Origin: Bacillota bacterium
GTDB taxonomy: Bacteria > Bacillota > Clostridia > Christensenellales > CAG-138
Assembly: GCA_016282255.1 (NCBI GenBank)
Contig: JAEEKE010000112.1
Location: 1 to 34,361 of the forward strand
Length of the DNA stretch: 34,361 nucleotides
Direction: 5' to 3'
The translations under genes were made by a program, and so were the position numbers. This document shows, in pieces, positions 1-34,361 of this stretch (position 1 is the first letter of the stretch; each line of letters begins with the position of its first letter). The notes under the pieces were generated by a model. The model was not told the origin of the DNA. It made no database searches and saw only the letters and a program-made list of their open reading frames with translations.

Positions 1-25
1 AGGTTCAAGTCCTGCCTCCTACACC
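1..25 (+). tRNA. Probable 3' end of a tRNA, cut by the window edge
   Basis: The first bases read as a T-loop (TTCAAGT) followed by CCTGC, which would be the 3' half of the T-stem, then a seven-base acceptor strand CTCCTAC, a discriminator A and CC, then a T-run. This is the expected order for the end of a tRNA. The rest of the gene lies outside the window, so pairing and isotype cannot be checked. Several similar T-arm fragments nearby do not form tRNAs, so this one could also be a remnant. Confidence 0.45.
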
Positions 26-34
26 TTTTTGTTC

Positions 35-226
35 TTTCTTTACAGAGCAAAGAAACGCAAAAAGTACACCAGCGTTATTGCCCGTTTCCGGGGCTTGAAC
101 GCAAAAAATCGGGCTCCGAAGCAGCTGATCGACCGCTCCGAAGCCCGATTTCACTGTATTTTGCCCGTTTTTCGCCCCAAATGCAAGAAAAACCCCTTTT
201 GCCTTGGTAGACAAAAGAGGTTTCTT
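35..226. repeat. Copy A of a ~192-bp hairpin-rich intergenic repeat
   Basis: This stretch aligns end to end with 1376-1568. The first 38 bases differ at one position and the last ~25 bases are nearly identical, while the middle varies. It contains three hairpins in the same order as copy B: a TTTCTTTRC-AGA-GCAAAGAAA stem, a 13-bp GC-rich stem (110-122 with 135-147, two mismatches), and an AT-flanked stem at about 188-224 that would terminate minus-strand transcription. Copy A follows a probable tRNA 3' end on its left, as copy B follows a T-arm-like sequence. The repeat probably works as a two-way terminator module between RNA genes. Confidence 0.8.
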
Positions 227-282
227 GGATGTGTAAGAAGGAACAAACGCAACTTGCTGACAAAGCGGATGATTCCTTTTTC

Positions 283-1059
283 TCACCCCATGTACTCCGA
301 AAAGTCTATGGGGGAAGTCAGCGCATTTTCTGCCTCGTTGAGACACGTTCTTATTGCGTCAGGATCTTTTCCTGCCTTTTTCAGCTCCTCCACTCGCGTG
401 TACCAAAGCGGTTTCAGACAGCGATACAGCATCAATGCAGCATCCTTTTCGATATCAGAAAAACGATAGTAATAGTTGTCGTCGTTGAGGACCAATGCGA
501 TCGGATCGACTATGTAACGCTTCCGCTCACCGTTTTCTCGAGTTCGATACACGCGCTTTGCCTTTTCGTCCAGATCGAAGTAGCAGAACGAGACCTTCTT
601 CTTTTTCTGCAAAGCGGCCTCAATGCTGTCGACGCTGTAGAGGATCGTTTCGTTCGAATGCTTGCGAGAATTGAAGTCCTTCGAGTTTCGCTTCAGAAGC
701 GCTTTGCTGTGCGACCCTCCAAGCGCAGCGATCCGGTTCGTAAGATCTTCGGTCTTCTTTTCGGTAACGAAGTTCGCGGCATGGATCGCGTCCATCATGA
801 TTTTAAGCTCGGGAATAGAAAAATCACGTTCAGGCACATAATAGTACCTTTCGTGATCCCTCATAAAGCTTCCGACCTCATAGCCGAATTCATTGAGCGC
901 CGCAATGTCACGGCTGATCGTCCTAACGTGGCATGGCACGCCCTGCTCACGCAGTCTTTCTGCGAGATCGATGCGGGAGATCGGATGCTCGAAATCGGTT
1001 TCCCTGAGGAGGAACTCATAAAGCTTCAACAGTATGATCTTGGTGCTGTTTTCAGCCAT
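283..1059 (-). CDS. WYL-type transcriptional regulator with unusual C-terminus
   Basis: Predicted DNA-binding regulator of 258 residues. Residues ~1-70 form a DeoR/HTH_11-like winged helix (SRIDLAERLREQG ... RTISRDIAALNEFGY). A WYL-type domain follows, visible as KKKKVSFCYFDLDEK and RYIVDPIALVLNDDNYYY. After that the usual domain tail and WCX region are absent. They are replaced by a short helical segment (LYRCLKPLWYTRVEELKKAGK) that I do not recognise. The family is normally ~300-330 residues. The ORF track starts at a TTG, but AAGGAGG lies 9 bases before the ATG three codons later, so I use that ATG. The gene sits alone between two copies of a direct repeat and is lower in GC than the rest of the window, which suggests acquisition or duplication. 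Its ligand and targets are unknown. Confidence 0.8.
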   Translation of the reverse strand: MAENSTKIILLKLYEFLLRETDFEHPISRIDLAERLREQGVPCHVRTISRDIAALNEFGYEVGSFMRDHERYYYVPERDFSIPELKIMMDAIHAANFVTEKKTEDLTNRIAALGGSHSKALLKRNSKDFNSRKHSNETILYSVDSIEAALQKKKKVSFCYFDLDEKAKRVYRTRENGERKRYIVDPIALVLNDDNYYYRFSDIEKDAALMLYRCLKPLWYTRVEELKKAGKDPDAIRTCLNEAENALTSPIDFSEYMG

Positions 1060-1159
1060 GCTCTCCAACCTCCTTGGGATTTCTTCGAGGTTATTATACC
1101 GTATTCAAGCTCTGCTTTCAATAGATGAGAGTGACAGTTTTGTCATGTTCAGAATCAGC

Positions 1160-1367
1160 TTAACATTCAAGTCCTCTTGCCCTGATACTTTTTGCCCATT
1201 TATGTTTTCGTGTTAATAGGCAAAAAGTACACCAAAGCTTTTGTGACGTTCGGTTTCGACATGTTCAAGTCCTCGTGGCCAGATGGTGGAGAACGGAAAA
1301 ACAGGCAGTTTCCAGAAAGCCAGTAAACACAAGAATTTTTCAGGTTCGAGTCCAACAGTACGGACAC
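1160..1367. repeat. Cluster of tRNA T-arm-like fragments and a partial third repeat copy
   Basis: No protein gene is evident here. TTCAAGTCCTC occurs at 1166-1176 and again at 1264-1274, each followed by a similar stretch (TTGCCCTGAT and GTGGCCAGAT). At 1343-1358 a 16-base sequence, GGTTCGAGTCCAACAG, equals the T-arm of the tRNA-Asn gene that lies inverted at 1581-1596. Between them, at 1220-1234, is GCAAAAAGTACACCA, also found near the left end of both large repeat copies, inside a CTTTTTGCC/GGCAAAAAG inverted repeat. None of these fragments has a complementary 5' half forming a plausible tRNA. They look like leftovers of tRNA genes or recombination at tRNA 3' ends. Confidence 0.55.
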
Positions 1368-1452
1368 TTTTTTTATTTCTTTGCAGAGCAAAGAAACGCA
1401 AAAAGTACACCAGAGTTTTATGCTCTTTTCGGCCTGTGAACGCAAAAAATAG

Positions 1453-1493
1453 GGCTCCGGAGCGGCCGATCTTCCGCTCCGGAGCCTTTTTTT
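1453..1493 (+). terminator. Intrinsic terminator in repeat copy B, plus strand
   Basis: GGCTCCGGAGC pairs with GCTCCGGAGCC across a 12-base loop and is followed by seven Ts. It would stop plus-strand transcripts coming from the T-arm-fragment region. Confidence 0.8.
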
Positions 1494-1529
1494 CGCTTGT
1501 TTTGCCTGTTTTTCGTCCCAAAAGCAAAG

Positions 1530-1566
1530 AAAAACCTCTCTTGTCTTGGTAGACAAAAGAGGTTTC
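1530..1566 (-). terminator. Intrinsic terminator behind tRNA-Asn
   Basis: On the minus strand AAACCTCTTTTGTCT pairs with AGACAAGAGAGGTTT around a tiny loop and runs into Ts. It begins a few bases after the CCA end of tRNA-Asn. The same hairpin without a tRNA is present in copy A at about 188-224. Confidence 0.8.
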
Positions 1567-1571
1567 TTAGG

Positions 1572-1647
1572 TGGCTCCCCCTGTTGGACTCGAACCAACG
1601 ACACTGCGGTTAACAGCCGCATGCTCTACCGACTGAGCTAAGGAGGA
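1572..1647 (-). tRNA. tRNA-Asn (anticodon GTT)
   Basis: Complete 76-base tRNA including an encoded CCA. The acceptor TCCTCCT pairs with AGGGGGA with one G-T pair and discriminator G. The anticodon stem TGCGG/CCGCA encloses CTGTTAA with GTT at the anticodon position. The T-arm GTTGG/CCAAC encloses TTCGAGT. It decodes asparagine codons AAC and AAU. A sigma-A-like promoter lies just upstream and a terminator just downstream, so it is probably transcribed alone. Confidence 0.98.
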
Positions 1648-1679
1648 ATGTTCTTTTCATTCCGTTCGGAACAGAAGCT

Positions 1680-1708
1680 ATTATACCTCAGCGGGGCGCG
1701 GATTGCAA
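1680..1708 (-). promoter_or_regulatory. Promoter of tRNA-Asn
   Basis: On the minus strand TTGCAA and TATAAT are separated by exactly 17 bases, about 33 bases before the tRNA 5' end. Both position and quality fit a strong stable-RNA promoter. Confidence 0.8.
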
Positions 1709-1790
1709 GTCCTTTGGGTTATTCGGCAAAAGTATATTTTGGCTCGTCCGATCCCGCTAAAACTTATGCTTCAAAACGCTGCGTCAAGCG

Positions 1791-1819
1791 TTGTTATCCG
1801 GCTTTGGATGTGGTATAAT
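1791..1819 (+). promoter_or_regulatory. Sigma-A-like promoter for the P-loop gene
   Basis: TTGTTA, a 17-base spacer and TATAAT preceded by TGG (extended -10), placed 34 bases before the start codon of the next gene. Confidence 0.7.
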
Positions 1820-1853
1820 CCTTGTAAAGAGAAAAAGGCAGGAGGTGCTTCTA

Positions 1854-2261
1854 TTGATCAGTGTATTCTACGGTCCGAAGGGTATGGGCAAATCGCGCAG
1901 GCTCATTGAGACTGCGAGCAAGGCGTATCGGGACGGCGAAGAGGACGCGGTATTCATAGACAACGACACCGACAGGATGTTCATGCTCGACCGCGGCATC
2001 CGTTTCATCAACGCGAGCGAGTATTCGATCGACGGGCCCAAGATGTTTTCGGGCTTCCTGTGCGGGCTTGCAGCGCAGGATTACGATCTTCAGGCGATCT
2101 ACATAAACAGCTTCGTTAAGATAGTAAAGCATCCGGTCTCCAGCCTTGAAGAGATGTTCGGTTTCCTCGAGGAGTTCTCCGAAAAGCATTCCATCAAGCT
2201 GTATCTGTGCGTCAGCGGCACGACTGAGCCGCCGGAGTTCCTCAAGTCCTATATAGTGTAA
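1854..2261 (+). CDS. Small P-loop protein of unknown function
   Basis: A 135-residue protein with a clear Walker A motif close to the N-terminus (GPKGMGKS, residues ~7-14), so it probably binds a nucleotide. Later hydrophobic strands (LQAIYINSF, IKLYLCVSG) fit the core of a P-loop fold, but I see no certain Walker B motif, and it is short for a complete ATPase. The start is a TTG with AGGAGG eight bases upstream; the longer ORF-track start lies inside the promoter and is rejected. The VanZ-like gene follows after 33 bases, probably on the same transcript. I do not recognise the family with confidence. Confidence 0.75.
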   Translation: MISVFYGPKGMGKSRRLIETASKAYRDGEEDAVFIDNDTDRMFMLDRGIRFINASEYSIDGPKMFSGFLCGLAAQDYDLQAIYINSFVKIVKHPVSSLEEMFGFLEEFSEKHSIKLYLCVSGTTEPPEFLKSYIV

Positions 2262-2294
2262 GGGAGCTTATAATCCCGAAATCGGGAGCAGAGA

Positions 2295-2864
2295 ATGCTT
2301 TTGGATTTTATAATAATCGCAGTAATCTCAGTAATAGTTTGGTCGATAGTTTACGCTGTTAAAGGGGAAAACTTCTGGCGATATGCTGCCTGGGCGCTGT
2401 TTTCCGCATATCTGGTTTGCGTTGCAGATATAACGATTTTTCCGATACATATCAATTCATCAATACAAAAAGCATTTGAAGCGCAGGGATGGAGGATCGT
2501 CGATTGTATAGTGCTGGTCCCGTTCCGCGACGGAATATCAAAGGATGATATTCTGAATGTGATCATGGCGATCCCATTTGGTTTTTTGCTGCCGTTTGTA
2601 AAGAAAAAAACAACGTGGAAAACCGCTTTGATCGCAGGTCTGATTTTCGGAACGACCATTGAACTGCTGCAGCTGCTGATCGCCGCTATTCAGGGCTTTT
2701 CATTCAGGTATACCGATGTGTCGGACGTGATCTGCAACCTTGTCGGAACACTGATAGGATGGATCATAGCAGCCGCGCTTATCCTTCTTGTTCAAAAAAG
2801 AAAAGCAACGGATGGCAGCGAAGAATCGTTTTACTCATATATCGCCCAAAGGCGCGTGAAGTGA
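2295..2864 (+). CDS. VanZ-family membrane protein
   Basis: 189 residues with about four or five membrane segments. The VanZ signature is present: NVIMAIPFGFLLPF, then a helix with GTTIELLQLLI, then RYTDVSDVICNLVGTLIGW. The namesake VanZ gives low-level teicoplanin resistance in enterococci, but most family members have no known role and no van genes are near, so resistance should not be inferred. It is preceded by a weak GGGAG site and followed by a terminator at 3001. It is visibly richer in AT than the genes after it. Confidence 0.85.
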   Translation: MLLDFIIIAVISVIVWSIVYAVKGENFWRYAAWALFSAYLVCVADITIFPIHINSSIQKAFEAQGWRIVDCIVLVPFRDGISKDDILNVIMAIPFGFLLPFVKKKTTWKTALIAGLIFGTTIELLQLLIAAIQGFSFRYTDVSDVICNLVGTLIGWIIAAALILLVQKRKATDGSEESFYSYIAQRRVK

Positions 2865-3000
2865 TCGGGATACAGCTGCGTTCGGAAAGACGCGCTCGAT
2901 ACGAACGGTTTTTGGCAGCTATTGAAATATTGATGGTAAAGTAGGTCAATACTCAGAGTTTTTTCGTGCTGAAGATAACGCTATAAAGGCATCAAGCTTC

Positions 3001-3031
3001 GCTCCGCACCGTCCAGTAGCGGAGCTTTCTT
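3001..3031 (+). terminator. Intrinsic terminator after the VanZ-like gene
   Basis: GCTCCGC pairs with GCGGAGC across an 11-base loop and is followed by TTTCTT. Confidence 0.7.
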
Positions 3032-3093
3032 AAAATATATCGCCGTTTCGTATAAAAAAAGCCAAATACGCCCCGGTTTTCGGAAAAAGCATC

Positions 3094-3122
3094 TTGTTTA
3101 TTGCGGCCGGAAATGGTAAAAT
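3094..3122 (+). promoter_or_regulatory. Sigma-A-like promoter upstream of pepP-efp
   Basis: TTGTTT, a 17-base spacer and TAAAAT, giving a leader of roughly 110 bases before the peptidase ATG. Confidence 0.55.
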
Positions 3123-3240
3123 AATTGTAATCGTGTTTATAGTCGGGAAGTATAGGTATTTCGCCGCAACGGCGCGTTCCTCCCCGGCCGTACGCAAATG
3201 CGCCCCCCTCTTGCCGCGGCGCAGGAAAGGAAGGATCGTT

Positions 3241-4308
3241 ATGGAGAACAGGATCGACAAGCTCCTTAAAAAGCTTGCCGGAAAGAATATCGACGCGGCG
3301 ATCATCACCTCTCAGGTCAACCGCAGGTATTTTTCGGGCTTCACCGGCTCCAACGGCGTCGTGATCGTTTCCGCCGCCGGCAGGGTGCTGCTGACCGACT
3401 TCCGCTACACCATCCAGGCCGGGCAGCAGTGCGCCGGTATCTGCGAGGTGCGCCAGGTCAGCCGCAGCATCACCCCGCAGGAAGTCGAGAGCGTGCTCAA
3501 TGAGTTCGGCGCGAAGGTCGTGGCTTTTGAGGACGCTGCGATGACCGTCGCCGAATACAACGGCTACGCCGGGCTCCCGTTCGAGTTCGTGCCCTCCTCC
3601 GCCGATATCTGCGGCTGCAGGATCGTCAAGGACGCGTACGAGATCAGCATGATGCAGAAGGCGCAGGACTGCGCCGACGCGGGCTTTAAAGAGCTTATCA
3701 AGCACGCCAAGGTCGGCATGACCGAGATCGAGCTGCGCAACGAGCTGGATTACTTCATGCGCAGGTTCGGCGCGGACGAGAACTCGTTCGACACCATCGT
3801 CGGCTCCGGCCCCAACGGCGCGCTCTGCCACGCCTACCCCGGCCCGAGGAAGATCCAGCCGGGCGACATGGTCGTTATCGACTTCGGCTCGCGCGTGAAC
3901 GGCTACTGTTCCGACATGACGAGGACCGTCGCCTTCGGCGAACCCGCCCCCGAAATGAGGAAGATCTACGATATCGTGCTGGCCGCACAGCTCAGGACCC
4001 TCGGCATACTGCGCCCGAACATGGTCGCGTCCGAGCTTGATCTCTGCGCGCGCGATTTCATCACCGAGCACGGCTACGGCGAATGCTTCGGGCATTCCCT
4101 CGGCCACGGCTTCGGCCTGGAGGTCCACGAGAACCCCTACGCCAACTCCCGTTCGACCGAGCTGCTCGTTCCCGGCTCCACCATCACCGTTGAACCCGGC
4201 ATCTACGTTGAGGGTCTCGGCGGCGTCCGCATCGAGGACTGCTGCGTCCTGACCGAGGACGGCTTCATCAACATGTGCCATACCACCAAGGATCTCATCA
4301 TCCTGTAA
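3241..4308 (+). CDS. pepP: Xaa-Pro aminopeptidase (M24B family)
   Basis: Cytoplasmic metallopeptidase of 355 residues that would release N-terminal residues preceding proline, or split Xaa-Pro dipeptides. Residues ~1-120 form the creatinase-type N-terminal domain ([11 protein letters not shown]). The pita-bread catalytic domain follows with all five expected metal ligands: the aspartates of VIDFGS and SDMTRTV, the histidine of [10 protein letters not shown], and the glutamates of VEPGIYV and RIED. The ORF track runs further upstream, but AAGGAAGGA before the ATG at 3241 and the normal family N-terminus decide the start. It is followed after 34 bases by efp, the usual Firmicutes pairing. Aminopeptidase P versus prolidase cannot be told apart by eye. 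Confidence 0.93.
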
Positions 4309-4342
4309 CAACAAAAATACTTTTAACCACGGAGGTTTTACC

Positions 4343-4900
4343 ATGATTTTAGCAGGCGATTTCAGAAAGGGCATCACCGTCGAGATCGACGGACAGGTCT
4401 GGAGCATTGCCGATTTCCAGCACGTCAAGCCCGGCAAGGGCGCGGCTTTCGTTCGCACCAGGCTCAAGAACGTCATGACCGGCGCCGTCCTTGAAAGGAC
4501 CTTCTCCCCCACCGACAAGTACCCCACTGCGCATATCGAGACCCGTGAAATGCAGTATCTCTACAACGACGGAGATCTTTACTACTTCATGGATAACGAG
4601 ACCTATGAGCAGCTGGCGCTCAACCACGACCAGGTCGAGGACGCTATCGACTTCATCGTCGAGAACGCGAACGTGACCATCCGCTTCTTCAAAGGCGCGG
4701 CGTTCTCCGTTGCGGCTCCCAACTTCGTTGAGCTGACCGTTACCGAGACCGAGCCCGGCTTCGCAGGCGACACCGCGACCGGCGCAAGCAAGCCCGCGAC
4801 CGTTGAGACCGGCTACACCCTCAACGTTCCCCTCTTCATCAACGAGGGCGACCGCATCCGCATCGATACCCGCACCGGCGAATACATGGCCCGCTGCTGA
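4343..4900 (+). CDS. efp: Translation elongation factor P
   Basis: Binds between the P and E sites of stalled ribosomes and rescues polyproline synthesis. At 185 residues it is the normal three-domain length. The domain I loop reads KPGKGAA with lysine at position 32, the site modified in several Firmicutes; no dedicated modification gene is seen nearby. The C-terminal OB domain ends with the typical [20 protein letters not shown] strong GGAGG precedes the ATG by seven bases. It lies between pepP and the CD1247-type gene. In many Clostridia this group leads straight into spoIIIAA, which does not happen here. Confidence 0.98.
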
Positions 4901-4921
4901 TCGATAGTTAGGAGCGACAAA

Positions 4922-5362
4922 ATGATCAAGGAAAAAGCCGAATACATCCGCGGCCTTGCCGACGGGATGAACATTGCCGCCGAGAACGGCAATAACGAGA
5001 AGCTCTTCCGCGCCATCATCGACTGCCTCTGTGCCATGGCGGAGGTCGTTGACGACAATGCCGAAGCGATCGACGCTATCGACGAGGATCTCAACGATAT
5101 CTACGAGGCAATGGACGTCTACGACGAGATCCTTTTCGAGGATGAGGACGACGAGGAAGAGGACGAAGATTTCGAGTGCGACTGCGACGACTGCGAGCGT
5201 GAGTGCGACGACTGCGACTGCGGCTGCGGCTGCGAGGAAGCCGATCCCCACGTGGTCTGCGCCAACTGCGGCGAGGAGATCCCGCTCGACGAGCTTCTGA
5301 ACTGCCCCAGGTGCCATAAGCCCGTGTTCGACGATGACGACGTCGTCGAGATCAAGGACTGA
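4922..5362 (+). CDS. CD1247-type acidic zinc-ribbon protein
   Basis: 146 residues. The N-terminal ~60 residues form a helical domain (IRGLADGMNIAAENGNNEKL) matching the CD1247 N-terminal domain that commonly follows efp in Clostridia. A very acidic stretch comes next (FEDEDDEEEDEDFE), then a Cys/Asp-rich run with about ten cysteines. The C-terminus is a classic zinc ribbon, CANCGEEI ... CPRCHKPVF. The function is not established; genomic position links it to efp and sporulation loci. AGGAG precedes the ATG by seven bases. The protein is more acidic and cysteine-rich in the middle than I would expect. A terminator follows. Confidence 0.85.
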   Translation: MIKEKAEYIRGLADGMNIAAENGNNEKLFRAIIDCLCAMAEVVDDNAEAIDAIDEDLNDIYEAMDVYDEILFEDEDDEEEDEDFECDCDDCERECDDCDCGCGCEEADPHVVCANCGEEIPLDELLNCPRCHKPVFDDDDVVEIKD

Positions 5363-5408
5363 CAGCGGCGGGGAAACTTCCCCGGCCCGCATCAAAACCC
5401 GAAGAATG

Positions 5409-5442
5409 CAGCAGGGTCCTCAATCGGCGGCCCTGCTGTTTT
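5409..5442 (+). terminator. Intrinsic terminator ending the pepP-efp group
   Basis: CAGCAGGG pairs perfectly with CCCTGCTG across 14 bases and runs into TTTT. A second short hairpin (GGGGAAACTTCCCC) lies just upstream. This separates the group from trmK at the place where spoIIIAA would be expected. Confidence 0.8.
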
Positions 5443-5452
5443 AGGAACGGAA

Positions 5453-6193
5453 TTGGAAAGAAGCGCTGCTGACAATCGCACGAGGCGCAGACGCAGGCTG
5501 AGGCCGCGGCTTGAAAAAGCCCTTGAGATGACCCCGGGCTGCGCCGTGCTTGCGGACGTCGGCTGCGACCACGGGCAATTCTCGCTCGCGGCGCTCGAAA
5601 GCGGCCGGGCGAAGCGCGTCATCGCCTCCGATATAAGCGAGGCGTCGCTGCAAAAGGCCATGAGGCTTTTCTGCGGCGCAGGCTATGATATCGAGTTCCG
5701 CTGCTGCGCCGGGCTCTCGGGCTGTTCTGAGGGCGAGGCGGATTGCTGCGCGCTGCTCGGTATGGGCGGCGAGCTGATCGCGTCGATCCTCGAAAGCGAT
5801 ATCATAAAGGCAAGGGCGTTCCGCCTTATCGTCATGCAGCCGATGCGCGGCGAGGCGGAGCTCCGTCACTGGCTCCGTGAAAACGGATTTGCCATAGCCA
5901 ACGAAGCGGTCGTCAGGGACGACGGGCGGTATTACCAGCTGATCTCAGCCCGGTATGCGCCGGACGAGGTCCTGCCGCTGCCCGAATGGTGGCCCGAGGG
6001 TTTCTTCCAGTTCGGCGTGACAGCGCTCGAAAAGCACGAGAGCGCGATGCTGCCCATGATGGAGCGCTATCTCTCCATGATGGAGAAGAAGCTGAATAAA
6101 GCCGCCGAGAAAGGCGCCGTGCCGCCGCTGCTTCAAAGCGAGAGGGACGGCACGCTGGCGCTCATAAGGCGCTATAAGGAAACGATCTCTTAA
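5453..6193 (+). CDS. trmK: tRNA (adenine(22)-N1)-methyltransferase
   Basis: SAM-dependent enzyme that methylates A22 in the D-arm of some tRNAs. The Rossmann SAM site reads ADVGCDHGQF (residues ~35), followed by the acidic strand IASDISEASLQKA. The family-typical LLGMGGELIASIL and LIVMQPMRGEAELRHWL follow. The C-terminal part is a helical bundle rich in methionine and lysine. 246 residues matches the family. The start is a TTG with AGGAACGG just before it, ten bases after a terminator, so the exact start is uncertain. The order trmK-nif3-zinc ribbon protein is a standard Firmicutes arrangement. Confidence 0.92.
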   Translation: MERSAADNRTRRRRRLRPRLEKALEMTPGCAVLADVGCDHGQFSLAALESGRAKRVIASDISEASLQKAMRLFCGAGYDIEFRCCAGLSGCSEGEADCCALLGMGGELIASILESDIIKARAFRLIVMQPMRGEAELRHWLRENGFAIANEAVVRDDGRYYQLISARYAPDEVLPLPEWWPEGFFQFGVTALEKHESAMLPMMERYLSMMEKKLNKAAEKGAVPPLLQSERDGTLALIRRYKETIS

Positions 6194-6209
6194 AAGAGCG
6201 GGAGGAAGA

Positions 6210-6992
6210 ATGGAGCTTAACGCGTTTATCGGCGTCATGAACGAGCTGGCGCCTTTAGAGACCGCGCTCGGTTTCGACAACTGCGGCCTGATCGTGGGCA
6301 CCGAAAGGAAGGATATCCGCCGGGTGCTCGTGGCGCTCGACTGCACGCCCGCCGTGGCGGAGGAAGCCGCGGCGATGGACGCCGACCTGGTGCTGACGCA
6401 TCATCCCCTGCTTTTCGGCGCCGTCAAGCGCATCCTGCCGGATGACCCCCAGACCGCCGCCGTGTATCGGCTGATCCGCAGCGGCATCGGTCTTTTCAGC
6501 GCGCACACCAATCTTGACGCGGCCGAGGGCGGCGTCAATACCGCGCTCTGCCGGCTGCTCGGCATAAGGAACGAGATCGCGGTGCCGCCGGAGAACATAA
6601 TGCGCATCGGCGAGCTTGAAGTGCCCCTGACGCTTGACGAGCTTGCCGCGCGCGTTGAGGAAAGGCTCGGCGCGACCGCGCTCATTACCGGCAGCGACCG
6701 CATCGTGCGCCGCGTCGCCGTGATGGGCGGCTCGGGCGGAGGCGATATCCGCCTTGCGAAGGAATACGGCGCGGACGTCTATATCACCGGTGAATGCAGG
6801 CATAACCAGGGCATCGACGCGATGACGCTCGGCCTTGCCCTCATCGTCGCCGGACATCATGAGACGGAAAATCCGGTGCTGCGCCCGCTCATTGGGTATT
6901 TACAAGCGCATACCCATGATGTAGAATACGTATTATCCGCCGTGAATGGGCCGGTTTTTCGCCCGCTCGGCAAAAAAGGATCCGACGCTTGA
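6210..6992 (+). CDS. Nif3-like dinuclear metal centre protein
   Basis: 260 residues of the Nif3/YqfO family, also annotated as GTP cyclohydrolase 1 type 2 homologue. Metal ligands are visible in DLVLTHHPLLF (two histidines), SAHTNLDAAEGGVN, and near the C-terminus GHHETENPVL. It lacks the PII-like insert of the longer YqfO form. The real substrate of the family is not settled. GGGAGG precedes the ATG, and the gene follows trmK after 16 bases in one operon. Confidence 0.92.
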   Translation: MELNAFIGVMNELAPLETALGFDNCGLIVGTERKDIRRVLVALDCTPAVAEEAAAMDADLVLTHHPLLFGAVKRILPDDPQTAAVYRLIRSGIGLFSAHTNLDAAEGGVNTALCRLLGIRNEIAVPPENIMRIGELEVPLTLDELAARVEERLGATALITGSDRIVRRVAVMGGSGGGDIRLAKEYGADVYITGECRHNQGIDAMTLGLALIVAGHHETENPVLRPLIGYLQAHTHDVEYVLSAVNGPVFRPLGKKGSDA

Positions 6993-7028
6993 CGGATCGA
7001 AGCAGTTAATAAAACGGGAGGTATCTTT

Positions 7029-7745
7029 ATGAGCCGTTTGAACGATCTATGGGAATATCAGAGCCGGGAGCTGCAGCTCCTCAAGCTCACGAAAGAGATG
7101 AAATCCTCGCCCGCCTACCAGAAGAAGACCAAGCTTCACAAGATCCTGACGGATCACCAGAACAGGATCCATGAATATGAGGAGGAGCTCAAGAGCCACA
7201 CCGAGCAGATCGCCGCGCTCGAGACCCAGCTCAGCCAGCAGCTGCACGAATACGAGCTTGAGAATTCGGAGCTTGAGACCATGCAGCAGGACGAGGAGGT
7301 CACCGCGGAAGAGCTGACCGAAAGCCGCAAGTCCATCGAGAAGCTCTGCGGAAAGATCAACGCACTTAACCGCGATCTGACCAAGCTTATTGCGTGGTGC
7401 GAGGAGATCACCCAGAACATCACCAAGACCTTCTCGGACGCCAAGCGCGCAAAGCTCGATTACGACGCCGTGCGCACCGTCTGCGATGCCGAAAAGGAGA
7501 ACTTCGCGCCGAAGATAAACGAGCTTAAAAAGGAGCTCGAGGAGCGCAAGGCCTCCATTCCCCCCGAACTGATGAAGGAGTATGAAGCGCTTCGCAAGAA
7601 CTACAGCATGCCCGTGGCAAAGGTCGCCAGCGGCCAGTGCACCGGCTGCTATATGAAGCTTTCCTCCGTGGTGGAAAAGCGCGTGGCGAGCGGAAGCGCG
7701 ATCGTCCGCTGCGAGAACTGCGGAAGACTGCTGTTTATGGAATGA
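7029..7745 (+). CDS. Coiled-coil C4 zinc-ribbon protein (CT398/CdsZ-like)
   Basis: 238 residues. Residues ~15-185 are almost entirely charged heptad-like helix, so a long coiled-coil hairpin is expected. The C-terminus is a four-cysteine zinc ribbon, CTGCYMKL ... CENCGRLLF. This architecture matches the zf-RING_7 family found next to nif3 and rnpB in many Firmicutes. A nucleic-acid-related role is often assumed, without proof. GGGAGG lies a few bases before the ATG. The stop codon is within about five bases of the RNase P RNA gene. Confidence 0.88.
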   Translation: MSRLNDLWEYQSRELQLLKLTKEMKSSPAYQKKTKLHKILTDHQNRIHEYEEELKSHTEQIAALETQLSQQLHEYELENSELETMQQDEEVTAEELTESRKSIEKLCGKINALNRDLTKLIAWCEEITQNITKTFSDAKRAKLDYDAVRTVCDAEKENFAPKINELKKELEERKASIPPELMKEYEALRKNYSMPVAKVASGQCTGCYMKLSSVVEKRVASGSAIVRCENCGRLLFME

Positions 7746-7748
7746 GGA

Positions 7749-8081
7749 TATGATCGAGTAAGCCAAGTGACCGCGCCAAGTGCGAGGAAAGTCCGAGCTC
7801 CAAAGGACAGAGTGCCGGATAACACCCGGTGAAGGCGACTTCAAGGAAAGTGCAACAGAAATAAACCGCCGCTTTGCGGTAAGGATGGAAAGGCGGGGTA
7901 AGAGCCCACCGACGCCGCGGTAACGCAGCGTGCCATGTAAACCCCACTCGGAGCAAGATTGATATGGGAGCATTCAATGGCTGTCCGTCACGCTCCCCGT
8001 AATCGCTGGAATGGGCAGGTAACTGTTCATCAAGATAGATGGTCACATAAACAGAACTCGGCTTACGGCTTGCTCGAAGCA
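7749..8081 (+). ncRNA. rnpB: RNase P RNA (class A)
   Basis: The ribozyme that matures tRNA 5' ends. The conserved core is plain: GCGAGGAAAGTCCGAGCTCC (CR I region), ACAGAAATAAACCGCC, GGTAAGGATGGAAAGGCGGG, and AGAACTCGGCTTACGG near the 3' end (CR V region). GAGTAAGCC at the 5' end pairs with GGCTTGCTC at the 3' end to close P1. The layout is class A (ancestral) rather than the Bacillus class B. Ends are set from P1 and may be off by a few bases. It begins almost at the stop codon of the zinc-ribbon gene, so it is either cotranscribed and processed or uses a promoter inside that gene. Confidence 0.96.
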
Positions 8082-8084
8082 TAT

Positions 8085-8115
8085 GCCCGCGGTTAGCGCC
8101 GCGGGCTTTTTCTTT
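8085..8115 (+). terminator. rnpB terminator
   Basis: GCCCGCGG pairs perfectly with CCGCGGGC over a six-base loop, followed by TTTTTCTTT. Confidence 0.92.
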
Positions 8116-8191
8116 GCCCGTTTTCATAACCTTTTTGGACAGCGCATATAGAATTATAAGCACCCGCCCGAGCGGGATACCGGAGGTGGAC

Positions 8192-9115
8192 ATGGAATAC
8201 AGGCCGAGAAGGAACGTTAAGAGCCGCAGAAGGCGGTTTCACGGCAGGACATACGCCGGCGGCGCGGCAAGAGAAAGCGCGGCCCGCGGCGAGGGCGCGT
8301 TCGGGACCTTCGTGCTGCTGCTCCTATTAGCGGCGCTCGTCTACGTTTTCGTCGCGACGCCGGTCGGTGCGTTCGTGCTGGGCTTTTTCAAGGCCAAGGG
8401 CGCGGGGAATGAAGCGCCTCTGCCGACGCGCGTGCCGGATACCGCTCCCCCGCCCTCCGGTCAGACCGCGCTGACGGAGACGGTGAAGCTTCCGGGGCTG
8501 GAGCTCTATGCGCTCGAGATGGGCCGCTATGATACACTTGAGGATGCGCGCTCGCTGATAAACAGCCTGCGCTCGCTCGGCGCGGCGGGCTACGGGCTTG
8601 CGAGCGGGGAGGGCTACCGCATACTCGCCTCGGGCTACGGCACCGAGGCCGCGGCGGCGAGCGTTAAAGACAGGCTTTTTTCGCAGGGCTACGACTGCAC
8701 GCTGTATAAGCTGGAAGCGGACGAGGTGGATATAGACGTCACCGCGGACGAAACGAGGCTTGGGGCCGTGCGCGCGGCGGCGGCGCTCGCGCGTTCGCTG
8801 ATAGACGAGCTTTCGGAGCAGGTGCTTCGCTTCGATACCGAGGAACGCGGCACGGAATACGGCAAGGCGATTGTGGGCGAGCTGCTTGAAAGGATCAGGG
8901 AGGTGCGCTCCAGGCTTTCGCCGCTCAGCGATCCCGGCGGCGCCGTGAAGCTGCTCGACGGCTACTTCATGGAGCTTGCGGCCTGCGCCTCGGAGCTCGG
9001 TTCGCTTTCCGTGGACCGCGTGACGTTCAGCGGAAGGCTCAAGAGCATGCAGCTTGAAGCCGCGGACCGCTATATCCGGCTGCTTGCGGCCCTGTCCTCG
9101 CTCGCTTCCCCTTGA
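8192..9115 (+). CDS. Single-pass membrane protein with SPOR-like domain
   Basis: 307 residues. A basic cytoplasmic tail (RPRRNVKSRRRRFHGR) precedes one membrane helix (FGTFVLLLLLAALVYVFVATPVGAFVLGFF, residues ~30-60), then a Pro/Thr linker. Next comes a ~75-residue region of SPOR type (LELYALEMGRYDTLEDARSL, YRILASGYGTEAAAASVKDRL). SPOR domains bind denuded peptidoglycan at division sites. The last ~120 residues are helical and unfamiliar. The order (basic tail, one helix, SPOR) resembles SpoIIB, but I cannot assign that name. GGAGG before the ATG at 8192 decides the start. Its 3' end overlaps the convergent Spo0A-C-like gene by 46 bases. Confidence 0.75.
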   Translation: MEYRPRRNVKSRRRRFHGRTYAGGAARESAARGEGAFGTFVLLLLLAALVYVFVATPVGAFVLGFFKAKGAGNEAPLPTRVPDTAPPPSGQTALTETVKLPGLELYALEMGRYDTLEDARSLINSLRSLGAAGYGLASGEGYRILASGYGTEAAAASVKDRLFSQGYDCTLYKLEADEVDIDVTADETRLGAVRAAAALARSLIDELSEQVLRFDTEERGTEYGKAIVGELLERIREVRSRLSPLSDPGGAVKLLDGYFMELAACASELGSLSVDRVTFSGRLKSMQLEAADRYIRLLAALSSLASP

Positions 9116-9462
9116 TCGGGCGAGCTCAGCCTTCTGTTCAGCTCGAGCGCGAGCCTGAAGATGAATTCATAGAGCTGCGGCGGATAGCCTTCCCCGTTCT
9201 TCGGGCAGAGCCTGCGGAGCGCGGTATTGCCGCGCGTCTCCCATGCGGTCCGCAGGGCATAGAGCATGTCGCGGCGCACGTTTTCGGGATCGAGGCCTAG
9301 GCTTTCGGCGACGAGCGCTATGGGCCTGACCTTTCGGGTATAGAACCGGGCGGGATCCTCGGCAACGGCGCCTATCGCATAGGCGAGAAAGGCAAAGCCG
9401 GTCAGCTGCGGATAGAAACCGAGCTCCAGGAGCAAGTAGGCCGAGCAGTCCGCCTTCTTCAT
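9070..9462 (-). CDS. Stand-alone Spo0A C-terminal (DNA-binding) domain protein
   Basis: 130 residues that align by eye with the Spo0A effector domain and nothing else. LLLELGFYPQLTGFAFLAYAI matches the first helices (LHEIGVPAHIKGYxYLREAI in Spo0A). VRPIALVAESLGLDPENVRRDMLYALRTAWETRGN matches the recognition-helix region (IAxKFxTTxSRVERAIRHAIEVAWxRG). There is no receiver domain or phosphorylation site. It could bind 0A-box-like DNA without phosphorelay control, or have drifted to other targets. The ATG at 9462 is chosen over one 11 codons upstream because an AGGACGG lies before it; this is not certain. Its 3' end overlaps the SPOR gene convergently. Confidence 0.75.
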   Translation of the reverse strand: MKKADCSAYLLLELGFYPQLTGFAFLAYAIGAVAEDPARFYTRKVRPIALVAESLGLDPENVRRDMLYALRTAWETRGNTALRRLCPKNGEGYPPQLYEFIFRLALELNRRLSSPDQGEASEDRAASSRI

Positions 9463-9513
9463 TTCAGCACCCGTCCTATGTGTTTTTTCGGGCATGCGCC
9501 GCCCGATGATACT

Positions 9514-9542
9514 ATCGTAGCACGGATTTTCTGTATGAGCAA
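9514..9542 (-). promoter_or_regulatory. Candidate promoter of the Spo0A-C-like gene
   Basis: On the minus strand TTGCTC, a 17-base spacer and TACGAT, about 50 bases before the chosen ATG. Both boxes match the sigma-A consensus only partly. Confidence 0.5.
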
Positions 9543-9637
9543 ATGCGAAAAAACGTTATATCGCCGTCTCCGTCCCCGCGGATCATTTCTTCCGGGACCT
9601 GCATAAATGTACAATATGTTTGCATTTTGCGTCAAAG

Positions 9638-9659
9638 AGGCCGGGCAACGGCCTTTTTT
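9638..9659 (+). terminator. Orphan terminator upstream of spoVT
   Basis: AGGCCG-GGCAA-CGGCCT followed by five Ts on the plus strand. No plus-strand gene ends upstream, because the neighbour on that side is transcribed away. It may end readthrough from the SPOR gene (antisense to the Spo0A-C gene), a short RNA, or a spoVT leader. Confidence 0.65.
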
Positions 9660-9747
9660 CGCGTCCGTGCAGAAAAAAACGCATAATGAAGGCGCGGCTA
9701 TCAAATACTGGATCTGAAAAAACGCTTTTTGCGATCAGGAGGTTTTC

Positions 9748-10323
9748 ATGAAAGCAACCGGAATCGTGCGGCGCATCGACGAGCTCGGGCGCGTGGTGAT
9801 ACCGAAGGAGATACGGCGCACGCTGCGCATACGCGAGGGCGACGCGCTGGAGATCTACACCGACCGCGACGGCGGCGTGATACTGCGCAAATACTCGATG
9901 ATAGGCGAGCTTGCGGCCTTCGCCGCCGAATACTGCGACACGCTGCGGCAGTCGGTCGGTCACACCGCGCTGATCTGCGACAAGGACGCGGTCGTCGCCT
10001 GCCGCAGCGTTTCAAGGCGCGACCAGGCCCCGCCCTCCCCCATCGCGCCGGAACGGCCGATCAGCGACGAGCTGGAGGCCGCGATCTCCGCCCGCAGGAC
10101 GGTCAATTTATGCGCCGAAAACGGCGATGCACTTCTGCCGCTGACGCGCGGGGACGAGAAAAGCGGCTATACGGCCGAGCTGATCGCTCCGATCATCGCA
10201 TCGGGCGACGCCGTCGGCGCGGTCATACTGCTTTCGAAGGAGCAGGGGACCGTTTTCGATCAGACGGAGGTCAAGGTGGCGGAGACCGCCGCGGCGTTCC
10301 TCGGCAGGCAGACGGCGAACTGA
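9748..10323 (+). CDS. spoVT: Stage V sporulation protein T
   Basis: Forespore transcription factor that tunes sigma-G genes and spore germination properties. Residues ~1-50 are the AbrB-type swapped-hairpin DNA-binding domain, almost canonical (MKATGIVRRIDELGRVVIPKEIRRTLRIREGDALEIY). Residues ~55-190 form a GAF-like sensor domain ending in VKVAETAAAFLGRQ. At 191 residues it is slightly longer than the Bacillus protein (178). AGGAGG lies six bases before the ATG. A convincing sigma-G promoter was not found. The stop codon directly abuts that of the convergent next gene. Confidence 0.93.
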   Translation: MKATGIVRRIDELGRVVIPKEIRRTLRIREGDALEIYTDRDGGVILRKYSMIGELAAFAAEYCDTLRQSVGHTALICDKDAVVACRSVSRRDQAPPSPIAPERPISDELEAAISARRTVNLCAENGDALLPLTRGDEKSGYTAELIAPIIASGDAVGAVILLSKEQGTVFDQTEVKVAETAAAFLGRQTAN

Positions 10324-11076
10324 TCAGCCGAGGGCGGCTATATCGCCGAAATAGTCCGAGATCGTCCAGTCGGGGAGGCGGACTATCCTCGAAAGCAGCC
10401 TGACGCCGGTTTTCGGCGCCTCCTCGGGACGGTTCACGCCGCTGCCGTAGGTGAACACGGTGAGCGCCGTATCGGGAAGACCGTTTTCGGTCGGATCGAG
10501 GGAGAGCCTGCCTATGCCTGTCTGCACGAAGCAGGCGCAGCGCGCGCCGTATCTCAGGGCATATTCGAGCTGCGCGCGGGAGAGCGTCCTTAAAAGCGCG
10601 ACCTGATTTTCCATGCCGCCGAAGCCGATCGCGGGCTCGATAAGGCCCTCGCCGGAAGCCGCGCCGAGCAGGCGGATATCGTCCGCTTCCCGGACGGAGT
10701 TCTGAACGACCGCCGCTCGGGCGCCCTTAGCCCTTATAAGCGAAAGCAGCGCCCCGAGATCCGGGCAGCTTTCGATTATCAGCATCACGCCCCCGCCGCC
10801 CTCCTTCGGCAGCAGGAACGGGAGGCCGAGGCCGCGGATAAAGTCGATATCGTCCGCAAGCATGCGAAGGTCCTTCACGTCCCGTATGCGGTAGGAGATC
10901 GCGACGACGCCGCTTTGAAGCGCCGCCGAAGCCGGGACCGAGGCGCGGGGCGCGATGAGCACCGCCGCGGCGGCGAACACGGCGACCGCAGCGAGCGTCA
11001 GGCAGGCGCTGAAGACGCGTCTTGCCGCGGTTTTGCTAAAAGCTTCGCCGATCCCGCTCTTTATATTCAAAAGCAT
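10324..11076 (-). CDS. Membrane-anchored protein, possibly a degenerate NodB-like fold
   Basis: 250 residues: a signal-anchor helix (residues ~20-42, FSACLTLAAVAVFAAAAVLIAP) then an extracytoplasmic domain. The pattern VVAISYRIRDVKDLRMLADDIDFIRGLGLPFLLP then VMLIIESCPDLGALLSLIRAKGARA is reminiscent of polysaccharide deacetylases, where the second strand normally carries the catalytic DD; here it reads IIES. If the relation is real, the catalytic site is lost and the protein would be non-enzymatic. This is a weak structural guess. AGAGGAG precedes the ATG. It shares its upstream region with the divergent zinc protein and abuts spoVT convergently. Confidence 0.65.
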   Translation of the reverse strand: MLLNIKSGIGEAFSKTAARRVFSACLTLAAVAVFAAAAVLIAPRASVPASAALQSGVVAISYRIRDVKDLRMLADDIDFIRGLGLPFLLPKEGGGGVMLIIESCPDLGALLSLIRAKGARAAVVQNSVREADDIRLLGAASGEGLIEPAIGFGGMENQVALLRTLSRAQLEYALRYGARCACFVQTGIGRLSLDPTENGLPDTALTVFTYGSGVNRPEEAPKTGVRLLSRIVRLPDWTISDYFGDIAALG

Positions 11077-11089
11077 GGTAAAACTCCTC

Positions 11090-11117
11090 TTGCATTATTA
11101 CGGTTTTAATCTATAAT
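11090..11117 (+). promoter_or_regulatory. Sigma-A-like promoter for the small zinc protein
   Basis: TTGCAT, a 16-base spacer and TATAAT, 34 bases before the ATG. Confidence 0.7.
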
Positions 11118-11151
11118 AGTGTATGATGAAATATGCAGGGGAGGGACCGAA

Positions 11152-11373
11152 ATGCGCTGCAGCTGCAAGAATTGCGGAGTCTATATGATCCAGTCCGACG
11201 ACGGGCACCTGGGCTGCGTCTGCCCCGAGTGCGGCGCCCGCTGCCGGGACTGCCTGGGCACGAACAGCGTGATAAGCGCGGAGTTCTTTGAAAAGCTGAG
11301 GACCGACCCCGCCATGGCCGAGCTGTTTATGAAGCGCCTCGGCGATGACAGCGAGGACGGCGAGGACGAATAG
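11152..11373 (+). CDS. Small zinc-ribbon protein of unknown function
   Basis: 73 residues. The N-terminal half has seven cysteines in a ribbon-like order (CSCKNCGVYMIQ ... CVCPECGARCRDCLG), so zinc binding is very likely. The C-terminal half is a short helix (SAEFFEKLRTDPAMAELFMKRLG) with an acidic tail. The start is the ATG at 11152 with GGGGAGGG upstream; the longer ORF-track start overlaps the transcription start region. It has its own promoter and terminator, so it is monocistronic. No function is known to me. Confidence 0.8.
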   Translation: MRCSCKNCGVYMIQSDDGHLGCVCPECGARCRDCLGTNSVISAEFFEKLRTDPAMAELFMKRLGDDSEDGEDE

Positions 11374-11385
11374 GACATGCAAAAT

Positions 11386-11410
11386 GCCCGCCCCGATGAA
11401 CGGAGCGGGC
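11386..11410. terminator. Bidirectional terminator between zinc protein and threonine aldolase
   Basis: GCCCGCCCCG-ATGAA-CGGAGCGGGC, with a T-rich stretch on the plus-strand side and AAAA on the other, placed between two convergent genes. Confidence 0.75.
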
Positions 11411-11428
11411 GATTCTTTGTTTTTGGCT

Positions 11429-12454
11429 TTAGAGCAGCTTCGCGAGCTCGTCGATGCTCTCAGGCTTCGTCGCCCAGCTCGTGCAGAAGCGAACGATGCT
11501 GTTTTCATCGTCGAACCTGTCCCAGAAGCTGAACGCGACGCTTTCGCGCAGCTTTTTGATCTGCCCGTTCGGCATGATCACGAACTGCTGGTTCGTGGGC
11601 GAATCGATATAGAGCCGGCAGCCCTTCTCAAGCAGCAGGGCGCGGAGCTTTCCGGCCATCTCGATCGCGTGGCGGCCGAGCCTGAAATAGAGGCCGTCGG
11701 TGAACAGAACGTCGAACTGGACGCCGGTCAGCCTGCCCTTGGCGAGCAGGGCGCCGCGCTGTTTGATCAGCGTGACAAAATGCCTGGGCGCGTTCCCGTG
11801 CGTGAATACGACTGCCTCGCCGATCAGCGCGCCGCATTTGGTGCCGCCGATATAGAAGACGTCGGCAAGGTGCGCAAGCTCGGGAAGGGTCAGGTCGCAG
11901 GCCGCGCTCTCGAGACCGTAGGCGAGGCGGGCGCCGTCGATATAGAGCGGGAGGCCGAATTCGCGGCAGACGGCGGAGAGGCCGAAGAGCTCGTCCCGGG
12001 AGTAGAGCGTGCCGAGCTCGGTCGGGAACGAGATATAGACCATGCCCGGGAACACCATGTGCTCGTTGTTCGCGTCCGCAAAGAACGCTGACAGGAAGGC
12101 CCTGACCTCTTCGGAGGAGAGCTTCCCCTCATGCGAGGGGAGCGTTAAAACCTTATGCCCGGTGTATTCGATCGCGCCGGCCTCGTGGACGCTGACGTGC
12201 CCTGTCGAAGCGGCGATGACGCCCTCCTCCTGCCGGAGCATGGAGGAGATCACGATCTGATTGGCGGAGGTGCCGCCCGAGAGCAGGAAGACCTCGGCAT
12301 TCGGAGCGGCGCAGGCCTCGCGGATCCTCGCCTTGGCGGAGAGGCTTATCGCGTCCGTACCGTAGCCGGGCAGGGGCTCGAAATTGGTTTTTTCAAGGGC
12401 TTCGAGGATCGCCGGATGCGCGCCTTCGATATAGTCGCTTTCAAAAGACAGCAT
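11429..12454 (-). CDS. Low-specificity L-threonine aldolase family enzyme
   Basis: PLP-dependent enzyme of fold type I, 341 residues, the usual length. Family landmarks are GYGTDAISLSAKARIREA near the N-terminus, FLLSGGTSANQIVISSM, LYIDGARLAYGLES, and the PLP-lysine motif FYIGGTKCGAL. It would cleave threonine or allo-threonine to glycine and acetaldehyde, although related beta-eliminating lyases share these motifs. ACGGAGAAAAC precedes the ATG. It follows the WYL regulator gene by 29 bases on the same strand, so that regulator may be cotranscribed with it, possibly from the radA transcript. Confidence 0.9.
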   Translation of the reverse strand: MLSFESDYIEGAHPAILEALEKTNFEPLPGYGTDAISLSAKARIREACAAPNAEVFLLSGGTSANQIVISSMLRQEEGVIAASTGHVSVHEAGAIEYTGHKVLTLPSHEGKLSSEEVRAFLSAFFADANNEHMVFPGMVYISFPTELGTLYSRDELFGLSAVCREFGLPLYIDGARLAYGLESAACDLTLPELAHLADVFYIGGTKCGALIGEAVVFTHGNAPRHFVTLIKQRGALLAKGRLTGVQFDVLFTDGLYFRLGRHAIEMAGKLRALLLEKGCRLYIDSPTNQQFVIMPNGQIKKLRESVAFSFWDRFDDENSIVRFCTSWATKPESIDELAKLL

Positions 12455-12483
12455 GTTTTCTCCGTTTCGGTCGGGCGGCCGGT

Positions 12484-13458
12484 TCAGACGCCGTAGGGGT
12501 TGGCTTTTATCATGTCTATCGCCCTTTGGCGGACGCTTTCGGGCTCAAGGATCTCAACGTCGGAAAGGTACTGCATGGTCCAGTACAGCATGCCGTCCGG
12601 CACGGTCCTGACGCGGGCGATGAAGTATTCGTCGTCCAGCGGTTCGATGCGCACGCCGGCGCCGAACTGGTCGACGATGCTGCCGACGGCGCTGTTCCTG
12701 CAGCGCAGCTTGATATTGATCGGCTCGCCGGCATAGGCGTAGACCGTCTTGCGCGCGGTGTTGATATCGACCTTGGAGGGCGGGAAATCGACGGGCTTAT
12801 CGAGGATGCGGATATCCTTCATCAGGTCGATGCGGTAGAAGCTGAGATCCTCCTTGCCCTCCTTGATGCAGAGCAGATAATACTTTTTATTGTCGCACAC
12901 CATGCTGTAGGGGCTGACCGTGTAGCGCTCCTTCCTGCGGGGATGCAGGCGCTTGTCGAGGCCGTACTGCATATAGACGAAATCGACCTTGACCTTGTCC
13001 GCGATCGCGGTCTCGAGGCTGTCGATATTGAAGAACACGGTGCGGTTCTGGGTCTTCTTATCCGGCTCGGAGGCGAAGAGATGCTTATAGAGCCGCTTCT
13101 GATGCACGCTGCAGGTCGACTGGAGCTTTTCGATAAGGTCGAAAGTCTGCTTCTGCGGGATCGAATCCATCGAATAGACCGCATCCATCATCAGGCGCAG
13201 CTCGGAGGGCTCGAAGAGGCGCGTGCGCAGGAAATAGCCCTTGCGGTTCTCCTCGAAATCCGAGATATCGTACTTTAGCTTCTGCAGGGTCTTCACGGAA
13301 CTGTAGATCGTCCTCCGGTCGATGCGCAGGCCGAACTCGTCGTTGAAGCGGCCGATGATATCCTTCATGGTGAGGATATGCTCCTCGTCGGAATACTGCT
13401 CGAGTATCCGGTAGAGGCAGATGGTATTCGCTTTGTCGGTCAGTTTTTCGTCGATCAT
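12484..13458 (-). CDS. WYL-domain transcriptional regulator (full length)
   Basis: 324 residues with the complete three-part layout: N-terminal winged helix (residues ~10-80, MKDIIGRFNDEFGLRIDRRTIYSSVKTL), WYL domain (~140-220, VKVDFVYMQYGLDKRLHPR ... RYTVSPYSMVCDNKKYYLLC ... FYRIDLMKDI), and a WCX-type C-terminal domain ending in YLSDVEILEPESVRQRAIDMI. Such proteins respond to unknown ligands, often nucleic-acid or nucleotide-like. CGGAG spaced seven bases before the second in-frame ATG decides the start over the ORF-track start six codons earlier. It sits between radA and threonine aldolase. Unlike the WYL protein at 283-1059, this one is intact. Confidence 0.9.
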   Translation of the reverse strand: MIDEKLTDKANTICLYRILEQYSDEEHILTMKDIIGRFNDEFGLRIDRRTIYSSVKTLQKLKYDISDFEENRKGYFLRTRLFEPSELRLMMDAVYSMDSIPQKQTFDLIEKLQSTCSVHQKRLYKHLFASEPDKKTQNRTVFFNIDSLETAIADKVKVDFVYMQYGLDKRLHPRRKERYTVSPYSMVCDNKKYYLLCIKEGKEDLSFYRIDLMKDIRILDKPVDFPPSKVDINTARKTVYAYAGEPINIKLRCRNSAVGSIVDQFGAGVRIEPLDDEYFIARVRTVPDGMLYWTMQYLSDVEILEPESVRQRAIDMIKANPYGV

Positions 13459-13500
13459 TTTATACTCCGATAGCATAGCGGCAGGGCCGCTTGTTTTTTA

Positions 13501-14850
13501 TCAGTTATCGATGAAGCAGAGGAAGGCGTCGCGCAGATAGCGCACCCTGATAAGGTCCATGCCCTCCCAGTCCTTTAGCTTGGATGAAGCGGGGATCACT
13601 GCGTGCTTATAGCCGAGGCGCGCGCATTCGGCGACGCGGTTCTGCAGCCTGTCCACCGGGCGGATCTCGCCCGTCAGGCTCAGCTCGCCGATCACCGCGG
13701 TGCTTTCGGGGAGCTTGCGGTCGAACACGGAGCCCGCCACGGCGAGGGCGACGGCAAGGTCCGCGCCCCGGTCGTCGATGCGGATGCCGCCGACCGCGTT
13801 GGTATAGACGTCCTTATCGCCTATCCTGAGGCCTCCGCGGCGTTCGAGGACCGCGATGAGCAGCATCAGGCGGTTCGTATCCATGCCGGCGGCGACCCTG
13901 CGGGGGTTGGAGAACGAGGTGGGATTGAGCAGGGACTGGACCTCGACGATGATCGGGCGGTTGCCCTCCATGATGCAGGTCACGGCGCAGCCCGTGTCGT
14001 TGCCGCCGGTCACGAAGAGGCCCGCGGTATTCTCCACCTGGGAGAGCCCCTCCTGCCCCATCTCGAAGATGCCGATCTCGTTCGTGGAGCCGAAGCGGTT
14101 CTTGACCGCGCGCAGGAGGCGGAGCTGATCGTGCCTGTCGCCCTCGAAATAGAGGACGGTATCGACCATGTGCTCGAGCAGCCTCGGGCCGGCGATGGCG
14201 CCGTCTTTGGTGACGTGGCCGACGATGAACACCGCGCAGGCGTTGGTCTTGGCGATGCGCGTCAGCGCCGTGGTGGCCTCGCGGATCTGCGTCACGCTGC
14301 CGGAGGCGTTGCTGAGCTCCGGCGCGGTCATGGTCTGGATCGAATCGATGACGAGGAACCGTGGCTTGAGGCGGTCGACCTCGGCCTCGATCGCGTCGAT
14401 GGAGGTCTCGGTCATGATGAGGAGCTCGGGATCGACGCCGCAGCGGGAGGCGCGGAGCTTGAGCTGGGCTTTGGATTCCTCGCCCGAAACGTAGAGCACC
14501 GGGCCGTGCGCCATCAGGTTGCTGGCGGCCTGGAGCAAGAGCGTGCTCTTGCCGATGCCCGGATCGCCGCCGACGAGCACGGTCGAGCCCGCGACGACGC
14601 CTCCGCCGAGGACGCGGTCAAACTCGGAGATGCCGGTCGACGTCCTCGCGGCGTCCCTCTCGGTGACGGAGCCGACGGTCACGGCGCGCGCATTGCCGCC
14701 GAGCCGCCTTCCGCCCGACGCCGGTTGAGCGGCGGCCGTCACTTCTACGAGCGTGTTCCAGCTGCCGCACTGGGGGCAGCAGCCCATCCATTTGACGGTC
14801 TCGTAGCCGCATTCGCCGCAGACGTATTTGGTTTTATCCTTTGAAGCCAT
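13501..14850 (-). CDS. radA: DNA repair protein RadA/Sms
   Basis: RecA-related helicase that extends D-loops and processes recombination intermediates. 449 residues in the normal order: C4 zinc finger (CGECGYETVKWMGCCPQCG, residues ~10-28), Walker A GGDPGIGKST (~95), the RadA-specific KNRFGSTNEIG motif (~250), and the Lon-like C-terminal domain with DRGADLAVALAVAGS and ELSLTGEIRPV. All key residues are present. It begins 14 bases after the stop of the upstream propeller-like gene and has only a weak ribosome site, so translation may be coupled. Confidence 0.97.
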   Translation of the reverse strand: MASKDKTKYVCGECGYETVKWMGCCPQCGSWNTLVEVTAAAQPASGGRRLGGNARAVTVGSVTERDAARTSTGISEFDRVLGGGVVAGSTVLVGGDPGIGKSTLLLQAASNLMAHGPVLYVSGEESKAQLKLRASRCGVDPELLIMTETSIDAIEAEVDRLKPRFLVIDSIQTMTAPELSNASGSVTQIREATTALTRIAKTNACAVFIVGHVTKDGAIAGPRLLEHMVDTVLYFEGDRHDQLRLLRAVKNRFGSTNEIGIFEMGQEGLSQVENTAGLFVTGGNDTGCAVTCIMEGNRPIIVEVQSLLNPTSFSNPRRVAAGMDTNRLMLLIAVLERRGGLRIGDKDVYTNAVGGIRIDDRGADLAVALAVAGSVFDRKLPESTAVIGELSLTGEIRPVDRLQNRVAECARLGYKHAVIPASSKLKDWEGMDLIRVRYLRDAFLCFIDN

Positions 14851-14864
14851 ATAAGCGCTTTGTT

Positions 14865-16124
14865 TCAGTGAGTGGAAGCGGGCACCGGAGGCACGGAGAA
14901 CTTGATGATATCCCTCTCGCGCGAGGTGACGTCCATCCAGATGACGGTGCCGCTCGAAACGCCGAGGAACTGCGTGTTCTCGCGCTCGGGCGAGACGCGG
15001 TAGGTCCTGCCGGAATCGAAGATGTATACATGGACGGCCCCGTCCTTGCCGTAGGCGATGAAGTCGTCGGAAAGGCCGAATTCGACGACGCCCTCTTCAA
15101 GCACCCGGGGAGCGCCGACGCCGTCCCAGATATAGAGGGCGGTATCCTCGGAATGATTGGCGCTGAGCCAGGCAAAGTATTTGCCGTTGTATTCGGGATC
15201 GTGCACGTAGACGCCGGGGCGATACTCCGCGGCCTCGCCAGTCGCGATATCGAAGCAGCGTATCAGCGAAGCGGTGGGATCGAGCGAGTCAGCATCGGCG
15301 AAGATCAGCTTGCCGCCGCCGAACGCGGGCTGGCTGGTGCCGTAGACGGAGCTGTCGAAGATGCCGACGACCGCGGTCTCCATGGTGGTAAGGTCGCAGA
15401 CGAAGACCTTTTCGCGCTCGCTGCCCGTGCGCTCGGTCCAGGCGAGATAATTGCCCCAGAGCTTGAGCTCGGGTTGGCCGATATAGACCTGCTTTACGAG
15501 CCCCGGCTGTGAGACTACGCCCGTGTCGGTCCTCACCGCCATGATATTGCCGCCGCCGACGGAATAGTTAGCGTCGAAATAGACAAGCCAGCTTTCGTTG
15601 AAGACCGGGAAAAAGAGATGGTCGTTCTCGGCCTGATAGGGCAGCTCGATCATGCGGCCGGAGGCTATATTGTATTCGACAAGCCTGTTCATGCGGACGC
15701 TGCCGTCGATCAGCTTGCCCGCCGAGCAGACGATCGTGCTGCCACCGCAATAGGGATCGCCGAGGTAGGAATAGCTGAAATCAGCCGGGAAAACGAGCTC
15801 CCTTTCGGCGTCCTCGGCGGAGAACTCGTCCATCGGATAGGGCGTGGGCGTGGGCTCGGGGGTGACGTACGGCGTCGGCGAAACGACGAACTCCGCGTTG
15901 AAATGGCTCGCGAGCTTGCCGATGGGGCCGTCCGGGCGGAGCGGCGTGTCGATCTTAAAGAAGACTTCGAGCACGAACATCGCGCCGAGCGTCAGCACGG
16001 CTATGCCGATAAGGGCGCCGAGGATCGCGAGGATGGTTTTTACGGCCTTGCCGCCCTTCTGCCCGCGGCGGCGGATCCTGCCGCGGCGCTTGGGGTATTT
16101 AGATTTGTAGTAGCGCTTTTTCAT
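14865..16124 (-). CDS. Membrane-anchored beta-propeller-like protein of unknown function
   Basis: 419 residues. A very basic N-terminal tail (KKRYYKSKYPKRRGRIRRRGQKGG) precedes one membrane helix (VKTILAILGALIGIAVLTLGAMFVLEVFF, ~29-57). A Pro/Thr linker (SPTPYVTPEPTPTPYP) leads into a ~300-residue extracytoplasmic domain. That domain contains repeated strand pairs (NYLAWTER, GKLIFADADS, GKYFAWLSAN, DDFIAYGKD, GTVIWMDVTS), typical of a TolB/YncE-like propeller. No catalytic motif is seen. It is the first gene of a group with radA. Its -10 box lies only six bases before the ATG and there is no proper ribosome site, so the mRNA is probably leaderless. Confidence 0.8.
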   Translation of the reverse strand: MKKRYYKSKYPKRRGRIRRRGQKGGKAVKTILAILGALIGIAVLTLGAMFVLEVFFKIDTPLRPDGPIGKLASHFNAEFVVSPTPYVTPEPTPTPYPMDEFSAEDAERELVFPADFSYSYLGDPYCGGSTIVCSAGKLIDGSVRMNRLVEYNIASGRMIELPYQAENDHLFFPVFNESWLVYFDANYSVGGGNIMAVRTDTGVVSQPGLVKQVYIGQPELKLWGNYLAWTERTGSEREKVFVCDLTTMETAVVGIFDSSVYGTSQPAFGGGKLIFADADSLDPTASLIRCFDIATGEAAEYRPGVYVHDPEYNGKYFAWLSANHSEDTALYIWDGVGAPRVLEEGVVEFGLSDDFIAYGKDGAVHVYIFDSGRTYRVSPERENTQFLGVSSGTVIWMDVTSRERDIIKFSVPPVPASTH

Positions 16125-16130
16125 GCCTCA

Positions 16131-16159
16131 ATTATAGCATAAGCGCAAAAGGAAGTCAC
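16131..16159 (-). promoter_or_regulatory. Promoter of the propeller-like gene and radA
   Basis: On the minus strand GTGACT, a 17-base spacer and TATAAT with an upstream TGC (extended -10). The -10 box ends six bases before the ATG. Confidence 0.65.
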
Positions 16160-16272
16160 TATCAATTTGCGGATTTTTACCTTATTTTATGATTTTTTAG
16201 GCGCGTATGTGCAAATCTTTGCATAAAAGGCCGAATGATTGAAACGGGGCTTCGGCGGGAATACTGTTCGTT

Positions 16273-17526
16273 ATGAAAAGGATGAAGGCAAAACGGCATC
16301 GGCAGTCGGACGGCGCCGCGGCGAAGCTGCTGCGCTTTTTCGGTGCGCTGTGCGCGCTGGCGATACTCGCGCTCAATTTCACCGACCCGATGATCGAGGC
16401 GCGGCGGCTGCCCGGCGCGATCTTCATAGATGGCGGCGCGGCGGAGGATGCGCTCTTTTCCGGCGGGAAAGCGGTCACGGCGGCGTATTCGGGGGATGAA
16501 ACGCTGGGCGAAAAGCGCCTGTCGGTCCGGCTTTTCGGGCTGATAGAGCTTGCGGGCGCCGAGGTTTTCCGAATGGAGCGGCCTTCGGTGATCCCCTGCG
16601 GGAACGCGGTCGGGATAGCGATCCATACGCGGGGCGTGCTGGTGGTGGGCCTCGGCAGCTTTAAGGACGGCGCGGGCAAGAGCGTCTGCCCCGCTCAAAG
16701 GTCAGGGCTCAGGGCCGGGGACCTGATAACCGAGGTCAACGGCTGCGCGATAGCGAGCGCGGAGGAGCTGCAGCTTGCGGTTAACGCGCGGCCCGATGGG
16801 ACCGAGCTGACGGTCGAACGCAGCGGGAAGCCGCTTATTATCTTTGCGGCGCCGGTAAGGGCCGCGGACGGCGAAATGAAGCTGGGCGCCTGGGTGCGCG
16901 ACAGCACGGTCGGCATCGGCACGCTCTCGTTCATCGACGCCGGGACGAATGCGAGCGCGGCGCTCGGCCACGCGGTGCTCGACGGCGATACGGGTAAGCT
17001 CCTGCCCGTGCTGAGCGGCAGGGAGGTCGCCGCGACGATACTGGGCGTTTCGCGCGGCAGATCCGGCACGCCCGGCGAGCTGATGGGGACCTTTTCGGAG
17101 GAGAGCGGGGAGATAGGCAGCGTGGAGCTCAACTGCAGCCTCGGCGTATTCGGAAGGCTCGGCTCGGGCGGGGAGGCCTCGGAGGTGATAAGCGGCAAGA
17201 CCGCAATACCGCTGGCGTTCCCAAGCGAGGTGCACACCGGCGAAGCCCTTTTGCTTGCGCAGATCGACGGCAACGGTCCCAAAGAATATGCCTGCCGCAT
17301 AGTGCGGTGCAGCAGGCAGGACCGGCCGGACCAGAAGGGGCTGGTGATAGAGATCACCGACGAAGCGCTGCTGAGCGCCACGGGCGGCATAGTTCAGGGC
17401 ATGAGCGGCAGCCCGATCATCCAGGACGGGCGGCTCGCCGGGGTCGTGACCCACGTGTTCATCAACGATCCTACCCGCGGCCACGGGATCTACGCCTTCT
17501 GGATGTATGAAAGCCTGGTGAAATAA
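16273..17526 (+). CDS. spoIVB: SpoIVB serine peptidase
   Basis: Forespore-secreted peptidase that signals through SpoIVFA/SpoIVFB to activate sigma-K in the mother cell. 417 residues: N-terminal signal anchor (~20-38), a PDZ domain (~125-180, AQRSGLRAGDLITEVNG), then the S55 peptidase domain. The likely catalytic histidine is in SAALGHAVLDGDTG, and the serine is in GGIVQGMSGSPIIQDG (~378-380), followed by THVFINDPTRGHGIY. All expected features are present. In most Firmicutes it follows recN on the same strand and precedes spo0A. Here it faces recN convergently and spo0A is not beside it. The ribosome site is weak. Confidence 0.95.
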   Translation: MKRMKAKRHRQSDGAAAKLLRFFGALCALAILALNFTDPMIEARRLPGAIFIDGGAAEDALFSGGKAVTAAYSGDETLGEKRLSVRLFGLIELAGAEVFRMERPSVIPCGNAVGIAIHTRGVLVVGLGSFKDGAGKSVCPAQRSGLRAGDLITEVNGCAIASAEELQLAVNARPDGTELTVERSGKPLIIFAAPVRAADGEMKLGAWVRDSTVGIGTLSFIDAGTNASAALGHAVLDGDTGKLLPVLSGREVAATILGVSRGRSGTPGELMGTFSEESGEIGSVELNCSLGVFGRLGSGGEASEVISGKTAIPLAFPSEVHTGEALLLAQIDGNGPKEYACRIVRCSRQDRPDQKGLVIEITDEALLSATGGIVQGMSGSPIIQDGRLAGVVTHVFINDPTRGHGIYAFWMYESLVK

Positions 17527-17552
17527 AAAAGCCCTCCCCGCAAGGGAAAGGC
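17525..17552 (-). terminator. recN terminator
   Basis: On the minus strand an interrupted GCC/CCCT stem with its complement is followed by TTTTTTATTT. It lies between convergent spoIVB and recN. Confidence 0.6.
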
Positions 17553-17567
17553 AGGAACGGATCGCGA

Positions 17568-19265
17568 TCAGGCCGACGCTTTTTTGAACGCGTCGGCGGA
17601 GGCAATCAGCTCGCCCGCGTAGCTCAGCGCCGAGACGGCTTCGCTGCCGGCGCCCATGATGCGCGCGAGCTCCTCTTTGCGCTCCTGAGCCGCGAGCGGA
17701 CGGAGGGAGGTGACGGTCTTTTCGCCTTCGGTATGCTTTTCGACGAGCAGGTGGCAGTCCGCAAACGCCGCGATCTGCGGCAGATGCGTTACCGAAAGCA
17801 CCTGCTTGCGGCGCGAGACGAGGCTCATCCTCTCCCCCACCTTGACCGCCGTGCGGCCGCTTATGCCGGTATCGACCTCGTCGAAGATCAGGGTCGGCGT
17901 GCCGTCCGACGCGGCGCAGACGGTCTTTATAGCGAGCATGATCCTTGACAGCTCGCCGCCCGAAGCGACCTTTGAGAGCGGACGGAGCGGCTCGCCGGAA
18001 TTCGCGCTGAGCATGAACTCGACCTCGTCGAGCCCGTTCCTACGGAGCGCGCCGTCTGGGGTGCGGAAGGCGACGTCGAAGACCGCCTTCTCCATGCCGA
18101 GCTGGCAAAGCTCGCCGTTAACGCCGTTTTTCAGCGTTTCGGCGGTCTCCACGCGAAGCGCGGTAAGCTTTTCACACTCCCCGCGGTAGGCGTTAAGCAG
18201 CTGCTCCTTCTCGGCCATCAGAAGGGCGCGCAGCTCGTCGGCGCCGGTCAGCTCGTCCAGTTCCGCCTGCGCCTTATCCTTGAACGCGAGCACCGCCTCG
18301 ACCGAGCCGCCGTATTTTCTTTTGAGGGAAGTGATAAGATCGAGCCTGTGCTCGAGCTCGTTGAGGCGCTCGGGCGAATACTCGAAGCTGCCGCCGAGAT
18401 CGCGCAGCTGATAGGCGGCGTCCTCAAGCTCGTAATAGGCGCTGTCGAGCCGGGAACAGAGCTCGCCGTACTGCTCCGAGAGCCCGGCGATATCGGCCAC
18501 GGCGTCCGCTGCGCTGCGGAGCTTTTCGAGCGCGCCCGCGTCGCCCGAGAGCAGCTCGGAGCCGCCCTCAAGGGCATTGCTGATCTTCTCGGCATTCGAC
18601 AGGAGCCTCAGCTCCTCCTCGATGGCCTCCTCCTCGCCGACCGAAAGGCCGGCTTTTTCGACCTCTCGGATCTGATAGGCGAGGATATCGAGCCTGCGCT
18701 CGCGCTCCTCGGCGGAGACGAAGCCGGAATTGAGCCTGCCGACGACCTTTTTCAGCGCGTCGTAGACGGAATTGACCTTTTCGCGCTGTGCGATAAGCGC
18801 GGCGCCGCCGAACGCGTCGAGGATGCCGATATGTTTTTTCGGTTCGAGCAGGGACTGGTGCTCGTGCTGGCCGTGAACGTCGACGAGGCTGTCGGTCACG
18901 GCACGGAGCGCCGCGAGGGTCACGATCTCGCCGTTGAGCCTGCAAAGGCTCTTGCCCGAGGCCGTGATCTCGCGCACAATGATCAGCTCGCCCTCCTCGG
19001 CCTCGATGCCGAGCTCGGAAAGCTGTTTTTCGACCGCCGCTCTTTCGGGGCCCGAGATATCGAAGAAGGCCTCCACGCGCGCCTTCTGGCTGCCGTGGGA
19101 GATCAGCTCGCGGCTGCCGCGGTCGCCGAGCACGAGGTTCACGCTGTCGATGATGATCGATTTGCCCGCGCCGGTCTCGCCCGTGAGCACGTTGAGGCCC
19201 GGGGCAAGCTCGATATCGAGCTGCTCGATCAGCGCTATGTTGTTTATGATCAGTCTTGAGAGCAC
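17568..19265 (-). CDS. recN: DNA repair protein RecN
   Basis: SMC-like ATPase in double-strand break repair, 565 residues, the usual length. Walker A is GETGAGKSI near residue 32 after a typical start (LSRLIINNIALIEQLDIEL). Long coiled-coil arms span ~150-360. The C-terminal head carries the signature LSKVASGGELSRIMLA and Walker B TLIFDEVDTGISG, with the D-loop and VTHLPQIAAFAD. The start codon is GTG with GGAGG four bases upstream. It follows nadK by 21 bases and is the last gene of the minus-strand block. The argR/ahrC gene often found between tlyA or nadK and recN is absent. Confidence 0.97.
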   Translation of the reverse strand: MLSRLIINNIALIEQLDIELAPGLNVLTGETGAGKSIIIDSVNLVLGDRGSRELISHGSQKARVEAFFDISGPERAAVEKQLSELGIEAEEGELIIVREITASGKSLCRLNGEIVTLAALRAVTDSLVDVHGQHEHQSLLEPKKHIGILDAFGGAALIAQREKVNSVYDALKKVVGRLNSGFVSAEERERRLDILAYQIREVEKAGLSVGEEEAIEEELRLLSNAEKISNALEGGSELLSGDAGALEKLRSAADAVADIAGLSEQYGELCSRLDSAYYELEDAAYQLRDLGGSFEYSPERLNELEHRLDLITSLKRKYGGSVEAVLAFKDKAQAELDELTGADELRALLMAEKEQLLNAYRGECEKLTALRVETAETLKNGVNGELCQLGMEKAVFDVAFRTPDGALRRNGLDEVEFMLSANSGEPLRPLSKVASGGELSRIMLAIKTVCAASDGTPTLIFDEVDTGISGRTAVKVGERMSLVSRRKQVLSVTHLPQIAAFADCHLLVEKHTEGEKTVTSLRPLAAQERKEELARIMGAGSEAVSALSYAGELIASADAFKKASA

Positions 19266-19286
19266 TTTTCCTCCTGCGGGGCGGTT

Positions 19287-20102
19287 TCAGACCAGTTTTT
19301 CACGGATCAGCTTGAAGATATTGCGGCTGCCTATGCGTATGAAGCGGACCTTTTGGTCGGCCTTGCGGACGGTGAAGGAGGTATCCTTCGGAACGGTCAT
19401 GAGCTGCACGCCGTCCGAATGCAGGACGCACTCGGAGCGCGCGGTCACGGTTATGACGGAATCGAAGGACGCTACGACCGGCCGCGCCGTCAATGAATGC
19501 GGGCAGACGGGGGTGACGAGCATGACGTCGAGATTCGGGGCGACGACGGGGCCGCCGGCCGAGATGGAATAGCCCGTCGAGCCGGTGGACGACGAGATTA
19601 TGACGCCGTCGCCGTGGATCATGCCCATGCTGAAGCCGTCGACCTCGACCTCCACGTGTGAGACGGACGAGAAGCCCTTCTTCGCGATCATGAAATCGTT
19701 GAGGCAGATGAACTCTCTCCCCTCGCCGATCTCTGCCCGGAGCATCGACGCCTCCTCGATGCGGCACCGGCCCTCCTTGAAGCTTTTGAGGGCGTCCCCG
19801 AAGCCGGCGACGTCGGTCTCGCTGAAGAAGCCGATCTTGCCGAGGTTGATGCCGAGGAACGGGACCTCGAGCGAAAAGCCGTTGTTCACCGCCGCGGATA
19901 CCGCCGTCAGCACGGTGCCGTCGCCGCCGATGGTGATTATGCACTCGGCGGGCAAGGCGGCATTCGCGCGGAACAGGTCGGTCGGACTCGGGAAGGCCTC
20001 GCCGATAAAGCCCTCATCCCCTATGGTTTTGAGCACGCTTTTGAGCACCTCGGCCGAACCCGGCTTGGTCATATTCGCGAATACGTAGATCCTTTTTTTC
20101 AT
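19287..20102 (-). CDS. nadK: NAD kinase
   Basis: Makes NADP from NAD. 271 residues with the nucleotide-binding motif IGGDGTVL (residue ~60), [13 protein letters not shown], the catalytic-region [17 protein letters not shown] and the C-terminal [18 protein letters not shown] lies nine bases before the ATG at 20102, so the ORF-track start, a TTG three codons earlier, is rejected. It sits between tlyA and recN in the same orientation. Confidence 0.97.
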
Positions 20103-20129
20103 AGCTGGCAACTCCTTTGAAAAGCCCGT

Positions 20130-20951
20130 TCAGCCGAGGCTTTCATGAGCGTTTTCGACCGTTTGGGCGGCAAGCTCGCGGACGCGCTCAACATCCAATG
20201 CGCCTTCCTCCCCGCCCTCCTCGTCCGTGCCGAGATAGAGCAGGAACTCGATATTGCCCTTGGGTCCGGTGATCGGCGAAAAATCGACGCCGAGCACGGA
20301 AAAGCCCGAGGAGAGCGCGAATTCCGCCGCGGAAAGCAGGACCTCAAGATGCGTCTTTTTATCGCGCACGACGCCGTTTTTGCCGACCTTTTCCCTGCCC
20401 GCCTCGAACTGGGGCTTGACGAGCACCACGGCGCGGCCGCCGGGCAAAAGCACCTCTTTGATGCGGGGAAGGATGAGCCTTATGGAGATGAACGAAACGT
20501 CGCACGAAGCGAAGGAGATGACCTCGTCGAACCACGCGCGCTCCATGAGCCTGGCGTTATGCCGCTCCATGCAGATAACGCGCGGATCGCTGCGCAGCCG
20601 CCAGTCGAGCTGGCCGTAGCCGACGTCCACGGCGAAGACCTTCCTTGCGCCGTTTTGCAGCATGCAGTCGGTAAAGCCGCCGGTGGAAGCGCCGACGTCG
20701 AGACAGACGCGGTCCGAAAGGTCGATGGCATAGCGTTCGACGGCCTTTTTGAGCTTGAGGCCGCCGCGGCTGACGAAGGGGATCGGGTCCTCCTTTATCG
20801 AGAGCACCTGTCCCTCCCTGACGGGATCGCTCGGCTTCATCACCCTTGCGCCGTCGAGCAGGACCACGCCCTCCATTATGAGCGCTTTCGCCCGCTCGCG
20901 CGACTGCGCGAGGCCGAGCTCCACGAGTTTATTATCCGCTCTTTCAGCCAA
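20130..20951 (-). CDS. tlyA: TlyA family rRNA methyltransferase / hemolysin-like
   Basis: 273 residues: an S4 RNA-binding domain at residues ~1-60 (KLVELGLAQSRERAKALIMEGVVLLDG), then an FtsJ-like methyltransferase domain. The SAM site is CLDVGASTGGFTDCML, with VDVGYGQLDWRLR next and LVKPQFEAG later; the sequence keeps the K-D-K-E-type fold of 2'-O methyltransferases. The mycobacterial homologue methylates 16S and 23S rRNA; the hemolysin label is historical. The start is TTG with GGAGGA just upstream, 15 bases after the dxs stop. Confidence 0.92.
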   Translation of the reverse strand: MAERADNKLVELGLAQSRERAKALIMEGVVLLDGARVMKPSDPVREGQVLSIKEDPIPFVSRGGLKLKKAVERYAIDLSDRVCLDVGASTGGFTDCMLQNGARKVFAVDVGYGQLDWRLRSDPRVICMERHNARLMERAWFDEVISFASCDVSFISIRLILPRIKEVLLPGGRAVVLVKPQFEAGREKVGKNGVVRDKKTHLEVLLSAAEFALSSGFSVLGVDFSPITGPKGNIEFLLYLGTDEEGGEEGALDVERVRELAAQTVENAHESLG

Positions 20952-20966
20952 ATCTTCCTCCGAATC

Positions 20967-22832
20967 TTATCCCAAAGCGGCGATCATTTTGACGACCTCC
21001 GCCCTTATATGTTCTTCGCTAATGCCCGAGAGCTCGTCCTGCTCGGCGGGCGTCGCCGCGGTTATCGGCACGGCCGGTACGCCGAGCGTTATCACCCTAA
21101 GCCTTCCCTCGGCGCAGGCGAGCCTTGCAAGCTGCGCGCCGAAGCCGGTCTCGCGGCTGCCGTCCTCAACGGTTATCACGCACTGAGCGCCGTCGAGCAG
21201 GCGGAGCTCCCTTTCGCCGAGCGGGCAGAGCAGCCTTGCGTTTATGAGGCCCACGTCGAACCCTTCGCACGCGGCCTCGGCCATGCCGAGCATACGGCCG
21301 GAGGCGACGACGGTGACGGGACGGACGGGACGGACGGGCACCCATTCATCGAGCTTGTCCTCATCGGTCAGCGGGCGGGAGGGCAGCAGCCCCCTGCCGT
21401 AGCGCAGCGCGCAGGGACCTTCCTGCCTTAGCGCAAGCACGAGCATCGCCCTAAGCTCCTCGACCGAGGAGGGCGAGAACAGCTTGAAGCCGTTGGGCAG
21501 GGTGGAAAGATAGGCGATATCGTAGACGCCCTGATGCGTTTCGCCGTCCGCACCGACTAGGCCCGCGCGGTCGATGCCGAAAACGACGGGGAGCTTCTGC
21601 AGGCAGACGTCGTGCAGAAGCTGGTCGTAGCCGCGCTGCAGGAAAGTGGAATACACGGCGAACACGGGTTTAAGCCCCGCCGAAGCCATGCCCGCTGCCA
21701 TCGTGACCGCATGCTGCTCGGCGATGCCGACGTCGAAAAACCTTTCGGGGAAACGGTTTTTAAAGATGGAAAGGCCGGTGCCGCTCGGCATCGCGGCGGT
21801 TATCGCGACGATGCGCTCATCCTCCTCCGCAAGGCGGGTGAGTTCGTTTGCAAACACCTTGGAGTTATTCTCGGAGGACTTGCTCTCCCCCGTCTCCTCG
21901 TTGAACGAACCGATGCCGTGGAAGCGCTCGGGATCCTTTTCGGCCGGAGCATAGCCCTTGCCCTTCTTGGTCATGACGTGGATGAGCACGGGCTTGTCGT
22001 TGACGTATTTTTTAGCGTGCTCGAAGATGGTTACGAGCTCGTCGATATCGTGCCCGTCGAACGGACCGACGTAGGTATAGCCGAGCTCCTCGAAGAGGAC
22101 GTTCGGCAGGATGAAATATTTGATGCGGTTCTTGAGGTTTTCAATATGCTTCGACAGCCATTTGCCCACGAGGGGGATCTTTTTGAGCCTGCCGGAGAAG
22201 CCGCGCTTGAAGCGCTTGTAGCCCTTGCTCGTGCGCAGCTTTGACAGATGCGAGCTGAGGCCGCCGACGTTGCCCGCGATGCTCATCTTGTTGTCGTTGA
22301 GCACGACGATGAAGGGCAGCTCCTTCTCGCCCGCGTCGTCCATGGCCTCGAAGGTCAGGCCGCCGGTCATCGCGCCGTCTCCCACGACGGCTACGACACG
22401 GCTCTTGGTGTTTCCTTCGAGCCGGAGCGCGCGCAGTATGCCGAGCGCCGCGGACGCCGCGGTGCTGGAGTGGCCGACGTTGAACGCGTCGTATTCGCTC
22501 TCGCTCGTCTTCGGGAAGCCCGAGATACCGTCCTTGCGGCGCAGGGTCGAGAAGCGCTCCGCGCGGCCGGTCAGCAGCTTATGGGGATAGCACTGATGCC
22601 CGACGTCGAATATGAGCCTGTCCGAGCGGAAATCAAAGCAGAGATGCAGCGCGATCGTCAGCTCGACTATGCCGAGGTTCGAGGAAAGATGCCCGCCGTT
22701 CTTCGCAACGGTGGATACCATGTACCTGCGCATCTCGTCCGCAAGAAGAGTCAGCTCCTCTTTCGATAGCTTTTTAAGATCCGCGGGCTCGTGTATTCGG
22801 TTCAGCAGCTTCAGGTCTTCGAATGAAGTCAT
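20967..22832 (-). CDS. dxs: 1-deoxy-D-xylulose-5-phosphate synthase
   Basis: First step of the MEP isoprenoid pathway: pyruvate plus glyceraldehyde 3-phosphate to DXP, with thiamine diphosphate. 621 residues, full length. Seen: GGHLSSNLGIVELTIALH and FDVGHQCYPHKLLTGR near the N-terminus, the ThDP/magnesium motif VVGDGAMTGGLTFEAMDDAG, the transketolase-type FFDVGIAEQHAVTMAAGMA, and DRAGLVGADGETHQG. The start overlaps the end of ispA closely (TGACATG), implying coupled translation. Paired with ispA, it supplies prenyl diphosphates. Confidence 0.98.
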   Translation of the reverse strand: MTSFEDLKLLNRIHEPADLKKLSKEELTLLADEMRRYMVSTVAKNGGHLSSNLGIVELTIALHLCFDFRSDRLIFDVGHQCYPHKLLTGRAERFSTLRRKDGISGFPKTSESEYDAFNVGHSSTAASAALGILRALRLEGNTKSRVVAVVGDGAMTGGLTFEAMDDAGEKELPFIVVLNDNKMSIAGNVGGLSSHLSKLRTSKGYKRFKRGFSGRLKKIPLVGKWLSKHIENLKNRIKYFILPNVLFEELGYTYVGPFDGHDIDELVTIFEHAKKYVNDKPVLIHVMTKKGKGYAPAEKDPERFHGIGSFNEETGESKSSENNSKVFANELTRLAEEDERIVAITAAMPSGTGLSIFKNRFPERFFDVGIAEQHAVTMAAGMASAGLKPVFAVYSTFLQRGYDQLLHDVCLQKLPVVFGIDRAGLVGADGETHQGVYDIAYLSTLPNGFKLFSPSSVEELRAMLVLALRQEGPCALRYGRGLLPSRPLTDEDKLDEWVPVRPVRPVTVVASGRMLGMAEAACEGFDVGLINARLLCPLGERELRLLDGAQCVITVEDGSRETGFGAQLARLACAEGRLRVITLGVPAVPITAATPAEQDELSGISEEHIRAEVVKMIAALG

Positions 22833-22833
22833 G

Positions 22834-23748
22834 TCAGTTCTTTCTGTCCTTTATAAAACGGATCATCTCGCAGAGGAAGCCAAAGCCCGCCTGCTCGCGC
22901 TCGCCCGTAAGGTCCCTTCCGAACAGGGAGAGCGCTTCGGAGGCTTTTTCGGCGGTCTGCTCCGCAAGCTCCTTTGCACGGTCGATTCCATAGAGGGTCA
23001 CGTAAGTGAGCTTATTGCTCTCAAGATCCTTGCCGAGGGTCTTGCCCATCAGCGCTTCGTCGCCCTCGTGATCGAGGATATCGTCGGTGATCTGAAAGAG
23101 CAGGCCGATCGCTGAGGCGTAGCTTTCAAGCCGCTTTATCGCCTCCTCGCCCGCCCCGGCGGAATACGCGCCCGAGAGCACGGCGGCGATCAGCATGTCG
23201 GCGGTCTTATGGAAATGGATCTCGCCAAGGCGCTCCTCATCGAGGATCCGGTTCTGCTCGGCCTCAAGGTCGAGCGACTGCCCGGCGACCATGCCCGAGG
23301 CGCCGGCGCGCTTCGCGATCTCGAAACAGGCGCGGCGGTAGTATTGGCCCGAAAACGGCGCGTCGCCGCTGAGCAGGTATTCGAATGCGTACGTCAGCAG
23401 CGCGTCGCCCGCGAACACGGCCTGGCCCTCGCCGAACACCCTGTGGTTGGACGGGCGGCCGCGGCGCATATCGTCGTTGTCAATGCATGGCAGGTCATCG
23501 TGGATCAGGGAATAGGTGTGGATCATCTCGAGCGCGCAGCCGAGGCGCAGCGCCATGGCGTGGTCGCCGCCGAGCATGTCCGAGCAGCCGAGCGCGAGGC
23601 ACGGACGGATCCGCTTGCCCCCCGCCTCGAGGCTGTAACGCATCGCCTTTTGAAGCAGCGCGGGCACGCCCGGAAGCTCCATCGCGCGGGCGAGCTCGGC
23701 CTCGACCTCGGCACCGTATTCTGAAAGCCTTGCTTTAAAATCCCCCAT
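22834..23748 (-). CDS. ispA: Farnesyl/geranylgeranyl diphosphate synthase
   Basis: Trans-prenyl chain elongation, 304 residues. The first aspartate-rich motif is HDDLPCIDNDDMRRGRPSNH (two extra residues between aspartates, the bacterial FPP synthase type), and the second is FQITDDILDHEGDE. GGKRIRPCL binds diphosphate. The position before the first motif is MIHTYSLIHDD, a bacterial FPPS pattern, so C15 is the likeliest product. It sits in the order xseB-ispA-dxs with spacings under ten bases. GAGGTG precedes the ATG. Confidence 0.95.
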   Translation of the reverse strand: MGDFKARLSEYGAEVEAELARAMELPGVPALLQKAMRYSLEAGGKRIRPCLALGCSDMLGGDHAMALRLGCALEMIHTYSLIHDDLPCIDNDDMRRGRPSNHRVFGEGQAVFAGDALLTYAFEYLLSGDAPFSGQYYRRACFEIAKRAGASGMVAGQSLDLEAEQNRILDEERLGEIHFHKTADMLIAAVLSGAYSAGAGEEAIKRLESYASAIGLLFQITDDILDHEGDEALMGKTLGKDLESNKLTYVTLYGIDRAKELAEQTAEKASEALSLFGRDLTGEREQAGFGFLCEMIRFIKDRKN

Positions 23749-23756
23749 CGGGCACC

Positions 23757-23981
23757 TCAGAGCTCGGTCAGCTCCGTATCCGCGCCGCGGATCGCCTTAA
23801 GGACCCTGCCGTCGTAATCGCTGAGCAGCTTTTTGCAGTGGTCGGAGAGCGCGACGCCCCTTTCATAGAGCGCTATCATCTCGTCGAGCTGCGCGCTGCC
23901 GGAATTGAGCTTGCCGACAATGGCTTCAAGCTCCGCCGCGGCCTGCTCAAAGGTCATGGAATTGATCTCCTGCTCGTTCAT
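23757..23981 (-). CDS. xseB: Exonuclease VII small subunit
   Basis: 74 residues, the normal length, with the family pattern MTFEQAAAELEAIVGKLNSGSAQLDEMIALYERGVAL, followed by a second helix. It binds XseA to form the single-strand-specific exonuclease VII. AGGCAGGA precedes the ATG by a short spacer. It lies between xseA and ispA. Confidence 0.97.
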   Translation of the reverse strand: MNEQEINSMTFEQAAAELEAIVGKLNSGSAQLDEMIALYERGVALSDHCKKLLSDYDGRVLKAIRGADTELTEL

Positions 23982-24017
23982 GCTTATCCTGCCTTTATAA
24001 TGATTCTGATTTTTTTA

Positions 24018-25235
24018 TTACCGATTATCGTTTGTTTCCTTGGTTTCGACGACTACGCCCAGCCTGCCGCCGCGCATGCGCACGGTCAGCCTTGAGCCGA
24101 CCTCCGCGGCCGAGGCGTCGATCACCGGCCTTCCCGCCCCATCGCTGACGATCGCATAGCCGCGGTCGAGTACGGCGTAGGGGTCGAGCGCGGCGAGCTT
24201 TTCGGAGAGCTTTTCAAGCGCCGCCCTGCGTTTTTCCAGTGCGTTTTTTACGGCATAGCCGAGCGCGTCGGTCACGCGGTCGAGCTTCATGCGTTTCTCG
24301 GCGATCAGGGCCGCGGGCTTAGAAAGCGCGGCGCTCGAATCGAGCATATCGATGCGCTTCCTTTCGGCGCCGAGGCGCGCGGCTACGGCCTGATCGAGCC
24401 CCGCGCGCAGGCCGAGGATGCGGTCCTCAAGCTGAGCCTTTACGGGAACGGCCATGACCGCGGCGAGCGTGGGCGTGCCGGCGCGGTGATCCGCCGCGAA
24501 ATCGGCGAGCGTGTAGTCGAGCTCGTGCCCGACGGCGCTGACGACCGGGATAAGGCTATTATGTATAGCCCTTGCGACGCGCTCGTCGTTATAGCAGGAG
24601 AGCTCCTCGCTGCTGCCGCCGCCGCGGCCAACGATGATGACGTCGGTAACGGCTATGCGGTTGAGGTATTCTATCGCGCCGGCGATCGAGGCGGGCGCGT
24701 TCGGGCCCTGCACGGCCGAGGGCACGAAGACGGCGCGCATGCCCGGGAAGCGGGTCCGCATCGTGGAGAGGATGTCCTCAAGTGCCTTGCCCTCGCCGGA
24801 AGTGACTACGCCGATGCATCTCGGCAGGGACGGCAGCGGACGGCAGTTTTCGAAAACGCCCTCCGCTTCGAGCTTCTTTTTGAGCTCGAGGAGCTCGGCA
24901 TACTGCTCGCCCTCGCCCTCCTGCTTCAATGAATTGACGATGAGCTGGAATCGGCCGTCGCGCACGAAGAGCGAAACGTCGCCCGTGGCGGTGACCTTCA
25001 TGCCGTCCTCCGGCTCGAAGCGCAGGCGGGCGCGGACGCTCTGATACATGACGCAGCTTACCACGGCCGCGGCATCCTTGAGCGAAAAATAGGTCATGCC
25101 CATGCGGCCGTAGGTCTTGACGCCGGTCAGCTCGCCCGAAACGTGCACGCGGCGGAGCCTTGCGTCGCCCTCGAGGACGGCCTTTGCGTAGTTATTCAGC
25201 TGTTCGACGGTCCAGGCCCGTTCAGTCTGCGCCAT
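24018..25235 (-). CDS. xseA: Exonuclease VII large subunit
   Basis: 405 residues. N-terminal OB fold (residues ~5-100, VEQLNNYAKAVLEGDARLRRVHVSGELTGVK ... YFSLKDAAAVVSCVMY), then the catalytic domain with PRCIGVVTSGEGKALEDIL, IIVGRGGGSSEELSCYNDERVARAI and PVVSAVGHELDYTLADFAADHRAGTPTLAA. A coiled-coil region follows, then a C-terminal YAVLDRGYAIVSD segment. All expected motifs are present. Its start overlaps the end of folD by 14 bases, indicating translational coupling. Confidence 0.97.
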   Translation of the reverse strand: MAQTERAWTVEQLNNYAKAVLEGDARLRRVHVSGELTGVKTYGRMGMTYFSLKDAAAVVSCVMYQSVRARLRFEPEDGMKVTATGDVSLFVRDGRFQLIVNSLKQEGEGEQYAELLELKKKLEAEGVFENCRPLPSLPRCIGVVTSGEGKALEDILSTMRTRFPGMRAVFVPSAVQGPNAPASIAGAIEYLNRIAVTDVIIVGRGGGSSEELSCYNDERVARAIHNSLIPVVSAVGHELDYTLADFAADHRAGTPTLAAVMAVPVKAQLEDRILGLRAGLDQAVAARLGAERKRIDMLDSSAALSKPAALIAEKRMKLDRVTDALGYAVKNALEKRRAALEKLSEKLAALDPYAVLDRGYAIVSDGAGRPVIDASAAEVGSRLTVRMRGGRLGVVVETKETNDNR

Positions 25236-26073
25236 TGAGCCTCTCCGCAGCGGTCAGGGTGTTTGCAAGAAGTATCTTTCTTGTTACGGGGCCGACGCCG
25301 CCCGGGACCGGCGAGATCCAGCCCGCGACGGGTTCGGCGCTTGCGAAATCGACGTCGCCGACGGTCTTGCCGTCGACACGGTTGATGCCGGCGTCCACGA
25401 CTATTGCGCCGGGCTTGATCATATCGCCCGTGATGAGGCCGGGCACGCCGACGGCCGCAACGAGGATATCGGCGTTTTTGGTGTGCGCGGCGAGGTCGGC
25501 GGTGCGGGAGTGGCAGATCGTGACCGTGGCGTGCTCCTTGAGCAGCAGCATGGCGGCGGGCTTGCCGACGACGATGCTCCTGCCGACGACGACGGCGTTC
25601 TTACCCTTGATGGGGACGCCTGTGCTGCGGATCAGGGTCATGACCGAGCTGGGCGTACACGGCGCAAAGCCCTGCCTGCCGGTGTAGAGCGCGCCGGCGT
25701 TGGCGACGGTCAGGCCGTCGACGTCCTTGTCGGGATCGAGATGCGCGAGCACCCTGTCCTGATCCATGCCCTTGGGGAGCGGGAGCTGCAGCAATATGCC
25801 GTGGACCGAGTTATCCGCGCCGAGCGCCTCGATAAGCTCGATGAGCTCCGCCTCGGTCGCGTCGGCGGGCAGAGCGTGGGTCTCGCTTTCAAGGCCGATA
25901 TCCGCGCAGTCGCGCAGCCTGCTGTTGACGTATTGATGGGAAGCGGGATCGTCGCCGACGATGACGACGTCGAGCCTCGGAGCGACGCCCCTTTCCTTTA
26001 GGGCGTTTACCCTTCTTTCGCAGTCGCCGCGGAGCTCCGCCGCGATCAGTTTGCCGTCGATGATATTCGCCAT
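25222..26073 (-). CDS. folD: Bifunctional methylenetetrahydrofolate dehydrogenase/cyclohydrolase, active-site Lys replaced
   Basis: Converts 5,10-methylene-THF to 10-formyl-THF using NADP. 283 residues, full length, with VGDDPASHQYV, GILLQLPLPKGMD, DPDKDVDGLTVANAG, CTPSSVMTLI, VVVGRSIVVGKPAAMLLL and ISPVPGGVGPVT all in place. The odd point is the YxxxK motif: the conserved lysine (K54 in E. coli) is AGG, arginine, here (QYVNSRLRDC). That lysine is central to the cyclohydrolase step. AAAGGA precedes the ATG. A TATAAT lies between this gene and the upstream gene, without a good -35 box, so a weak internal promoter is possible. Confidence 0.96.
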   Translation of the reverse strand: MANIIDGKLIAAELRGDCERRVNALKERGVAPRLDVVIVGDDPASHQYVNSRLRDCADIGLESETHALPADATEAELIELIEALGADNSVHGILLQLPLPKGMDQDRVLAHLDPDKDVDGLTVANAGALYTGRQGFAPCTPSSVMTLIRSTGVPIKGKNAVVVGRSIVVGKPAAMLLLKEHATVTICHSRTADLAAHTKNADILVAAVGVPGLITGDMIKPGAIVVDAGINRVDGKTVGDVDFASAEPVAGWISPVPGGVGPVTRKILLANTLTAAERLNGAD

Positions 26074-26118
26074 GATCGTTTTCCTTTCGGTTTCGTTATT
26101 ATAGCCTCCCCTATGGGG

Positions 26119-27081
26119 TCATTTTCCGTTTTCGATCGCGTCCATCGCGAGCAGGGCCGCGCCGACCGCGTTGTCGCTCGAGAGCTCGGGACGCGCGAAA
26201 TGCAGCCTTGCGCCCGTGCCCTCGGTGCGCCCGAGCAGCATGGAGCGAAGCAGCTCGCTTGACGCCACGCCGCCCGCAAGCAGGAAGTCGCGGCATTCGG
26301 GGCTGCCCGCAGCGCCGCTCATCGCGTTGACGACGGTCTTTGAAAGCGTCCTTGCGATGAGGTCGTAGACGGCATAGGCGACGCCCGCCTTATCCGCCCC
26401 GTTCTCAAGCGCCTTCTCCGCCTGCGTTTCGGCGCCGGAGAACGAGAAGACGGTGCCCTTTACGCTTGCGGGAAGCAGGATACCGCGCTCGCCCGCGGCG
26501 GAAGCGAGCTGTTCGAGCGCCTTGCCCGCCGGAAAGCCGAGGCCCATCTTCACGCCGAGCCTGTCCACGAGCTGACCGGCGTTGATATCGCTCGAGCCGC
26601 CGCGGACGGTTATATGCATCGCTTCATCCGCCTCGAGCAGCTCGCTGGTGCCGCCGCTGAGATGGAATGCCCAAAAACGCTTTCCGAGCAGCTCCTCATT
26701 CGAGAAGAGCGCGGCTCTTATATGCCCCTGCTGATGGGTAAAATGCAGCACGGGGACCCCGAGCGCCGCGCCGATGGTCTCGGCAACGAGCCTGCCCTCG
26801 AGGAAGACCGGCATATAGCTGCCGTCCCGCCCGCTGGGGCATACGCTGACGCCGACGCCGGCCACGGTTTTGGGGTCGATATCGGCAAGCAGCTCCGGTA
26901 TCAGCGGGATCAGGTTCCTCGTATGCAAAAACACGGCGTCGCTCTGCCTCAGGCCGCGCTTGCCCTGCTCCACCGGGAGCAGGGTACGCCTGTCGGCAAC
27001 GATACCGTTAACGCAAACACAAGCTGCAGATGAAGTGTAGCAGCTTGTATCTATTCCGATGTATGTTCTGTCCGCCGTCAT
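26119..27081 (-). CDS. Kae1/TsaD-like paralogue
   Basis: 320 residues of the ASKHA/Kae1 fold. N-terminal phosphate loop IGIDTSCYTSSAACV, metal-binding HxxGH as FTHQQGHIRAAL, then HLSGGTSELLEA, DINAGQLVDRLGVKMGLGFPAGKALEQLA and a C-terminal LSSDNAVGAAL holding the expected aspartate. It resembles TsaD, which installs t6A on tRNA, but it is a distinct version commonly found beside nusB/folD/xseA in Clostridia and usually annotated only as O-sialoglycoprotein endopeptidase or Kae1-like. Its role is unknown; a normal tsaD is expected elsewhere. Its ATG overlaps the nusB stop (TGATG), so I use 27081 rather than the longer ORF-track start. Confidence 0.85.
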   Translation of the reverse strand: MTADRTYIGIDTSCYTSSAACVCVNGIVADRRTLLPVEQGKRGLRQSDAVFLHTRNLIPLIPELLADIDPKTVAGVGVSVCPSGRDGSYMPVFLEGRLVAETIGAALGVPVLHFTHQQGHIRAALFSNEELLGKRFWAFHLSGGTSELLEADEAMHITVRGGSSDINAGQLVDRLGVKMGLGFPAGKALEQLASAAGERGILLPASVKGTVFSFSGAETQAEKALENGADKAGVAYAVYDLIARTLSKTVVNAMSGAAGSPECRDFLLAGGVASSELLRSMLLGRTEGTGARLHFARPELSSDNAVGAALLAMDAIENGK

Positions 27082-27482
27082 CACTGCGTGCGGACGACCG
27101 TGCCGAGAAGGCCGTTGATGAACTTGGGCGAACGCTCGTCGCAATACGCCTTCGCAAGCTCGACGGCTTCGTTCACGGCGACCGCAGCGGGGACCTGCCC
27201 GCCGAAGCGGATCTCGTACACGGCGTTGCGGAGGATCGAAAGATCGACCTTGGGCATCCTGTCCACAGTCCAGCCGACGGACGCCGCCTGGATGATCGCG
27301 TCGATCTCCGGAAGGCGGCTCTGAACGCCCTCGACTATATCGGCCGCGAAGCGGATATCCGCCTCGGTCGGTTCCTCCTCTATGCCGGACTGGAGGAGCA
27401 CCTCGTTATAGGTCTCGTCGCAGCCGAACATTCTTTCGTAGGTCAGCTTCATTGCGACCTCACGGGCTGTTTTTCTGCTCAT
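27081..27482 (-). CDS. nusB: Transcription antitermination protein NusB
   Basis: 133 residues, all helical, with the family pattern SRKTAREVAMKLTYERMF at the start, WTVDRMPKVDLSILRNAVYEI in the middle and AVAVNEAVELAKAYCDERSPKFINGLLGTV at the end. It works with NusE/S10 on boxA RNA in rRNA operons. There is no ribosome site directly before the ATG. An AAAGGAA lies ~26 bases upstream with a short perfect hairpin between. It is translationally coupled to the next gene. Confidence 0.96.
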   Translation of the reverse strand: MSRKTAREVAMKLTYERMFGCDETYNEVLLQSGIEEEPTEADIRFAADIVEGVQSRLPEIDAIIQAASVGWTVDRMPKVDLSILRNAVYEIRFGGQVPAAVAVNEAVELAKAYCDERSPKFINGLLGTVVRTQ

Positions 27483-27681
27483 AGTAGCTGTCGGCGCCCA
27501 GCGCCGGGTTCCTTTGTTTGATTTTTTGCCGCAGGAAAGCTGCCTGCCGGCACTCAGCGGCGTTCGGGCGGTATTTCCGCCTGAACGGACCGCTTCTTTT
27601 CCGTGCGGGGCGCTTTCCCCCGCACCCGGCTCTCAACTGCTCCGGACCGCGTACGGCAAGCCGCGGTCATCCGATACGGCC
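27483..27681 (-). other. Hairpin-rich nusB leader / intergenic region
   Basis: About 200 bases with no gene. In minus-strand order it contains a perfect 8-bp GC stem (GTGCGGGG/CCCCGCAC, 27603-27625), a 10-bp stem with a minor mismatch (27562-27586), a GCAGG-type stem, and CGGCGC-TGG-GCGCCG right before nusB. None is followed by a clear T-tract except possibly weakly, so they look like RNA-stability or leader structures rather than terminators. Confidence 0.5.
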
Positions 27682-27918
27682 TTATCTGCGCTTGAACAGG
27701 CGCCTTACAAACTCCGCGATCGCCTTGTTTGCGTCGGAGAAGCCGAATTTGTCGATCAGATAACCGTAACCGCCGCCGAGGCCGGTCAGAAGCAGGATGA
27801 GGAGCGTTCCGAAAAAGCCGACGGTCAGCATAAGGATGGCGGTCACAAGGCCTCCAAGGGCGAGCCAAAACTTGCCCTTATTGTTTGCTATCCACGCCAT
27901 GATATCGCTAAACTTCAT
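27682..27918 (-). CDS. DUF2273 small membrane protein
   Basis: 78 residues with two membrane helices (FWLALGGLVTAILMLTVGFFGTLLILLLTGLGGGYGYLID) and a basic C-terminal tail (FVRRLFKRR). This small family almost always lies between amaP and asp23 or nusB in Firmicutes and probably takes part in the membrane-associated Asp23 system. GAGGTAA precedes the ATG. Confidence 0.88.
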   Translation of the reverse strand: MKFSDIMAWIANNKGKFWLALGGLVTAILMLTVGFFGTLLILLLTGLGGGYGYLIDKFGFSDANKAIAEFVRRLFKRR

Positions 27919-27934
27919 CGCTTTTACCTCGTTG

Positions 27935-28513
27935 TCAGTTCACCCTCGAGGTGACGGCTTCCTGTACCGGCTCGCTGCCCTGCACTGTCTTTACGATATT
28001 GACCGCGACGTTGCGCACGGGGATGCCGGTGGTGCTCTCGATCTCGTACTTCACGCTGTTCTGGATCGAGGAGCAGAGCTGGGTCAGATCCGTGCCGGCA
28101 AAGACGATGGACTTGATGTCGATATTGACGCCGTCCTCGACCGGGATGACCTTGGTCTCGGCGCTCTTGATCTGCTTGTTCTTCTTAAGCAGGCGCGAAA
28201 CGAGCTGGGAGACCGCATCGCTGCTGATATAGGACTCGCCCGCATTGCTTCTGGTGAGCAGGTTCATCTCCGCCGCCTTGGGAGCTTTGCCGAGCTTGAA
28301 GAGGCGGATGATCACGTAGACGAGACCGACGGTGAAAGCAATGAACAGGATGCCGAGCAGGATGCGGACGAACATGGGGCCGTCCTCAAGGTAATTGATG
28401 AACTTGGAAAGGGAAAGGATGCCCCAAGACGATGCGGCAAGGAGCAGGAAAACGATCCCGAACAAAGCGAGGCTGATCGTGACCAGGAATTTTGTTAGCT
28501 TATCGGATTTCAT
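27935..28513 (-). CDS. amaP: Alkaline shock response membrane anchor protein AmaP
   Basis: 192 residues: two N-terminal membrane helices (~10-32 and ~48-70) and a cytoplasmic domain related to Asp23 itself (SYISSDAVSQLVSRLLKK ... VEDGVNIDIKSIVFAGTDLTQLCSSIQNSVKYEIESTTGIPVRNVAVNIVKTV). In staphylococci AmaP tethers Asp23 to the membrane. It is followed by DUF2273 after 16 bases. A GGGGA precedes the ATG. Confidence 0.92.
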   Translation of the reverse strand: MKSDKLTKFLVTISLALFGIVFLLLAASSWGILSLSKFINYLEDGPMFVRILLGILFIAFTVGLVYVIIRLFKLGKAPKAAEMNLLTRSNAGESYISSDAVSQLVSRLLKKNKQIKSAETKVIPVEDGVNIDIKSIVFAGTDLTQLCSSIQNSVKYEIESTTGIPVRNVAVNIVKTVQGSEPVQEAVTSRVN

Positions 28514-28598
28514 AGTTTTTCCCCACGTACTTTAATAGCTTTAGATCGTGTTTCCCCGCGCCGGAACTCGCCCCGGCACGGCGCTCTTATTCAAAGGA

Positions 28599-28626
28599 GA
28601 GCCGGAATGCAGCTGCAGCCCGGCTC
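28599..28626 (-). other. Hairpin between asp23 and amaP
   Basis: GAGCCGG pairs with CCGGCTC around a loop that itself contains the palindrome GCAGCTGC. It lies in the 129-base gap between asp23 and amaP and has no T-tract, so it more likely affects relative expression than stops transcription. Confidence 0.4.
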
Positions 28627-28642
28627 ACCGGTGAATCGACCG

Positions 28643-29074
28643 TTACCTTACTCTGGGAGCTTCTTCGGGCTTTTTCTTTTCGGGCTTTTCGACCTTTTCC
28701 TGCTCGAAGGTGACGGACTGGACGTAGACGTTGACTTCGACGACGCGCAGGCCGGTCATGGACTCGATCTGGTTCTTGACAGCCTCCTGAACCGCGTTGC
28801 TGACGTCCTGGATCTTGCAGCCGTACTTGACGTTGATGCTCAGATCGACCGCCGCTTCTTCGCTGCCGACCTCAACGCGAACGCCCTTGGTGTAATTCTT
28901 TTTGCCGCCGAAGATGCCGGAAATGCTGTCTGCAAATCCGCCGCCGAGATCGCTTACGCCTTCGACCTGGGTTGCGGCGATATTCGCAATGGTAGCAACG
29001 ACGTCGGGAGCAAAGACTACTTTACCGGTCTCGTTGACCTGTACATCGGTAATGACCTGAGTTTCTTTATCCAT
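28643..29074 (-). CDS. Asp23/Gls24 family envelope stress protein
   Basis: 143 residues with the family core GKVVFAPDVVATIANIAATQVEGVSDL ... KGVRVEVGSEEAAVDLSINVKYGCKIQDVSNAVQEAVKNQIESMTGLRVVEVNVYVQSV, and a charged Lys/Glu/Pro tail. Members form abundant membrane-proximal assemblies anchored by AmaP and are linked to cell envelope stress. It has the strongest promoter in the window and AAGGAGG before the ATG, consistent with high expression. First gene of the asp23-amaP-DUF2273-nusB group. Confidence 0.93.
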   Translation of the reverse strand: MDKETQVITDVQVNETGKVVFAPDVVATIANIAATQVEGVSDLGGGFADSISGIFGGKKNYTKGVRVEVGSEEAAVDLSINVKYGCKIQDVSNAVQEAVKNQIESMTGLRVVEVNVYVQSVTFEQEKVEKPEKKKPEEAPRVR

Positions 29075-29106
29075 AACTGGACACCTCCTTATATTAAGTC
29101 AACGTA

Positions 29107-29135
29107 ATTATACCAAACTTCTGTTAAGATGTAAA
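29107..29135 (-). promoter_or_regulatory. Strong promoter of asp23
   Basis: On the minus strand TTTACA, a 17-base spacer and TATAAT with an upstream TGG. It lies ~32 bases before the ATG. Confidence 0.85.
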
Positions 29136-29228
29136 CATTTTCGGAGGATTATTCGTAAGATTTACGAAGATTGACTTGACTTGGCGCATACTTTGTCAAT
29201 TTTGCCTCCGGCCGTGCCCGTCGGACCG

Positions 29229-29816
29229 CTAAGCCGCGCCGCGGGAGAGCGAGATCCTGACCGCCTGGGCCGAGACGCCCGTTTCGCTGCGGATGATATC
29301 GAGTATCCTCGCGACCTCCTCGTCGGAGAGCGTCTCGCCGTCGATGACCACGGTCACGGAATCGTTCCTGAACGTCACCGCCGCGTCGCGGAAGCCCTTT
29401 GAGCGGAGCTTGCTCTCGATCGAGAATTCCTGCTCCATATTCGAAACGAGCTGCATGAGCCTCTCCTGCGCGCTGCGCAGGGTCTCCGCGTCGGTGCTCT
29501 CGTCCTCGACGATCATGCGCAAAAAGTCGATCTCCTGCGCGCGGATGCTGCTGCGTTCCTCGCGGAAGCCCGCGAAATAACCCTCGTAGACGCCCGCGCC
29601 GACGCTTGCGGCGTCCTCGGTGCCGTCCGTACCGTCGATGGCGTCGCTGTTTTGGTCGGTATTCTGCGCGTCCGCGGGTCTTCCCGCCATGGCGTCCGTT
29701 TCGCCGCCGTCCTCCTTGAGCCGGATGTTGAGCCATACAGCGCCCGCGAGCAGCAAAAGCAGCAGCACGGCCGCTATGACGCCCTTCTTTGTGAACCTTG
29801 AAGAGTTGTTCCTCAT
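29229..29816 (-). CDS. spoIIIAH: Stage III sporulation protein AH
   Basis: Mother-cell half of the AH-Q channel that joins the mother cell and forespore. 195 residues: an N-terminal basic segment and one membrane helix (residues ~12-30, GVIAAVLLLLLLAGAVWLNI), a low-complexity Asp/Asn/Thr linker, then a ring-building (YscJ/FliF-like) domain with FREERSSIRAQEIDFLRMI ... QERLMQLVSNMEQEFSIESKLRSKGFRDAAVTFRNDSVTVVI. AAAGGAG before the ATG at 29816 decides the start; the ORF-track extension is rejected. A 136-base gap with a GACCCC/GGGGTC hairpin beside the ribosome site separates it from spoIIIAG. Confidence 0.93.
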   Translation of the reverse strand: MRNNSSRFTKKGVIAAVLLLLLLAGAVWLNIRLKEDGGETDAMAGRPADAQNTDQNSDAIDGTDGTEDAASVGAGVYEGYFAGFREERSSIRAQEIDFLRMIVEDESTDAETLRSAQERLMQLVSNMEQEFSIESKLRSKGFRDAAVTFRNDSVTVVIDGETLSDEEVARILDIIRSETGVSAQAVRISLSRGAA

Positions 29817-29952
29817 TTTTAGCTCCTTTGACCCCCTGTATCGGGGTCTTCCTTTCCACACCGATTTTCGGCGGCAAGCCGCCCTTATCAGAACCGCTCC
29901 CACGCACCTATGCCGGTCGGGAGCATATCCCTTTGAAAGCATATTCCCTGCC

Positions 29953-30507
29953 CTATGCCGCCATGACAAACACCTCCACGCTTTTTTCGTCGACGCCGAG
30001 CACGGTGCCGACCGCCGCGATGATGTTGAGCCGGACGGCGATATTGCCCGCGCCCTCCGCGAGCACCACCACGCCGCGCACGCGCGGCAGATGCTCGGTC
30101 AGCACGATGGGGCTCTGTTTGCCGCCCTCGCTGACCGTTGCGGGGCGGGATTCCTCGCTGCCCGAGCCCGAGCGCCCCTCGAGCGCGAGCACCTGCTCGC
30201 CCGTCTGCTCGAAGGTCAGCATGACCCTGACCCTGCCCACGCCCGCCATATCCGAGAGCAGCGCTTCGAGCCGCTTTTCAAGCTTTTCGGCCTCGTCCTC
30301 GGCGGTGAACGTTTGGGTGCTTTCGGCCTCAGCAGGCTTGCTCTCACGCTTTTTGCCGCCGAACGCGCCCGAGGAGAGAAAAAGGATCAGCGCGAGCGCC
30401 GCCATCGCGGCATAGATCAGCAGCCCCGCTTTTTTATTGCGCCGCATGCAGCCGGCAAGGCGGCCTATCGGATCCGGTTTTTTGCTTTGTTCCGCCATGG
30501 GTTTCAT
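29953..30507 (-). CDS. spoIIIAG: Stage III sporulation protein AG
   Basis: Ring-forming component of the feeding-tube channel. 184 residues: cytoplasmic tail, one membrane helix (~28-46, LLIYAAMAALALILFLSS), then a ring-building domain with EAEKLEKRLEALLSDMAGVGRVRVMLTFEQTGEQVLAL and VRGVVVLAEGAGNIAVRLNIIAAVGTVLGVDEKSVEVFVM. It is somewhat shorter than the Bacillus protein (229). Its ATG overlaps the stop of the tiny upstream spoIIIAF-like gene (ATGA), so it is translationally coupled to it. Confidence 0.92.
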   Translation of the reverse strand: MKPMAEQSKKPDPIGRLAGCMRRNKKAGLLIYAAMAALALILFLSSGAFGGKKRESKPAEAESTQTFTAEDEAEKLEKRLEALLSDMAGVGRVRVMLTFEQTGEQVLALEGRSGSGSEESRPATVSEGGKQSPIVLTEHLPRVRGVVVLAEGAGNIAVRLNIIAAVGTVLGVDEKSVEVFVMAA

Positions 30508-30665
30508 TCCGGCATGCCGCCCAGCACCGCCGCGGCGAGGGCGAGCCTGACCGCCCGCTTTGCCGCCGAAGAAACGCCGCCGTCGGGCAGAAGCGCCTCG
30601 GCAGCGGCCCCGATAAGCGCCGCCGCGATCATGCGCAGAAGGAGTTTTTTAAAGAATAGCATCAT
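30504..30665 (-). CDS. spoIIIAF: Miniature SpoIIIAF-like protein (53 residues)
   Basis: Too short for the ORF track. The ATG at 30665 has AGGA eight bases upstream, and the stop overlaps the spoIIIAG ATG. The 53 residues (MMLFFKKLLLRMIAAALIGA ... ALLPDGGVSSAAKRAVRLAL ... GGMPE) match only the N-terminal membrane part of SpoIIIAF, including the (D/E)xLLP motif between the two helices. The usual soluble domain of more than 100 residues is absent. Gene order (AE, this gene, AG) supports the identity. Whether it is functional is open; intact coupling to AG could be a reason to keep the short frame. Confidence 0.75.
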   Translation of the reverse strand: MMLFFKKLLLRMIAAALIGAAAEALLPDGGVSSAAKRAVRLALAAAVLGGMPE

Positions 30666-30680
30666 AGGCGCGTTCCTTTC

Positions 30681-31874
30681 TTACCCGAATACGGCGCTGC
30701 CGCAGCAGATGATCATAACGACGGTGACCGTGAACATGGCCGCCGCCGAGGCCGCCGCCCCGAGCAGGAGCGAGACCGTGTCCGCAAGCTCGTCGAGCAG
30801 CTTGGGGATGCGGTCGTCACTAAGCGGCTCCGCTGCCGCCGCGGCGATCCGAAGTGCGAGCATCCCGCCCGCTAGGGAGATCACCGGACGGATCGCGAGC
30901 GCCGCAAGCAGCAGGATCGCGGCCGTGCCCGCCGCGTTCTTGACGAGCAGGGAGCCCGCGCTCACGACGTCGGCCGCGCCGCTTATGAGGCCGCCCGCAG
31001 AGGGTATCAGCCGGTCGACTGCGAACCTTGCCGCCCGGATGGAAACGCCGTCCGCCGCGCCCGCACGGACGCCGCCCGTCACCGCCGCGGCCGTATAAAC
31101 CGCCGCCGCGAACGCAAGCAGCCATTTGGCGGTCTTTTGAAGGAGCCTGACGGTGCGGTCGAAGCGCATGCCGCCGAGCGCGTTCATGACGGTGAGCACG
31201 CCCGAGGCGAGCAGCATCGGCAATACGGCGCCGCTTAGAAGCAGCACGACGCCCTCCGCGATAAAAGCGAGCTTCGGCGCGAGGAAGGCCGCGCTGCCGG
31301 TGCAGCCGAGGACGGTCAAAAGCGCGCCGAGGATCGGTGAGGAGAGCTCCGAAAAGGCCGCGATATCGCGTATCACGGCGGAGGCCGTGCCCGCGAGCTC
31401 CGCAAAGAGCGCCGCGGCCGGAAGTACGGCCGTCGAGGCGAGGGCGAGCAGCACCGTTTTCTTCGCGCCGCCGTCCTCGAGCAAAACACCCGAGACGCCC
31501 GCGAGCATCGCGGCAAGGATCACGCCGAGCATACGCCGCAGCGCGGAGCGCAGGCCCGGCAGTAAGAGCTCGGGAACGACCGAATCGAGGCCGGGCGCGT
31601 CCTCCCCGCCCGCGAGGGCCGCGACGAAGGCGTTTATGCTGCGGTAATTGCCGGCCGACTGCGATAGAGCGCAAAGCGCTTCAAAATAGCTCTGCCAGGC
31701 CGAAAGATCCGTCTCGCCCGAAAGGCGCAGGATCTCCCCCGCGATCGCCTGCCGCGTTTCGTTTTCGGCATCCCCTTCCTCCTCCGCAAAGGCGGGCGCG
31801 GGAAGAAGCAGAAGCGCAAGCAGCAGGGCCGCGAGGCCTGTTGAAAGAAGGCGGGATGCGAGCCGTTTTTTCAT
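30681..31874 (-). CDS. spoIIIAE: Stage III sporulation protein AE
   Basis: Polytopic membrane protein of the mother-cell channel complex. 397 residues, full length: cleavable signal peptide (MKKRLASRLLSTGLAALLLA ... AFAEEE), an extracytoplasmic segment, then six or more helices with family stretches FSELSSPILGALLTVLGCTGSAAFLAPKLAF, MNALGGMRFDRTVRLLQKTAKWLLAF and FAVDRLIPSAGGLISGAADVV. It looks intact. It starts 15 bases after the spoIIIAD stop. Confidence 0.94.
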   Translation of the reverse strand: MKKRLASRLLSTGLAALLLALLLLPAPAFAEEEGDAENETRQAIAGEILRLSGETDLSAWQSYFEALCALSQSAGNYRSINAFVAALAGGEDAPGLDSVVPELLLPGLRSALRRMLGVILAAMLAGVSGVLLEDGGAKKTVLLALASTAVLPAAALFAELAGTASAVIRDIAAFSELSSPILGALLTVLGCTGSAAFLAPKLAFIAEGVVLLLSGAVLPMLLASGVLTVMNALGGMRFDRTVRLLQKTAKWLLAFAAAVYTAAAVTGGVRAGAADGVSIRAARFAVDRLIPSAGGLISGAADVVSAGSLLVKNAAGTAAILLLAALAIRPVISLAGGMLALRIAAAAAEPLSDDRIPKLLDELADTVSLLLGAAASAAAMFTVTVVMIICCGSAVFG

Positions 31875-31889
31875 ACGCTGAAAGTGTTT

Positions 31890-32285
31890 TTAGAGGAGCT
31901 CGTTGACGAGCGCCGTCATGGCTTCGGCGATGGAACGCAGCAGGGGCAGCACGGTCACGACGATCAGCACCCTGCCGGTCAGGTCGCAGATATCGGCGAG
32001 GGAGCTCTCCTCAAGATCCCGGCAGAGCGAGGAAGCGAGGCGCGAAAGATACGCTATGCCGACGGCCTTCATAGCCGTGAGCAGCTCCCCGCCGCCGAGA
32101 CCGCCTTCGGAGGCGACGGTGCCGAGGTCCCCGAGGACGCCCGAGAACGCGGCGAGCACCGAGAGCATGACGATCGCGCCGGCGGCTATCGTGAGCATGC
32201 GCCCCGCCTCCCTTTCGAAGCGGCGCACGGTGAAGCCCACCACCGCGGCCGCCGCGGCAAAGCCGAGCGCGGAATACAGGTCCAT
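31890..32285 (-). CDS. spoIIIAD: Stage III sporulation protein AD
   Basis: 131 residues, the normal length, with about four helices and the family-typical GELLTAMKAVGIAYLSRLASSLCRDLEESSLADICDLTGRVLIVVTVLPLLRSI. SpoIIIAD is distantly related to small type III/flagellar export membrane proteins. Its ATG comes two bases after the spoIIIAC stop, so it is normally translated with it. Confidence 0.94.
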   Translation of the reverse strand: MDLYSALGFAAAAAVVGFTVRRFEREAGRMLTIAAGAIVMLSVLAAFSGVLGDLGTVASEGGLGGGELLTAMKAVGIAYLSRLASSLCRDLEESSLADICDLTGRVLIVVTVLPLLRSIAEAMTALVNELL

Positions 32286-32287
32286 GT

Positions 32288-32484
32288 TCAGTAGAGCTGG
32301 AAGACGCTCTTAACGCTGCTGAACAGCGTCGCTATCAGGCTGATCACCATGGATATCACGACGACGAGCCCCGCGAGCGAGGTCAGCATGGCGATATCGT
32401 CCCGTCCCGCCTGCTTGAGCAGCTGGCAGGCGACCGCGATCAGTATCCCGATGCCGGCGATACGGAAGATGATCTCTACCCCAT
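32288..32484 (-). pseudogene. spoIIIAC: spoIIIAC with an apparent one-base frameshift at codon 2-3
   Basis: The frame encodes VEIIFRIAGIGILIAVACQLLKQAGRDDIAMLTSLAGLVVVISMVISLIATLFSSVKSVFQLY, a full SpoIIIAC of about 65 residues. AAAGGAG and an ATG are correctly placed at 32484, but the sequence is ATGGGGTAG, a stop after two codons. One more G would give ATG GGG GTA GAG, matching the family start (MGVD/E). No ATG, GTG or TTG lies in the correct frame near the ribosome site. Either the G-run has lost a base in nature, or it is an assembly or read error, or a rare start is used. That is why the ORF track misses it. Confidence 0.8.
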
Positions 32485-32495
32485 TCGTTCTCCTT

Positions 32496-32717
32496 TCAGA
32501 GCGTCAGAAGCGCGAGCGCCGCCCCGAGGATGGCGCAGATAGGGACGGCGAGCTCGGCCCGCGCACTGAGCTTTGCCTCGGTTTGTGCCCCGGGCACGCC
32601 CCGGTCGTCGTTTGAAGCGCGCAGCGCGGCGAGGCTTTGCTTTGCCTCCTCGGCGATCAGCGCGCCGGCCGCGGTCGAAATGAGCAGGAGACCCGCGGCG
32701 GTCATAAGGCGCGTCAC
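32496..32717 (-). CDS. spoIIIAB: Shortened SpoIIIAB-like protein (73 residues)
   Basis: The N-terminus (MTRLMTAAGLLLISTAAGALIAEEAKQSLAAL) matches the membrane helix and following pattern of SpoIIIAB, and the C-terminus (AELAVPICAILGAALALLTL) matches its final helix. The ~100-residue cytoplasmic helical domain between them, which resembles the GspF domain of type II secretion systems, is replaced by ~25 residues. The usual length is ~170. The start is GTG with GGGGGAG five bases upstream. It lies 11 bases before spoIIIAC, the expected order, and is the first gene of the operon because no spoIIIAA precedes it. The identity rests on position plus end similarity. Confidence 0.65.
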   Translation of the reverse strand: MTRLMTAAGLLLISTAAGALIAEEAKQSLAALRASNDDRGVPGAQTEAKLSARAELAVPICAILGAALALLTL

Positions 32718-32812
32718 GGTATCTCCCCCTCGGCCGATAAAAGCCCGGTTTTCAAAGCTGCGGTTTTCATTTCAAGAAAGGATATGAGGCGGGAAAGGCT
32801 TCAAGCACCGCG

Positions 32813-32837
32813 AAAAAAAGCGGCTTTCGGCAGCCGC
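32813..32837 (-). terminator. Intrinsic terminator upstream of the spoIIIA genes
   Basis: On the minus strand GCGGCT-GCCGAA-AGCCGC followed by seven Ts. It ends the transcript of the unknown membrane gene and so isolates the spoIIIA genes, which must have their own promoter in the ~95 bases before spoIIIAB. I could not pick out a convincing sigma-E promoter there. Confidence 0.9.
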
Positions 32838-32863
32838 GGGGATATCGTGAAGGCTTATGACGC

Positions 32864-33421
32864 TCAGGCTTTGGGGAGAGGGGTCCGCAGGGCGAAGAAG
32901 AGGGCCGAGAAAGCCATGCCGGTGAGCTGAAGATCGAGCGTTTCGCCCACGGCCGAGTAGGCGCCGTAGCCGCTTGATGCGAGATCGGCGAGGAAGAGCA
33001 GGAGCGCGAGGAAAAGAGGCGCGAGCGCGGCGGCGAGCAGGCGCAGGGACAGGGGCTTTATAAACGGCGCGGCAAGGAGCGGCAGCAGCGCCGAGAGGAT
33101 GATAAAGGCTTCGCCCGAGAGCCGCCTGCCTAATAGGAACGCGGGCAGCGCGATAAGGAGCGCCGCGGGGAGCGCCAGTAGAGTTCGCCGGCCCTCCTGC
33201 CGGAGAGCTGGGATCAGCAGCAGCGCCGGTATAAGCGCACACGCCGGGCAGAGCTCGAATTCGGGCGAGAACTCGAGCACGGCGGGCCGCATGGCCGCCG
33301 CCGCAACGGCGAATATGACCGCCGCCGCTCTGCCTATGCGAAGCTGAAAAAGCGCTGCGTCGAGCGTGCCCGCCGCCGCGGCGACGGTGAGCATCAGGGC
33401 CGCCATAGTTGAAAACCGCAT
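32864..33421 (-). CDS. Polytopic membrane protein of unknown function
   Basis: 185 residues, extremely hydrophobic and rich in Ala/Leu, with about six membrane helices and one CPAC motif in a loop (FELCPACALIPALL). I recognise no family; composition alone gives a membrane protein. It occupies the place upstream of the spoIIIA genes where spoIIIAA would be, but it has no P-loop and is separated by a strong terminator. ACGGAG lies seven bases before the ATG, inside the stem of a terminator hairpin, so translation may depend on readthrough and unfolding. Confidence 0.7.
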   Translation of the reverse strand: MRFSTMAALMLTVAAAAGTLDAALFQLRIGRAAAVIFAVAAAAMRPAVLEFSPEFELCPACALIPALLLIPALRQEGRRTLLALPAALLIALPAFLLGRRLSGEAFIILSALLPLLAAPFIKPLSLRLLAAALAPLFLALLLFLADLASSGYGAYSAVGETLDLQLTGMAFSALFFALRTPLPKA

Positions 33422-33473
33422 ATAAAAACTCCGTTTCGTTCAGTCGCTTAAGCTTAGTTTGAACAAAACGGAG
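33422..33473 (-). terminator. pgeF terminator whose stem contains the next gene's ribosome site
   Basis: On the minus strand a 14-bp stem (CTCCGTTTTGTTCA with TGAACGAAACGGAG, one G-U pair) encloses a 17-base loop and runs into TTTTTAT. The 3' arm ends in ACGGAG, the ribosome site of the membrane gene starting at 33421. It works as a terminator for pgeF and would also hide that ribosome site in any readthrough RNA. Confidence 0.8.
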
Positions 33474-33508
33474 AATAAAAAACGTATTGGGGCGAATGAT
33501 TCTCGGGA

Positions 33509-34357
33509 TCAGCCGTCGGTCAGCCTGAGGAAGCCGATCATCGCGCCGGTCTCGGTCCTGTCCCTGCGGTAGGAGAAGAACAGGTCCTTCCTTTCATAGG
33601 TGCAGAGGCCCATGGAGCTGATGTTTTCGGGCAGTACGCCCGCGTCGAGCAGCTGGATGAGGAGCGCGGCCTCGATATCGGTATAGGCCTTGCCGGGCTT
33701 TCCGGGCTTTGAGATGCCGGGGTAATCGAACTCCCGGGCGAAATCCGCGCCGATGCTCTCGTCCACCTCGAAGCAGTTTTTGCAGATACAGGGACCGATG
33801 GCAGCGAACAGTGCTTCGGGCCGGCTCCCGAACTCCTGCGCCATCCGCTCCGCCATGCGCTGACCGACGCGCTTGAAGGTGCCCTTCCAGCCCGCGTGAG
33901 CAAGGCCGATCGCCCTGTGCTCCGGGTCGTAGAGGTAGACGCAGCTGCAGTCCGCATGCAGGGTCACGAGCGTCACGAAGGGGTCGTTCGTGATGATGCC
34001 GTCGCAGAACGGGAGGTTTTCGCGCGTGAGCCCTCTGCCGCAGTCGGAGGCGTCCACGCGCACGACGTTCGCGCCGTGCTCATGATTGACGAGCACGAAC
34101 GAGGAATGCTCCAACCCGAAGGCGGAGGCGAAAACGCGGTAGTTGCGCTGCACGTTGGCGGGATCGACGTCGCGCGTCCTCGACATGTTCAGCGAGTCGA
34201 ACGGCGCGGGGCTGACACCGCCGATGCGCGTTGAAAAGCCATGCCGGATGCCCGGTATGGCGGCGAATCCATCCGCGTTCACGAGGTACAGCCCCTCGCT
34301 TTCAAGCAGCGAATAGCCGCGGCGGATGGTTTTATCAAGCTGTTCGAAGCCCTGCAT
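33509..34357 (-). CDS. pgeF: Laccase-domain purine nucleoside phosphorylase / polyphenol oxidase (YfiH/PgeF family)
   Basis: 282 residues. Family landmarks are IPGIRHGFSTRIGGVS, LVNHEHGANV, DGIITNDPFVTLVTLHADCSCVYLYDPEHRAIGLAHAGWKGTFKRVG and AIGPCICKNCFEVDE, together with the metal ligands His, Cys and His (H of HEHG, C of ADCSC, H of AHAGW). Members release bases from purine nucleosides and deaminate adenosine; the laccase name is historical. The only ATG seen lies four bases from the window edge, so its ribosome site cannot be checked and the true start might be further out. Confidence 0.9.
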   Translation of the reverse strand: MQGFEQLDKTIRRGYSLLESEGLYLVNADGFAAIPGIRHGFSTRIGGVSPAPFDSLNMSRTRDVDPANVQRNYRVFASAFGLEHSSFVLVNHEHGANVVRVDASDCGRGLTRENLPFCDGIITNDPFVTLVTLHADCSCVYLYDPEHRAIGLAHAGWKGTFKRVGQRMAERMAQEFGSRPEALFAAIGPCICKNCFEVDESIGADFAREFDYPGISKPGKPGKAYTDIEAALLIQLLDAGVLPENISSMGLCTYERKDLFFSYRRDRTETGAMIGFLRLTDG

Positions 34358-34361
34358 CAGA

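Follow-up and report, generated by a model that had tools for sequence, protein, structure and literature searches.

Probable in-place loss of spoIIIAA and of the soluble domain of SpoIIIAB from the spoIIIA operon of an uncultured relative of Christensenella

The spoIIIA operon described here has no gene for the SpoIIIAA ATPase. The DNA analysed (34,361 nucleotides, called the window below) is one whole contig (C136) of the 2.16-Mb assembly G000, a MAG in 139 contigs with a completeness of 91.4% and a contamination of 5.2%, and the source organism is an uncultured relative of Christensenella. The spoIIIA genes of the window lie on the minus strand, from 32717 down to 29229. Comparison with related genomes makes it highly probable that spoIIIAA was lost in place and in this lineage only. 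Our preferred reading, which we hold at a probability of about 0.5, is that this in-place loss has left a functional SpoIIIA channel without an ATPase, a state reached independently in Clostridia.

The gene order of the window is that of its congeners minus spoIIIAA, namely pgeF-orf185-(nothing)-spoIIIAB'-AC-AD-AE-AF-AG-AH. Each of the ten remaining congeneric species carries spoIIIAA, in the order pgeF-(orf185)-AA-AB-AC-AD-AE-AF-AG-AH-asp23-amaP-nusB-tsaD-like-(folD)-xseA. The site of the missing gene (32718..32863, minus strand) is 146 bp long, as compared with about 1,070 bp between the orf185 stop and the spoIIIAB start in the sister genome G006. Its upstream neighbours were identified by locus comparison. 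They are orf185 (32864..33421, minus strand), a membrane protein of 185 aa with no Pfam match that stands directly 5' of spoIIIAA in the congeners, and pgeF/yfiH (33509..34357, minus strand), the conserved neighbour upstream of spoIIIAA in 10/10 congeners. It is worth adding that orf185, although fast-evolving, is found in this position across congeners, with pgeF on one side and spoIIIAA on the other, and it is possibly sporulation-linked.

The original prediction had noted that spoIIIAA was at neither of two expected junctions and had suspected loss of the gene. The gene is indeed at neither junction, and its loss is supported by a profile search of the whole assembly, which found no true SpoIIIAA match in G000. 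The SpoIIIAA model (TIGR02858) gave a single P-loop cross-hit of 23 bits, in a 633-aa frame on contig C112; relatives give hits of the same kind, and the frame reads as Rho and was rejected as the ATPase. No secretion-type ATPase replaces SpoIIIAA at the spoIIIA locus. The reading frame before spoIIIAB' ends in a GTGA overlap like that of the congeners, but as a candidate remnant of the SpoIIIAA C-terminus it scored -0.1 bits, against up to 8.2 bits for shuffled sequences, and was discarded.

Within the family, spoIIIAA is present in 82 of 103 genomes. Among the genomes listed, 19 besides G000 are negative for it, and 17 of these 19 also have no spoIIIAE. The remaining two, G091 and G042, have spoIIIAE on a short contig; considered as further ATPase-free cases, they were set aside, G091 because part of spoIIIAA sits at its contig end, and G042 because its contig ends inside spoIIIAE and spoIIIAA would lie beyond. 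At the level of the order, the sample comprised 121 genomes at least 92% complete, with G000 counted in as the centre; spoIIIAE was found in 100 genomes and spoIIIAA in 98 of these, the exceptions being G000 and G143, the latter rejected as its contig also ends inside spoIIIAE. Where loci are contiguous, spoIIIAA is immediately 5' of AB-AC-AD-AE in nearly all genomes of the order. The loss falls on the terminal branch leading to G000, whose sister is G006 (support 78). As a separate observation, the genus g10 (G019, G108-G114) and G015 have neither SpoIIIAA nor SpoIIIAE, which suggests complete loss of sporulation there.

The other end of the window holds the genes that accompany spoIIIAA in some other lineages. 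These are pepP, an M24 peptidase (3241..4308, plus strand; Pfam PF00557/PF01321, with the same neighbours in congeners), efp, encoding elongation factor P (4343..4900, plus strand; TIGR00038, 254 bits), and a gene for a CD1247-type protein (4922..5362, plus strand; NF045650, 41.7 bits with a cut-off of 30). They are followed by a terminator, a G+C-rich hairpin with a T-run read by eye at about 5408-5442, and by a trmK-like methyltransferase gene (5453..6193, plus strand) recognised from its open reading frame, sequence and synteny. This order had been described correctly in the original prediction, coordinates and family matches being in agreement, as had the start of spoIIIAB (32717), 27.4 kb from the efp-side half of the presumed old junction, and its 5' neighbours, a terminator-like hairpin and the 185-aa membrane ORF.

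The same prediction went on to explain the loss by a rearrangement breakpoint that parted efp from spoIIIAB and removed the gene between them. The window does hold both halves of the old junction, but this explanation deserves hardly any credence. In G006 as in G010, a stretch of about 28 kb separates efp-CD1247-trmK from spoIIIA and holds nearly the genes of the corresponding stretch of the window, in the same order, yet spoIIIAA is intact between orf185 and spoIIIAB. In addition, trmK and not spoIIIAA is found 3' of the CD1247 gene in the window and in the congeners G001, G003, G006, G009 and G010 (tblastn, loci L052-L056). As to the proposed ancestral order pepP-efp-CD1247-spoIIIAA, efp and spoIIIAA adjoin in six other families of the order (G025, G026, G029, G031, G038 and G040). 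In this family, efp is beside spoIIIAA in 0/20 members with both genes placed, where separation in fragmented genomes means different contigs, while the loci of the genus show the neighbours directly. A lineage without the canonical order had been allowed for as telling against the breakpoint, and the synteny comparison found this genus to be one. The split between efp and spoIIIAA is thus family-wide and older than the loss of spoIIIAA, and, with the gene retained in two congeners of the same layout (G006 and G010), the old break did not remove it. The gene would have gone later, through a deletion at its own site on the pgeF side.

The gene next to the gap is itself much reduced. The original prediction had overlooked that the spoIIIAB reading frame is only 73 aa long, that of spoIIIAF 53 aa, and that spoIIIAC is without an in-frame ATG, GTG or TTG start. 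SpoIIIAB measures 163-165 aa in eight congeners measured and 126 aa in G001; in the window, spoIIIAB' (32496..32717, minus strand) consists of the N- and C-terminal membrane segments joined in frame, as judged by alignment, profile and fold match. (The 126-aa reading frame of G001, locus L010, against about 164 aa, may reflect a frameshift or C-terminal truncation.) No Pfam or NCBIfam model matched the 73-aa product, which scores 22-23 bits against the congener profile. Its N-terminal end scores 16.1 bits, compared with at most 7.1 for 1,899 shuffles and at most 5.9 for 470 control membrane segments, and its C-terminal end scores 11.3 bits, compared with at most 9.3 in 1,973 shuffles, likewise outscoring the 470 control segments.

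Alignment shows that about 90-100 residues have gone in frame, corresponding to the soluble domain. The AlphaFold model of SpoIIIAB from G009 (pLDDT 88) has two long helices bearing four short ones, and in a fold search it matched the solved SpoIIIAB structure, PDB 6bs9, with probability 1.00 and a TM score of 0.78. Sequence comparison with the PDB returned TPR matches only, which are spurious. On the alignment and this model, a second deletion would have taken the soluble domain and spared both membrane ends. Thus the full-length SpoIIIAB with a soluble helical domain that belongs to a SpoIIIA operon is not encoded in the window. In type II secretion the comparable pair is GspE/GspF, SpoIIIAA resembling the ATPase and SpoIIIAB the platform protein. 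By this analogy, the part of SpoIIIAB that was lost is the part that should face the ATPase, so that an ATPase and the soluble portion of the matching platform protein are both missing from the window. The similarity of SpoIIIAA and SpoIIIAB to type II secretion proteins has been stated before (PMC2703783).

SpoIIIAF is likewise a hairpin. In the window, spoIIIAF' (30504..30665, minus strand), identified by locus comparison, encodes a membrane hairpin of 53 aa. The protein is short in most of the family too, 52-72 aa as against 134-173 aa in two other families, although these figures are an estimate from ORF lengths only. Since SpoIIIAF is short in most of the family, its trimming preceded the losses of SpoIIIAA and of the SpoIIIAB domain. 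Such SpoIIIAF hairpins also occur in family genomes that keep SpoIIIAA, and are so short that the usual family models do not fit them.

All of the remaining channel genes, AC, AD, AE, AG and AH, are present and in operon order on the minus strand. They are the body of spoIIIAC (32288..32485; TIGR02848, 84.7 bits), spoIIIAD (31890..32285; TIGR02849, 56.6 bits), spoIIIAE (30681..31874; PF09546, 150.6 bits), spoIIIAG (29953..30507; TIGR02830, 78.3 bits) and spoIIIAH (29229..29969; PF12685, 117.5 bits), the true start of the last being probably within the ORF at MRNNSSRF... Elsewhere in G000 we find SigE, SigK, SigG, SpoIIGA and SpoVAC, a SigF-like factor adjoining SpoIIAB, SpoIVA (602 bits) and two SASPs; SpoIVB and SpoVT are encoded within the window.

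The retained genes AC-AH have no stop codon over 3,228 coding bases. Under neutral drift, and with indels left aside, 0.05 substitutions per site would leave them free of stops with a chance of 4%; neutrality thus sets a ceiling of about this value on the change that followed the loss, as against a terminal branch for G000 of 0.37 amino-acid substitutions per site. The identity of AD, AE, AG and AH between G000 and G006 is at the level seen between G006 and G009 or G010. Private changes at conserved sites in G000 number 9 in spoIIIA and 10 in controls. The spoIIIA count of G000 is above that of its nearest relatives (1:5, 0:5 and 2:3), which speaks against a working channel, but not above that of G008 (10:10) or G001 (9:6). 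AD-AH appear, by sequence comparison, to evolve normally, with no clear acceleration. In a different gene of the window, xseA (24018-25235, minus strand), G000 has a private change at 19 sites that all congeners conserve, compared with 0-6 in the others; its identity is lower than expected, which could indicate relaxed selection.

We propose that an otherwise ordinary spoIIIA operon lost spoIIIAA, its 5' gene, by deletion in place, only on the branch to this species, and that a second, in-frame deletion, separate from the first, removed the soluble domain of SpoIIIAB; the soluble domain of SpoIIIAF would have been lost earlier, in the family. Full-length AC, AD, AE, AG and AH, with two-helix stubs of AB and AF, would most likely still make up the SpoIIIA-SpoIIQ channel on its mother-cell side. 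We infer that the operon is expressed and that the channel works without the ATPase; passage would be passive or independent of ATP, which must also hold in those spore-forming Planococcaceae that have no AA, AB and AF. The role of SpoIIIAA, and the need of the spore 'feeding tube' for ATP, are still debated. Against the proposal, sporulation of B. subtilis requires SpoIIIAA, including its ATPase motifs (PMC2703783), and in C. difficile the spoIIIA operon and nucleotide binding by SpoIIIAA are required, with ATP binding mattering more than hydrolysis (PMC4605598). The window resembles the operon of these organisms (AA-AH with SpoIIQ) in the family matches of AC, AD, AE, AG and AH, in gene order and in the sigma-F/E/G/K cascade, and differs in having no SpoIIIAA, membrane hairpins for AB and AF, and no recognisable sigma-E promoter.

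A closer parallel is the reduced spoIIIA set of Sporosarcina and related Planococcaceae, which form spores though AA, AB and AF were not found, the profile being AC-AD-AE-AG-AH-SpoIIQ (PMC7924749). Galperin et al. had doubted a Lysinibacillus genome, the same genes being absent (PMC3533761). As in Sporosarcina, Lysinibacillus and Solibacillus (PMC7924749, PMC3533761), AA, AB and AF are missing or gutted in the window, and AC, AD, AE, AG and AH are kept. In contrast to the Planococcaceae, the window is from Clostridia, its AB and AF persist as short in-frame hairpins, and the state is confined to one species of a genus; moreover, the Planococcaceae set belongs to spore-formers, whereas the organism of the window is known here from genes alone. 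A literature search found no clostridial case of an ATPase-free SpoIIIA, which is not proof of absence. The close pair of G006, with the ATPase, and G000, with neither ATPase nor soluble part of AB, is evolutionary evidence for SpoIIIAA and the head of SpoIIIAB as a single removable module, and for AC-AD-AE-AG-AH as the core of the channel. It also indicates a possible route of reduction, the head of AF going first and SpoIIIAA with the head of AB after it, in parallel to an independent loss in Bacilli.

The most serious competitor to a working channel is recent inactivation, in which an asporogenous or decaying lineage lost spoIIIAA and its promoter, as well as the core of SpoIIIAB, by loss-of-function deletions too recent for AD-AH to have gathered lesions yet. 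The ATPase-free state is known from one genome, a MAG, so that a recent asporogenous strain is conceivable, and the whole system has gone in related genera and species (G015 and the g10 genomes, with no AA and no AE). The promoter and the ATPase have gone together. In six of nine congeners there is a sigma-E-like promoter 5' of spoIIIAA, for example TGATATT-N14-CATATCAT, matched by 3% of shuffles or fewer; in the 146-bp gap of the window no sigma-E-type promoter stands above shuffles (64% are as good), and the gap holds a lone -10-like box, CATATCCT, at about 32786, for which no sigma-E -35 can be recognised, and a terminator-like hairpin 5' of spoIIIAB' (32837-32820). The unrecognisable promoter is the strongest point for inactivation, and the deletion of the SpoIIIAB core also speaks for it. 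Against this, SpoIIIAB' is in frame with both ends preserved, the 3.2 kb of retained genes are free of lesions and show no clear acceleration, every late sporulation marker tested is present, and spore-formers are known with the same residual gene set (PMC7924749). We regard recent inactivation as a minority possibility, at somewhat under one chance in three.

It is improbable that an intact spoIIIAA has merely moved to an unassembled or unbinned part of the genome. The assembly is 91% complete in 139 contigs, but spoIIIAA keeps its place 5' of AB-AC-AD-AE nearly throughout the order, its site here is contig-internal, and SpoIIIAB, its presumed partner, has also been stripped of the soluble domain. 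The source being a MAG with 5% contamination speaks for an assembly artefact, in which reads of spoIIIAA and mid-spoIIIAB were dropped or strain variants merged. Such an artefact is nevertheless very unlikely, given that there are two deletions, separate, the second of them in frame, with clean read-through of the flanks and neighbouring genes intact.

The start of spoIIIAC is unusual across the genus. In the window its SD-preceded ATG (32484) reads ATG GGG TAG (32476-32484, minus strand), one base out of frame, with the SpoIIIAC body in the -1 frame as AAT GGG GTA GAG and no in-frame ATG, GTG or TTG upstream of that body. The candidate slip site with its SD is AGGAG-N5-ATGGGGTAG. Such out-of-frame starts, xATGGGGTAG or xATGGGATAG (x being any base), are found in the window and in L010, L011, L014, L015, L016 and L017, so that a conserved slippery site whose predicted product matches the family N-terminus is present in 7/11 species of the genus; the start is normal in the other four, and elsewhere in the order each locus examined has an in-frame ATG or GTG. 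Six congeners with spoIIIAA have the same site, and the frameshift was therefore rejected as a lesion of G000. The motif xATGGG(G/A)TAG occurs once per 14-34 kb locus, at the spoIIIAC start only. Among six lineages the T, G and A of the slip site do not change, whereas 23 of the 28 further codons of spoIIIAC that are invariant and degenerate differ in the third base. In these genomes GTA is used for only 10-18% of valines. No common hairpin was seen downstream of the slip site.

These features suggest a conserved -1 frameshift at codon 2 of spoIIIAC (AUG GGR UAG), in which glycyl-tRNA would slip back by one base, as far as the G of ATG, while UAG occupies the A site, giving MG[V/I][E/D], the normal N-terminus of the family. 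In the window, translation of spoIIIAC from any standard start codon would depend on this putative frameshift; some congeners may have an in-frame start further upstream. Programmed frameshifting helped by an SD and a stop codon is known in bacteria, as in prfB and dnaX. Compared with that type (reviewed in PMC5009743), the spoIIIAC site is alike in its slippery G-run, the UAG in the A site and the SD upstream, and unlike in lying at codon 2 and in a spoIIIA gene; our literature search found no paper tying spoIIIAC to programmed frameshifting. If confirmed, the position of the site would be an unusual one for frameshifting. The fuller picture, of sporulation with an ATPase-free SpoIIIA in which AB and AF are membrane hairpins, and of most species of the genus depending for their SpoIIIAC on an obligatory -1 ribosomal frameshift at codon 2, is put forward tentatively.
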